DNA of 64,000 bases from Hysterangium stoloniferum (Eukaryota; Basidiomycota; Agaricomycetes; Hysterangiales; Hysterangiaceae), in the NCBI GenBank assembly GCA_015178975.1, contig WHVD01000251.1:1-64000 (forward strand). Direction: 5' to 3'. The notes under the pieces are model-generated. The model was not told the origin of the DNA. It searched no databases and saw only the letters and a program-made list of their open reading frames with translations. Below are positions 1 to 64,000 of this stretch, one piece after another; the first letter of the stretch is position 1, and each line of letters opens with the position of its first letter. The position numbers were made by a program, and so were the translations under genes.

Positions 1-3
1 ACC

Positions 4-1478
4 GAAAAGTTACATCAAGATATACTATCGGCAATTCCATTAGACCCAGTCACCAAAGCACACCTCGATAACCCGTCCGACCCGATCAACCCCGGTGGTC
101 ATTAGACTCACAAGGTTTCATTCGACTTGACAATCGCATTTATGTACCGGATTCCGACACCCTTCGGCTGCGAATCCTACAACATAAGCACGACCACCCA
201 ATCTCAGGACATTTCGGCCTCAATAAGACCCTCTCACTCATTAGAAGAGAATATACATGGCCCGGCATCCGAGATTTTGTTAAGCACTATTGTAAATCCT
301 GTACTACATGTTTACGCTCTAAATCACAGCGACACAAACCATATGGCCTACTCAAACAATTACCGATACCGGAAAAACCCTGGAACTCGATTTCTATGGA
401 TTTTATCGAGCACCTACCGGCATCCGAAGGTCACACAGCAATCCTAGTTGTTGTGGATCGGCTCTCAAAGCAAAGTATTTTCATTCCAACATATGACACG
501 ATAACATCTGTACAGTTAGCTGAATTATTCGTTACCCATGTATTTTCCAAGCATGGCATTCCGTCGCATGTCACATCCGATCGCGGATCCGAGTTTGTCT
601 CTCACTTCTTTAGGTCACTCGGAAAAGCACTAGACATGAAGTTACATTTCACTTCAGGCTATCACCCGGAAGGCGATGGGCAAACCGAACGCATGAATCA
701 AACCTTGGAGCAATACATCCGTGTCTATTGCAACTATCAACAAGACAATTGGAAATCACTACTACCGCTGGCCGAATTCGCATACAACAATGCACCGAAT
801 GCCACTACTGGCATTTCGCCTTTCTTCGCAAACAAAGGCTACAACCCCAACATCGCAATCCACCCGGAACGCGATCTCGCATCCGCCCGTGCTCAAGACT
901 TTGTTACAAACCTCGACGAGCTACATCAAGAACTTCGTAAAACTATCGCAATGGCTCAAGAACGATACCAACGGTCTGCGGATAAAAACCGACTTCCACC
1001 TCCTGATTTCAAGATCGGAGACCGAGTATTCGTTAAAGCCGAGTTTTTCCGAACTACTAGACCTTCTAAGAAGCTCTCTGAAAAATATTTAGGTCCTTTT
1101 GAAGTTATAGCACAAGCCGGCACGCTTTCATGGACGCTTCGGCTCCCCGACAACATGCGTGCAGTGCACCCGGTATTTCATGTATCTATGTTAGAACCTT
1201 GTGTTCCTAACAATATACCGGATCGCATACAACCACCACCTCCACCCGTGATTATTGATGGGGAACCCGAATTCGAGATATCAGAAATCCTAGACTCAAA
1301 AATCGACAATCGCCGACGCTCATGCAAATTACTTTATTTGGTCAAATGGGCTGGCTATGAAGGAACAGATGAAGAAACTTCATGGATCCTAGCTACAGAG
1401 CTCGGTAATGCCTCGGAAATCGTTTTAGGGTTTCACCAAGCTTATCCGAACAAACCCGGTCCTCTCAATTCCTTATAA
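4..1478 (+). CDS. Pol C-terminal part: integrase plus chromodomain (5' partial, one frameshift)
   Basis: Translation gives the gypsy integrase: the HHCC zinc-binding module (HDHPISGH, then CKSCTTC near 289-312), a core with catalytic Asp residues in VVVDR and TSDRGSEF and the Glu of QTERMNQTLEQY, then a GPF-type C-terminal module (EKYLGPFEV). A chromodomain follows (EFEISEILDSKID to YLVKWAGYEGTDEETSW, about 1270-1390), marking the element as a chromovirus. The first 80 bases are in another frame. Comparison with the copy at 26270 suggests one lost base near 84; from there the frame is open to TAA at 1476-1478. The enzyme would insert element cDNA, with the chromodomain guiding it to chromatin. 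Confidence 0.9.
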
Positions 1479-1579
1479 GTCTATCACGCGGTACCCGACC
1501 TTTTTCCGACTATGCCTTATGTTTTCACGCTATGATTTGTTTGTTTAAAAAAGAAAAAAAAACCGATATATTTCACTAT

Positions 1580-2514
1580 CTAATTTTCTCCCTCTACAAC
1601 TTCTCCCTCCTCTCCGACCTCCGAACCCTCCTCCGCACCGACAGCCACCGATACCACACCACCGACCTTCTCCGAAACCCCAATTTCATGCCCACCGCAA
1701 CTCGAGACTTCCAAATACTGCTCAAGTTGACCACCGAGAGACTCGATAACACTGGTCTGTTTCTCCAGCCCGACGCCCAAGAGTCGCAATTGCTCAGTTA
1801 TGAGCCCTTGTTGTCGCAACATCTCATATCGGTACCGGCTCGTCTCCGAGAAGTAGGTCCGCATGAGGCGGTTTTGCTCTTCTAGAGCATCGGCCTGTCG
1901 CTCCTGGAATGAGCCATCGGCCCCCGGGAAAACACACCCAAGCTTCTGATCAGCGCACTCTTGACAAGTGCGGCCCTGACCAGTGGTCCGGGGATGACAG
2001 GTTCGACCCCGTTTCGTGCACCGATTGCACTTGGGGTCATTTTCGGGCCCCGCCTTGGGGGCCTGCTTTTGTTTCTATAGAAAAAAAAAAAAAAAATTAT
2101 TTAGGAAGTTTTTATTTTAGGAAACCGAACCCACCTTGGGGCTCGACGGCCCCGGTGCATCCTCCTCGTCCTCCTCTCCCTCTTCGTCATCGGACTCCGA
2201 AGGCGTTACAGCCTTGCGCTAACAGATATTGTCAGTAAGGTTCGCAAAAGACACCAGAGCCGACTCACTTTTCCCTCCCGTTTCTTTTTCGCCGCCTCCT
2301 CCCGTGCCCGATCGGCCTCCTGCTGCTTGTTCTTTGCAAGCACTGCTTCCCAGTGCTTGCGCGCAGCCTCTTCTGCCGCCTGTTTCTTTTCCTCGGCCTC
2401 GATGGCCGCCAACTCCTCCTTCTCTTTCCGCTCCTCCTCTTCACGCGCTTTTTTCTTCTGCTCGAGTATACGCCGATGCTCTTTCGCGTTCGCCGTACCA
2501 CTCGGCGCCGACAT
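1580..2514 (-). CDS. Opposite-strand retrotransposon gene: coiled coil plus Zn2Cys6-like protein, three exons
   Basis: Exons are 2514-2269, 2218-2135 and 2074-1580 (minus strand), with GT-AG introns of 50 and 60 nt that both fall between codons. They join to a 274-residue frame without stops. Residues about 10-80 are a Lys/Glu/Ala-rich coiled coil, about 88-105 an acidic run (SDDEEGEEDEED). Residues 126-157 carry C-x2-C-x6-C-x10-C-x2-C-x6-C, the spacing of fungal Zn(II)2Cys6 clusters (CNRC at the first pair, CQEC at the fourth and fifth Cys). The tail is Gln/Glu-rich. The gene converges on pol, ending 102 bp past the pol stop. Homologous exons and splice sites recur at 11440-12793, 27744-28674 and 40926-41362. 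A DNA- or RNA-binding regulator is an inference; the function is unknown. Confidence 0.75.
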
Positions 2515-2728
2515 GGGCGCAACTGTTAACCTAACCGGGAAGGGCTTTGACCCCGAGCCTATGGTCATGGTGGTTAGAGGAAGGGAAGTGGAATTTCAAG
2601 CGCCAGGAACTCTCAAACTTTTATATGCAAACTTTTGCCGAGTCACATGATGTTTTGACACACCCAGCCGTACCCGACAAGTTTTTACGTACGGGATCTA
2701 GATTTTCGGCCTCCTTGGGATTTCGGCC
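2515..2728. other. Non-coding leader between the opposite-strand gene and the 3' LTR
   Basis: I see no gene here. The stretch holds the 5' leader of the opposite-strand gene and ends at the polypurine tract. A homologous, CpG-depleted version occurs at 11201-11440 next to another family A LTR. Confidence 0.5.
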
Positions 2729-2742
2729 AAAAGGGGAGATAC
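2729..2742 (+). promoter_or_regulatory. Polypurine tract of element 1
   Basis: AAAAGGGGAGATAC lies immediately before the TGTTAC start of the LTR, where plus-strand DNA synthesis is primed in LTR retrotransposons. The complementary version (GTATCCCCCC) adjoins the element 3 LTR at 11189, and GTACCCTCCC adjoins the LTR at 40840. Confidence 0.8.
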
Positions 2743-3452
2743 TGTTACGACCGTGTCGCAACCCTATCGGCCCCGAGGTTATCGCCACTTGTCAACGTTT
2801 CAAGTCATCCTCTCGGAAACCATCGGCCCCGAAGCTGACGAATGTTTCGCGAAGATCAAACTCCATTTACGCCCACGTCAAATAACTCGTATTGTCTGGT
2901 CAAAACTTTGATACGTCCCCTTTATTATGTTGATCCGTTCAATCTTATGTTTCGCATATGTCTATCTATATTTGTAGTCCTCGAACCATTTCCTTTTATC
3001 GTAATCCCGCTCTCGGTTATCATCGGCCTCCGAACTAATCATAAACTTCCCGTTCCTAGTCAAGCTTATTGTTAATACCGTGTTCCGCCCTTCTCCCCAT
3101 TAGTATTTTCCAGACGCCTGTTACTTGTATATGAACCCGCTGTAATTGTAGTTACTAGACAATCAGAATATCGACTCAGAATACCCTCATACACCTGTAT
3201 CAGTCTCATACTAAGACTTCCCCCATCCGCCTTCGCGTGCGCTCACCCACTCCTGGCCCCGACCCCTTGGCCCGACGCCCGACTTGTCCTTCGATTCCGA
3301 TCGGTATCACGCCGAAAGGTACTCACTAGGACTAGTCTTCGCCCGCCCGAAATTTAAGGACATCCTGCGGATATTTGCGAGGGCGCAGCCCATAAGCTGA
3401 AGCCAAGTCCTTCCGATCGGTCCCTGTCGGCCACTGACATTAGTTCTTAACA
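2743..3452 (+). repeat. 3' LTR of element 1 (family A, 710 bp)
   Basis: Starts TGTTACGACC and ends TTCTTAACA. It is nearly identical to the solo LTR at 52254-52971 and homologous to CpG-depleted LTRs at 10410, 35675, 37373, 51971 and 53713. It carries the block GCAGCCCATAAGCTGAAGCC near its 3' end, a motif shared by all LTR families in the window. Confidence 0.95.
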
Positions 3453-6400
3453 AAGGGATTTCCAGTTGTCCTGTTGATAATTGCAATAGATGCGGAGGTA
3501 TTGTTCCAATGTTTGATTCACATGTTCCATTTGTCCATCACCGTCCGGGTGATATCCCGAGGTGAAGTGTAGTTTCATGTTGAGGGCTTTTCCGAGAGCC
3601 TGGAAGAAGCGGGAGACGAACTTGGAGCCTCGATCGGAGGTTACGTGAGATGGAACTCCGTGTTTGGAAAATACGTGAATAATGAAAAGTTCCGCTAATT
3701 GTAAGGACGTGATTGTATCATGAGTGGGTATGAAAATGCCTTGTTTCGAGAATCGATCCACAACAACTAGAATGGATGTAAAGCCTTTGGAAGTCGGGAG
3801 TTGTTCGATGAAATCCATGCAAATTGAGTTCCAGGGTTTTTCTGGTATCGGAAGTTGCTTGAGAAGGCCGTACGGCTTATGCCTCTGGGTTTTGGAGCGT
3901 AAGCAGGTGGTGCATGACTTACAGAACTGGGTTACGAAATCTCGGAGGTTGGGCCAAGTATATTCTCTACGGATTAAACCGAGAGTATTGTTAATGCCGT
4001 AATGTCCGGAGATTGGATGATCGTGTTTATACTGAAGTACGCGGAGTCGGAGATTGTTGGAATCTGGAACATAGATACGTCCATCGAGACGGATAAAACC
4101 TTGAGAGTCTTGTGACCATTGGGGTTGGTCTGGATTGTCAGGAACTTCTAGGTGTGGCTTGAGAGCCGGGTCGGAAGTGAGTGCGGAAAGGATATCTTGA
4201 TGTAATTGCTCAATGTCCATAATCATGACGCTACACATAATTGGATAGTAGAGGGAAGTTGCTCGGATAGATGCGGAACGTTGTTGCATTGTAAAAACTG
4301 GTTTCATATCTGGTTTTCCACCAAGATGTCTGGGTCGGAAACGGATAATCATATTGAAAGCAGAGAGGAATTCAGACCAGTGGGCCTGCCGGCGGGTTAA
4401 AAGTTTAGTGGTAGAAAAATATTTGAGATTTTTGTGATCGGTAACAATGTCAACGGGAGTTGTGGAACCTTCGAGATAATGGCGCCAATGTTTGAAAGCT
4501 TCGAAAATTGCCAAAAGTTCCTTATCATGAACGTCGTAGTTGAGTTCGGACACTTTCAGTGCCCGAGAAAGAAATGCAACCGGATGAATTTCACCATCGG
4601 AATCTTGAATGGAAAGAATCGCGGCAATTGCATAATCGGAAGCATCGGTTTCCACAATAATCGGAACATCAGGTTTCCAATGGGAAAGAATCGGGGCAGA
4701 AGTGAAAGCATTTTTTAAAGTCTGGAAGGCGGAGCGGCATTTGTTGTCAAAGACCCATGGTTGAGTTTTATGGGTAAGACGAGTAAGCAGTACTGTAATA
4801 TCCGAGTAGTTCCGAATAAAATGATGGTAAAAGTTGGCGAAACCTAAAAATGACTGAATATCCTTGACTTTCCGTGGTTTGGGCCAATCACGGACAACTT
4901 GAACCTTGGTTTCATCCATACGGAGACCATCAGGTCCAATAATGAAACCTAAGTATTCAATAGAATCCATGTCAAAGTAGCATTTCTTACCGTTGGCGAA
5001 AAGACCATTTTTACAGAGTCTTCGGAAGACTTCACGGACTTGTTCATCGTGGAGAGCGGGATCCTCGGAAAATACCAAAATGTTGTCCAAATAGACTATG
5101 ACACATATGTCAAGCATGTCGGAAAATATATCATTAACAAAACGTTGAAAAGCGGAAGGGGTGTTGGTAAGGCCGAACGGCATAACCAACCATTCAAAGG
5201 ATCCATAGTGAGTTCGAAAAGCGGTTTTCCATTCATCACCCTCGGCAATTCGGACCAAATGATAGGCATGTTTGAGGTCTATTTTGGTGTAAATCCGAGC
5301 TTTCTGTGGGGCATCGAGTAAATCGGTAATGAGTGGAAGTGGATACTTATCTTTCCGTGTGATGGAATTTAATCCTCTGAAATCGACACAGAGTCGAAGG
5401 GAGCCATCCTTCTTTCGGACGAAAAGGATGGGTGCTCCATATGAAGACTTTGAGGGACGGATAAAACCTATCGACAGATGTTCATCCAGGAACTCCCGAA
5501 TAGACGAAAGTTCTGATTGGGATAACGGGTAAATAGGTCCTAACGGAGGGTTTGAACTGGGCTCAATATCGATTTTTAAGTCGTAAGGCCTATGTGGTGC
5601 AAGCCTGTCAGCTTTTTGCTTACTGAAAATGTCTGCAAAATCATGGTATTTTTCAGGAACACCTTCCAGGTCAGCTTTTAGCTCGGATAATTCTGGAGTC
5701 GCAAAACATCTAGATGCTTCATCAACATTTAAGCTGATCGAAAAGCACTGTGAACCATCCAGTTTACTCGCCCTAAAAAATGCCGAAGCGTTGATGAGAG
5801 AGATTTTTGGAGGCACGGAGGTTTCAGTAGAAGCCGGAGGTGCCGTAAATGCCAAAAAGGCGGTGGCCGGAAAAGACGCTGCAGGAGGAACCGAAGTGTC
5901 AGGAATGTGGAAATTAATACTGCCCAATACCCAGTCAATCAACGGATTATATCGGGTGAGCCAGTTGTATCCAAGAACTACCAAACAGCTAGAGTCCAAC
6001 TGTGTTATGAAAAAAGTAACCATCTGGGATGTTCCACAAGGGAACCGGATAGACATGTTGCAGGCTTGGGTAATTGCCGTATTGCTAGTGCCGTCAAACA
6101 GATGCAAGGAAATTGCGGGAACAGAACAGAGTTTCAGATTATGTTTCAAGGCACAGTTGGTATCTACAAAACAGTGTGTGGAGCCGGAATCTATCAGAGC
6201 TTGGAACACTAAATTTCCAAGAAAGTCAGAAACGAGTTTTACAAATAATGAATTGGGATTAGAGAGAGCGGACGCATTGAGATGGATAACCTCAGAAACA
6301 CGGAGAGAGTCAATGCAACCCTCTGTCCATGCAGATTCCGGAGGGTTGCTTACTCTTTTTCGACTCCATGGCTGGTTTTTCCTTAGACATTGTAGTCGTA

Positions 6401-6713
6401 GTGGAAGTTGCCGCGCGAGCCTTGGAAGAGTTAGATTTAACAGTACAGTTGGAGACCTTGTGTCCGCCTTTCCCGCAGAAAAGGCAGCGGTCATTGTCCA
6501 TATGTCGTTGTTTCTCCTTCGGGGTGAGTTTACCGTCGGTACCCAACAAATGTCGGGTTTGTCGGAAGTTGACTGTTTTTCCTTGTTGGATTTCTTGTCT
6601 TTCTTCCGGTCGGAGGTTGATTTGCCAGTATTCGTGCCAGAGTTGCTGGTGTTATTGCCTGAGTTATTGCTGGAAGACTTGCTCGTCGACGCCTTATTCT
6701 GAGAACGTTCCAT
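3453..6713 (-). pseudogene. Pol polyprotein of element 2: nucleocapsid tail, protease, RT, RNase H, integrase (truncated)
   Basis: Long frame from the minus ATG at 6713. A Ser/Asn/Lys-rich segment leads to a CCHC knuckle (CLFCGKGGHKVSNC) that is in another frame, so two compensating shifts flank about 6555-6320. Then follow protease (ALIDSGSTHCFVD), RT ([18 protein letters not shown], and YLDN where YLDD is usual), RNase H (VETDASDYA, ELLAIFEAF, VTDHKNLKYF), an HHCC module and the integrase core up to DNWKSL. About 70 nt between RNase H and the linker are missing in frame compared with the copy at 26030. The broken end, the shifts and the Asn in the RT site suggest it is inactive, although most of the frame is open. 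Confidence 0.85.
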
Positions 6714-6740
6714 TGGATTCTCTTGAGAGACCTCGGCTTT

Positions 6741-7568
6741 TCATTCCCAATAACGGGCATTGGATGTTTGAGCTTTAATCCGCATGAGTTGGAGAGTTTT
6801 TGGCTTTCCATCTTTGCAGATCTCGTCTTTAAGGTGTGACGGAAGTCCCATATAGAAATGGTGTCTGAGGGCAGAATCGTCCCATCCACATCGTGTGGCG
6901 AGAGTATTGAACTTGATGAGATAATCAGAAACTCGTTGATTATCCTTCATCTTGAGCGTCATTAATTCATTTTCTGCTTCACCGGATTGATCGTAAGGTC
7001 TGAAATTAGTTTCTAGTTCTTCCACAAAAGCGTCCCAGTTGTTGAGCCATACGGGTGTCTCATCGGATATTCCAGATAGTCCGGGTTCGAACCAATCTTG
7101 AGCGGTATCCTTGAGATAAGAGAGCGCAAAATTGACTTTTCGACTGTCGGATTTACATGTGGAGGGTCGATCACGGAAACTAAAATGGCATTGAAGAAGA
7201 AAATTCTTTAATTTTTTCAGATCCTTGCTGGTAAATGGTTCAGGTTCTTTGACTCCGGTGTGGGAAGATTCTTTACTATCCTCAGTGGATTTCAAGTAGT
7301 CAGCGAATTTCACAATGGAGTTGATGAACAACATTTCAGTCGGTTCGTCGGAAGATTTCTTTTTCGATGTCTCCAGCTGATCTTCTGCTTCATTGTCGGA
7401 AGTGTGGGGAACATTGGTGTCCTTTGTTACCTCGTTAACCTCCTCGGTAACTTCTTCAACTGAAGCTGATGTTGTCGGCTGAAAAGGGGTTTCGGGTTGA
7501 GTGGTGTAAAGTTGCAATGGGGATTGAAGTTGGGATGGTCCTTCGGCAGCTTTGCATTTGGGACCCAT
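6741..7568 (-). CDS. Gag-like protein of element 2
   Basis: 275 residues from the minus-strand ATG at 7568, 35 bp inside the LTR end. The N-terminus is acidic and low-complexity. The middle matches the fungal retrotransposon Gag domain (KLKNFLLQCHFSFRDRP, YLKDTAQDWFEP, WDAFVEELETNFRPYD, VSDYLIKFNTLATRCGW, FYMGLPSHLKDEI). It ends YWE-TGA. The pol frame continues in phase right after this single TGA, and the gag fragment of element 3 also has TGA at exactly this codon. Gag would form the virus-like particle. Confidence 0.85.
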   Translation of the reverse strand: MGPKCKAAEGPSQLQSPLQLYTTQPETPFQPTTSASVEEVTEEVNEVTKDTNVPHTSDNEAEDQLETSKKKSSDEPTEMLFINSIVKFADYLKSTEDSKESSHTGVKEPEPFTSKDLKKLKNFLLQCHFSFRDRPSTCKSDSRKVNFALSYLKDTAQDWFEPGLSGISDETPVWLNNWDAFVEELETNFRPYDQSGEAENELMTLKMKDNQRVSDYLIKFNTLATRCGWDDSALRHHFYMGLPSHLKDEICKDGKPKTLQLMRIKAQTSNARYWE

Positions 7569-7602
7569 GATGAGCGAGTCACAGAGTTAAGATCTGATAT
7601 AC

Positions 7603-8146
7603 TGTTAAGTGCCGTGTCGGGAACTTATTCCGGAACTATTGGAAAGTCACTGGGAAGTCAGAAACTAGTGGATAGGGTCAGGACGTCGGCTTCAGCTTAT
7701 GTGCTGCGCCTCTACGCAAACGCTCAAAGTCCTTAATTTCGGAAGTAAGGCTTACGATGGAAGATGCAGATATTCAGAGTTCCGAAGAGTTCCGAATATC
7801 CAGCGTACAGAAAGACGGGAGGAGGAATAAGAAACTAAGTCGATATCAGATCTAAGGTAAAGTACAAATTCGCGGAAACTAATATAAGTCTACTTGTTAT
7901 TGTACTACAAACTAAGACCATAATAAGACGGAAACGGAAGTGTTCTTAAAACGGAAATACAATAAGACATATTAGGGAGACAATATTCCGAAATGGGAAT
8001 ATAACAAACAAACGAGTGAATACTTGTCAACGGACAAATTACCAAATGCGGAACAAGAGAAGAATGTGGATGATACGGTAACTATGATGTTCCGTAGTCG
8101 GAGATTGGAAGTTGGATATTGAAACATCCAGGAACGGGTCGTAACA
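7603..8146 (-). repeat. 5' LTR of element 2 (family D, 544 bp)
   Basis: On plus it begins TGTTAAGTGCC and ends TCGTAACA. The minus-strand orientation is set by gag starting 35 bp away. It carries the shared block (as GGCTTCAGCTTATGTGCTGC on plus). A CpG-depleted relative lies at 50215-50646. Confidence 0.85.
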
Positions 8147-8332
8147 CTCCCCAACCTCTCGACCCATGACCTTTTGACCCATGAACTCAGCCCAGACTCC
8201 CTGGGATTCCTGTCTGCCCATTTGAAATTGGACAACACGATCTCACGAGGGTGCAGCCTATAAGCTGAAGCCAAGTCCTACCAGATTTCCCCCAGGTTTC
8301 TCTGGAAACCCTCCGTGTACACACCCTTAACA
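8147..8332 (+). repeat. 3' tail of a family B LTR
   Basis: Matches the last 190 bp of complete family B LTRs (for example 54790-54987): tracts of CTCxxGACC, the block GCAGCCTATAAGCTGAAGCC, the palindrome GGTTTCTCTGGAAACC and the end CCTTAACA. Its first part is absent, being interrupted by element 2. Confidence 0.85.
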
Positions 8333-9272
8333 CTCCAGCCAATCTCTCATGGAGCCCATAAGTCATTTCTCAGTGAACACATTGAGATGCAGCCACCTTC
8401 CAAATATGAGCTACATGAGATGATGGTGGTGCAGACAAAGGCACTCAAATAAAAGATCCTCACCTCTTTAACCACTGCCTCCATTGTCTTTGCTGCTTTG
8501 GATAATACAAACACTGACCACACAGCAGTGGTGGACAATCCTGGCCCATGCTCTCAAGCATCTCAAATGACACCAAGGGAGATCAATGTGAATGTGAATA
8601 CAAAAAACCCTGCCATGCTCACCTTTCCAGAAAATCACAGGCTGTGTATCCCCTCAATCATGTGGAAAGGCCCACTCCATTTGTGCTGGAAGCAAATAAT
8701 TTGTGATTGGGAAAGTGCCAATCCATCCTGTGGCCATTATGTCCCACTCAAGGATTGGGATCCTGAGTGGTTGAGAGGAGAAAATCAAACAACATTCAGT
8801 GTAAAGTATTATCAAAGAAAACTCAGCAGGATGGAGTATATTGAAAGGTGAGTCAGGTCTCACCTTCCTTCATGTAGTTTATCTCTATCTCACTTAGTGC
8901 CATTCCTTGCTTGCTTGCTTTATTTTCTCAATTAACCACATTTGCCATTGCAGATGCCAGTGAGATGACACTGTATTTCTCACCAAATAGCCAGCTGCCA
9001 ATGAAGGTCCTGAGAAATTGCTCAAAGCAATCATGGATGATCTGAAGGACAGGAAGGTCATCAAAATATTTTTATTTTTATTTTTATGTGACATGATATG
9101 CAATGATGCCACCCATTATTTCAATTTCCATTCATACACACTATAAGACTCAATATTTATTTAATTACACTAAGTCATTTTGATCTCAGTCTCAATTTAT
9201 ACACCCAGTCACAAAAAAAACTGTTTCAATCTCAATTTACTTATACTATTTAATACATGAACAATCAATTAT
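8333..9272 (+). pseudogene. Possible remnant of a GCR1_C-type DNA-binding gene, then AT-rich DNA
   Basis: The frame 8498-8851 encodes 117 residues. Its second half (CWKQIICDWESANPS, then WDPEWLRG and KYYQRKLSRMEYI) resembles in spacing the GCR1_C domain of fungal transcription activators and Crypton recombinases: Trp-rich helix, W..W turn, then Y-x-R-x-x-x-I. The frame ends at GTGAGT after 8849, which could be a splice donor. No recombinase part is visible. From about 8870 to 9272 I see only AT-rich DNA without coding signs. The domain call is tentative. Confidence 0.35.
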
Positions 9273-9705
9273 GGAGGATAGTCACAATTCATTGAATATA
9301 CAAAATTTTATAAAAAAAGTCCTCATATTTTTAAGTGAGACTATTTCCTCTGGCTATGACTATATGTTTTAGGGATTTATATTTCATTACCCCAAAATTT
9401 CATCTTTAAGACTTGCATGCTCTTTTAAAATATTCACAAATGTCATGGTTAAACAAGATTATCTGGGTTATGACTTAATCTTTGGGATGAGATGCATTCT
9501 CTTGTATACATGTAAACTTTCAAATGTACTGTAGTTCATATAATTTAAATTTATTTGGTTTAGAAAAGTTAACCAGAACTATCTGGCCAACCAATCCATA
9601 TTGTGGAATTTATCCCCAAAGGATAATCTATATATGTTTCTTTGACTAACTTTTGTCAGATACAAGATTAATATTAATATTTCCTTATTTTCCAGAGTAT
9701 CACCC
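9273..9705 (-). repeat. Element X, first part (AT-rich inverted-repeat element split by element 4)
   Basis: Starts GGAGGATA. Its continuation is 30782-30881, which ends TATCCTCC, so the ends are inverted repeats; a 3-bp TAT flanks both sides (9270-9272 and 30882-30884). The join was confirmed with the copy at 39822-40235, whose reverse complement runs through both halves. Net length is about 533 bp with no coding frame, so it looks like a non-autonomous DNA element. Confidence 0.65.
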
Positions 9706-10177
9706 TGTTAGGACCAGAAAACCCACCAGGCTCCAGACCCTACCCTACATGCACCCGACTTGCTATATCAAGTTACAGCTCAACCAGAAAACCTGCTGGG
9801 ACCTGGACATCAAGCCTGTCTGCACCCAACCCTCTGTCTTGCACATCAGTCACCAGACCCCACCAGGACCTGTACACATCAAAGACTGTCTATGTCCAAC
9901 CCCATTTCACACACCAGTCACCAGGCTCCACCCGGATAACCCAACAGCTCTCTAACTGAGCCCATTCCCATTATGGTCTAATGACCTGTCATGTTTCAGA
10001 CTCTGCCTCTATTCCATTCCACTCCTAATACCTAGTTTGGTGTTTATTTGTTTTGTTTCATGATTACTAGTTTAGGATTCATTATTACTGGATTTGGTAT
10101 AACATACATTCCACAGTCTATATAGTCTGGCAGATGTTGTACATACAATCCTGTCAAAAAATCAGCTTAGATCAACT
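9706..10177 (+). repeat. 5' LTR of element 4, first part (family B)
   Basis: Begins TGTTAGGACCAG and runs through the TATA-like stretch GTCTATATAGTCTGGCAG to CTTAGATCAACTTA, where the Tc1-like element begins. The rest is 22061-22388; joined, about 800 bp match the 3' LTR of the same element. Confidence 0.9.
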
Positions 10178-10398
10178 TACAGTAGGCAACATAACCATTC
10201 GGATGTTTCTTTGTTTTGAAAATATTCTTTAGCATTAGCCCAAAATAAATTCTAAAAATTCTGAATAAATTACTGTATGCTAGATGCTCTAATATCACTA
10301 AATGTTGATTACATAGCCATGATGTCATATGTCCATTTATGGCGATGTAATAATAGGATTAATGAAGCTTGTACATCCAAATGGTTTTGTTGCCTGTA
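10178..10398 (+). repeat. Left long terminal repeat of the Tc1-like element (itself tipped by inverted copies)
   Basis: 221 bp. The outer tip GGCAACATAACCATTCGGAT recurs in inverted form at the inner end (CATCCAAATGGTTTTGTTGC). The partner at 21845-22060 is the reverse complement with moderate divergence. Confidence 0.8.
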
Positions 10399-10409
10399 TT
10401 TTATAAACC

Positions 10410-11188
10410 TGTTAAGAACAGAAAACTGACTGATGTCGGTAGACTGATGGGGACCAAATGGAAGGACTTGGCTTCAGCTTATGTGCTGCACCCTTGCACC
10501 CTTGCAAGTTACCATCGGGTCTCCTTAAATTTTGGGCAGGCAGAAAACTAGTCCTGTCAAACAATCCTCTTGGTATGTCACCGATTGGAAGCTGAAGGAT
10601 AAGTTGAGGGTTGGGTTGAAAGGGTCAGAGACTGAGGGTGAGCGAGCACAAGCAGAGGTGGGGAGCAGGATACTTAGAGCGAGTCTATGAGAGATGTATA
10701 CAAGTGTTCTGAGTTGATATTCTGATTGTTTTTGTAGCTACATTACAGTTGGACTTAAATACTAGTTATCGGCAACTCAAAATACTAACTAAGCTAAGAG
10801 CGGAAATGTCCAATTAGTGACAAATAAACTTAACTAGGAACTGGAAGGTTACAATAAGATTGGAAGCTGTGATTAACCGAGAGTGGAATCACGAGACAAG
10901 GGAATAGTCCAAGAGCTACAAGTATATACAGGCATATGTATGTGAAACATAGAGTAGAACAGATCATCATAATAAAAAGGGGATGTATCAAAGTATAACC
11001 AGATGGTATGAGTATGACTTGACAGGGGCGTAAACGGGGTTTGATCACCATGAAGGTACAGTATATGTCAGTGTCGGTATACCAATGGTTGCCAATACAA
11101 TGACTTGGCCAATGACTTGAAATATAGTCAGGCAATAGTATCATTGGGGACTGTTGGGTTGTGACAGGGTTGCGACACAGTCATAACA
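10410..11188 (-). repeat. 3' LTR of element 3 (family A)
   Basis: On plus it begins TGTTAAGAACAG and ends CAGTCATAACA, followed at once by the complementary polypurine tract GTATCCCCCC. It is homologous to the LTR at 2743-3452 with CpG replaced by TpG or CpA. Confidence 0.9.
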
Positions 11189-11439
11189 GTATCCCCCCAT
11201 TTGGCCAAAATCCCAAGGAGGCTGAAATCTAGATCTTGTACATAAAACTTGTCGGGTATGGGTGGTGTGTCAAGACATCATGTACCTGGTAAAAATTTAC
11301 ATATAAAAACTTGAGGGGTGCTGGCACTTGAGATTTTGACTCTTTCCTTTCAATCTCAATGACCATGGGTTCAGGATCAAGACCTTTCCCATCCAGGCCA
11401 ACTCTTTCCCATGTATTGAGTCCGAGTGGACCCCTGAAC

Positions 11440-12793
11440 ACACAAGAGTGTCGATGACTTCTTGAAGAAAAGAAGAAGGTGCATGAGGAGGAGGAATGTA
11501 GGGAGAGGGAAGAGCTGAAAGTGATAGAGGCAGAGGAGAAAATGTTGGCAGAGGAGGAGGCTGCTCACAAACATTGGGAAGCTAAGCTTGTGAAGAAGAA
11601 GCAGAGGGAGGGCAATGGGATGCAAGAAGAGGAGGTGAAAAAGAAGTGGGAGGGTAAAGTAAGTTGGGAATTCCTCATACTTGTAACGTCACTGACATCC
11701 TTTTACAGTGCAAGGCAGCAACACCATCAGCTTCTGATGATGAAGAGGATGGGGAGGATGAGGGAGAAGTGCTGGGGCCTCTAAGGTATGTTTGGACTTC
11801 TATTATTTAGTTTTTTTTTTGATTTCTAATTTTTTTGGTTATAGAAACAAAAACAGGCCCCCAAGGTGGGGCCTGAAAACAACCCAAAGTGTGAAGAGTC
11901 ATGTAAGTTCGAAAGTATATTGACCTTTTTGGTGCGATATTAGAGAGAGTGAGAGAGAGAGAGCACAAGATGATGCAGGAGTTGACAAGTGCAATGGATC
12001 AAGTGGAGGCCTTGACTGTTACAGTTCAAGGCCAGAAGTGTTAGTCAGCTCAGATAATGCTACCTATGTGGTAGCTGACATGTTACCCTGATCACCACTC
12101 ACTGTAGACCTAGTTTATGTCTTACGAGTGGTGGTGCTTGGGTAAAAAGTGTCTGTTTCCTTTGGCACTGAGTGTGCCCACAAGTATACACAGGGCTTCA
12201 AACTAATGAAATGGTGCAATAGTCAAAGAATGTAAAGGATAGGAAGATATGAATAAAATATGTAAGATATAAATGAAATGAAAGAAGTATTTTACTACAG
12301 TGAAACCATGGTAAAAGCATACTCCTCATACAAAATGCAATCAATGCACTAACTGAGGTTGGATTTGCCATCCATGGGCCAATGGTCGGGGCCACACATG
12401 CCAAAAGTGTGCCAATCAATTTCCAGAGACTGATGGGAACAGGCCATACCAAGAGTGGCAGACAGACACATTGGAGGAGCAAAATCGACTCCTGTGCACA
12501 TATTTCTTGGAAACAAGTTGGTTCTGACACGAACAACTGCGACAACAAGTGCTATTCACTGAACAGTTGTGATTATTGGGCTTGGGGCTGGAGAAACAGA
12601 CCAGCATCATAGAGTATTTCAGAGGACAACTCAAACAGTATTTAGAGGTGTTGAGAGTTCTGATGAGGCTGGGCCAGGGGTTGAGACATTGGAGAAGGTC
12701 AGTGAGAAGGAGGTGTCAGTGGCCATCAGTGTAGGGGAAATCTTAGAAGCTGGGGAAGAAGGGGAGGTTGTAGAGGAGACTTTAGATAGTTGA
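11440..12793 (+). pseudogene. Opposite-strand coiled coil/Zn2Cys6 gene of element 3 (degenerate)
   Basis: Same exon plan as 1580-2514. The exon 1 coiled coil (EEECREREELKVIEAEEK, AHKHWEAKL) ends at 11658 before GTAAGT; exon 2 (11709-11785) encodes the acidic run SASDDEEDGEDEGE; exon 3 starts at 11845 with KQKQAPKVGPENNPK and loses its match near 11890. About 450 bp of unrelated DNA follows. Matching sequence resumes near 12390 (CQKCANQ, GLEKQTSIIEYFRGQL) and runs to a stop near 12793. Frameshifts and the insertion make it a pseudogene. Confidence 0.65.
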
Positions 12794-12874
12794 AATATAA
12801 TGGTTTTAAACAAAACAAAACAAAAATGAAGAACATAAGACATAGTCAGAAAGGGGTCAGAGACTGCATGAAAT

Positions 12875-14935
12875 CTATAGAGAGTCTAAGGGACTGGGTT
12901 TGTTCAGGTATGCTTGATGAAAACCTAAGACAATTTCTGATGCATTGCTGAGCTCTGTAGCTAGTAGGATCCATGAAGTTTCTTCATCTGTACCTTCATA
13001 GCCAGCCCATTTGATCAAATAAAGTAACTTGCATGAGTGTCGGTGATTGTTGATCTTGGAGTCTAGGATTTCCAATATCTCGAATTTGGGTTCTCTGTCA
13101 ATAATCATGGGTGGTGGTGGTGGTTGTATGTGATCCAGTATCTTGTTAGCAACATGTGGTTCTAACATAGATACATGAAATACTGGGTGCACTGCACACA
13201 TGTTGTTGGGAAGCTGAAGAGTCCATGAAAGCATGCCAGCTTGTACTATAACTTCAAAAGGACCTAAATATTTTTCAGAGAGCTTCTTGGAAGGTCTAGT
13301 GGTTTGGAAAAACTCAGCTTTAATGAATACTCGGTCTCTGATATTAAAGTCAGGAGGTAGAAGTCAATTCTTATCCACAGACCATTGGTATTGTTCTTGG
13401 GCCATTGCAATAGTTTTTCAAAGTTCTTGATGTAGCTCATCAAAGTTTGTAATGAAGTCTTGAGCATGGGTGGATGCGAGATCACATTCCAGGTGGATTG
13501 CAATATTGGGGTTGTAGCCTTTGTTTGTGAAGAAAGGTGAAATGCCAGTAGTGGCATTCAGTGCGTTGTTATATGTGAATTTGGCTAGTGGTAGTAGTGA
13601 TTTCCAATTATCTTGTTGATAGTTACAATAGACATGAATGTACTGTTCCAAGGTTTGATTCATGTGTTTGGTTTGGCCATCACCTTCCAGGTGATAGCCC
13701 AAAGTGAAGTGTAATTTCATGTCTAGTGCTTTTCCGAGTGACCTAAAAAAATGAGAGACAAACTTGATCTGCAATCGGATGTGACATGCGACGGAATGCC
13801 ATGCTTGGAACATACATGGGTGGCAAATAGTTCAGCTAACTGTACAGATGTTATTGTGTTATATGTTGGAATGAAAATACTTTGCTTTGTGAGCCTATCC
13901 ACAACAACTAGGATTGCTGTATGACCTTCAGATGCTGGTAGGTGCTCGATGAAATCCATAGAAATTGAGTTCCAGGGTTTTTCTGGTGTTGGTAACTGTT
14001 TGAGTAGGCCATATGGTTTGTGTCACTGTGATTTAGAGCATAAACAGGTTGTACATGATTTTCAGTAGTGCTTGGTGAAATCTTGGATGCTGGGCCATGC
14101 ACATATATTCTCTTCTAATGAGTGCAAAAGTCTTGTTGAGGCCAAAATGTCCTGAGATCAGGTGGTCATGCTTATGTTGTAGAATTCTCAGCCAAAGGGT
14201 GTCAGAATCTGGTATATAGATGCAGTCATCAAGTCTAATGAAACCCTGTGAGTCTAGTGACCATCAGGGTTGATCAGGGTTGGATGGGTTATTGAGGTGT
14301 GCTTTGGTGACTGGGTCTAATGGAATTGCCAATAGTATGTCTTGATGTAACTTTTTGGTGTCCATAAGGATAACACTTCGCAAGACTGGGTGAATGAGGT
14401 AAGTGGCTTGGATAGATGTGGACAGTTGTTCGGATGAAAACACAGGCTTAAAGTTATGTGGGTTAACTGGTGTAGTCACTACTCCTCTCTTTAGGATAGA
14501 CATCCCATCATCTAGTCATAGTGTCAGGTTTTCCACCAAGGCAGCCGGGACAGAAGCAGATTACCATATTAAAAGTGGAAAGGTATTCAGACCAGCAAGC
14601 TTGCTGGTCAAGAGTTTAGTGGTTGAAAAGTAAACCAAATTTTTGTGGTCAGTTATAACATCTATCAGAGATGCTGATCCTTCCAGATAGTGTTGCCATG
14701 CCTTGAAAGCTTCAAATATCATGAGTAGTTCCTTGTCATGAACATCGTAGTTGAGTTTAGGTGCTGAGAAGGTGTGAGACAAGAAGGCTACTGGGTGGAC
14801 TTCACTGTCGGTGTCCAGAATGGACAATATTGCAGCAAGTATATAATCCAAGGTGTCAGTTTCCACAATGAGTTGAACATCAGGCTTCCAGTGTGACAAA
14901 ATAGGGGCAGATGTAAACACACTTTTCAATTCTCA
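12875..14935 (-). pseudogene. Integrase, chromodomain and RNase H of element 3
   Basis: Minus-strand frames give the chromodomain (KFEILEILDSKIN, YLIKWAGYEGTDEETSW; stop near 12875), the GPF module, integrase core (MDFIEHLPASEGH, VVVDRLTKQ, KHMNQTLEQYIHVYCNYQQDNWKSLLPL), linker and RNase H (VETDTLDYILAAILSI, ELLMIFEAF, VITDHKNLVYFSTTKLL). Several frameshifts and stops; the TSDRGS motif reads TSDCRS. Continues beyond the LTR inserted at 14982. Confidence 0.85.
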
Positions 14936-14981
14936 GAATGCTGTGTGGCATTTCTCAGAGAAATTCCATGGAGTCTCTTTA

Positions 14982-15806
14982 TGTTAGGGTACGCACATGG
15001 TGGGTTTCCAGAGAAACCCACGGGAAATCTGGCAGGACTTGGTTTCAGCTTATAGGCTGCGCCCTCGCAAGATCGTGTTGTCCAATTTCAGACAGGTGGA
15101 CGGGAATCCCAGGGAGTCTGGGCAGGGTTCGTGGGTCGAGGGGTCATAGGTCAGAGGTCATGGGCTGAGAGGTTGGGGAGTCGAGATAAATAAGAGAGAT
15201 AGATGCGTCAGAACCCATGGGCTCCAACTAGTGAGAGCAGTGTAATTCAAGGAGGAGTTTAGAGCAGAAAATGTATTAGATTACTGGGGGGAATCTAAGC
15301 TGATTTTCTGACTGGATTGTATGTACAACATCTGCCAGACTATATAGACTGTGGAATGAATAACATACCAAATCCAGTAATAATGAAATGAAACTAGCAA
15401 AACATAAAATGAGAATAGTAAACACCAAATTTGGTGTTAGGAATGGGATGGAACGGAGTGGAGTCCAAATCGTGACAAATAATAAACCATAATGGGAAAT
15501 GGAGCGGGAGTGGGGTCCGAATCATGACAGGTCATTTGACTAAAATGGGAATGGGGCTCAGTTAGAGGGATGACAGGTTTTCTGAGAGGGGTCCAGTGAC
15601 TGACGCATGGGACGAGGTCAGACATAGACAGGGACGGAGTCCAGCGGGTATTCCGGTGACTGATACATGATGTAACGAAGTCAAATGTGGACAAGTCTGA
15701 TGTACAGAGTCCGGTGGGAATTCTGGTAAACTGACAATTGGTGCATATAGGATGCGGGTGCGTATAAGTTAGTGCTCGGAGTCTGGTGGGAATTTCAGTC
15801 GTAACA
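14982..15806 (-). repeat. Solo LTR, family B, inserted in RNase H of element 3
   Basis: TGTTAGGGTACGC to CAGTCGTAACA on plus, 825 bp, flanked by the direct duplication CTTTA (14977-14981 and 15807-15811). The pol sequence continues across it. Confidence 0.95.
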
Positions 15807-15811
15807 CTTTA

Positions 15812-17357
15812 CAAGTAAGATGAGTAAGCAGAATGGTAATTTTTGAGTAGTTGTGAATGAAAGGACGATAAAAATTGGTGAAGCCTAAAAAGGACTGGAT
15901 GTCCTTAACCTTTTGAAGTTCTGGCCAATCTTGAATGACTTGAATTTTAGAGTCATCCATGCAGAGACTGTCAGGTCCCATCATGAAACCTAAATATTCA
16001 ACTGTGTTGACATCAAAAGAACATTTTTTACCATTTGCAAAAGACCATGTTTTTGGAGTCTTCAGAAAACTTCACAGATGTGTTCATTGTGAAGTGTGGG
16101 GTCTTTGGAAAATATGAGGATGTTGTCTAAGTACACAATGACATAGACATTGAGGAGGTTGGAAAAGACATTGTTGATAAAACATTGAAAGGCTGACGGA
16201 GCATTGGTGAGACCAAAAGGCATTACTATGAAAGAGCCATAGTGAGTGTGAAAAGCAGTTTTCCACTCGTCACCTTTGGCGATCTGAGCCAAATGATAGG
16301 TGTGTTTAAGATCTATCTTTGTATAGATTTGGGCCTTCCAAGGGGCATTGAGTAAATTGGAGATTAGTGGTAACGGATACTTATCTTTCCGAGTGATTAC
16401 ATTGAGTCCTTGAAAATCAACGCAAAGCTGTAGGGAACCATCTTTTTTCCAAACGAATAGAACAGGGGCTCTATAAGGAGATTTTGAGGGTCAGATAAAT
16501 CCTATAGACAACCAAGAATTCTCAGATGGCTGATAGTTTGGACTGCAAGAGAGGATAAACTGGGCCTAAGGGCAGATGTGAACCTTCTTCAATATTGATT
16601 TTCAAATCATAGGACCTGTGAGGGGCAAGTTGACCAGCTTTTTGTTTACTGAAGATATCTGCAAATTCATGGTATTTTCTGGAACACCTTCCAAATCTGC
16701 GACAGGTTTGGCCACTGGGGTTGTAAAATGACTGGTGGTTTCATCAACTTTTAGTTTGATAGAAAATGCTCAGGAGCCTTCCAGCTTGATGGCTCTCATA
16801 AAAGCTGTGGCATTTATTAGAGAGATGGAAGGCAGAGAGCTTGGATTTGCCATGGGGGCCAGAGGTGCTGTAGAGGCCATATTTGCTGAAACAGGTGGAG
16901 ATGGACCAGTCGTATTGGGCGCCAATGGGGTTTGGAAATGGATACTGCCCAATGCCCAATCAATCAATGGATTGTAGTGGGTGAGCGAGTCATGTCCTCG
17001 AACCATGGAGCAGCTCAAGTCCAACTGTGTGACAAAAAAAGTAACTGTCTGAAAAATTCCACATTGGAACCAAAGTCGGAGTTTGCAGGCTTGTGAGATT
17101 ATGGAGTTTGAGGTACCATCGAAAAGTCGGAGTGGAATCAGATCTATTGCATAGGTTTTTAACTGATGTTTTCAGGAAAAACGTATATCTATGAAACAAT
17201 GAGTTGAACCTGAATCTACAAGAGCTCAAAAATTGAGACTCCTGAGGGGTTCTGAAGTAAGATTTACAAATAAGGAGTTTGGATCATAAAGAGTGGATGT
17301 GTTAAGATGACAGTTCTCTGGTGTGTGGGGAGATTCAACACAACTCTCCAACTGCAT
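15812..17357 (-). pseudogene. RT and protease region of element 3
   Basis: Frames include IQSFLGFTNFYRPFIHNYSK, the RT active site [15 protein letters not shown] (YLDN rather than YLDD, as in element 2), [13 protein letters not shown], and upstream the protease linker YNPLIDWALGSIHFQ. Broken by numerous stops and shifts. Confidence 0.8.
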
Positions 17358-17362
17358 GGAAT

Positions 17363-18655
17363 TGTTAAGTTCCAAACAAAGATATAAACTCCGAGGAAGT
17401 CCCACGGAGTGTTTCTGGTAATTATTCCAAACACACGCTTTCTTCCAGGAAATGTCCCACGGAGTCCCTAGGTAATAAGTCCGGGAAAGTTCCGAGGATT
17501 AGTAGTACAAGGGAGTGTGGTATCAGAATAATTACCAGAAAGGTGTGGTATGGGCTGAGATGGACTTGGCTTCAGCTTATAGGCTGCGCCCTCGTACACT
17601 CATTCGGGTGTCCATATTTTGAGCTGACAGAATGCATACAGGAAGATGTAGATTCCGGAGTTCCCATGGGAGTTCCAGGAATCGAGTGTGCAGACAGACG
17701 AGAGGAGCAGAGACTGGATCAGGATGGGGGAGTAACTTGTTCGAGGGTCAAACTTGTTCGAGGGTCAAACTTGTTCGAGGGTCAAACTTGTTCGAGGGTC
17801 AAACTTGTTCGAGGGTCAAACTTGTTCGAGGGTCAAACTTGTTCGAGGGTCAAACTTGTTCGAGGGTCAAACTTGTTCGAGGGTCAAACTTGTTCGAGGG
17901 TCAAACTTGTTCGAGGGTCAAACTTGTTCGAGGGTCAAACTTGTTCGAGGGTCAAACTTGTTCGAGGGTCAAACTTGTTCGAGGGTCAAACTTGTTCGAG
18001 ATTGAAACTGGATTCTAAGTACATGAATGTAGCAGACTTATATAGACTTTGAAATGTAATAATACCAAATCCGGTATTAATGAGGGGCAGAACTATTAAA
18101 CATAAAACAAACCAAGTAAATACTAAACTGGGAATTAGGGATGGAACAGAATGGGAGTGGAGAATGAATTATGACAGGTCATTAGACCATAATGGGAATG
18201 GGGCTCTGTTAGAGGGGTTCTGGGGAGTCCAGTTGGGGTCCGGTGACTGGTCCATGAGATACAGAGTGTCGGGTGTATATAAGGTGGAGTTCGGAGTCCG
18301 GTGGAGTCCAATGACTGGTACATGAGACACATGACAGACTGTTTGACCATAATGAGAGCAGGGTTCTATGCTCTGTTAGAGGGGTCCCAGGAGTCCAGTC
18401 AGAGTCTGGTGACTGGTCCGTGAGATACAGAGAGTCGGGTATATATAGGGTGGAGTCCGGGTCCTGGCAGGTTGTCCAGTAGTGGTATAGAGAGTTGGGT
18501 ACAGATAGGGTGGGGTGCAAGAGTCAGGCATAAACAAGTTGATGTGTGGGCTCCGGTGGGAACTCTGGTTGTAACTATACAATATAGAGGGTCAGGAGCA
18601 TGTAGGATGGGGTCCGAGGGCCCGGAGGCCGGTGGGTTTTCTGGTTCCTGACAGG
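17363..18655 (-). repeat. Solo LTR (family B-related, 1293 bp) with an internal 17-bp tandem array
   Basis: On plus TGTTAAGTTCC to GGTTCCTGACA, flanked by GGAAT on both sides (17358-17362 and 18656-18660). It shares the block GGCTTCAGCTTATAGGCTGC and the U3 organisation of family B, but is longer owing to a tandem array and degenerate repeats around 18190-18620 (GGTGTATATAAGGTGGAGT-like units). Confidence 0.85.
17736..18000 (+). repeat. 17-bp tandem repeat array, about 15.6 identical units
   Basis: CTTGTTCGAGGGTCAAA is repeated head to tail for 265 bp with no differences between units, each keeping a CpG. Because 17 is not a multiple of 3 and the unit has no stop, all three plus frames are open across it; these are not genes. 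Confidence 0.97.
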
Positions 18656-18660
18656 AATCC

Positions 18661-19948
18661 AGAGAGTTGCTTAATCTTTTTTTGACTTAGCAGCCAGTGT
18701 AGCCAGTTGTGAGGTCATGACCATATTGGCTGATTGGGCTTTTGTGGCTTTTGGGCATGCAGTGACTTGGTGTCCAGGATCTGCACACAATAGGCACAGA
18801 TTGTTATCCATTCAGCATTGATTTTCCTGTGATGGGAGCTTGCTGTTGGAGCCAAGTTTGCCAGTAAGGTCAGGTTTGTCCTTGTCTTGAGACTTACTTG
18901 ACTGTTTTCCTTTGCCCTTTTTGTCATTGGAACCCTTGTTGTCAGACTTCTTATTGGGAGTTTGAGTTTCCGGTATTGTTGGTGTTTTGATTTCCAGACT
19001 TGTTGGCATTCTTGTTGTCTGATGATTTTTTGTCCAGTGGATTTTTGCAACTGATTTCCAAGTGTCATTCCCAGTATCGGGCATCCACATTTTGGGCCTT
19101 CAGATGCATGAGTGGGAGAGTCTTCGGCTTGCTGGTCTCCCCTTTGGAAACTTTGTCTTTGAGATGGGATGGAAGGCTGGAGTAGAACTGGTAACGGAGG
19201 GCTGAACCACCCCAGTTGCAACGTGCAGCGAGGTTGTTGAATTGGGTGTCTTTCATTTTGAGATTAGAAAGCGCAGCCTTGGCATTGCCGGTTTGGTCAT
19301 AGGGGCCAAAGTTTGTTTTGAGTTCCTCAATGAAAGTGTCCCAATCATGGAGCCAATTGGGATCATCAGAAGTGAGGCCAGAAAATGTGGGTTCAAACCA
19401 GGCTGCTGTGGAATCCTTGTGGAATCCTTCAGGTAACAGTGCAAAGTTTACCTTTTGGTCATCCATTGCAAAGGCAGCTGGTCGATCCTGAAAGTTGAAT
19501 CGACATTGCATAAGAAATGTCGGTAATTTCTTCGGGTTTGAGCTGGTAAATGGTTTGGGTTTATTGACTTGGGTTTGCCCAGGTTCCTTTTCATTGGTAT
19601 TGTTCTTTGAAAAATCGTTAAGAGATCCCAGGTACCTGATAACAATTCCCATGCTTTGTCGGGAGTGAAATCTGGCTTTTGTTTTGTGGACTTTGTAGGA
19701 CCACTGGCTTGAGGTATAGACCAGTGGCTATCCTCGGGTTCGGGTCCAGGGGCTGACTGTTTGTTAACCTCTTCAGGTGCTTTGGGTTCTTCCTCAGTGT
19801 CACTGGTAATTTCCATGAAGCAGAATTCTTTGGAGGGTTCTGGCTGGGGGGTTTTCAGAGTAGCTCAGGCTGTATACAGGAATGGAGATTGGAGGGTGGA
19901 AGATTCTGCTTTGCCACTTGGCTTAACATCTTTCTTCCTCAGAGGCAT
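18661..19948 (-). pseudogene. gag of element 3
   Basis: Minus-strand start MPLRKK at 19948, the same start as elements 4 and 6 (MPLRRK, MPPRRK). The Gag core lies in 19652-19065 (FLMQCRFNFQDRPAAF, NWLHDWDTFIEELKTNFGPYDQ, FYSSLPSHLKDKV) and ends YWE-TGA as in element 2. A Lys/Ser/Asn-rich nucleocapsid segment (DKPDLTGKL) and remains of a CCHC knuckle follow. Several frameshifts. Confidence 0.8.
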
Positions 19949-19984
19949 GATTGACGGAAATGTGAGTGTGAAATCAGAACATAC

Positions 19985-20087
19985 TATTAAGAACAGAAAA
20001 CTGACTGATGTCAGTAGACCAACAGGGACCGAACGGAAGGACTTGGCTTCAGCTTATGTGCTGCACCCTTGCAAGTTACCATCTGAA
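19985..20087 (-). repeat. Truncated 5' LTR of element 3 (family A)
   Basis: TATTAAGAACAGAAAACTG to TTGCAAGTTACCATC matches the first 103 bp of the plus-strand form of the LTR at 10410; the rest is missing. The 58 bp after it (20088-20145) hold nothing recognisable. Confidence 0.8.
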
Positions 20088-20145
20088 TAGCAGGGAGAAT
20101 AGTGTGCATAGTGAACTGTGGGGACAAGCATGCTAAAGCGCCCTG

Positions 20146-21727
20146 TACAGTGGGGGACAAAACCGTTCCAATGATTTTTTATATGTCAAAGACTGCTGAA
20201 TAACTCAATGAGTACATGACCAATTGACCTAAACTTTTTAATTTAAGTAGTCATATATGTTGGCTATATACCCTAGGAATTCTATGACATAAGCATTATT
20301 TGTCATCAAACTATAAATGAAATACTAATGCAATCTCATTGGAACAGTTTTGTCCCTGGTATATAATCCAATATAAATCATATAATCTAGTACTTGGTAT
20401 AATTCCTTGGCATCCAAAGCAGCTGCAATCTTTCTAGGCATACTCTCTATCAAATTCTGACAAATAGAAGCAGGAATGTCCTATTCTGTCTGGACCCTTT
20501 TCTATAACCCCTGAATACTCCTAGGCTCCACTTCATACTCTACTAGCCTCTTCTTGAGGTAATGCCAAAGGTGTTCAATTGGATAATGATCAGCAGATTG
20601 AGGGGGCCATATCATGACATCAAAATCACTGCCATTAAGCCAATTGGTGGCCTTCTTGCTCTTGTGTTTGGGATCATTGTCTTGCTGAAAGACAATATTC
20701 CCAGCCTTCTTCTTGTAATGCTTGAGAGATTCTTGAAGTTCATCCTCCAAAATGCTAACATAAAGTTCAGTATCCATCCTCCCATCAATCTTGGTGGCAT
20801 ATCCTGGTCCTTCCCAGAACATACAACCCCATAACATCAGATTCCCCCCTCCAAACTTGACTGTGCCCTCAGCCAGCCTATCACTCAGCCCCTCTCCTGC
20901 ATTTTTCCACACCCACGTCCTCCCATCTGACCCCAAACGATTGATTTTAGTCTCATCTGACCAAAAAACCCTCTTCCAGTCCTCCAGAGACCAGTTCTTG
21001 TGTGCCAATGCAAAGTCCAGCCTCTCCTTCTATGCCTTTTTGTGAGTTTAGGCCTTTTCCTCTTCACCACAGCCTTCATTCCAGCTTTCTTGAGTTCCCT
21101 ATGAATTGTTCTTGCAAAGATTGACTCTCCATTCATATCTTGTAGGACTTTAGAGGCCTGAGTGGCATGGTCAATCTTCTGGGCAGTGATTTGTTGGATG
21201 ATGTAATGGGTATCAGAGGGGGAAAGTTTGTGTGGACAACCTCCAGCTGCTTTGGAGAGGGAGGAAGAATTTTTAGAGTGAATTCTGGATATAATGGAGA
21301 CAGAATGACCAGTGGTAGCAGCGACTTCATATGCAGACTTGCCCTTGTCAAGTAGAGTAAGAACATGATCAAGTTGAGCAGGAGTGAGAGCTCTCATGAT
21401 GTAAACTGATGGGTTGTTGGGATGCTATCACTTGGAGAAGTGAACAGTTGTATATATACACAATTTGAACAGGTCACATGATTTTATTTGCATTTATTTG
21501 TGGATAATCATGTGACAGGGACAAAACTGTTCCAATGAGATTGCATTAGTATCTGATTTATAGTTTGATGACAAATAGTGCTTATGTTATAGAATTCTGA
21601 GGGTATATACCCAACATATATGACTACCTAAATTAAAAATTTCAGGTCAATTGGTCAAGTACTCATTGAGCTATTCAACATTCTTTGACATATAAAAAAT
21701 CATTGGAATGGTTTTGTCCCCACTGTA
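20146..21727 (-). mobile_element. Tc1/mariner element 1 (1582 bp, long terminal repeats)
   Basis: Bounded by TACAGTGGGGG and CCCCACTGTA with TA at each end. Inverted repeats of about 215 bp (20146-20361 and 21515-21727) enclose one transposase gene on minus. Each repeat has the tip GGGACAAAACYGTTCCAATG at both its outer and inner end in opposite orientation. Confidence 0.92.
20394..21397 (-). pseudogene. Tc1-type DDE transposase (one frameshift, two amber codons)
   Basis: Starts MRALTPAQLDHVL at 21397. An N-terminal paired-type helix-turn-helix (YEVAATTGHSVSIISRI), then one missing base near 21030 moves the frame. The catalytic part shows D in WSDETKIN, D in QQDNDPKHKSKKA and E in PIEHLWHYLKKRL, in the DD34E arrangement. 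DHYPIEHLW replaces the usual DLNPIEHLW. After 20502 two Trp codons read TAG (G-to-A changes), followed by a normal tail (DIPASICQNLIESMPRKI). It is close to intact, so a relatively recent arrival. Confidence 0.88.
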
Positions 21728-21844
21728 TATATACTTGAACATGAAAAAATCATGTGACTTTTGGGTTTAAGGTTTAGGTTTTAGGTTGTGGAAGTAAAGT
21801 CATGTGATTGTGAATATTTCTAGACCACTTCTTTGCTCTGTGAA

Positions 21845-22060
21845 TGTTGGCAACAAAACCATTCAGATATACAAGCTGCATTCATGGTATTATTGCATGG
21901 CCATAAATGGACATATGACATCATGGTTATGTAATCGACATTTAGTGATATTAGAGCATCTATCATAATTTATTCAGAATTCTTAGAATTTATTTTGGGC
22001 TAATGCTAAAGGATCTTTTCAAAACAAAGAAACATCCAAACAGTTTTGTTGCCCACTGTA
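21845..22060 (-). repeat. Right long terminal repeat of the Tc1-like element
   Basis: Inverted partner of 10178-10398; the outer tip ends GTTGCCCACTGTA, the inner tip TTGGCAACAAAACCATTCAG. Upstream, 21728-21844 is non-coding and includes GTTTAAGGTTTAGGTTTTAG-like text. Confidence 0.8.
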
Positions 22061-22388
22061 TATTTTCCACTCATTCCTCTCTTTGAAACACACCACTATT
22101 TACCTCATTGGAGCCCACAGGCTCTGACCTATCTATCACTCAACCTCCAACCCATTACCACCTGACCCCTCAACCTTGTTGGAGCCCATGGGCTCCCCAA
22201 CTGGTCTTTTGACCTATCAACCCCCAACCTATCAACTACACCTGGACTCCCCAGGTTTCCCATCTGCCTGTTTGAAATTGGATGCCATGATCTTGTGAGG
22301 CACAGCCTATAAGCTGAAGCCAAGTCCTACTGGAATACCTGTGGGTTTCTCTGGAAACCCTCTGCTAAGCCCTGCATGCATCTTAACA
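22061..22388 (+). repeat. 5' LTR of element 4, second part (family B)
   Basis: Continues the LTR begun at 9706: TATTTTCCACTCATTCC to ATCTTAACA, including GCACAGCCTATAAGCTGAAG and GGTTTCTCTGGAAACC. The leader GTATTTTCTGACTGAGACTC follows. Confidence 0.9.
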
Positions 22389-22421
22389 GTATTTTCTGAC
22401 TGAGACTCACAGATTGTCAAA

Positions 22422-23990
22422 ATGCCACTAAGAAGAAAAGCACCCATATAGGAATCATTACCTGGACCTTCGACTCTTCATTCCCCACTTACTTTGTATA
22501 CCAGCCAGACACTCAAACCAGCCAGACACTCAAACCAGCCAGACACTCAAACCAGCCAGACACCACGGATGAACCCCATATCAAAGAAGTCCTGGAAAAC
22601 CCAGATGAATCTGACCATGAGGATGAGTCCATGGCCCCTGACAAGGGGAAAGGTGTCGAAAATTCCGCATCTAATGATCGACTGCCACTTGTGGATCCCA
22701 CTTCCGAGTTGTTAGCAATCACTTTAGAAAGATTGATGAAAGGTGTCAAAAATTCCCCATCTAATGATCGACTGCCACTTGTGGATCCCACTTCCGAGTT
22801 GTTAGCAATCACTTTAGAAAGATTGATGAAAGGTGTCGAAAATTCCCCATCTAATGATCGACTGCCACTTGTGGATCCCACTTCCGAGTTGTTAGCAATC
22901 ACTTTGGAAAGATTGATGAAAGGTGTCGAAAATTCCCCATCTAATGATTGACTGCCACTTGTGGATCCCACTTCCAAGTTGTTAGCAATCACTTTAGAAA
23001 GATTGATGAATCACATGCTCAGAGAAGGCAAAAAGAAGGATCTGGAACCTCTGTGGTCAAGAGTCAATGCTCTGGAACCCTTCACAGGTTCCAATCCCAA
23101 CAAACTTTCTACCTTCCTCATGCAATGTCACTTTAATTTCCATGATTGATCCTCTGCATTCTCCATGGACTCCCAAAAAGTCAATTACGCACTCTCATAC
23201 CTCTTGGGATCTGCATTGAAATGGTTCAAACCAGCTTTTCTGAGGAAGAGCAGTTCTGGCTTGAAGATTGGAATGCATTTGTTGAGGAGCTAGAAACAAA
23301 TTTTGGCCCTTATGACCCAACCAGAGAAGCCGAGAATAGCCTTACCAATCTTCATACGAAGGACAGCCAGTGCATCACAGACTATATTGTCCAATTCAAT
23401 AATCTTGCAGCTCATTGTCAGTGGGGCGATCCTGCTCTCCACCACCAATTCTATGCTGGTCTGGCATCCTATCTTAAGGACAAAGTCTCAAAAGGAAAAG
23501 ATGGCAAACCAAAAACACTGTCCTGTATGCACCTCAAGGCTCAAAATATGGATGCACATTATTGGGAATGTTGCGCAGAAGCTGCCCACGAGACCTCTGT
23601 GGACAAGGTCAACAAGTCCATGGCCAATAAGCCCAACAACAACACCCCATCTACCAGCAACCAAAACTCCATGCACTCTGATCAGAAGAACAATAAAAAG
23701 TCTTCCAACAACAACAACAACAACAACAACAAAGGTCAGCAGTCTGGCAAGCAAACTGGAAAACCTGACCTTACAGGCAAGCTCAGACCTGATGGCAAAC
23801 TTACCCCACAGGAAAGGCAGTGGCACATGGACAACATCCTTTGTATCTTGTGCAGAAAACCTGGTCATTGAGTTCTGGAATGTCCATTGGTGAAAGCAAA
23901 CTCTGCAAAAGGTCATACAGCCAAGACTTCCTCCACAGACTCCCCTCCCCATTGAAGGACAAACTGGCTTCTGACCCAAAAAAAGAGTAA
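22422..23990 (+). pseudogene. gag of element 4
   Basis: Starts MPLRRKAP 33 bp after the LTR. An N-terminal region with four 30-residue repeats leads to the Gag core (FLMQCHFNFHD, WLEDWNAFVEELETNFGPYD, YIVQFNNLAAHCQWGD, FYAGLASYLKDKV), an Asn run from AAC repeats (23706-23733), and a knuckle reading CILCRKPGH then TGA. Here the codons after YWE are sense codons (TGT TGC), unlike elements 2 and 3. Stops at 22948-22950 and 23147-23149 fit CpG decay. Confidence 0.85.
22651..23010 (+). repeat. Four tandem 90-bp repeats within gag
   Basis: Units start at 22651, 22741, 22831 and 22921 and encode KGVENSPSNDRLPLVDP... of 30 residues. Element 6 has only one copy (60357-60446). The units differ by a few bases; the fourth has CGA changed to TGA. 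Confidence 0.95.
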
Positions 23991-23998
23991 GAAACCCC

Positions 23999-26358
23999 AT
24001 GGACTCTGTGTGGGTTGGGGGTTGTGTTACCTTTCTACACATTACTCATCTTAACATATCTGCTCTTTGGAACTCTGACTCATTTTTTATTAAACTTATG
24101 TCTAATATGATCCTGAAATTCATTTTTTCAGCACTTATAGATTCTGGCTTGACTCATTGTTTTTTAGATACAAAATTCATGTAAAAAAAATCTGTTGTTA
24201 ACTTATCTGATAAATCCAATTGGACTCCAACTTTTCAATGGCACAAATAATTTGGTTATCACCCAAGCTTGTGACCTATCTATCCAGTTTCTGTGTGGAA
24301 CATCTCAGTTGGTCACTTTCTATGTGCCCCAGTTAGACTCAAGTTGCTCAATTGTCCTAAGATATAACTGGATTACCCAATACAATGTGTTGATTGACTG
24401 GGTATCAAACAGTATAACTTTCCAGACACCTGCAGCACCCGAGACAACTGCATCTGATCTCATTGGCCCCTGTGATCCCTATGGCACCCATGGCTTCCCC
24501 AGAACCCATGGCACCTCCATCTATTTCTCTCATTAATGCTGCAGCATTTATTAGGGCTACAAAAATGGATGGATCCCAGGCATTCACTCTCAATTTGAAA
24601 ATTGATGAAGCAACTGGTTGTTTTTCAACTCCAGCATCTGAGCAATCAGCTGACCTAGAAGGCCTCTCTGAGAAATACCATGATTTCATGGTTTTTAGTA
24701 AGTGTAAAGATGACCGGCTTCCACCCCACAGAGATTATGACTTAAATATCAACCTCAAAGAAGGTGCCCAGTCACCCCTTGGACATATTTGCCTGCTGTC
24801 CTCCATGAAACCTTCTGCAATCCAGGATTTCCTGGACAAACATTTGTCCATAGGTTTTATCTGACCCTTGAAGTCTCCTTTTGGAGCACCTGTTCTGTTT
24901 GTTAAAAAAAAGAATGGATCCCTTCAACTATGTGTTGATTTCAGAGGACTCAATGTTGTTACATGGAAGGTTAAATATCCACTCCCACTTATATTTGACC
25001 TGCTCGATACTCCATGGAATGCCCAGATTTATACCAAGATAGACCTTAAACATACCTACCACTTGGTGCAGATCTCTGCAGGAGATGAGTGGAAAACCAC
25101 TTTCAGAACCCGTTATGTGGCCTTTGAGTGGTTGGTGATGCCTTTCGGGCTCACCAATGCTCCATCTGTTTTTCAATGTTTTATAAATGATCTTTTCTCT
25201 GACATGCTTGATGTATGCATAATTGTTTACTTGGATGACATTCTTATCTACTCAGAGGATCCCTGATACATGACAAACCAGTCCATGAAGTTCTCTGGAG
25301 ACTCAGACAACATGGTCTATTCACAAATCGTAAAAAATGTACTTTTGACATGGACTCTGTAGAGTATCTAGTTTCATAATGGGACCCAATGGACTCCACA
25401 TGGATGAAGCCAAAGTACAAGTCATCAAAGATTGGCTGGAACTCAGAAAAGTCAAAGATATACAGTCTTTCCTCGGCTTTGCCAATTTTTACTCATGGTT
25501 TACAGTATCTGCAGATACTCCAAAATCACGGTCCCTCTTACTTGTTTTATACATAAGGGCACCCCGTGGAATTTCTTTGATGATAAGTGTCAAAAAGCTT
25601 TCAATCTTTTAAAAAATTCTTTTTCATCAGCTCCAATCCTTTTGCATTGGAAACCAGACTTTCCACTCATTGTTGAGATGGACACCTTGGACTATGCACT
25701 TGGAGCCATTCTATCTATCCAGGACTCTGACGGAGAAGTCCACACCATGGCTTTTCTGTCCCAGACTTTCACTGGACCAGAGCTCAATTATGACATCCAT
25801 AACAAGGAACTCCTAGCAATATTTGCAGCTTTCAAATCATGGTGACACTATTTGGAGGGCTCAGGAATTCCAATTGACATTGTAACAGATCACAAGAACC
25901 TGGAATATTTTTCAACTACTAAACTTTTGACCTGCTGGCAAGCCCATTGGTCCAAATACCTATCAGCCTTTAATATGATTATTTGTTTTCAACCTAGCTG
26001 CCTTGGCGGCAAACTCAATACTTTGACTAGACAATGGGATGTCTATCCTAAAGAGGGGAGCAACAACTATGCCATGGTAAACCCACACAACCTGAAACCC
26101 ATTTTCATGAATCAGCAGCTTACCACATCAGTCCATGTGACTTTTCTCATCCACCCCATCATCTGTGGAATTATCATTATGGACATCAAGAAACTACATC
26201 AAGATATTCTATCAGCAATTCCACTAGATCTGATAACCAAAGCACACCTTGACAATCCCATAAACCCCAGTCAACCCTGGTCTCTTGACCAGCATGGTTT
26301 CATTAGACTTGACGATTGTATATATGTACCAGACTCCAATGGCCTCCACCTCAGGATT
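23999..26358 (+). pseudogene. pol of element 4: protease, RT, RNase H and linker
   Basis: Protease [16 protein letters not shown] near 24130; [36 protein letters not shown] and the intact site [13 protein letters not shown] near 25230; RNase H VEMDTLDYALGAILSI, ELLAIFAAFKSW and VTDHKNLEYFSTTKLL; linker to DILSAIPLDLITKAHL and CIYVPDSNGLHLRI. Several stops (24862, 25264, 25843). The reading breaks at 26358, where the next segment is inverted. Confidence 0.88.
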
Positions 26359-27315
26359 GAAATACTGGGTGTACCGCATGCATGCTATCTGGAAGCCGTA
26401 GGGTCCATGAAACTGAACCTACTTGTGCTATTAACTCAAATGGACCTAAATATTTTTCAGCAAGTTTCTTTGATGGATGGGTAGTCCAGAAGAATTGGGC
26501 TTTGACAAAAACATGATTACCAATCTTGAAGTTGGGTGGTGGAATCTGGTTTTTGTCCACTGAATGCTGATATTGCTCTTGGCAGATTTTATTACAATCC
26601 ACAGTTCCTCATGGAGCTTGTGGGGGTCCATGACAAACTCTTGAGCATGGGCAGAGGCAAGATTCCATTCTGGGTGTACTGTAATATTTAGATTGTACCC
26701 TTTATTTGCAAAGAATGGTGAAATGCCAGTAGTGGCTGAGGGTGCATTGTTGTAAGCAAATTCTGCAAGTCGTAACAAGGATTTCCAATTGTCCTGTTGA
26801 TAGTTGCAATATGTATACATGGAGGTATTGTTCCAATGTTTGATTGACACCTTCAGTTTGTCCATTGGCTTCTGGGTGGTATCTGGACATGAAGTGTAAT
26901 TTCATGTCCAAGGATTTCCTGAGGGATCTAAAGAAGTGAGATACAAACTCTGATCCTCAATCAGAAGTTACGTGGGATGGAACTCTATGCTTGGAAAATA
27001 TGTTGATAATAAAAAGTTCTGCTAACTGCACAGATGTGATTGTATCATGTGTAGGGGTGAAAATACCTTGTTTTGAGAATCTGTCAACAATGACTAGAAT
27101 GGTGGAAAAGCCTTTGGAGTCCAGTAGGTGTTCAATGAAATCCATAGAGATGGAGTTCCATGGGTATTCTGATACCGGAAGTTGTTTCAGAAGGCCATAT
27201 GGTTTGTGATGCTGTTCTTTAGAGTGTGGACAAGTAATGCAAGATTTACAATAGTGCTTAATGAAGTCTCGGAGTCCAGGCCAAGTATATTCTCTTTTTA
27301 TCATTGACAGAGTCT
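26359..27315 (-). pseudogene. Inverted integrase block of element 4
   Basis: On the minus strand this encodes the HHCC end and integrase core: NKTLSMIKREYTWPGLRDF, CKSCITCPHSK, MDFIEHLLDSKGF, VIVDRFSKQGIF, QTLEQYLHV, EFAYNNAPSATTGISPFFA and up to SWTLRLPDSMHAVHPVF. It lies in place between RNase H and chromodomain of the same element, both on plus. Short pieces at both borders (about 45 and 80 bp by comparison with 38190-39000) are missing. Confidence 0.88.
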
Positions 27316-27546
27316 TGTTAAACCAACAGAGAACCCGAGTTTGAAATCTCACAAATTTTAGACTCAAAAATAGATAAGTGTTGGTGCACTTGTAAACTGC
27401 TTTACTTGGTCAAGTGGGTGGGTTACGAAGGCACTGATGAAACGACATCATGGATTTTGGCCACGGAACTCAGTAATGTCACAGAGATCATCATTGACTT
27501 TCACACAGCTTACCCACTCAAACCTGGACCACTATCCTCTCTCTAA
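27316..27546 (+). pseudogene. Chromodomain end of element 4 pol
   Basis: Plus-strand frame EPEFEISQILDSKID, LLYLVKWVGYEGTDETTSW, then GPLSSL and TAA at 27544-27546. It continues the orientation of 23999-26358. Confidence 0.85.
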
Positions 27547-27743
27547 CTGCATTCTGCAGACCCCATGTATACATTGGATTCACTTCATTTTTTTCCCTGT
27601 CTCCCTATGTCTCCCTTTGCTTTTACAGGTTTCTGACTTGTTTTATTTAAGTCTTAGTGGACCTCCCACAGACTTTTATGTTTTACACTTTTATTTTATT
27701 TTATTTTAAAAAGAGAAATTATTAAACTTTATTATTTGTTCCT

Positions 27744-28674
27744 TCAATCTACTTTTATAGGGCTATTCTTTTGCCCAACTTCAGTTAACTCTTGTTGGGC
27801 TTCTACCAGCTCCCTAGGGACTCTGTCCTCATCCTCCTCAGGCTCCTTGGAACTCCCAACCTGGGGCTCCAAATACACGTACCCACCGTACTCTGCCAAG
27901 AATGCCCAGAACTCCCTGGAGCATCTCCACCATGGTCCTCTGTATCCGGTTGCTCTCTTCAAGCAACTGGTTTTGGGCCTCTATGTATTCCCACAGCTAT
28001 CCACCCCAAAATGTCCTCCAGGCCCCCGGGCCTGTCTGAGCACCCCATTTCCTATGCCATGGACCCTGTGGGCTTGTGAACCAGTGAGCACCTCGCTTTG
28101 AGGTGCACACATGGCCAACAGCCTGGTCCCCACCCAGACTCAGTAAAATTCTGTGTTCCAGTTGTTACAGCTGGAATACCACAGGTCGTTCTTTGCCTCC
28201 AGGTGGACTGGAGCCATTTTCCTTGTTTTCTGTTAGTGTGGTCAGTACCTGGACCCAAGACTTACCTTTTGGGGGCTCTCTAGCTCCCCTCAGACTCCAA
28301 CTCAGCTTCCACTGCTTTGTGCTAAAAAAGCAAAGTTAGTAAAGTCAAATGTGAGAATCATTGGGACTTACCTTTCCCATGGCAACCATGGACCTCCCTG
28401 CAGCTGCCTTGGCATGTTCTGCAGCAACCCATGCTGCCTCCTCATCTCTCTTTCTCTGCTCCTCAGCCTCCTTCTCTGCAGCCAGTGCTGCCTGGTACTC
28501 CCTCTCCAAGTCCTCCTCAGCCTCTTTGGCTTTCTTCTCTGCTTCCTCCCTTTGTCAATGCTGCTCCCCCCACTGCACCAAGATTTGAGCAGCAGTGAGT
28601 GGAGCCCAATATGGGGAGCCCATGGAAGGTTCAGCACTGGGGATTAGCCTGCAAGGCATCAGTTTTGGACCCAT
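27744..28674 (-). pseudogene. Opposite-strand coiled coil/Zn2Cys6 gene of element 4
   Basis: Exons about 28674-28372, 28321-28266 and 28229-27744, with GT-AG introns of 50 and 36 nt. Exon 1 encodes MGPKLMPCRL and a Glu/Ala/Lys coiled coil with one TGA that looks like a decayed CGA. Exon 2 has a one-base deletion compared with 40926-40982. Exon 3 keeps part of the Cys cluster (SSC, then GCWPC and RC in another frame) and the tail FLAEYGGYVYLEPQV to PIKVD. Same place and orientation relative to pol as in element 1. Decayed. Confidence 0.65.
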
Positions 28675-28880
28675 ATTGAGTAGATGATAGGTATAAAAAG
28701 AAGAAATTTTATCATTTTGAATTTTTATATAGGCTCATCGTGTTTGAACCTTACCTTCCAGATCACATGACCTTTTGACACATACATGTAACTGACATGA
28801 TTCTTTGACATACACATGTAGCCAACAAACCTTATCACATTGTAGAGCCTCTTTGGGATTTTGGCATAAAGGGAGGGTAC

Positions 28881-29286
28881 TTTTAGGACTGGAAAACTCA
28901 CTGGGCTCCAGACCCTATCCTACATGCACCTGACTCGCTATATCAAGTTACAGCTCAACCAGAAAACCCACTGGGACCTGGATGTCAAGCCTGTCTGCAC
29001 CTGACCCTCTATCTCGCACATCAGTCACCAGACCTTGCTGGGACCTGTACATGTCAAAGCCTGTCTATGTCTGACCCCATTTCATGCACCAGTCACTGGG
29101 CTCTGCCCAGATAACCTGACATCTCTCTAACTGAGCCCCATTCCCATTATGGTCTAATGACCTGTCATGTTTCAGACTCCACCTCCATTCCATTCTGCTC
29201 CTAATACCTATTTGGTGTTTACTTGTCTTGTTTCATGATTACTAGTTTAGGATTTCATTATTACTGGATTTGGTATAACATACATT
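28881..29286 (+). repeat. 3' LTR of element 4, first part (family B)
   Basis: Follows a polypurine-like AAAGGGAGGGTAC; begins TTTTAGGACTGG (decayed TGTTAGGACTGG) and is interrupted by a solo LTR at 29287. Continues at 30155 and 30548. Confidence 0.88.
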
Positions 29287-30149
29287 TGTTATGACCAGAA
29301 AACCCACCAGACTCCAGGCACTACCCTATATGCACCTGCACCCTTCACACACCAGTTATCAGTTTACTGGAATACCCACCAGAACCTGGACATCAGACCT
29401 GTCCATGCCTGACCTTTCGTTATCTCATGTACCAGTCACTGGAATACCCGCCCAGACCATGTGCACATCATCCCTGTCTATCCCTGACCCTGTCCCATGT
29501 ATCAGTCACTGGACTCCACTCAGAAAACCCATCAGCTCTCTAACTGAGCCCCATTCCCATTATGGTCAAATGACCTGTCATGTTTTGGACTCCACTCCCA
29601 CCCTGTTCCTGTTATGGTCTAACAACCTGTCACATTTTGGATTCCACTCCACTCCATTCCATTCCTAACACCAAATTTAGTGTTTACTTATCTTGTTTCA
29701 TGATTACTAGTTTGGATTTCATTATTACTGGATTTGGTATGACATACATTCCACAGCCTATATAGTCTGGCAGATGTTGTACATACAATCCAGTCAGAAA
29801 ATCAGCTTAGATTTCCCTCAGTAATCTCAGTACATTTTCTGCTCTAATCTCCTCTTTGAAACACACCACTATTTACCTTGTCGGGCCCATGGACTCCAAC
29901 TTATCTATCACTTGACCTCTGATTCATCACCACCTGACCCCTCAACCTCCGCAGGATTCCCACAGTTGACCCTCTGACCTCTCAACCCACCAATCACTCC
30001 CAGACTCCCCGGGATTCCCATCTGCCCATCTGAAATTGGATGACATGATCTCGTGAGGAGGCAGCCTATAAGCTGAAGCCAAGTCCTACTGGCGTTCTTG
30101 CAGGTTTCTCCAGAAACCCTCTGATAATCTCCACATGCACTTTTTAACA
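29287..30149 (+). repeat. Solo LTR, family B (863 bp), nested in the element 4 LTR
   Basis: TGTTATGACCAG to TTTTTAACA with the duplication ACATT at 29282-29286 and 30150-30154. Confidence 0.95.
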
Positions 30150-30336
30150 ACATTCCACAGTCTATATAGTCTGGCAGATGTTGTACATACAATCCAGTCA
30201 GAAAATCAGCTTAGATCCACCTAGTAATCTACTTATATTTTCCACTCCATTCCTCTCTTTGAAACACATCACTATTTACCTCATTGGAGCCCACAGGCTC
30301 CAATCTATCTATCGCTCGACCTCCAACCCATTACCA

Positions 30337-30542
30337 TGTTGAATGAGTAATGGTTGACCTGGATATATTAATATCTTACTGATGACTAATCATCTCAGTA
30401 GTAACTGGTTCTTAATAGAACTACTCTTAATGGCCTGATAGCTTAGCGGTTAAGAGCACTAGACATGTAATCCAAACTTAGTGGTCACTGGTTCAAATCC
30501 AGCTCAGGTCAATATTTTCACCCTGCTTATGTAATTCTTACA
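30337..30542 (+). mobile_element. 206-bp insertion with TG...CA ends carrying a tRNA-like sequence
   Basis: Sits inside the family B LTR sequence, compared with 22141-22160. The 5-bp duplication TACCA is at 30332-30336 and 30543-30547. It begins TGTTGAATGAG and ends ATTCTTACA. The middle (30432-30511) is tRNA-like. Candidates are a very small LTR-type or SINE-type retroelement. Confidence 0.6.
30432..30511 (+). tRNA. tRNA-Thr(TGT)-like sequence, probably a pseudogene
   Basis: A 7-bp acceptor stem (GGCCTGA with TCAGGTC), D arm GCTTAGCGGTTAAGAGC, T arm ACTGGTTCAAATCCAGC and A/B-box promoters are present. The anticodon loop reads CATGTAA, so position 33 is A instead of T, and about six extra bases (near CAAACT) break the 3' side of the anticodon stem. 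A working tRNA is unlikely; a mobile derivative is more likely given the duplication flanking its 206-bp host. Confidence 0.55.
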
Positions 30543-30781
30543 TACCACCTGACCCCTCGACCTCGTCAGAGCCCATGGGCTCCCCAACTGGTCTTTTGAC
30601 CTATCAACCCCCAACCTATCAACTACACCTGGACTCCCCAGGCTTCCCATCTGCTTGTTTGAAATTGGACACCACAATCTCGTGAGGGTGCAGCCTATAA
30701 GCTGAAGCCAAGTCCTACTGGAATACCTGCAGGTTTCTCCAGAAACCCTCCACTAAGCCCTGCACACATCTTAACACACCT

Positions 30782-30881
30782 GATCAACTGAATTTGATTG
30801 AATATTAATTCTACAACAAACAATATATATATATATATACTTTAGTGGACAAATAACTTTTAAAGTTTTGGGTTATCCTCC
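30782..30881 (-). repeat. Element X, second part
   Basis: Continues 9273-9705 after the element 4 duplication and ends TATCCTCC, with TAT after it. Includes a short (AT)n tract near 30825. Confidence 0.65.
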
Positions 30882-30884
30882 TAT

Positions 30885-31154
30885 GTACACAATAAAGTTT
30901 GGTGAGGGGAGGGGGAAGAAGTGCTCACTAAGGTAAGGTGAAGGTGGGGTTGGATTCGAGAGGAGGGTGCAGAGCAGTGAGTGGAGCCAGTGGAGGAGAG
31001 CAGAAGTGGAACCCAAACACCAGCAGGAAGAAAAAGGGATAGAGATCAGTAATCAGCATAGTAATCAGATAATCACTCACCACTGGTTGGCATACCAACA
31101 GACTTCCAACTTTGCACCACATGGCACAAGTGTAAAGTGTAGATGGATGGTTTG
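30885..31154. other. Unassigned non-LTR DNA before a solo LTR
   Basis: Purine-rich sequence with no recognisable protein or family match. It resumes at 32026 after the inserted LTR; together they form the host of that insertion. Confidence 0.4.
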
Positions 31155-32025
31155 TGTTAAGGAAAGGAGTGCATGCAGAGTTTATCGGGGGGTTTCTGGA
31201 GAAACCCACAGGAAAGCCAGTAGGACTTGGCTTCAGCTTATAGGCTGCATCCTTGCGATATTGTGTCATCCAATTTCAGATACATAGGTGGATGGGAATC
31301 CCAGGGAGTCCAGGAGTGGTTGGTGGGTTGAGAGGTTGGAGGTCAACTGCGGGAATCCCACGGAGGTTGAGGGGTCGGGTGGTGATGAATCAGAGGTCAA
31401 GTGATAGGTAGGTTGGAGCCCATGGGTCCCGATGAGGTAAATAGCAGTGTGTTTCAAAGAGGAGATTAGAGTGGAAAATGTACTGAGATTACTGGGGGAA
31501 ATCTAAGCTGATTTTCTGACTGGATTGTATGTACAACGTCTGCCAGACTATATAGGCTGTAGAATGTATGTCATTCCAAATCCAGTAATAATGAAATCCA
31601 AACTAGTACATAATCATGAAACGAGATAAGTAAACACCAAATTTGGTGTACGGAATGGAGCAGAGTGGAGTCTGAAATGTGACAAGTTGTTAGACCATAA
31701 CAGGAATGGGGTGGGAGTGGAGTCCGAAATGTGACAGGTCATTTGACCATAACAGGAACAGGGCTCAGTTAGAGGGCTGACAGGTTTTCCAAGTGGAGTC
31801 CAGTGACTGATACATGGGACAGGATTGGGGATAGATAGGGATGACATGTGTAGGGTCTGGGTGGGTATTCTGGTGACTGGTACATGAGATAACGAAAGGT
31901 CGGGCATGGACAGGTCTGACGTCTGGGTTCCAGCAGGTATTCCAGTAAACTGATAACTGGTGCGTGAAGGGTGTGGGTGCATATAGGGTAGTGCCTGGAG
32001 TCCAGCAGGTTTTCCAGTTGTAACA
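31155..32025 (-). repeat. Solo LTR, family B (871 bp)
   Basis: On plus TGTTAAGGAAAGG to CAGTTGTAACA, with the duplication GTTTG at 31150-31154 and 32026-32030. Contains the shared block as GGCTTCAGCTTATAGGCTGC. Confidence 0.95.
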
Positions 32026-32030
32026 GTTTG

Positions 32031-32437
32031 TAGGTTCCAGTGTGAAAATGAAAGTGCACTGATTGCATTTCTGGCCAGCACTGCATTGACAAATAGGCCC
32101 AAAGAAACCAGATGAGTTGAAAATGGGGTGTGGTGTCAAGTAGTCAAGTGCAGTTTGTAGAAAGGATACCATGAGTGTGGGTGACTATTGGGATCTGCTC
32201 AATTGCTGTTACAATGGCAATTGATGAACCTGTACACATTGGTGTCCATAGCTAATGGGTGTGACTGGGACAGAGACTGAGGGAAAGACACCAGAGTAGA
32301 GTAGATAAAACAACATATCAAAGAAGGTGATCTGAAAAGAAAAAAGGCATCAAAAGAGAATAAATAACTGAGAGAGCATCATGAATTACTGTCATGAATA
32401 TACAAGCTCAAATTTTGATAATATTTAATTCAACTTT
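32031..32437. other. Unassigned AT-rich DNA
   Basis: No gene, LTR or terminal repeat recognised. Confidence 0.4.
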
Positions 32438-32640
32438 CCTTTGATGTTCTTTGACATTCCTTTGACGTTCTTTGACATTCCTTTGACATTCTTTGACATT
32501 CCTTTGACATTCCTTTGATGTTCTTTGACATTCTTTTGACGTTCTTTTGACATTCTTTGACATTCCTTTGACGTTCTTTGATGTTCTTTGACATTCCTTT
32601 GACTTTTTGACTCAATTTCCAACTTGACTTCTGACTTGAC
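32438..32640. repeat. Degenerate minisatellite of CTTTGACATTC-type units
   Basis: Alternating 10- to 12-bp units (CTTTGACATTC, CTTTGACGTTC, CTTTGATGTTC) for about 200 bp. The opposite strand is open as an Asn/Val/Lys/Ser repeat (MSKNVKG), which is a consequence of the repeat. Confidence 0.9.
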
Positions 32641-32869
32641 TTCTGACTTGACTATCTTTTGAGATTCTTTGTATTGAATATCTTCAACTATATGGAATAT
32701 CTTCAACTATATCAAATATCTTTGACATGTCTCAGTTCGATGTCATGAATTATTTCATTATTAAATCATAACATAGTCATAGGTAAATGATGGAAAGCAT
32801 AAAAGGGCAATGAAAAGAGTGAAGGACCTCAGTCAGAAAATCTCTCCATTGTACATTAGTTGTTTGTAT

Positions 32870-33069
32870 TATTAATCTACTCTTGATCTTATCCTTCATA
32901 ATTGTTGTAACTGTTCAACATTAACATCAGTGAGCCTTTGCATCTAGTATTAGCCTCTCACTTTATCAACAGGATGAAGTAATACTACATCAAATGAGGC
33001 TTCCAGATTCAGTTTAGTAGAATAAATTATGAGTATTATTTGACTAGATTGAAAGAAATTTGATTTGTG
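32870..33069 (+). repeat. Dispersed repeat of unknown class (copy 1)
   Basis: Shares stretches such as TTGACTA, CTTTATCAAC, GGATGAA and CATCAAATGAGGC in the same order with 53500-53690. No coding potential is seen. Confidence 0.5.
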
Positions 33070-33537
33070 TCAATTACACACAGTGCCCAATTGAGATCCC
33101 ACACTTCTGGACTAAACTATGCTCTCAAGGCTCACTTGCACCTAAAAGCCCCAAGTGGACTTGATGGCCCATGTTTGCACCATTTCCATGGTGACATGAC
33201 CACTGTGCATACTAGACCAGGCTCAGGATGTTCAGCACCAGGATGTTCAGCACAGGGTGTCAACTAAACAAGCAGTGAGGTGAATGCTGCTGAGTTGAGA
33301 TGTTGGGGCAGATGCTTTCAGTTCCATCATCCATTGTTCATTGAACTGAGCAGAGGCAGAGTGGACTGGGAGCCTGACTACTGGAGCTAGCAGGTGAGCA
33401 AGTGTGACACAGGTGCAACAGCCAGCATGTGGTGAGTCGGCCAGCCTAGAGAGAGAGAGAGAGTCAGGCCAAGAGAGAAAAAGAGAGAGAGCCACAAGAG
33501 ATGAAGGGTGGTGTGGTGGGGAACAAGGGGATGAGGA
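33070..33537. other. Unassigned DNA
   Basis: Short frames only; GA-rich run near 33445-33490. No gene is supported. Confidence 0.4.
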
Positions 33538-33773
33538 TGTTAGAATATGAGATACACGATTAGTCTAATCTCATATCTCGTCTTGTGACTGTATAGATCC
33601 GACCAGTTCATAACATGTGATACTGTATATTTAGTTTAGTGTTCACTAGATCCGTAGCACGCCATCATGCACAGACCAGTGCACAGACCATGTATGTAGT
33701 ATATAGTTAGTCTAGCTGAGGAGTAGGATTCTCATCTAGAAGCCTAGCAATATCACTGGTTTAATACCTACAC
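33538..33773 (+). repeat. Possible small LTR (copia-like ends)
   Basis: Begins TGTTAGAATATGAGATACAC and contains GATTAGTCTAATC, a 13-bp palindrome. It can be read to an end at TAATACCTACA. CpG is present (GATCCG, GTAGCACG), unlike the neighbours. No matching duplication was found, so boundaries are uncertain. Confidence 0.3.
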
Positions 33774-34475
33774 TGCTCTACTCTTAGTGGCTACACTCTC
33801 CAGTGTAGAGAGTCCTCGCACTGTGATCTCCAGGGGGGTCAGTGGTTCCTGCCATCCAAGAGCCTGGTGTCTTTCACCAAATGCTGCCATAACAAACACT
33901 TACTTCACCATATTTATGTGGCTAATGCAAGTCAGCTCCACTTGGCTGGCTGGCAACCACCTGGCATACCACACCATGCCATGCTGCATGCATGACCTGG
34001 TTTCAAATGAATGGGTGTCACCCCCTCATTCCCCCACCCACACTGCCCTCCATCTGTCCTGTCTTGACTGTCCTTTGCTCTCAGGGCCAGCCTGCTGACC
34101 AATGTGAGCATCCTCTGTTTGAGGTAATCTACAAGACTGACCATCAGTGAATATTCCTGCTCAACAGTGTCATAACACCAGCTTCAATAGAATTCCAGTG
34201 CTTGTTGTTGGAAATATACAGTAGGTTTTCATTGTGGGTGAAGGCTATTACAGCTGATTACTAAACTACCACATAGCTGAATCCCAACATACTAAGGACA
34301 CAAATAAATGGAATATGACAAAAGAAAACATGGCAAAACTGTGAGCATCCTCAATGGATTGCGAGATAATAGCAATAAATCCCAACATTCTCTGGTGTAA
34401 TTCAGTAGGACATTAAATGTCACCATTCATGATTAACTGGTGAATAGAAGTTGGCCAGCTGTATGGAATGAGGAT
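33774..34475. other. Unassigned DNA
   Basis: Contains CTACACTCTCCAGTGTAGAG (short inverted repeat) near 33790. I see no gene. Confidence 0.4.
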
Positions 34476-34907
34476 CTTGAGGTGACACTGAAGCCCATTG
34501 TCTGATTATTAATCCCAACTCATTCACACTAGAGACACCCAAGGTTTTTGGAGTTGGAGCACCATCTGAAAATCTTAAAATTTGGCCAAATTTGATAAAC
34601 ATTTTTTAAACTGGCAAAGTGTTTGAAATTTTCAAATTTTAGTAGGTTTTTTCAAAGTGGAAAATCACATCTGAAACCCCTAAAGATCTGCATCAAGAGC
34701 TTTGAGGAAACATCATCAGTCAGAGCTTCCTGTTAAACATTTTGAAGGTTTTTATATATGATTTTTCACTTTGGAAAACCCTCCTAAAACTTAAAAATTC
34801 AATGAGTTCATCAATTCAAAAAGTTCTTAGGCAAATATTAAGATTTTCGGAAAGTTTTCAAACTCCAAAAACCCTGGAGTGCCTTCAGTGTCATCACCTC
34901 TGGGGGG
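34476..34907. repeat. Foldback element: two long inverted arms
   Basis: Left arm about 34476-34670 (GAGGTGACACTGAAG, TTTTTGGAGTT, GAAAATCTTAA, AAAGTGGAAAATCA) is imperfectly complementary to the right arm at about 34755-34907 (TGATTTTTCACTTTGG, TTAAGATTTTC, AACTCCAAAAA, CTTCAGTGTCATCACCTC). A spacer of about 85 bp lies between. No protein is encoded. Confidence 0.7.
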
Positions 34908-35318
34908 CTATCCATAAACCTTTGGATGATTCAGACAGTTCTAGTAATCACAAGGATCAATGGAGAGGAAAGTGTGACCCTAAGGGACAAGTAGGCCACA
35001 GAACACCAAGGAAGGACTCCTGAATGGCTGAATTCTCTTCAGAGAAGAAAACCCTCACATGCAATAAAAATGATATTGATATCAAGTGGCCAGACCTTCT
35101 GGAATATAATGGATCTCAGTCCAAAGCCCTGGAATATAAATATGATGTTATGAGCTTCTCTGAGATATCAGAGTCAATGAGTTCCTTGGAGTAGCTCTTC
35201 TGAGACAACTCAAAGGAAACACCAAGATGTGGTGGTATGCCTTGAATAGGGAGCACTGTGCCAAATTTAGTTATTCTTGTGGAGCCTTGCTCTGGGGATC
35301 ATTGAGTATTTGAAAATG
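34908..35318. other. Unassigned DNA
   Basis: No recognisable feature; frames are short. Confidence 0.4.
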
Positions 35319-36616
35319 TGTTAAGACCAAGAAACCAACTGGCACCTGGTCCCTACCATTTCAGCACCTGCCTCCCTGTTTACCAAGATGATCTACCAAC
35401 TGGACCCAACCAGGCAAGCTGGACCCCTTAGATGCTTGAAGGCCTTTTCCCTGATCCATTCCTGGGTGGTGGGTTTGACATCTGGTTTATTATGCTCCTG
35501 TTCTGTCCCAACCTTTGTTCTTAGTACAGTCAACCCTGCTTTATTTCTTGTTAACCCCCACACCCATTTTGTCTTTTTACATCACCAGATTAGTAGTACA
35601 ATAATCTTTAGTACTATACATATAATCAAGTGAATATTTGTACTTATGTACAATCTGATCAAGGTCAACCTAACTGTTACAACCTGTGCACTCGGCACAC
35701 TGTCAGCCCTGATCAGACCTCACGCAAAACTCCAATCACTTGCAAACCATCGGTATCCCGACTAACCCCATTAAGTACCTCCATTGTTCCCAATTGGTAT
35801 TTCCATCTGCCCTTTATCCTATACAACCAGTTTATGCCTTTTCCACCCCCGTAGTAGTCTACATCCAGATTTATAATGTTCCATCTATAGGTCTCCATTT
35901 TCATGTCACTCTATATGTAGTTCCACCTTCTCCATTAGTACTTTCCTTTGTTCTGTTCTTGTTCAGATAAGTGCCAGATTTCCATATATAAGCCACTCAT
36001 GTATCATAGTATCAGGGCAATCAGAATATCAACTCAGAACACTCTCATAGTCTCACTCTAATTATCCCGCTCTCTGCCTTTGCTTGCGCTCACTCACCCT
36101 CAGCCTCCAACCCTCTGTCCCTTTGATCCAACCCTCAACTATCCTTCAGCTTCCAATCAGTGACTTACTGAGAGGATTTTTTGATAGACTAGTTTTCTGC
36201 CCATCTGATATTTAAGGACACTTAACAGTAAATTGTGAGGGTGCAGCATATAAGCTGAAGCCAAGTCCTTCCGCTCAGTCCCCATTGGTCTACTGACATC
36301 AGTCAGTTTTCTGTTCTTAACACTAGCACCCATCTAGTATTCTACCTATTTGCCCCAGTAAACATTATACCTGCATATTCCTGGAACCCATGGGTCCCCT
36401 GACCAAGCATCACTAGCTTTCAAAAGCCCTAGGTTGCTTGCCCTACTTTTGCATATTTCCATACCCCATGGGTCCCCAATGTTCCCCTGTCTGAAATTGG
36501 ACTCAACAATCATGTCAGGGCACAGCACATACTGTAAGCTGAAGCCAAGCCCTACCTGTCCTGGGACACACATGGGTTTTACTCCAGACACCTGTGAATA
36601 AGCCCTGAGCACAACA
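35319..36616 (+). repeat. LTR of a related family, split by a family A solo LTR
   Basis: Begins TGTTAAGACCAAG, is interrupted at 35675-36322, and ends GAGCACAACA. The next bases (GTATTTTCTGATCCAATCTC) resemble the leader after the 5' LTRs of elements 4 and 6, so this was probably a 5' LTR whose internal part was lost at about 36657. It contains AAGCTGAAGCCAAGCCC. Confidence 0.6.
35675..36322 (+). repeat. Solo LTR, family A (648 bp)
   Basis: TGTTACAACCTG to TGTTCTTAACA; flanks CTAAC (35670-35674) and CTAGC (36323-36327), a 5-bp duplication with one change. CpG-depleted relative of 2743-3452. Confidence 0.88.
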
Positions 36617-36660
36617 GTATTTTCTGATCCAATCTCAATGAAACCCCATTGTCAAATAGC

Positions 36661-36972
36661 AGAAAATCAGCTTAGATTCCCCCCAGTAATCTAATACATT
36701 TTCTGCTCTAAACTCCTACTTGAATTACACTACTCACGCTAGTCGGAGCCCATGGGCTCCAACACATCTATCTCTCTTATTTATCTGGACTCCCGACCTC
36801 CAACCCACAACCCCTTGACCCACAAACTCCACCTGGACTCCCCAGGATTCCCATCTGCCTGTCTGAAATTGGACAACATGATCTTGCGAGGGAGCAGCCT
36901 ATAAGCTGAAGCCAAGTCCTACCGGATATCCTGCAGGTTTCTCTGGAAACCTGCCGTGTACGTACCCTAACA
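36661..36972 (+). repeat. 3' fragment of a family B LTR
   Basis: AGAAAATCAGCTTAGATTCC to GTACGTACCCTAACA, with GCAGCCTATAAGCTGAAGCC. The 5' part is missing. Confidence 0.85.
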
Positions 36973-37157
36973 GTAGTACATATAAATACCTAAGATGTAC
37001 ATAGTTAGACCCCAGTTTCAATCTCTTAGGATTTCCACTAAATACAAGTGTGACATTCTTAAGTCATTAGAACTTCTATTCTCCTACTCCTTATCTTGCC
37101 CTCTCTCTTGTTTCCTTTTGTATTTTGGTAGCCTTGTTAGTGTTGCCCTAACAATCC
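36973..37157. other. Unassigned spacer
   Basis: Pyrimidine-rich; no match to other copies. A pol fragment begins after it. Confidence 0.35.
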
Positions 37158-39203
37158 AAAAGAGGGGAGCAATGACTAGTAAACCCACATAACTTGAAAC
37201 CCATTTTCATGAATCAGCAGCATACCACATCAGTCCACATGACTTTTCTCATCCATCCCATCATCCATGGAATTATCATTATGGACATTAAGAAACTACA
37301 TCAAGATATTCTATCAGCAATTCTGCTAGATCTGATAACCAAGGCACACCTTGACAATCCTGTGGACCCCAGTGTTAAGAACTGAAAACTGACTAATGTC
37401 GGTGGACCGATGGGGACTGATCAGAAGGACTTGACTTCAGCTTATGTGCTGCACCCTTGCAGTTATCCGTCGGGTGTCCTTAAATTTCAGGCGGGTGAAG
37501 ACTAGTCCTAACAAATACCTCTCGGTGAAACTACCGATCGGAATCGAGGGATAAGCTGAGTGTCCGGCCAAGGGGTTGGGGACCGAGAGGGGGCGAGCGC
37601 ATGCAAAGACGGAAAGTGAAATATTTAGTATGAGATTTCTATAGGTGTAAGAGGGTATTCTGAGTCGATATTCTGATTGCCTAGTAACTACAACTACAGT
37701 GGGTTCATATACAAATATCAGGCATCTAAAAAAAACACTAACTAGGAGAAGAGCAGAAAGTGGTATTGACAAATAAGCTTGACTAGGAATTGGAAGGTTA
37801 TGATTAGTTCGGAGGCCATACATTAACTGAGAGTGGGATTACGAGAAAAGGAAAGAGTCCGAGAGTTACAAGTATTTTTAGACATGTGTGAAACATAGAG
37901 TAGAACGGATCATCATAATGGAAAGGGATGTATCAGAGTTTAACCAGATAGTATGAGTATATTTTGATGGGGGTGTAAATGGAGTTTGATCACTGCAAAA
38001 GCATACATCAGCGTTGGGAAACCGATGGTTTCCGATGCGAGGACTTGAGCAATGACTTGAATCGTTGATAGGTGGTGGGGACTGTTGGGTTGCGACACAG
38101 TCATAACACCCAGTCAACCCTGGTGATCTCTTGATCAGCATGATTTCATTAGACTTGACAGTTGCATATATGTATCAGACTCCAACAGCCTCCACCTCAG
38201 GATCCTCCAGTACAAACATGACCATCCACTCTCAGGACATTTTGGGTTCAACAAAACTCTATCATTGATAAGAAGAGAATACACTTGGCCTGGACTCTGA
38301 GATTTCATTAAGCACTATTGTAAATCTTGCATTCCTTGTCCACACTCCAAATCACAGTGTCACAAGCCATACGGCCTTCTGAAACAACTCCCAGTACTGA
38401 AACACCTGTGGAATTCCATCTCTATGGATTTCATTGAACACCTACTGGACTCCAAAGGCTTTTCCACCATTCTAGTCATTGTTGACAGATTCTCAAAACA
38501 AGGTATCTTCATCCCTACACATAATACCATCACATCCATGCAGTTAGTAGAACTTTTTATTATTAATGTATTTTCCACGCACAGAGTTCCATCCAATGTA
38601 ACTTCCGATCAAGGATCAGAGTTTGTATCTCACTTCTTTAGATCCTTCAGGAAATCCTTGGACATGAAGTTACACTTCACGTTCAGACATCACCCAGAAG
38701 GCAATGGACAAACCGAGCATGTCAATCAGACATTGGAACAATATCTCCATGTATATTGCAACTACCAACAGGACAATTGGAAATCCTTGTTACCACTTGC
38801 AGAATTTGCTTACAACAATGCACCCTCAGCCACTACTGGTGTTTCCCTATTCTTTGCAAATAAAGGGTACAATCCAAATATTATGGTACACCCAGAATGG
38901 AATCATGTCTCTATACTAGAACCATGTACTGCTAACACTATCCCAGACTGCATGCAATCTCCACCCCCTCTGGTCATTATTGATGGAGAACCCAAGTTTG
39001 AAATCTCTCAAATTTTTGACTCAAAAATAGATAAGCGTCAATGCACTTGTAAACTGCTTTACTTGGTCAAGTGGGTGGGTTACAAGGGCACAGATGGAGA
39101 GACATCATGGATTTTGGCTATGGAACTTGGTAACACCACAGAGATTGTCACTGACTTTCACACAGCTTACCCATTCAACCCTGGACCACTATCCTCTCTC
39201 TAG
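37158..39203 (+). pseudogene. pol fragment: linker, integrase and chromodomain (split by a solo LTR, with a deletion)
   Basis: Linker MKPIFMNQQHTTSVH to HLDNPVDPS, a family A LTR at 37373-38108, then HPLSGHFGFNKTLSLIRREYTWPG, CKSCIPC and a frame from 38424: MDFIEHLLDSKGF, VIVDRFSKQGIF, TSDQGSEFVSHFF, QTLEQYLHVYCNYQQDNWKSLL. After VHPEWN it jumps to HVSILEPC, so about 75 residues including the GPF module are deleted. The chromodomain (KFEISQIFDSKID, WVGYKGTDGETSW) ends GPLSSL-TAG. Nothing upstream of the linker remains. Confidence 0.85.
37373..38108 (-). repeat. Solo LTR, family A (736 bp)
   Basis: On plus TGTTAAGAACTG to CAGTCATAACA, with the duplication CCCAG at 37368-37372 and 38109-38113. 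It interrupts the pol linker exactly. Confidence 0.95.
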
Positions 39204-39406
39204 TCACAACCCACAGACCCTGTGTATATGTTGGACTCACTTCATTTTTCCCTGTCACCCTATGTCTCTCTTTGCTTTTACAGGTTTCTGACTTGTTTTA
39301 TTTAAGTCTTAGTGGACCTCCAGTGGACTTTTATGTTTCACATTTTTATTTCTTTTTTTAAAAAAAAAGAGGAATAATTAATTAAAAATTATTATTGTTT
39401 TCTTTT

Positions 39407-39598
39407 CATTCTATATTTATAGGGCTATGCTTCTGTCCACTTTCATTAAACTCCTTTTGGAGTTCAACCAGCTCCTTGGGGACCCTGTCCTCATCCCTGA
39501 GCTCCTTGGAACTCCTGACCTGGGGCTCTGTATATATATACCTGCCATACTCTGCCAAGAACCCCCAGAATTCCCTGTGGAGTCCCTGGAGAGTCTCC
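39407..39598 (-). pseudogene. 3' end of the opposite-strand gene (family B type)
   Basis: The minus-strand frame REFWGFLAEYGRYIYTEPQV, then DEDRVPKELVELQKEFNESG and SPINIE, matches the tail at 27744-27960. It lies about 200 bp past the pol stop at 39203, the expected place. Cut at 39598. Confidence 0.7.
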
Positions 39599-39821
39599 TG
39601 TTAGAGTATGATATTACAGCTCTTACATAGTCTATGATGTTCCCTATATTTTTCTGATATTTGTAGTATTTTTCCCAGCACTGTAGGTGCAGTATTGAGT
39701 GAGTTACCTAGTAAGGTAAGTGATGTGTAGGTGCTTAGATAAGCACCCTGTAGCATACTCCGCTGTGGGTGTGGGAAAGTCTCCTTAATGTTTACTTTCC
39801 TCACACTCACAGGGAGGATAA
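39599..39821. other. Unassigned segment starting TGTTAGAG
   Basis: Begins abruptly at TGTTAGAGTATGATA and ends where element X begins. It could be part of an LTR, but no partner was found. Confidence 0.3.
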
Positions 39822-40235
39822 CCCAAAACTTTAAAAGTTATTTATCCACTAAAGTATATATATTTATATTGTTTGTTGTAAAATTAATATTTAATCAAAT
39901 TCAGTCTATCAGATAATATTCTGGAGAATAAGGAAATATTAATATTTATCTTGTATCTGACAAAAGTTAGTCAAACAAACATATATAGATTATCCTTTTG
40001 GGGATAAATTCCACAACAAGGATTGGTTGGCCAGATAGTTCTGGTTAACTTAACCAAATAAATTTTAATTATATGAACTACATTTGAAAGTTTGTATAAT
40101 ATACAAGAGAATGCATCTCATCCCAAAGCTTAAGTCATAACCCAAATAATTTTGGTTAACTATAATGTTTGTGGACATTTTAAAAGTCATGGAGATACTA
40201 GAGAATGTATTTTATCCCAAAAATTAGGTAACAAC
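39822..40235 (+). repeat. Element X, copy 2 (truncated)
   Basis: GGAGGATAACCC followed by about 410 bp that match the reverse complement of 30881-30782 joined to 9705-9300. The distal inverted end is missing. Confidence 0.65.
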
Positions 40236-40240
40236 CCAGG

Positions 40241-40839
40241 TTGAACAGTTGATAGGTGGGGAGACCAGTTGGAAAGCTCACGGGCTCTGATGAGGTTGAA
40301 AGTGTTGTGTTTCAAAGATGAGAGATGGGGATGGAGCAGGATATATGCTAAGTAACTGGAGAACTTAGTTGATTTTCTGACCAGATTGTATGTACAACAT
40401 TAGCTAGGCTATATAGACTGTGGAATGTATGCAATACCAAATCCAGTAATAATGAAGATCAAAACAAGTAATCATGAAACGAGACAAGTAAACACCAGAC
40501 TAGGTGTTAAGGACAGAACAGAATGGGAGTGGGGTGCAAAACATGACAGGTCATTTGACCATAACAGGAACAGAGCTCAGTTAGAGAGCTGACAGGTTGT
40601 CCAGGCAGAGTCTGGTGAACTGGTACTTGGGACAGAGTCAGATATAGACTGGTTGACATGTGCAGGTCCCAGTGGGTACAGCAGTTGACTGTACTTGGGT
40701 AACATATAGATGGTCAGGTGCATATAAGGCAGGGTCTGGATGCTGGTGGGTTTTCTGGTTCACTGTAAACTGGTATAGAGAGTCAGGTGCATGTATGTAG
40801 GATGTGATCCAGAGCCTGGTGGGTTTTCCAGTCCTAACA
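40241..40839 (-). repeat. 3' LTR of a family B element (element 5), truncated
   Basis: GTTGATAGGTGGGG to CCAGTCCTAACA on plus; the distal quarter is missing at the junction with element X. GTACCCTCCCTTT (complementary polypurine tract) follows, so this is the 3' LTR of a minus-strand element. Confidence 0.85.
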
Positions 40840-40925
40840 GTACCCTCCCTTTAAGGCTGTGAATGCCACAGGGAAGGTATGTCCCAGCAATTCACATAGT
40901 CAACTTTACTGACTCTGCTTTTTAG

Positions 40926-41362
40926 TGCAAAGTGGTAGAGGTCAAGTCAGAGTTTGAGGGGGAGCTGGAGAGCCCTCAAAAGGCAAGTAGCAGGTCCACA
41001 GGAGTGTCTGAGACTGACCAAGTCAACAGAAGGCAAGGAAGATGGCTCCAGTCTGCTTGGAAGCAAGAAATGACCTGTGGTATTCCAGTTGTAATGACCA
41101 GAACACAGACTGTTACTGGAAGTCCAGGTGGGGACCAGGCTGTTGGCCATGTGCACACCTCAAAGTGAGGTGCTCACTGGTTCACAAGCCCATGGGGTCC
41201 ATGGCACAGGAAGTGAATGGCTCAGCAGACAGGCCTGGGGCCTTGGAGGAAGTTTTGGGGCAAATAGCCATGGGCATAGAGGCCCAGAACTGGTTGCTTG
41301 AAGAGAGCAACTGGGTGCAGGGCACCATGGTGGAGATGTTGAAACAGTTGAATAACTCTTGA
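40926..41362 (+). pseudogene. Opposite-strand coiled coil/Zn2Cys6 gene of element 5 (exons 2 and 3)
   Basis: Exon 2, 40926-40982 (CKVVEVKSEFEGELESPQK), follows TTTTTAG; exon 3, 41030-41362, follows CAACAG and is open to TGA. Cysteines are spaced SSC-x6-C-x9-C-x2-C-x6-C, with Tyr where the first Cys of the family A copy stands. The tail has a Leu/Glu-rich segment (LLEESNWVQGTMVEMLKQL). Exon 1 is almost wholly deleted, leaving only its GGGAAG-GTATGT border near 40895. The donor after exon 2 reads GC instead of GT. Confidence 0.65.
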
Positions 41363-41373
41363 CAAACACCCTG

Positions 41374-41566
41374 GGAGGATAGTCACAATTCATTGAATAC
41401 ACAAAATTTTATGAAAAACTCCTCATATTTTTAAGTGAGACTATTTCTCCTGGCCATGATTACATGTTTTAGGGATTTATATTTCATTAACCCAAAACTT
41501 CATTTTTAAGACTTGTACACTCCCTTAAAATATGCACAAATGTCATGGTTATACAAGATTATCTAT
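41374..41566 (-). repeat. Element X, copy 3 (fragment)
   Basis: GGAGGATAGTCACAATTC to AACAAGATT-like sequence matches 9273-9460; it is joined to a family B LTR tail. Confidence 0.65.
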
Positions 41567-41729
41567 TGATCTATCGACTACACCCAGACTCCCTGGGTTT
41601 CCCATCCACCTGTTTGAAATTGGACATCATGATCTTGTAATGGTGCAGCCTATAAGCTGAAGCCAAGTCCTACCAGATCATCCATGGGTTTCTCCAGAAA
41701 CCCTCTGTGAGCCTGCACATCCCTTAACA
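41567..41729 (+). repeat. 3' fragment of a family B LTR
   Basis: TATTGATCTATCGACTACACC to CATCCCTTAACA, with GCAGCCTATAAGCTGAAGCC and GGGTTTCTCCAGAAACCC. Confidence 0.85.
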
Positions 41730-44700
41730 TTTCTCCTGGTTTTGCTCATAAATAAATACTGAGAATATTCTTGCAGAATCTTTGAGACTACATTAAGATC
41801 CTGATAAGTTAGTATAAATAAAGCATATGTATATTAGCCAAATAGTGTTTTATTCTATAACTAATCTTTTGATCTGTTTATAAATATTTTTACTGTTTGA
41901 TAAATAGTATAAAATATATATAAACTAGCTAGAATTGAAGTCAAATCTAGTTTTGGAATCAGTGGATTGTTATTCATATTTTAGTAATTGTTTTCACAGA
42001 AAAAGAACAGCTTGCAAAAGCTGTTTTCAAAACCTTTTTTGCAAAGTAGGTGCATATATTCAAGTAAACTCTTTACTTCAGAGGTTCTAAGTCTATTCAG
42101 GCTGCCACTTATTAATATCAAATACTTAAATTATTTTACCTTGCAGTGAATTGAGTATTTGCACATTTTGATAGAGCATTGGACTTCTTTTTCCAGAGGA
42201 TAGTATTAAAATAAGACTAATACATTACAGGATGTAAACAACAATAAAACTAACTCCCACCTGCAAGAACTGCAAGTAGTGATTTGGGTGTCATGTTGAC
42301 TACCTCTGACTTCAACAATCGGATTTCTTACTCCTTTTGCTCTTAAGACTTCAAACTATCAATAGTTGAGGTCCCAATAGCAAGTCTCATTGTCTTGACT
42401 ACTCTTGACCTCACCATCCCAACCTCTTCATTGATCTTGCTCTTAAGACTTCACACTATCAATACTCAAAGTCCCTACTTGCAAGTCTCTCCTCTCTGCC
42501 AAATTCTACTTCAACTCTGAACTCTATTGTAACTAATCTGTGACTACTAGTACTTTGTACCTACTATCAACTGAACCTACTTAATTCTATTTGTGATCAT
42601 TGGGATCAAACCTTCAAGGTCAATCCTGTACTATTGAGTGAATACTCTCAATCAGGTTGATATTATTTGCACATAGTGGTAAAATATGTGACTCTTCACA
42701 CAGAGATGATATGTAGCAATGCAACTGAATGAAAACAGAGACAATTTTGACAATGAAAAAGTGAGCATTGAGCTCCCAAGTTTGTCAAAGATGTACTGGC
42801 ATCACAAGTGAGAAGATCTTTCACATGAAATGACCAAATTCTCCTTGGTTTCTTGAAGGAGTTCATCAATCTGGTTAGGATAAGCATGGTGATGTCAAAT
42901 GTGGAATTATGAACAATGAATGGGGAAAGTGTGGCTGCAAAAGCCTAGTCCAAATCAGCACACCCTCAATGTACCAAACAGATACTGTGGAGCTCTTCCC
43001 ACAATATGGCTGCCTACTCCTGCAAGTTCAATGTGTTGCCCTGGAGCCCTTCCCATGCAAATACTGCAACTTTAAGCCCTTTAATATGGTGGCCACCTAA
43101 TCCTGCAAGTTCAATGTACTTCCCCAGAGCCCTTCCCATGCAAGTACTGCAGCTTCTAAGCCCTTCTATACAACTGCCTTAAACAAGTATGATGAGTCAA
43201 CACTCAAAGGAACCAAATTGTTTGGTGATGAATCCAAACTGATAAGCCTGTGGGGCCCAATAACCTGTTGACACAAGGGGGTATACATACATCAGGTGGA
43301 TGTGAACAAAAGGCATTAGTATTACTAAGCTACTGTACAGAACTATATACGAAATATACCAGGACCCACAAGTGTCATCATATTGAGATTATTACCAATT
43401 GGCCAAAATTTCAACATTGTACACAGGTTATTAGGATCCATCCTTAATAACAAACTTACTGTACTTAACTGGCAACTCCAGTTACTAAGGCAAGTGGAGC
43501 TTGGCTTCAACATACATATGTATGTGTTGTCCCCTCACATGAAACTGTCAGGTGCTCCAGTATTTCAAAACCTACAAGAAGTACATAGTGTGATGTAAAT
43601 CAACACTCATCTGTAATCTGGGGGTCTGGGGCTAAGGGTTGAGAGGGAACAAGCCATGGTCTGGCTAGTGGTTGGTCTAAAGGGTAAGCAAGGTGGATAT
43701 ATACTCCAAAGTATTAAAAGGATTATCATGCAGGCTTCTAATATATGTAAGAGTAGAGGAATTCAGATGGGGATTCTTAGTTGATATTCAAACTGGAGAG
43801 TAGTAGCATACAGGGTGAGAATTTATACTAAGTAGAATGGAGTATGGAGGGCTGAAAATGGGATTACAATATGATCAAAATAATGGGATCAGGGGAAAAC
43901 AGAACAGGAGATCAAGGAAACAGGGTGTGGGGTAATCATAAACTATAAATGTTCTGCAGTAGCAAATGATGTAGCAAAGTGGTGCAAGGGATGGCAGAAT
44001 GCTGTCAGAGTGGAAGTGTAACAGAGTGACTAAAAAGGAAATTGTTTAGTGGACAAGTTGTTGGGGTACTGTTAGGATCCCTGTCATTTCAGACCCCCAC
44101 AACCTGTTTTAGTCTCATAACCTTTCTGCAATTTGGTGGCATATTTGTTGAGATATTGTCTTCGCAAGCTGAGAGGCTTTCAGTGGCAGCTAATGCAACC
44201 ACATGCCTAACATAATGCAAACAGCTGTCGAAAAACTGTGCACAGTAAAACTTTTCAAATTTCAAGTCAATGAATGTTGACATTCAAACACTGTTCAAAG
44301 TCAAAAATAGTTAAATTTTTTAATAAAAAAATTAAATTTACAATTCATTTTTTCTAAACAAGAAGCCTGAAATACATAGAGTTGTTGAAGCATCGTAAAT
44401 GGGGGGTTTGGTACTGAATAGCAAACTGGCCAGAGTCTCCACAATGTGTAGCACAGCCAGAATGCAGAGATAAGGCACAAGGCTGAGCTAGTACATTTGC
44501 TTTGATATATACAAAGGTTACTTAGTCCATTTATTTAATACTCGGTAGCTTTCACAACATATGATTATTAGATAGAACACTAGTACTTAAAAACTTACAA
44601 CTTGTAGTTAGTGCCCCTCAGCTGTTTAGCCCCACTACCCCATGCATCCACTGAGATCATCTTCATTATTTAGTTATTATTTTCACATTTCGGCCTTGCC

Positions 44701-44906
44701 CCCCACCGTGCCAGAGCCCACAGTGTAGCAAGGACCCTTAGGCCAGCTTGTTCAAATGATATGAGAGCAGTGCCTTCAGAGAGGAAAGGATAGCACTTAC
44801 GACAGCAGCTCTTATCCACTGCGCAATTTCTGGCCTAGTGGACAAGAAATTAAGCATTGTGGCTTTGGCCCGTTCTCAATGATAGCACTCAGCATACTGC
44901 TTTTGA
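41730..44906. other. AT-rich, gene-poor region with local duplications
   Basis: No protein is recognised. Imperfect direct repeats: GCTCTTAAGACTTCAAACTA near 42341 and GCTCTTAAGACTTCACACTA near 42431, spaced about 90 bp; and an 80-bp tandem duplication at about 43003-43160 (CTGCAAGTTCAATGT...GAGCCCTTCCCATGCAA). 43600-44080 vaguely resembles a decayed minus-strand LTR (TTAGTTGATATTCAAACTGG), but its ends could not be set. Confidence 0.45.
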
Positions 44907-46629
44907 TTATAGGGGAGAAATCAAACATACAATCATATGGTTTTGAGATGATCCACTCTCTGTGTCATCGAGTTCGGGTTGGATAGTGCTGGAATGTATA
45001 CCGTGCTCATGCAGCATTATTTGGATATTTTGCGCTATTTGCATGTACTCTCTCTCACGAGTTACACAAACGTGAACAGAGGCGACAATCGTGGTCTCGG
45101 AGAGCTGCCAGACATGTAGTTCGTGAACGGAAAGAACACCTTCTACTTTCTGGATATCTTCGCGGAGGTCTTGTATTGATATTTTTGCAGGGGCGGCTTG
45201 TAGCAAAATAAATGCAGCACTGCGGACTTAGAGAAAAATGTCAACGAAAGGTATGAGGAGCTGTTGGACGATAATGAACGAACCCAGCGGAAATGCTGAC
45301 GAGAAGATTATCACAGTAATGACAAGGCTGACAACAGGATCAAAATAAGCACGGTACTTCCATGTCGATAACCAGATGATGAGACCGGTCGTAATGACAC
45401 CGAGGTTCCCTAAAGCATCACCCATTACATGAAGGAAAAGAGCTCGCATATTCATGGATCCGCGACCAGCATCTTGCTTCTCATGCATTGGCTGCCGGGA
45501 CTGGTCCTCAACCGCCATAGGAGGAGGGACCTGGTTTGTCGAATCCGCCCTCGTTTCCGGCTCAGCTGGCATGGGGTGCATTTGGACTTGCGGAGAATCC
45601 CTGATACTGACACCACGGCCTAATATGGTGTCTGTAGATCGTCGGGGCGCCTCAGAAACCGAGGCAAAGGATCCTCTTCCTTCATTGGCAATGCTAAAGC
45701 GCCCTTTGTGGCTCACGGGCGACGCAGAACGTCCGTGAACAATATCTTGTGCAATTTGCATAATAGATGCTCTCTTGGCAGCAGGTAATCCATGTAGGTG
45801 ATCGAAAGAATGAGACTCTTCGGATGTGGGTGGTATATTCTCGGGGTCAATGTGACTTGGTGTGATTGGTATAGGTTCGGCTGCGGCTGTTCCATTTGAA
45901 TCTTTGGGTTTAACTTTGGGGGGATTGGAATTGGCGTTCTCTGCAGCTACCGTAAGTATTGGTCTCAGACGCCGCCAAAGTTAGTGGAGTCGTACCGTGA
46001 AAGAGGAATAGTCCGAAAAGGTTAGATCCCAAGCCCAATGCTCCTACAACAACGACTAGCTTAGGACTGGTTATCTCTATTGAAGACGTAAACCCGAATA
46101 TCATTGATATGGGACAGCACAAACAAACCTGGCGTATGAAAGAATCTTTGGATGGCTTCCATTACAATGCTAAAACATAAAGCGAGAAGGAACACTCCGT
46201 TTATGAGAGCAGCTACAATTTCAGCACGATGCCACCCATACGAGTATCTCGGCGAGGCTTCACTTTTAGAAAGCTGTCGAAGAAAAGAAATGAGGAATGG
46301 TTTGGAAACAAAAGATGGAGGAACGCACCCTAATGGCATACAAGGCCACGAGGAGACCCATAACATCACTTGACAGGTCATTAGAAGAGTTACTCATTAA
46401 TTCGGACGACTGTGATATACTTGAGCATATGAAAGCTATCCGCTACCAGTGCAAGCGATCCTACGATATAGCCTTTGTAGGAGTAAGTAACAATTTGAAG
46501 ACGATGAGGTGAATGCCAACCAATGGTGATCTCGACTATGAAGAAGACGACATCGATAGCTAGAAAGAGGGTGATCTTCGAAGAGCGTGAAAGTGGCATC
46601 GCAGTGTTAGACTTGTCAAATTGTGCCAC
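44907..46629 (-). CDS. Vacuolar-type zinc transporter, cation diffusion facilitator (ZRC1/COT1-like)
   Basis: Seven exons on minus: 46629-46521, 46472-46421, 46368-46329, 46273-46129, 46076-45996, 45946-45284, 45226-44907; together 469 codons plus stop. All six introns are 48-57 nt with GT-AG ends. TM1 is KITLFLAIDVVFFIVEITIG; TM2 has HMLND and TM5 HVMGD, the HxxxD pairs of the zinc-binding site in Zn-CDF proteins. TM6 passes into VRSAAFILLQ and the cytosolic domain KVEGVLSVHELHVWQLSET. The loop between TM4 and TM5 (about residues 145-290) is long, Ser/Pro-rich and has only scattered His, lacking the HGHSHGH array common in this family. It would export Zn or Co from the cytosol into the vacuole in exchange for protons. 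TAA at 45228 lies in intron 6, not in the coding sequence. Confidence 0.92.
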
Positions 46630-49050
46630 TCCTTTTTTTTATTTATAAGGAACGCCTATGTTATCGGTGGCGTGCAACAATCAGTGATTAGAAGATATCA
46701 TTACTAGTATATGCTATTACTTCTCACCGGAGTTTTAGAATAGTAATACCAAGCGCTGGGGACTCCAGACAGTTCGATCACATGAACTCGGAAATGGTCA
46801 AGAAGGACCTGGATTAAAACCGCGGATTTAACACAGAGAAATGTGGGCCACTTTCATAAGGCTAAATTTCTCGGAGGATTTCTTCTAATAATGTCATGCG
46901 GACAATGTTCTGTGAAACAGCTGTAATATCTGAAGGAAACTTCATGATGCGCCAGTGTCTCGATGACGGATAGGTAAACTGAATTTTTTGCTTTATGCCT
47001 TCCTGTTACTAAGTCAACATTAATTCAGAAGGAGACTCACCACCGACGGAGCAGTCTATGGAAGCGAGATATTCTACAAGGATCACACCATCTAACGACC
47101 CTCCTGCGATCATTCACTAATACGAAACGGCTCTTCATCCTTTAGGGATGTTAAACATGTTTTTGTAATGTGATAAAGATGATTATGATATTCACTCACT
47201 CTTCTGATGGGGTGTAGCCTATCTGTTTTGATTTTCCCTTCCTACGTAGAATAATCATCAGTGTACATAGCACGGTGCACCATAAGCGCACTGGCGCTTC
47301 CAGCACCTAAATTAAGCTCTCCCTCTCTTTCCACTAGTAAGAAAACGGAGCACCAATTTAAAACCCAACTATCTACTGACATTAATATTGGGATTTATTG
47401 GTACATGTTTCAAGCCGTTGAGAATGCTCACGGTCTTGGTGTGCTCTTTTTTTGGGTTATACTATATTATCATGGGATATTCGATTTATTTGATGGACAA
47501 TCGGCTAGGTAGTACTTTACAGTAGCTTGTCATTGGTTGTATTCTATAAGGGGCCTTTGCCACCCGCATGAAAGCCCAGCGTATATTTTTAACAATTAAT
47601 ATGGCGTTTCACAGTCAAAGTCCGACAATCCGACACATACCCAGCCACTACGACAGCAGCTCATACATAGCATCTCTGACTACGATTAGTAACAGCAACG
47701 GCACTATCATCCTCAGAACGGTGCATCTGGGGATGGTCGAGGGGTCGGGAGCAATAAGTCGACCGGATGATTAAGTGCATTAGTTGAATTACCTAATTAA
47801 AGTACTTTTGAAATGCCGGAGAAGCGGGAGCAATATGCCGAGAAATACTGATGAAAAAATACTCTGCAAGAGCGAGGTTTATGGCGCTTTTAAAAAATAA
47901 GTATTTTCGGAGTATTTTTTGGAAAATATTCCCAAAATACTCAAAAAATAGTCAACGAAAATTCTCCGAAAATACGTGAGCTACCGTGAAACTCCCTATT
48001 GGGTTTTGGGATAGACTGTAGTGGATGAAGCCCTTCAACATTTTCGTGACAATTGCCCCAGTTTGTTTGGGTGTTATTTGGGATGTTGGAATTTTCGAAA
48101 TGTGTTTGATGGCCAATATTGTGGAATGTCGATTTATCGTACCGTGAGTCTAAAAATACAAATATAGCCCATATCATAGGCCACGCCATCGTGCTCTTTT
48201 GTCAAATATACGACTGTCATCGTCTACATTCAAGTTAGGGTGGCTATACGTATAAGAGGACTAGCGATATGAAGAAGATAGGAGTAGAGAATAGGGCAAA
48301 ATGCTTCGTGGAAAACGGGAAAAGAATTGGGCCTTGAGCCATAAACAGTTTGTAACACCTAAGTCGGTAAAGCCGTGTCCCTTTCCATCTTGTTGGACAC
48401 TTCGAGATGAAAAATTTCTAACCTGACTGTGACCATAACGCAGACTCGAGCTATTACTTTAACAACAATTGGTTATTATTCCTATCTACTATTTTTGGGA
48501 ACATAATGGAATAGTCGGAGTGGCGAAATAGGAAGGTCAGTTGACCGACTTGCGCGGAAGGTGTTACGAAAGTGAATGTTAAACCGCATTGTTCGAAAAA
48601 AACTCTCAAGTTGAATCATCAGTGGAGGGGTGTTGTTACAATCCATAAAATCAAGTCAGCCTCTGAGTCAACTCACAGCTTATTCAGGAGAGCAGTAGTT
48701 GTATGTTGAATTCTCGAAACTCGGTCTCAGCCGTGGATTTTTCCGGTGGAGTTTTTTTTTCGGGGGGATGCCTAGCGTCGGAACTTCCGTGGCATCACTT
48801 CGAAAACGTTCTACCACGGTTTGTGTATGTTTATCAAATCCCGTTTGAATGAGCCATAATTATAAGCCGTACTCAACTCTTCCTTTCTATGTACCTCTAA
48901 ACTCATGGTGGGGTTCTTTGTGAGGCTGTGCCGAGTCCTGTGAATCAAGACCCTGGACCCTTTAGTAAATGTAAGGCATCAGCACATCGCTGCTTGGGTG
49001 AACTGTATAGTTCAGGGTCGCAAAGCGCGACCCTAGATAGTGAGAGCGTA
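46630..49050. other. CpG-normal intergenic DNA upstream of the transporter gene
   Basis: No gene or transposon recognised. TTTTTTTTATTTATAAGG just upstream of the start (46634-46651) could be part of the transporter promoter, read on minus. The CpG content and lack of LTR sequence set this block apart from its surroundings. Confidence 0.45.
47901..47975. repeat. 75-bp perfect-ended hairpin
   Basis: GTATTTTCGGAG at 47901-47912 pairs with CTCCGAAAATAC at 47964-47975, and inside it AGTATTTT (47911-47918) with AAAATACT (47934-47941). Could be a small inverted-repeat element or a cruciform. Confidence 0.7.
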
Positions 49051-49083
49051 ACCTCTTAGTGAAGTTGTCACTCACTAAGAGGT
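49015..49083. repeat. Two adjacent short hairpins
   Basis: GGGTCGC (49015-49021) with GCGACCC (49027-49033), then ACCTCTTAGTGA (49051-49062) with TCACTAAGAGGT (49072-49083). The second has a 9-base loop. Function unknown. Confidence 0.6.
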
Positions 49084-49429
49084 ACACAAAGTTTCCTTAG
49101 AAGTCATTAGTATTAGATTTTGAGCATCACCCAAGCTCATGTCACTCTTCCAAGTTCCCTTTGTATGACAAAAGTAACAACTTAGTCGATACGGAAGGAT
49201 TAAATCGACTGAGGTATTTATTGGTCCATCTCTCTGTATGTATTTATCCATGAATGAGACAATAGGGGAATGAGTAAAAATGGAAGTGAAAATGGTTGCG
49301 AGACATGCAAAATATGATTCAGTCAAATAGTGATTCAAATGGTTGTAAGACATGAAAAAATACCAATTGGAGAATATAATTGTATCAAATGATCAAAAGA
49401 ACCTTGTGATCTGCTAAGACACTCTGAAA

Positions 49430-50214
49430 GAGTTGCAATTAGCCTCTATTCTTCACACTCCCCCTGGCTAAGCAGGCTCCCTGGAATTACATAGGTGTGG
49501 AGCTAAGCACTGTTTCTCATGTGCTAGTCAGGGAAGTTGCTTTGTCAATATATCGGCCAATGTTATACAGTGGACATCAATATCACCATCTTTGATGCAC
49601 TCACAAATGAAATGATAACAAATGTCAACGTGCTTTACTCACACATTATGTTTTGCATTTTTCATTGATAAAACAGTGCCAGTGTTCTCATTCATTGAAA
49701 AGGTTTGCTGGTCATGGCTGGGGGTATCCTAGTTCATGCATCACTGAGTACATCCACAAGATCTGTTTTATTGCCTGTGTGAATGCCATATACCTGCCTC
49801 TGTAGTAGAGAGAGTGACAGTGGACTGATATTGGGTGCCCCAAGCTGTCTGTCCTCTTGCCTGGATGAAAATCTGTCCAGAACATGATCAATGATTGTTG
49901 ACATCCTCACCATAGTTAGCATTGACATACTGTAGCCCACTGGTTTGAGATCCATTATCCCCACCATAGGTGATCCTGTAGTTAATTGTTCCTTTGATAT
50001 ACCATATGCATGAGTTAATACATTCCAATGAGCTCACCCTAGGTTGGATGTGAATTTGGAGAGAGTAGATACTGCATAAGATAAGTTGGGATGAGTCACA
50101 ATCTGGGCATACATGATGGAATCAAGTAGTTCATGATAGGGTTTGTCAGCCATGAAAATATGGTCCTCTGTTGTCATGTCCCATGTAAGCACTATCCCAG
50201 TTGGTGTTAAGTTC
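49430..50214 (-). pseudogene. Decayed Ty1/copia pol fragment (RNase H end)
   Basis: Minus-strand translation near 49700-49530 reads KNAKHNV-VKHVDICYHFICECIKDGDIDVHC and ADILTKQLP, the typical C-terminal RNase H signature of copia polyproteins. Upstream pieces such as GAPNISPLSLS and PVGY resemble the preceding RNase H region. Many stops. No copia LTR was recognised next to it. Confidence 0.65.
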
Positions 50215-50646
50215 TTGTGTCAGAAGGCTTATTATGGAAACTATTAGAAATTAAGCAGGGATCTCAGATAATTTCAGATAAGGGTGAGACAAATGGCTTC
50301 AGCTTATGTGCTGCACCCTTATGCAAATGCTTGGATGTCCTTATTTCAGGGGGATGATGTACACTGGAAAGATGGAATATCTGGGGTTCCAAAATATTGA
50401 GCATACAAAAAGAGATGAGAAATAAGCTAACTAAGTCAATATTAGATCTGAGTTGTACATATATGTTTGCAGAACTAATATAGGTTGTTCTGTAATTGTA
50501 CTACTAACTTAAATCACAACAAGATGGATTTGGACAGGGGTTTTGAATTGGGTACATAACAATGTCAACAAACAAGTTGCCAAATATGGAACAAGGGTTG
50601 AGGTGTGGAATGTCCAGGAACTACATAATGTTCTGGAGGTGGGAAT
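50215..50646 (-). repeat. Decayed family D LTR, cut by a Tc1 element
   Basis: TGTTAAGTTCTTG to GGAGGTGGGAAT aligns with 7603-8105 (GGCTTCAGCTTATGTGCTGC, ACTAAGTCAATATTAGATCT, AACTAATATA). CpG is almost gone. The final 40 bp are missing. Confidence 0.75.
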
Positions 50647-51970
50647 TACAGTGACTCACAAAATGTATCCAATGTTTTGCAGTTTCAACTTATATACCTT
50701 ATACCTCAGTAGATAAAATAGTAGAAATCTCCAAAATATTTGTCAACATGCTCTATCATGTATAGTTTGATATGACATAATGACATTCTGTGATCTCCAT
50801 ATATGGTAATAATATGAATATTTTAATAGAGAAGGTTCATTGGATACCTTTTGTTGCTGACAAGGTTAGGTGGGAAATTACTTGTATTTTTGGTATGGCC
50901 ACATTTGCCTTTATGTATCTGAAACTTTCCTATGCATATTTACAATCAAATCCTAACACACCTTTGCATCAATCTTGTACCATTCCTTCACCACCCTCTC
51001 CCAAATCTCTTCCATCCCCTGGAGTGCATTCTCATACCCTGCCAACCTCATCTTCAGGTGATTCCATAAGTGTTCAATGGGATTCAGGTCAGGAGACTGT
51101 GCTGGCCATGAGAGAACCCTGAAACCATTTATTGCAACCAATTCTGGGCCTTCTTGCAGGTGTGCTTGGGGGCATTATTCTGCTGGAAGCTGCAGATTTC
51201 ATAGTCACTAAGGCTGGCTTGCAGGTCATCTTCCAGAATCTGTATATAGAGATTCCCATCAATATTTCCATCAATCTTGCATGCATACCCAACCCCCTCA
51301 CAGCATACACCCCCATACTATCAAAGATCCACCCCCATACTTCAGGATTCCCTGTCACTCAGGCCCTCCCCTGCCTTTTTCCACTCCCACTTCATACCAT
51401 CTGACCCCAGCCTATAGATTTTTGTCCCATCAGATCACACCACCTTCTTCCAGTCCTCCACAATCCAATTCTGATGTGCCAAAGCAAAGTCCATCCTCTC
51501 CTTCCTATGCTTCTTAGAAAGAAGAAGCCTTTTCTTCTTTACCACAGGCTTCATCCCAGCTGCCTTGAGTCCACAATGCACTGTTTGAGGATGGAGTGAC
51601 TGGTTGGTGATAGTTCAAAGTGCCTTTGTTGCATCTACAGCTGTGTCAGCCTTGACCACCAGAGACCTGAGAAAGGTGGGAATCATATTCAGAGTGGATT
51701 TTAGAGATAGTAGCAAAGCCATAGCCAGTATAAAGTGAAATATGTTTGGCAGAATAGCCAGCATCAAGTAGAAAAGGATCTCATGCTGGGTAGCAGGGGA
51801 AAGGGGATGCATAATTGGAATTAGGAGAATCTTAGATGTGAGAGTCCTTTGACTTATACTTTAGCACAACATGATCACATAACATGTTGAAAAAACATAA
51901 AGAAGTACAAACAATCAACATAGTACATGATTTTCATACAAGAGCCTGTCAGCAACAAAAGGTACTGTAT
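50647..51970 (-). mobile_element. Tc1/mariner element 2 (right outer repeat lost)
   Basis: The left end TACAGTGACTCAC at 50647 has an inner inverted tip at about 50838-50865 (CATTGGATACCTTTTGTTGC). The matching inner tip of the right repeat is at 51949-51964 (GCAACAAAAGGTA), after which a family A LTR begins and the outer part is gone. Confidence 0.8.
50953..51830 (-). pseudogene. Transposase remnant of Tc1 element 2
   Basis: Minus-strand frames include PAQSPDLNPIEHLWNHLKMRL (catalytic Glu region), KHTCKKAQNW after the second Asp position, and RLGSDGMKWEWKK. Stops and shifts throughout. Confidence 0.75.
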
Positions 51971-53461
51971 TGTTACAACTGTGTCGCAACCCTGTCGCAA
52001 ACCAATGGTCCCCGATGATACTATTGTCTGCCTACATTTCAAGTCATTGGCCAAGTCATAGTATCAGCAACTGAGTACACCAACACTGACATATATGTAC
52101 CTTCACAGCAATCAAACCCCATTTATGCCCCTGTCAAGTTATACTTGTACCATCTGGTTATGCTTTGATACATCCCCTTTTTATTTATGATGATCTGTTC
52201 TACTCTATGTTTCACATATGCCCGTATATACTTGTAACTCTTGGACTATTTGTTACGACCGTGTCGCAACCCTATCGGCCCCGAGGTTATCGCCACTTGT
52301 CAACGTTTCAAGTCATCCTCTCGGAAACCATCGGCACCGAAGCTGACGAATGTTTCGCGAAGATCAAACTCCATTTACGCCCACGTCAAAATAACTCGTA
52401 TTGTCTGGTCAAACTTTGATACGTCCCCTTTATTATGTTGATCCGTTCAATCTTATGTTTCGCATATGTCTATCTATATTTGTAGTCCTTGAACCATTTC
52501 CTTTTATCGTAATCCCGCTCTCGGTTATCATCGGCCTCCGAACTAATCATAAACTTCCCGTTCCTAGTCAAGCTTATTGTTAATACCGTGTTCCGCCCTT
52601 CTCCCCATTAGTATTTTCCAGACGCCTGTTACTTGTATATGAACCCGCTGTAATTGTAGTTACTAGGCAATCAGAATATCGACTCAGAATACCCTCATAC
52701 GTCTGTAGCAGTCTCATACTAGAAGAATCTCCCTTCCGCCTTCGCGTGCGCTCGCCCACTCTCGGCCCCGACCCCTTGGCCCGACACTTGACTTGTCCTT
52801 CGATTCCGATCGGTATCACGCCGAAAGGTACTCACTAGGACTAGTCTTCACCCGCCCGAAATTTAAGGACATCCTACGGATATTTGCGAGGGCGCAGCAC
52901 ATAAGCTGAAGCCAAGTCCTCCCGATCGGTCCCCGTCGGCCACCGACATTAGTCAGTTTCCAGTTCTTAACACTATTCCCTTTTCTCATAATTCCACTCT
53001 TGGTTAATCACAGCTTCTGATCTTATTGTAACCTTCCGGTTCCTAGTCAAGTTTATTTGTCACTAATTGGACATTTCTGCTCTTACCTTAGTTAGTATTT
53101 CAAGATGCCAATAACTAGTATTTAAGTCCAACTGTAACGTAGCTACAAAGCAATCAGAATATTGACTCAGAACACTTGTATACATCTCTCATAGTCTTGC
53201 CCTAAGTATCCCACTCTCCACCTCTGCTTGCACTTGCTCACCCTAGGTCTCTGACCCTTTTGACCCAACCCTCAACTTATCCTTCAGCTTCCAATCGGTG
53301 ACTTACCAAGAGGATTGTTCAACAGGACTAGTTTTCTGCCCACCTGAAATTTAAGGACACCTGACAGTAACTTGCAAGGGCACAGCACATAAGCTGAAGC
53401 CAAGTCCTTCCATTTGGTCCCCATCAGTCTACTGACATCAGTCAGTTTTCTGTTCTTAACA
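51971..53461 (+). repeat. Decayed family A LTR hosting a young copy of itself
   Basis: TGTTACAACTGTGTCGC to TGTTCTTAACA, interrupted at 52254-52971. Its two parts align end to end with 2743-3452 at much lower CpG content. No clear outer duplication was found. Confidence 0.85.
52254..52971 (+). repeat. Young solo LTR, family A (718 bp)
   Basis: TGTTACGACC to CAGTTCTTAACA with the duplication CTATT at 52249-52253 and 52972-52976. Nearly identical to 2743-3452 and rich in CpG, so a recent insertion followed by LTR-LTR recombination. Confidence 0.97.
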
Positions 53462-53499
53462 CTGTGCTTAAAAACACCCACCACCCACCATGCTCCTTT

Positions 53500-53690
53500 C
53501 ACTTGGTTGATCATAACTTTTCAACATATTATCTGTGAGCTTTTGCACCTTGGAATTGCCTCTTACTTTATCAATGGGATGAATTAATACATACTTCATC
53601 AAATGAGGCATCTGTACTTGATTTAGTGGAATATCCTTTGATTGTTATTTGACTTTATCAAGAGAAATTCAATTCATGTCAGTATTTTCT
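53500..53690 (+). repeat. Dispersed repeat of unknown class (copy 2)
   Basis: Same order of motifs as 32870-33069 (CTTTATCAATGGGATGAATTA, CATCAAATGAGGC). It lies between two family A LTRs. Confidence 0.5.
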
Positions 53691-54152
53691 GACTACTAAC
53701 TGTTGATGAAGCTGTTAAGAACAGAAAACTGAGTGATGTTGGTAGACCGATGGGGACCAAATGGAAGGACTTGGCTTCAGCTTATGTGCTGTGCCCTTGC
53801 AAGTTACCGTTGGGTGTCCTTAAATTTTGGGTGGGCAGAAAACTAGTCATGTTGAACAATCCTCTCGGTAAGTCACCGATTAGAAGCCAAAGGATAAATT
53901 GAGGGTTGGGTTGAAAGGGTCGGAGACTGAGGGTGAGCAAGTGGAAGTAGAGGCAGAGAGCGGGATACTTAGGGTGAGACTATGAGAGATGTATATAAGT
54001 GTTCTAAGTCGATATTCTGATTGCTTTGTAGCTACATTACAGTTGGACTTAAATACTAGTTATTGACATCTCAAAATACTAACTAAGGTAAGAGTGGAAA
54101 TGTCCAATTAGTGACAAATCAACTTGACTAGGAACTGGAAGGTTACAATAAG

Positions 54153-54987
54153 TGTTATGACCAGAATTCCTGCCGGACTCCAGGCACTTACTTATACTGT
54201 ACACACCCACACCCTATATGCACAAATTGTCAGTTTACCGGAATACCTGCCAGACTCCATACGTCAGACTTGCCCACGTTCAACTTCATTACGTTGTATA
54301 TCAGTCACTGGAGTACCCACCAGACTCCATCCCTGTCTACATATGTCCAACCTTGTCCCATGCATCAGCCACCAGACCCTGCTCGGAAAACCCATCATCC
54401 CTCTAACAGAGCCCCATTCCCATTTTAGTCAAATGACCTGTCACAATTTGGACTCCACTCCCACTCCGTTTCCCGTTATGGTTTATGATTTGTCATGATT
54501 CAGACTCCGCTCCATTCCATCCCGTTCCTAACACCAAATTTGGTGTTTACTATTCTCATTTTATGTTTTGCTAGTTTTGTTTCATCATTACTGGATTTGG
54601 TATGTTATTCATTCCATGGTCTATATAGTCTGGCAGATGTTGTACATACAATCCAGTCAGAAAATTGGCTTAGATTCCCCCCAGTAATCTAATACATACA
54701 TTTTCTGCTCTAAACTCCTCCTTGGATTACACCGCTCATGCTAGTCAGATCCCACAGGTTCCGACGCATCTATCTCTTATTTATCTCGACTCCCTGACCT
54801 CTTGACCCACAACCTCTGATCTACGACCCCTCAACCCACAAACCCTGCCTGGACCCCCTGGGATCCCATCTGCCTGTCTGAAATTGGACAACACGATCTC
54901 GTGAGGGTGCAGCCTATAAGCTGAAGCCAAGTCCTACCAGATATGCTGTGGGTTTCTCCAGAAACCCGCCGTGTACGTACCCTAACA
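54153..54987 (+). repeat. Solo LTR, family B (835 bp)
   Basis: TGTTATGACCAG to GTACCCTAACA; duplication ATAAG at 54148-54152 and 54988-54992. Confidence 0.95.
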
Positions 54988-55114
54988 ATAAGATCAGAAG
55001 CTGTGATTAACTGAGAGTGGAATTATGAGAAAAGGGAATAGTCCAAGCTACAAGTATATACGGGCATATGTGAAATATAGAGTAGAACAGATCATCATAA
55101 ATAAAAAGGGGATG

Positions 55115-55929
55115 TGTTACAACTGGAAATCCCACCGGACTCCAGGCACTAACTTATATGCACCTGCACCCTATACGCACCCGTTATCAGTTCACCAGAA
55201 TTCCCACTGGACTCCATATGTCAGACTCGTCTACGTCCGTCTTTGTTATGTTGTGTTTCAGTCACCAGAAAACCCACCGGACTCCGTCTCTGTCTAATTC
55301 TGACCTCGTCCTGCGCATCAGTCACCAGACCCTGCTCAGAATACCCATCTTCCCTCTAACCAAGCCCCGTTCCCATTTTAGTCAAATGACCTGTCACGAT
55401 TCGGACTCCGCTCCCACTCCATTTCCCGTTATGGTTTATGATTTGTCACTATTCAGACTCCGCTCCATTCCGTCCTGTTCCTAACACCAATTTGGTGTTT
55501 ACTATTCCCATTTTATGTTTTGCTCGTTTCGTTTCATTATTACTGGATTCGGTATGACATTTACTCCACGGTCTATTTAAACTGGCAGATGTTGTACATA
55601 CAATCCAGTCAGAAAATCAGCTTAGATTCCCCCCAGTAATATAATACACTTTCCGCTCTAAAACCCTACTTGATTCACACCGCTCACACTAGTCGGAGCC
55701 CACGGGCTCCGGTGCATCTATCTCTCTCACCAATCTTGACTCATGACCCACAACCTCTGACCTACGACCCCCTGACCCACGAACCCCACCTGGACTCCCC
55801 AGGATTCCCGTCTGCCCATCTGAAATTAGACTCAATGATCTAGCGAGGGCGCAGCCTATAAGCTGAAGCCAAGTCCTACTGGATATTCCACAGGTTTCTC
55901 CAGAGACCCACCCTGTACGTATCCTAACA
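55115..55929 (+). repeat. Solo LTR, family B (815 bp)
   Basis: TGTTACAACTGG to GTATCCTAACA; duplication GGATG at 55110-55114 and 55930-55934. It retains more CpG than most family B copies. Confidence 0.95.
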
Positions 55930-56132
55930 GGATGTATCAAAGCATAACCAGATGGTATGAGTAGAACTTGACAGGGGCATAAATGGGGTTTGATCACTGT
56001 GAAGGTATACATCAGTGTCGGTGTACTGACAGTTGCTGATACTATGCCTTGGCCAATGACCTGAAATGTAGGCAGACAATAGTATCATTGGGGACTGTTG
56101 GTTTGTGACATGGTTGTGACACAGTCATAACA

Positions 56133-56689
56133 CACAGTGTGAGGGCATGGAGTGCCTGAATGCTTCAGTGTGGGAGAGTGTGACTAAGCTGAGGGTGTAT
56201 TAGCACCTGAATGTCATTATTAGTTAGTATGAGAGTAAATGTGGAGGCTTTTTGGCATTTGTGGGAGCACTTCTGTGTTTGCAGGAGTATTTTGGCACCA
56301 TGGGAGCATTGTGTGACACATGCAGGAGCTTTTTTGTGACATTTGTGATGCACCTGGAACTATTTTGTGATGTGTGGGAACATTTTCGGCTATAGCTGCG
56401 GGAAGCCCAGAACCCCACTGTAAAGCCTTGAGGCTGCCACACTTTCTCCCTTCCCCTCTCCCTCCCCCTGGCTTTGTCCTCCTTAAATTGTGAGGGGCTG
56501 CTCTTTGGAATATTACTCAAGGGATTTGGACCCACACCAAGGTGCATTGAGGCCTCTATTTAATTATATTAAATTTTGCTTTTTTAATAATTAAATATAT
56601 TATTCTGCAGTTAGAGTCTGGCTATCCACTGGCCCTGGACCCCTTTTAATAATTAAATAATTTATTTGCAGTAGAATTACCCTTTACTG
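56133..56689. other. Unassigned DNA with degenerate short repeats
   Basis: 56220-56390 contains loose repeats of TGTGGGAGCA-like units; 56560-56670 repeats TTTTTAATAATTAAAT twice. No gene. Confidence 0.4.
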
Positions 56690-56929
56690 GGTGTTCTTCA
56701 ATTGTGGAAAGTTCCATGGAGGACAGTGGGTAGATATGTCCAAGGGGTGGCTGGGAGCCTTCTTCAAGGTCAATTTTTTAAGTCATACTCTCTGTGGGGT
56801 GGAAACCAGTCAGCTTTGTGCTTACCAAAAACATCTGTGAAATCATGGTATTTCTTGGGGACACCTTCTAGGTCTGCAATTTGCTCAGATACTGGAGTTG
56901 AAAAATGACTGGTTGCTTCTGTTAGGACT
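56690..56929 (-). pseudogene. Small pol fragment (protease-RT linker)
   Basis: The minus strand reads PVSEQIADLEGVPKKYHDF, then PPHREYDLKIDLEEGSQPPLG, matching 24660-24790 on plus. It ends where the LTR of element 6 begins. Confidence 0.7.
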
Positions 56930-57450
56930 GGAAGACCCACCAGGCTCTGGACCCTATCCTACATGCACTCAACTCGCTATATCAAGTTACAGCTAAACAG
57001 GAAAACCTGCAGGGACCCGGACATCAAACCTGTCTACACCTGACCCCCTGTGTCTCACACATCAGTCACTGGACCCCACTGGGACCCATGCATGTCAAAG
57101 CCTGTCTATGTCCAATCCCATTCCATGCACCAGTCACCAGACTCCTCCTGGATAACTTGACAGCTCTCTAACTAAGCCCCATTCCCATTATGGTCTAATG
57201 ACCTGTCATGTTTCAGACTCCACCTCCATTCTGTCCCATTCCTAATACCTAGTTTGATGTTTACTCATCTTGTTTCATGATTACTTGTTTAGGATTTCAT
57301 TATTACTGGATTTGGTATAACATACATTCCACAGTCTATATAGTCTGGCAGATATTGTACATACAATCCAGTCAGAAAATCAGCCTAGTTCTCCCCAGTA
57401 ATCTCAGTATATTTTCCACTCCATTCCTCTCTTTGAAACACACTACTATT
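56930..57450 (+). repeat. 5' LTR of element 6, first part (family B)
   Basis: TGTTAGGACTGG to CACACTACTATT, then the Tc1 element. The second part is 59041-59309 (CCTCGTCAGAGCCC to CACCTTAACA). Confidence 0.9.
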
Positions 57451-59040
57451 TACAGTGACTCTCAAAACCTTTTCAATGTTTGACATTTTCATGTTGGCAG
57501 ACTACTACCAGGGGAGAAAAAATAGCAAAATATCTCAAAAGAATACAGTATATAGCTAAACATATGTAGAATCAGTGTCTAGAATATTATTATGTAATAT
57601 CCATTTTTGGGTATGCTAAAAATAGTTTATTCAGGCCTGCTCATTGAAAGGGTTTTGATGCTGATGATTATGATTCAATATATGCAATATTTTAATACTT
57701 GGTATACCCTCCCTTGGCCTTTATGACTGCCTCAATCCTTCTTGGCATGCTTTCAATTAACTCCTGACACTCAGAAGCTGGTATATCTTCCCACTCCTTC
57801 TCTATCCTCTCCCACAACTCCAGAATCCCACTTGGTGCAGTGGCATACTGTCCCAGCTTTCTCTTCAAGTAATCCCATAGATACTCAATTGGATTGAGGT
57901 CTGGAGATTGGGCAGGCCATGGTAGGACAGTCATTCCATTATTTTCAAACCATTCCTTTGCCTTTTTGCAGGTATGTTTTGGATCATTATCCTGCTGAAA
58001 GGGTCCAACTGATGCTGTTTTGGAGGTCTTCATCCAAGATTCTCCTGTAAAGTTCCCCATCCATTCTACCCTCAATCCTGGTGGCATATCCCACACCCTC
58101 CCACATGAAGCACCCCCAAACCATGACAGACCCTCCATCAAACTTCACTGTTCCTTGAACTACCCTCTCATTCAGGCCTTCCCCAGTCTTTTTCCATGCC
58201 CACTTCCTCCCATCTGATCCAAGGTGATTTATTTTAGTCTCATCAGACCATACTGTATAACCCTCCTCCAGTCATCTAAAGTCCAATACTGGTGGGCCAA
58301 AGCAAAGTCAAGCATCTCCTTCATGTGTCTCTTGGACAAAAGTGGCTTCTTCTTCTTCACAACTGCTGTCATCCCTGCACTCTTCAAGCTCTTCCAAACT
58401 GTATGAGTTGGATAGAGTTGTTGGTGATGGTCTGAAGTGTTTTGGCTATGTCAACTGCAGTTTCAGCCCTTCCAGAGATGATCAAGTAGACTGCATGATG
58501 GATGTTGGTGGGAGAGAGCTTCTTGGGATGACCTCCAGTTGATTTTGGGAGGGTAGGAAGGTATTTAGAGCAAAGTCTGGAGATAGTACTAATGCTAATA
58601 GCAGTTATTGAGGCAATGTATGGAGTGGAATGGCCATCTTCAAGCTGGGAGATAATGTATTGCTGCTGATCAGGTGTGATGGAGTGCATGATAGATTGCT
58701 GGTAATGAAAAGAGCTAGGAATGTCAGAATTGACTATAAATCAACAAGTCACATGACCATGTTGAATACAATCAACAAAATCATGTGATTTGGCCAGTTA
58801 ATATAGCATATATTGCATCATAATCATCAGCATCAAAGCCTTTTCAATGAGCAGGCCTGAATAAACTATTTTTAGCATACCCAAAAATGGATATTACATA
58901 ATAGTACTTTAGACACTGATTCTACACATGTTTAGCTATATACTGTATTTGTTTGAGATTTCTTGCTATTTTATCTCCCCTGGTAGTGGCCTGCCAATAT
59001 GCAAATGTCAAATATTGAAAAGGTTTTGAGAGTCACTGTA
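57451..59040 (-). mobile_element. Tc1/mariner element 3 (1590 bp, long terminal repeats)
   Basis: TACAGTGACTCTC to GAGAGTCACTGTA with TA at both ends; inverted repeats of about 215 bp (57451-57670 and 58820-59040). Each repeat has the tip CAAAACCTTTTCAATG at its outer end and an inverted version at the inner end. The LTR rejoins across it (TATTTA, then CCTC). Confidence 0.93.
57692..58689 (-). pseudogene. Transposase of Tc1 element 3
   Basis: Starts MHSITPDQQQYIISQLEDGH at 58689; helix-turn-helix STPYIASITAISISTISRL; a shift near 58400 breaks the frame. The C-terminal frame (58141-57692) has the second Asp in FQQDNDPKHTCKKAKEW and Glu in SPDLNPIEYLWDYLKRKL, ending GGYTKY. The first catalytic Asp region near 58245 (WSDETKI) is in a separate short frame. 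Confidence 0.87.
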
Positions 59041-59309
59041 CCTCGTCAGAGCCCACAGGCTCTGACCTATCTATCGCTCAACCTCCAACCCATCACCCAA
59101 CCCCTTGACCTCCATGGGATTCCTGCAATCGACCCTCCAACCCCTTGACCCACCAACTACTCCCAGACTCCCCAGGATTCCTGTCCACCTGTCTGAAATT
59201 GGATGCCACAATCTCATGAGGGCACAGCCTATAAGCTGAAGCCAAGTCCTACCAGATTATCTGTGGGTTTCTCTGGAAACCCTCCACTAAGCACGCATGC
59301 ACCTTAACA
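59041..59309 (+). repeat. 5' LTR of element 6, second part
   Basis: Contains GCACAGCCTATAAGCTGAAG and GGTTTCTCTGGAAACC and ends CACCTTAACA; the leader GTATTTTCTGACTGAGACTC follows as in element 4. Confidence 0.9.
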
Positions 59310-59342
59310 GTATTTTCTGACTGAGACTCACAGATTGTCAAT

Positions 59343-61388
59343 ATGCCACCAAGAAGAAAAGCACCTGTACAGGAATCATTACCTGGACCTGTTAAGGGTG
59401 CGTACATGGAGGGTTTCTGGAGAAACCCGTGGGAAAGCCAGTAGGACTTGGCTTCAGCTTATAGGCTGCTTGCAAGATTGTCTTGTCCAATTTCAAATGG
59501 GTGGACGGGAATCCTGGGGAGTCTGGGCAGGGTTTGTGGGTCAAGAGGTCAGGGAGTCGAGATAGATAGGTCAGAGGTTGAGTGATAGATGCATCGGAGC
59601 CCATGGGCTCCGACTAGTAAGAGTGGTGTGATTCAAAGAGGTTATTTAGAGCAGAAAATGTACTAAGATTACTGGGGAGAATCTAAGCTGATTTTCTGAC
59701 TGGATTGTATGTACAACATCTGCCAGGCTATATAGACTGTGGAATAAATAACATACCAAATCCAGTAATAATGAAAACTAAACTAGCAAACATACAACAA
59801 GATACATAAGTAAACACCAAACTTGGTGTTAGGAACAGGTGGAATGGAGAAGAGTCCAAATTGTGACAGGTCATAAAATCATAACGGGAACAGAGTGGGA
59901 GTGGAGTCCAAATCGTGACAGGTCATTTGACTATAATGGGAATGGGGCTCAGTTAGAGGGCTGATGGGTTTTCTGAGTGGGGTCCGGTGACTGATGCCTG
60001 GGACAGGGTTGGACATAGACAGGGATGGAGTCTGGTAGGTATTCTGGTGACTGATACACAAAGTGATGAATGTCAAATGTGGACAGGTCTGACATATGGA
60101 GTCTGGCGGGAATTCCAGTAAACTGACAATTGGTGCATATAGAGTGTGGGTGCATATAAGTTAGTGCCCAGAGTCCGGTGGGAATTCCAGTTGTAACGGT
60201 GGACCCTCAACTCTTCATTCCCCACTTATGTACTTTGTATACCAGCCAGACACTCACAAACCAGCCAGGTGCCATGGATACCCCATATCAAAGAAGTCCC
60301 AGAAAACCTGGAGGAATCTGACCATGAGGATGAGTCTATGGTCCCTGACAAGGGCTAAGGTGTTGAAAATTCCCTATATAATGATCGACTGCTGCTTTCA
60401 GATCCCACTTCTGAGTTGTTAGCAATCACTTTAGAAATATTGATGAATCACATGCTCAGAGAAGGTAAAAAGAAGGATCCAGAACCTCCATGGTCAAAGT
60501 CAATGCTCTGGAACCCTTCACAGGTTCCAATCCCAGCACACTTTCCACTGTCCTCATACAATGTCACTTTAATTTCTATGATTGATCTGCTGCATTCTCC
60601 AGACTCCCAAAGTCAATTACACACTTTCATACCTCTCAGGATCTGTGTTGAAATGGTTCAAACTGGCTTTTAGCAGACTTTCCAAGGAAGAGCCGCTCTG
60701 GCTAGAAGATTGGAATGCATTTGTTGAGGAACGAGAAACAAACTTTGGCCCATATGACCTGACCGGAGAAGGTGAGAATAGCCTCACCAATCTTTGTATG
60801 AAGGACAGCCAGCACATCATAGACTATATTGTCCAATTCAATAATCTTGCAGCTCGTTGTCAATGGGGCAATCCCACTCTCTGCCACCAGTTCTATGCCG
60901 GTCTGCTATCCCACCTTAAGGATGAAGTCTCAAAAGGTGAAGATGGCAAACCAAAAACACTGTCCTGCATGTGCCTCAAGGCTCAAAATGTGGACACATG
61001 CTATTGGGAACATCATGCAGAAGTTGCCTGTGAGACCTCTGTGGACAAGGTTAAGAAGTTCATGGCCAACAAGCCCAACAACAACACCCCATCTACCAGC
61101 AACCAAAACTCCATGCACTCCAAATGGAAGAATGACAAGAAGTCCTCCTCCAACAACAACAACAACAACAAAGGTCAGCAGTCCAGCAAGCAAACTGGAA
61201 AACCTGACCTTACAGGCAAGCTTGGACCTGATGGCAAACTTACCCCACAGGAAAGGCAGTGGCATATGGACAACAGCCTTTGTCTCTTGTGTGGAAAACC
61301 TGGTCATCAAGTTCCAGAATGTCTGTTGGCAAAAGCAACTCTACAAAGGGTCATACAGCCAAAATTTCCTCCACAGAATCCCTGTTGA
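59343..61388 (+). pseudogene. gag of element 6 (split by a solo LTR)
   Basis: MPPRRKAPVQESLPGP, an LTR at 59390-60200, then the acidic N-terminus with a single copy of the 30-residue unit, and an open frame 60582-61388. That frame has LSYLSGSVLKWFKLAF, WLEDWNAFVEERETNFGPYD, YIVQFNNLAARCQWGN, FYAGLLSHLKDEV, an Asn run (AAC repeats near 61152-61170) and an intact CCHC knuckle CLLCGKPGHQVPEC. Codon after YWE is CAT, not TGA. Stops in the first half (for example TAA near 60357). Confidence 0.85.
59390..60200 (-). repeat. Solo LTR, family B, inside gag of element 6
   Basis: On plus TGTTAAGGGTGCG to TTGTAACGGT; duplication GGACC at 59385-59389 and 60201-60205. The last bases differ from the usual TAACA. 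Confidence 0.92.
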
Positions 61389-61399
61389 AGGACAAACTG

Positions 61400-63659
61400 G
61401 TTTCCAATCCAGAAGAGTAAGCAACCCCAAGGACTCCACATGGGTTGGGGGTTGTGTTACCTCTCTGTGCATTCATGAGTTTACTCATCTTAATGCATCC
61501 GCTCTTTTGAACTCTGACTCATTTTTTATTAAACTTATGTCTAATATGATTCCAAAATTCATTTTTTCAGCACTCATAAATTCCTGCTTGACTCATTGTT
61601 TTTTAGATACAAAATTCACACAAAAAAATCTGTTATCAACTTATCCAATAAATCCAGTCAGACTCTGACTTTTTGATGGCACAAGTAATTTGGTTATCAC
61701 CCAAGCTTGCAACCTATCTATCCAGTTCCTGTGTGGAACATCTCAGTTGGTCACTTGTCCTAGGACATAACTGGCTTACCTGATACAATCCATTGACTGG
61801 GTATCAAACAGTATAACTTTCTGGACACCTGCAGCACCCAAGATAATTGTATCTGACATGGGCTCCACAGCACTATGGCCTTCCTGGCCCCTGTGATCCC
61901 TATGGCATCCATGGCTTCCCCACGGCACCTCCGTCTATTTCTCTCATTAATGCTGCAGTATTTATTAGAGGTATATTCACTTCTATCTAAAGAGACAGCA
62001 ACATAGTCGCATGTCAACAGGTCTAACAATGGACAAAGGACCACAAAAGTGGATGGATCCCAGGCATTCACTATCAATTTGAAAATTGATGAAGCAACCG
62101 GTTGTTTTTCAACTCTGGCATCTGAGCAATCCACTGACTAGAAGGCATCCCCAAGAAATATCATGATTTCATGGATGTTTTCAGTAAGCACCCACAGAGA
62201 TTACGACTTGAAAATCAACCTTGAAGAAGGTGCCCAGCCATCCCTTACCCACTGTCCTCCACAGAACTTTCCACAATCCGGGATTTTGTGGATGAACATT
62301 TGTCCATGGGTTTTATCAGACTCTCAAAGTCTCCTTTTGGAGCACCTGTTCTGTTTGTTAAGAAAAAGGATGGATCCCTTCGACTATGTGTTGATTTCAG
62401 AGGACTCAATGCTGTTACACAGAAGGATAAGTATCTACTCCCACTTATATCTGACCTGCTCAACACTCCACAGAATGCCCAGATTTATACCAAGATAGAC
62501 CTTAAACATACCTACCACTTGGTCCAGATCTCCATGGGAGATGAGTGGAAAACCACTTTCAAAACCCATTATAGGGCCTTTGAGTGGTTGGTGATGCCCT
62601 TTGGGCTCACCAATGCTCTGTTTGTTTTTCAACATTTTATTTTCTCTGACATGCTTGATGTATGTGTCATTGTTTACTTGGATGACATTCTTTTCTACTC
62701 CAAGGACCCCACAGTACATGACAAACAGGTCCACAAAGTTCTCTGGAGACTCAGACAACATGGTCTATTCGCAAATGGAAAAAAATGTACTTTTGACACA
62801 GACTCCGTAGAACATCTAAGTTTCATAATGGGACCTGATGGACTCCATATGGATGAAGCCAAAGTACAAGTCATCAAACATTGGCTGGAACCCAGAAAAG
62901 TCAAAGATATACAGTCTTTCCTCAGCTTTGCCAATTTTTACCAATGGTTTATCCATGGATATTCTGAAATCACAGTCCCCCTTACTCATCTTACATGCAA
63001 GGGCACTCCATGGAGTTTTGATGATAAGTGTCAAAAAGCTTTCAATCTTTTAAAAAATTCCTTTTCATCAGCTCCAATCCTTTCACATTGGAAACTGGAC
63101 TTTCTGCTCATTGTTGAGAGGGACACCTCAGACTATGCACTTGGAGCTATACTGTCTATCCAGGACTCCAACAGAGAAGTCCACCCTGTGGCTTTTCTGT
63201 CCTGGACTTTCACCAGACCAGAGCTCAATTATGATGTTCATGACAAGGAACTCCTAGCAATTTTTGCAGCTTTCAAATCATGGCAACACTATTTGGAGGG
63301 CTCAGGAATAATTGACATTGTAACAGATCACAAAAAACCTGGAATATTTTTCAACTATGAAAACTTTGACCTGCAAGCAAGCTTATTGGTCCAAATAGCT
63401 ATCAGCCTTTAATATGATTCTCTGTTTTCAACCCAGCTGCCTTGGTGGCAAACCTGACACTTTGACTAGATGATGGGATGTCTATCCAAAAGAGGGGAGC
63501 AATGACTATGCCACAGTAAGCCCACACAACTTGAAACCCATTTTCATGAACCAGCACCATACCGCATCAGTCCATGCAATTTTTCTCATCCATCCCATCA
63601 TCTGTGGAATTATCATTATGGATAATGAGAAACATTAAGATATTCTGTTGGCAATTCTG
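61400..63659 (+). pseudogene. pol of element 6: protease, RT, RNase H, linker
   Basis: Protease area [16 protein letters not shown] (the usual DSG reads NSC); then a 374-residue open frame 62288-63412 with [75 protein letters not shown], RNase H VERDTSDYALGAILSI and ELLAIFAAFKSWQHYLEGSG, VTDHK. A 70-bp insertion lies at 61971-62040. The linker ends at DNEKH near 63640, after which similarity stops. The protease site change and the shifts make it inactive. Confidence 0.87.
61971..62040 (+). other. 70-bp unique insertion within pol
   Basis: Compared with 24540-24560, exactly 70 bp are added between ATTAGAG and CCACAAAAG. It starts GTATATTC and contains TCTAAC near the end, like an intron, but ends AAAGGA rather than a clean AG. 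Confidence 0.5.
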
Positions 63660-64000
63660 CTAGGGAGGTTGTCCATAATCATTATAATATCAAATGTTTA
63701 CTAATAAAAGCAAAATTGCTACAAAACTCCATCTTTAAATAACAGTATCTATTCTGAGACTATTATATTGTTAGCCACCAATCATAAGAAACAATTTGTA
63801 ATCCTGACTGCATTACCACATGGACCTCATCGCCGATCGTGCTATCATTATCTCCCAATCGCCATCACATTGTTCCTCCGACTTGATTGAAATCTACCGT
63901 CTCACCTCTCTGCCTTGACCCCTTTTGTTCTTCCTATTTCTTGTTCCTAAAACCCCAATGAACACCACTCCATTGTTGACTGCAGGTATATTAGATTGAC
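63660..64000. other. Unassigned DNA after element 6
   Basis: Not similar to other parts of the window and richer in CpG (ATCGCCGATCGTGC). No coding frame of note before the window ends. Confidence 0.4.

Follow-up and report, generated by a model that had tools for sequence, protein, structure and literature searches.

The window analysed here, the first 64,000 nucleotides of a contig from the 111-Mb genome of Hysterangium stoloniferum, described as an ectomycorrhizal member of the Agaricomycetes (PMC7550596), begins within an LTR retrotransposon. The pol end of this element (element 1; 72-1478, plus strand) is truncated by the contig start and harbors in Pfam searches an integrase H2C2 domain, an rve domain, a Tf2-like SH3 domain and a chromodomain, the first three above their cut-offs. 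Element 1 is a chromovirus, i.e., a chromodomain Ty3/Gypsy element, in that its integrase is followed by a chromodomain, which scores just under the cut-off (Chromo, E = 1.8e-5, 25.0 bits for a cut-off of 25.1). A gap of approximately 100 bp separates the pol end at 1478 from a gene on the opposite strand. The upstream region of that gene, 174 bp long if counted from an ATG at 2568 and 228 bp from an ATG at 2514, is followed by a polypurine tract identified by eye (2729-2738, plus strand) and by the 3' LTR (about 2743-3452, plus strand, TGTTACG..TTAACA), the borders of which were placed by eye and from the junction with the interrupted element 2. The gene is thus an antisense accessory gene between pol and the 3' LTR, the position that characterizes genes of the aORF-3R type; its pol side was established at 59 of 60 loci of the same family and its LTR side in the window copy alone. 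The pol of element 2 (3447-6740), of the Gypsy type, runs along the minus strand, and its integrase is split by element 1, indicating a nested insertion. A tandem array with a 90-base spacing and five overlapping copies of 63-98% identity is found at 22558-23097.

The accessory gene comprises three exons on the minus strand. Exon 1 (2269-2568) codes for a charged, E/K/A-rich segment and exon 2 (2135-2218) for an acidic one. Exon 3 (1580-2074, stop codon included) contributes six cysteines in the order C-x2-C-x6-C-x10-C-x2-C-x6-C, a long predicted helix and an acidic tail. The exons are separated by intron 1 (2219-2268, 50 nt, GTGAGT..GTTAG) and intron 2 (2075-2134, 60 nt, GTGGGT..TATAG), both in phase 0. 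Joined in phase from ATG 2514, they give 274 residues and a stop codon, as the initial annotation had described along with the cysteine pattern and the antisense orientation relative to pol.

Further copies are present in the window. Element 3 has a decayed copy of the gene (11419-12775, plus strand), of the same family (A) as that in element 1, which lies opposite its pol (12878-14287, minus strand). A second family (B) is represented by elements 4 and 5. In element 4, a decayed copy (27747-28674, minus strand) is opposite to the chromodomain (27331-27543, plus strand) and has a TATA box and a TCATGTGA box upstream, whereas element 5 has retained an exon 3 remnant (39409-39705, minus strand, opposite a plus-strand pol at 38103-39200) and a detached piece with exon 2 and a fragment of exon 3 (40929-41350, plus strand). 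The earlier statement that exons with similar borders occur in all three elements therefore holds for elements 3 and 4, in which the splice borders are the same, but element 5 offers pieces only. Element 4 (26360-27543) has been rearranged: a minus-strand integrase and a plus-strand chromodomain end lie side by side in it. In the decayed copies, including element 3 (11419-14287), inspection by eye finds W, C or stop codons at many Arg positions, as C-to-T changes caused by repeat-directed or methylation-driven mutation would give.

Beyond the window, copies of the gene number in the hundreds in this one genome, far beyond chance, and they fall into three variants, A, A2, and B. Searches of the host genome with exon 3 gave at least 150 scored matches and 565 candidates for family A, and at least 150 scored matches and 1288 candidates for family B, which was first met adjoining family A at one locus (L054). 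A2, whose exon 3 is 64% identical to that of family A, was found beside pol copies that seemingly lacked the gene. Families A and B are homologous, as indicated by their common exon plan, their common upstream layout and an hhalign comparison over the cysteine region (one comparison; probability 92, E = 5e-7). Their exon 3 identity amounts to only 31% over some 90 residues, and that between A2 and B to 33%, compared with 81% for the pol ends of A and B; therefore, the gene evolves faster than pol, yet is clearly constrained. The cysteines, the intron positions and the upstream boxes are kept in family B, in agreement with the proposal that the gene is common to two families. Over the same 245 pairs of family-A copies, synonymous difference is 0.51 in exon 3 and 0.20 in pol, indicating unequal depth within copies, and A2 copies with the RT score of family A bear a gene that is 64% identical. 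These two observations suggest that the 3' region has been exchanged between lineages.

The main set consisted of 60 family-A loci, including the window copy. In 59 of them (window copy included), the best pol match is antisense to the gene, the exception being L067, with none within 1.8 kb. Conversely, at least 54 of the 150 best RT matches were paired with a gene match. Among ten unpaired copies, five match all three exons of A2, four have internal deletions of the gene, and one reaches a contig end. The deletion borders differ in L072, L083, L086 and L079, which speaks against a single amplified deletion derivative; the deletions are therefore apparently separate events. In L072, one of the ten, the family-A element whose accessory gene is deleted has as its neighbour an open frame (1936-2600) that resembles a Tc1/mariner transposase. 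Two other loci with a chromodomain-like pol end, as judged by eye (L070 and L071), have no frame of 60 residues or more with the cysteine pattern in the approximately 0.8 and 1.0 kb behind pol, and thus the gene may be limited to certain lineages. Gene sets frequently have the genes of such elements masked out, so that relatives elsewhere may be missed. Searches of gene sets that required shared five-residue words retrieved no outside relative among 48 candidates for the family-A query, and for family B two partial H. stoloniferum models among the best 8000 scored, while a pol control on the same protein database gave 7523 matches.

The splice borders are stable among these copies. At each of the 60 family-A loci, intron 1 has both GT and AG, with GTGAGT alternating with GTAAGT, and intron 2 has GT in all 60 and AG in 59, the exception, L059, being perhaps an alignment shift. 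The family-A introns themselves drift and accumulate indels, intron 2 included, while their borders stay. Both introns are of the GT..AG type at the corresponding phase-0 positions in the eight family-B loci, and the one A2 copy has the same borders as families A and B. In a public host gene model (P0002), exon 1 is predicted to join exon 2 at this very position, as judged by eye.

The comparison of synonymous and non-synonymous change called for by the initial annotation has revealed purifying selection, which acts at the codon level in all three exons. Family-A changes cluster at third codon positions and within introns. Exon 3 divergence among the 188 most diverged pairs amounts to 13%, 17%, and 43% at codon positions 1, 2, and 3, respectively. 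With increasing synonymous distance, pooled exon 3 dN/dS falls from 0.47 (1045 pairs) to 0.26 (177 pairs) and 0.14 (383 pairs), pairs that are not independent of one another. A direct comparison with pol involved the 53 loci with a pol end, pairs with a pol pN above 0.3 being dropped. In the most diverged class, dN/dS was 0.131 for exon 3 and 0.136 for pol (245 pairs, 53 loci), in contrast to 0.45 versus 0.19 (843 pairs) and 0.26 versus 0.17 (157 pairs) in the closer classes. The long-term constraint therefore equals that on pol, but it is weaker among close copies; conservation similar to that of the other element proteins, a further characteristic of aORF-3R genes, is thus apparent in the most diverged class. 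For family B (8 loci), dN/dS is 0.26, 0.16, and 0.24 for exons 1, 2, and 3; exons 2 and 3 are free of stops in all eight loci, exon 1 has a stop in three, and one locus (L078) has frame breaks.

Could the open frames be fortuitous, or the sense strand be the coding one? Exons 1 and 2 can indeed be read through in more than one frame of either strand, as such an explanation would have it. In exon 3, on the other hand, only one frame is open: it has no stop in 49 of the 60 family-A loci, and each of the five other frames is open in none of them, with 5.3 stops per copy in the mirror frame. Over all pairs, dN/dS is lowest in the gene frame (0.25), followed by the mirror frame (0.39) and the other frames (0.93-1.23). 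Exon 1 is without a stop in 52 of 60 loci. The six-frame control on exon 3, the dN/dS values, and splice borders common to A, B and one A2 copy rule out chance or sense-strand coding, to which we attach a negligible probability. Together, the conserved cysteines and borders, selection, the single open frame and conservation in family B lead to the conclusion that the element almost certainly bears a real, spliced antisense accessory gene.

Motifs that may drive its expression are found between the gene and the polypurine tract. A TATA box in gene orientation (2619-2625, minus strand) is located 57 bp before ATG 2568. Of the 56 family-A loci from which the upstream region could be extracted, 52 match TATA[AT]A[AG] at this site and the remaining four have near variants; L020, L051, L067, and L068 were left out since their exon 1 is unmatched from its start. 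A TCATGTGA box (2643-2650, minus strand), 25 bp before the TATA box from start to start, is exact in 55 of the 56 loci. The TATA box lies 57-60 bp before the first ATG in families A, A2, and B, and the TCATGTGA box 25 bp above it in A and A2 and 39 bp above it in B (one A2 copy, two B copies). Among eight diverged family-A copies, the two 10-bp stretches containing the TCATGTGA box differ from the window copy by 1% and 6% and the TATA stretch by 11%, compared with 41% just downstream of the TATA box; the stretch adjoining the polypurine tract is equally conserved. On the strength of these motif matches, the two boxes are promoter-like and are regarded as a putative antisense promoter. They also bear on the start codon: ATGACCAT is found at the position of ATG 2568 in all 56 loci and is in frame in 54, indels having put it out of frame in L038 and L065. 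Because it is kept in this manner and has a TATA box 57 bp upstream, ATG 2568 is likelier to be the start than ATG 2514, which was used in the earlier reading, and the predicted product would be 292 residues long.

Such a promoter might also serve to make a functional RNA rather than a protein. The antisense transcript would be complementary to the 3' part of the genomic RNA, with which it could form double strands, a role that has been suggested for plant antisense ORFs (PMC7264820). However, codon-level selection in three exons and the invariance of the cysteines indicate that the protein matters, making an RNA-only function very improbable.

None of the 60 family-A loci and none of the 7 family-B rows has lost any of the six cysteines, and the two triplets are separated by x10 in family A and x9 in family B. 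The Zn(2)-Cys(6) rule is C-x2-C-x6-C-x(5-16)-C-x2-C-x(6-8)-C, and the spacing in both families fits it. Domain searches are less clear. The Pfam profile Zn_clus (PF00172) gave 14.5 and 13.4 bits on the isolated domains, below its gathering score of 21. Sub-threshold matches recurred in both families (4 of 10 and 5 of 7 members in two scans; best E 0.034), with a best-matching stretch that covers one half-cluster only. Neither a PDB sequence profile nor a VIA-align structural comparison, with one chain compared, identified a zinc-cluster match, and an NCBIfam scan of the protein returned nothing useful. A single-sequence AlphaFold prediction places the exon 3 helix at residues 55-126, with pLDDT values mostly of 85-96, and a second model places it at 55-124; over the cysteine cluster pLDDT is approximately 50 in both, i.e., of low confidence. 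The epithet "Zn2Cys6-like" is thus upheld by the spacing, the six conserved cysteines and the recurrence of Zn_clus matches, but it finds no backing in the Pfam cut-off or in AlphaFold, which is uninformative on the cluster. The cysteine spacing and the helix behind the cluster are features that the protein has in common with the Zn(2)-Cys(6) transcription factors of fungi, and it departs from them by its sub-threshold Pfam score and by being carried by a retrotransposon. In GAL4-type proteins, a basic residue at a given cluster position contacts DNA; a glycine occupies that position here.

A cysteine cluster combined with charged coiled coils would also suit an RNA- or chromatin-binding protein. 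The product might thus be a cofactor of integration, packaging or nuclear import, i.e., a nucleic-acid binder working with Gag, integrase or the cDNA, and the adjacency of gene and pol at all but one of the 60 family-A loci is in line with such a function. This is nevertheless unlikely, as a gene with promoter-like motifs of its own on the antisense strand, and with spliced transcripts, would be produced independently of gag-pol dosage.

GAL4-type dimers have a long helix straight behind the cysteine cluster. The predicted helix of exon 3 follows the cluster directly, in that layout. A regulatory role is favored here. According to this model, an antisense promoter located between the accessory gene of the chromodomain Ty3/Gypsy element and the 3' LTR would drive that gene, and the host would splice the transcript twice. 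The product would then form a dimer in the nucleus, with a charged coiled coil, the acidic exon 2 segment, the zinc-cluster-like domain and a second coiled coil. It would bind the LTR or the 3' internal DNA of the element in trans and thereby tune element transcription, as HBZ does for HTLV-1. That the product is a nuclear DNA-binding protein is fairly probable. That it acts on the transcription of its own element is somewhat less assured, falling a little short of an even chance, and the model as a whole, a dimeric nuclear regulator encoded by the antisense gene, binding element DNA and tuning transcription, may be considered evenly balanced. Counted against it are the weaker constraint among close copies, the sub-threshold Zn_clus scores, the glycine, the low pLDDT over the cluster and the lack of a match in the PDB comparisons, as well as the internal deletions in four of the ten further copies, which may have occurred before or after insertion alike. 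CGG..CCG half-sites number 6 in LTR A compared with 2.2 after shuffling, and 11 in part of LTR B compared with 3.3; the control was a single-base shuffle, and they are not counted as evidence.

Retroviral accessory proteins often counter host defence. The protein made from the antisense strand might similarly act on host silencing, by RNAi, DNA methylation or heterochromatin, instead of the LTR. Two features would be accounted for in this manner, namely a divergence between families that far exceeds that of pol (exon 3 identities of 31-33% compared with 81%) and a constraint among close copies that is weaker than pol's. An arms race would nevertheless be expected to raise dN/dS, which is as low as 0.13-0.14 among diverged copies, and the protein has no motif suggestive of a partner in silencing; a counter-defence function therefore seems improbable.

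Antisense genes at this location have precedents. Grande (gene23), RIRE2, Retand (TRP28), and PvRetro13 have been reported to carry an antisense ORF downstream of pol and ahead of the 3' LTR (PMC7264820; PMC11963269). According to the same sources, the Grande product is nuclear and has its own promoter, and that of Retand is predicted to bind DNA. These plant aORF-3R genes differ from the gene described here by their hosts and their domains (TRP28, Smc), and the word "intron" is absent from the main text of both sources (PMC7264820; PMC11963269). Among fungi, Boty-like Gypsy elements of Botrytis and Sclerotinia have an extra antisense gene, brtn (PMC7264820; PMC8365987). It is likewise carried by fungal Gypsy elements, but in ascomycete hosts, and the passages on brtn in these sources make no mention of a zinc cluster. 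The functions of the antisense ORFs of plant Gypsy and Boty elements are described as unknown in PMC7264820, the authors of which urge attention to antisense and spliced transcripts. A possible further parallel comes from the Tcn1 survey of fungal and plant chromoviruses, where a figure legend notes one extra ORF to which no function is assigned (PMC2864245).

The initial annotation knew of no family described as having such an arrangement, which is too strong a statement, since elements of plants and Boty do carry antisense ORFs in the interval from pol to the 3' LTR (PMC7264820). Splicing and a zinc cluster were not found in print: no spliced or zinc-cluster antisense retrotransposon gene was recognised among the titles and abstract openings searched, which covered few subscription journals. 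What appears to be new here is thus the splicing and the zinc-cluster-like domain, and not the antisense accessory ORF itself.

The closest functional parallel may be retroviral. HBZ of HTLV-1 is a spliced, antisense-encoded nuclear bZIP protein that lowers LTR transcription, and the genes for HBZ and the APH proteins are likewise antisense, spliced and near the 3' LTR (PMC10186651). HBZ differs in being retroviral, in its bZIP domain and in a promoter inside the 3' LTR, whereas the fungal protein is zinc-cluster-like and the motifs are located between the LTR and the gene; no homology is claimed. A convergent counterpart of HBZ, in which a spliced antisense zinc-cluster factor of the element's own would set the balance between silence and bursts of the element family, is a tentative proposition. 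Its corollary, that the introns outlive retrotransposition only through their opposite orientation, is put forward just as tentatively. Antisense introns may indeed persist because the spliceosome would see only their complement in the sense genomic RNA.

The antisense genes of LTR retrotransposons are an old observation still in search of a function, and hundreds of copies in three variants, a cysteine pattern of a fungal DNA-binding type, conserved promoter-like motifs and two introns are found together in this system. As the sense genomic RNA cannot lose them, the antisense introns would mark antisense transcripts by their removal. Spliced reads over these introns would prove expression of the gene, and the idea that a chromovirus family carries its own regulator becomes directly testable.
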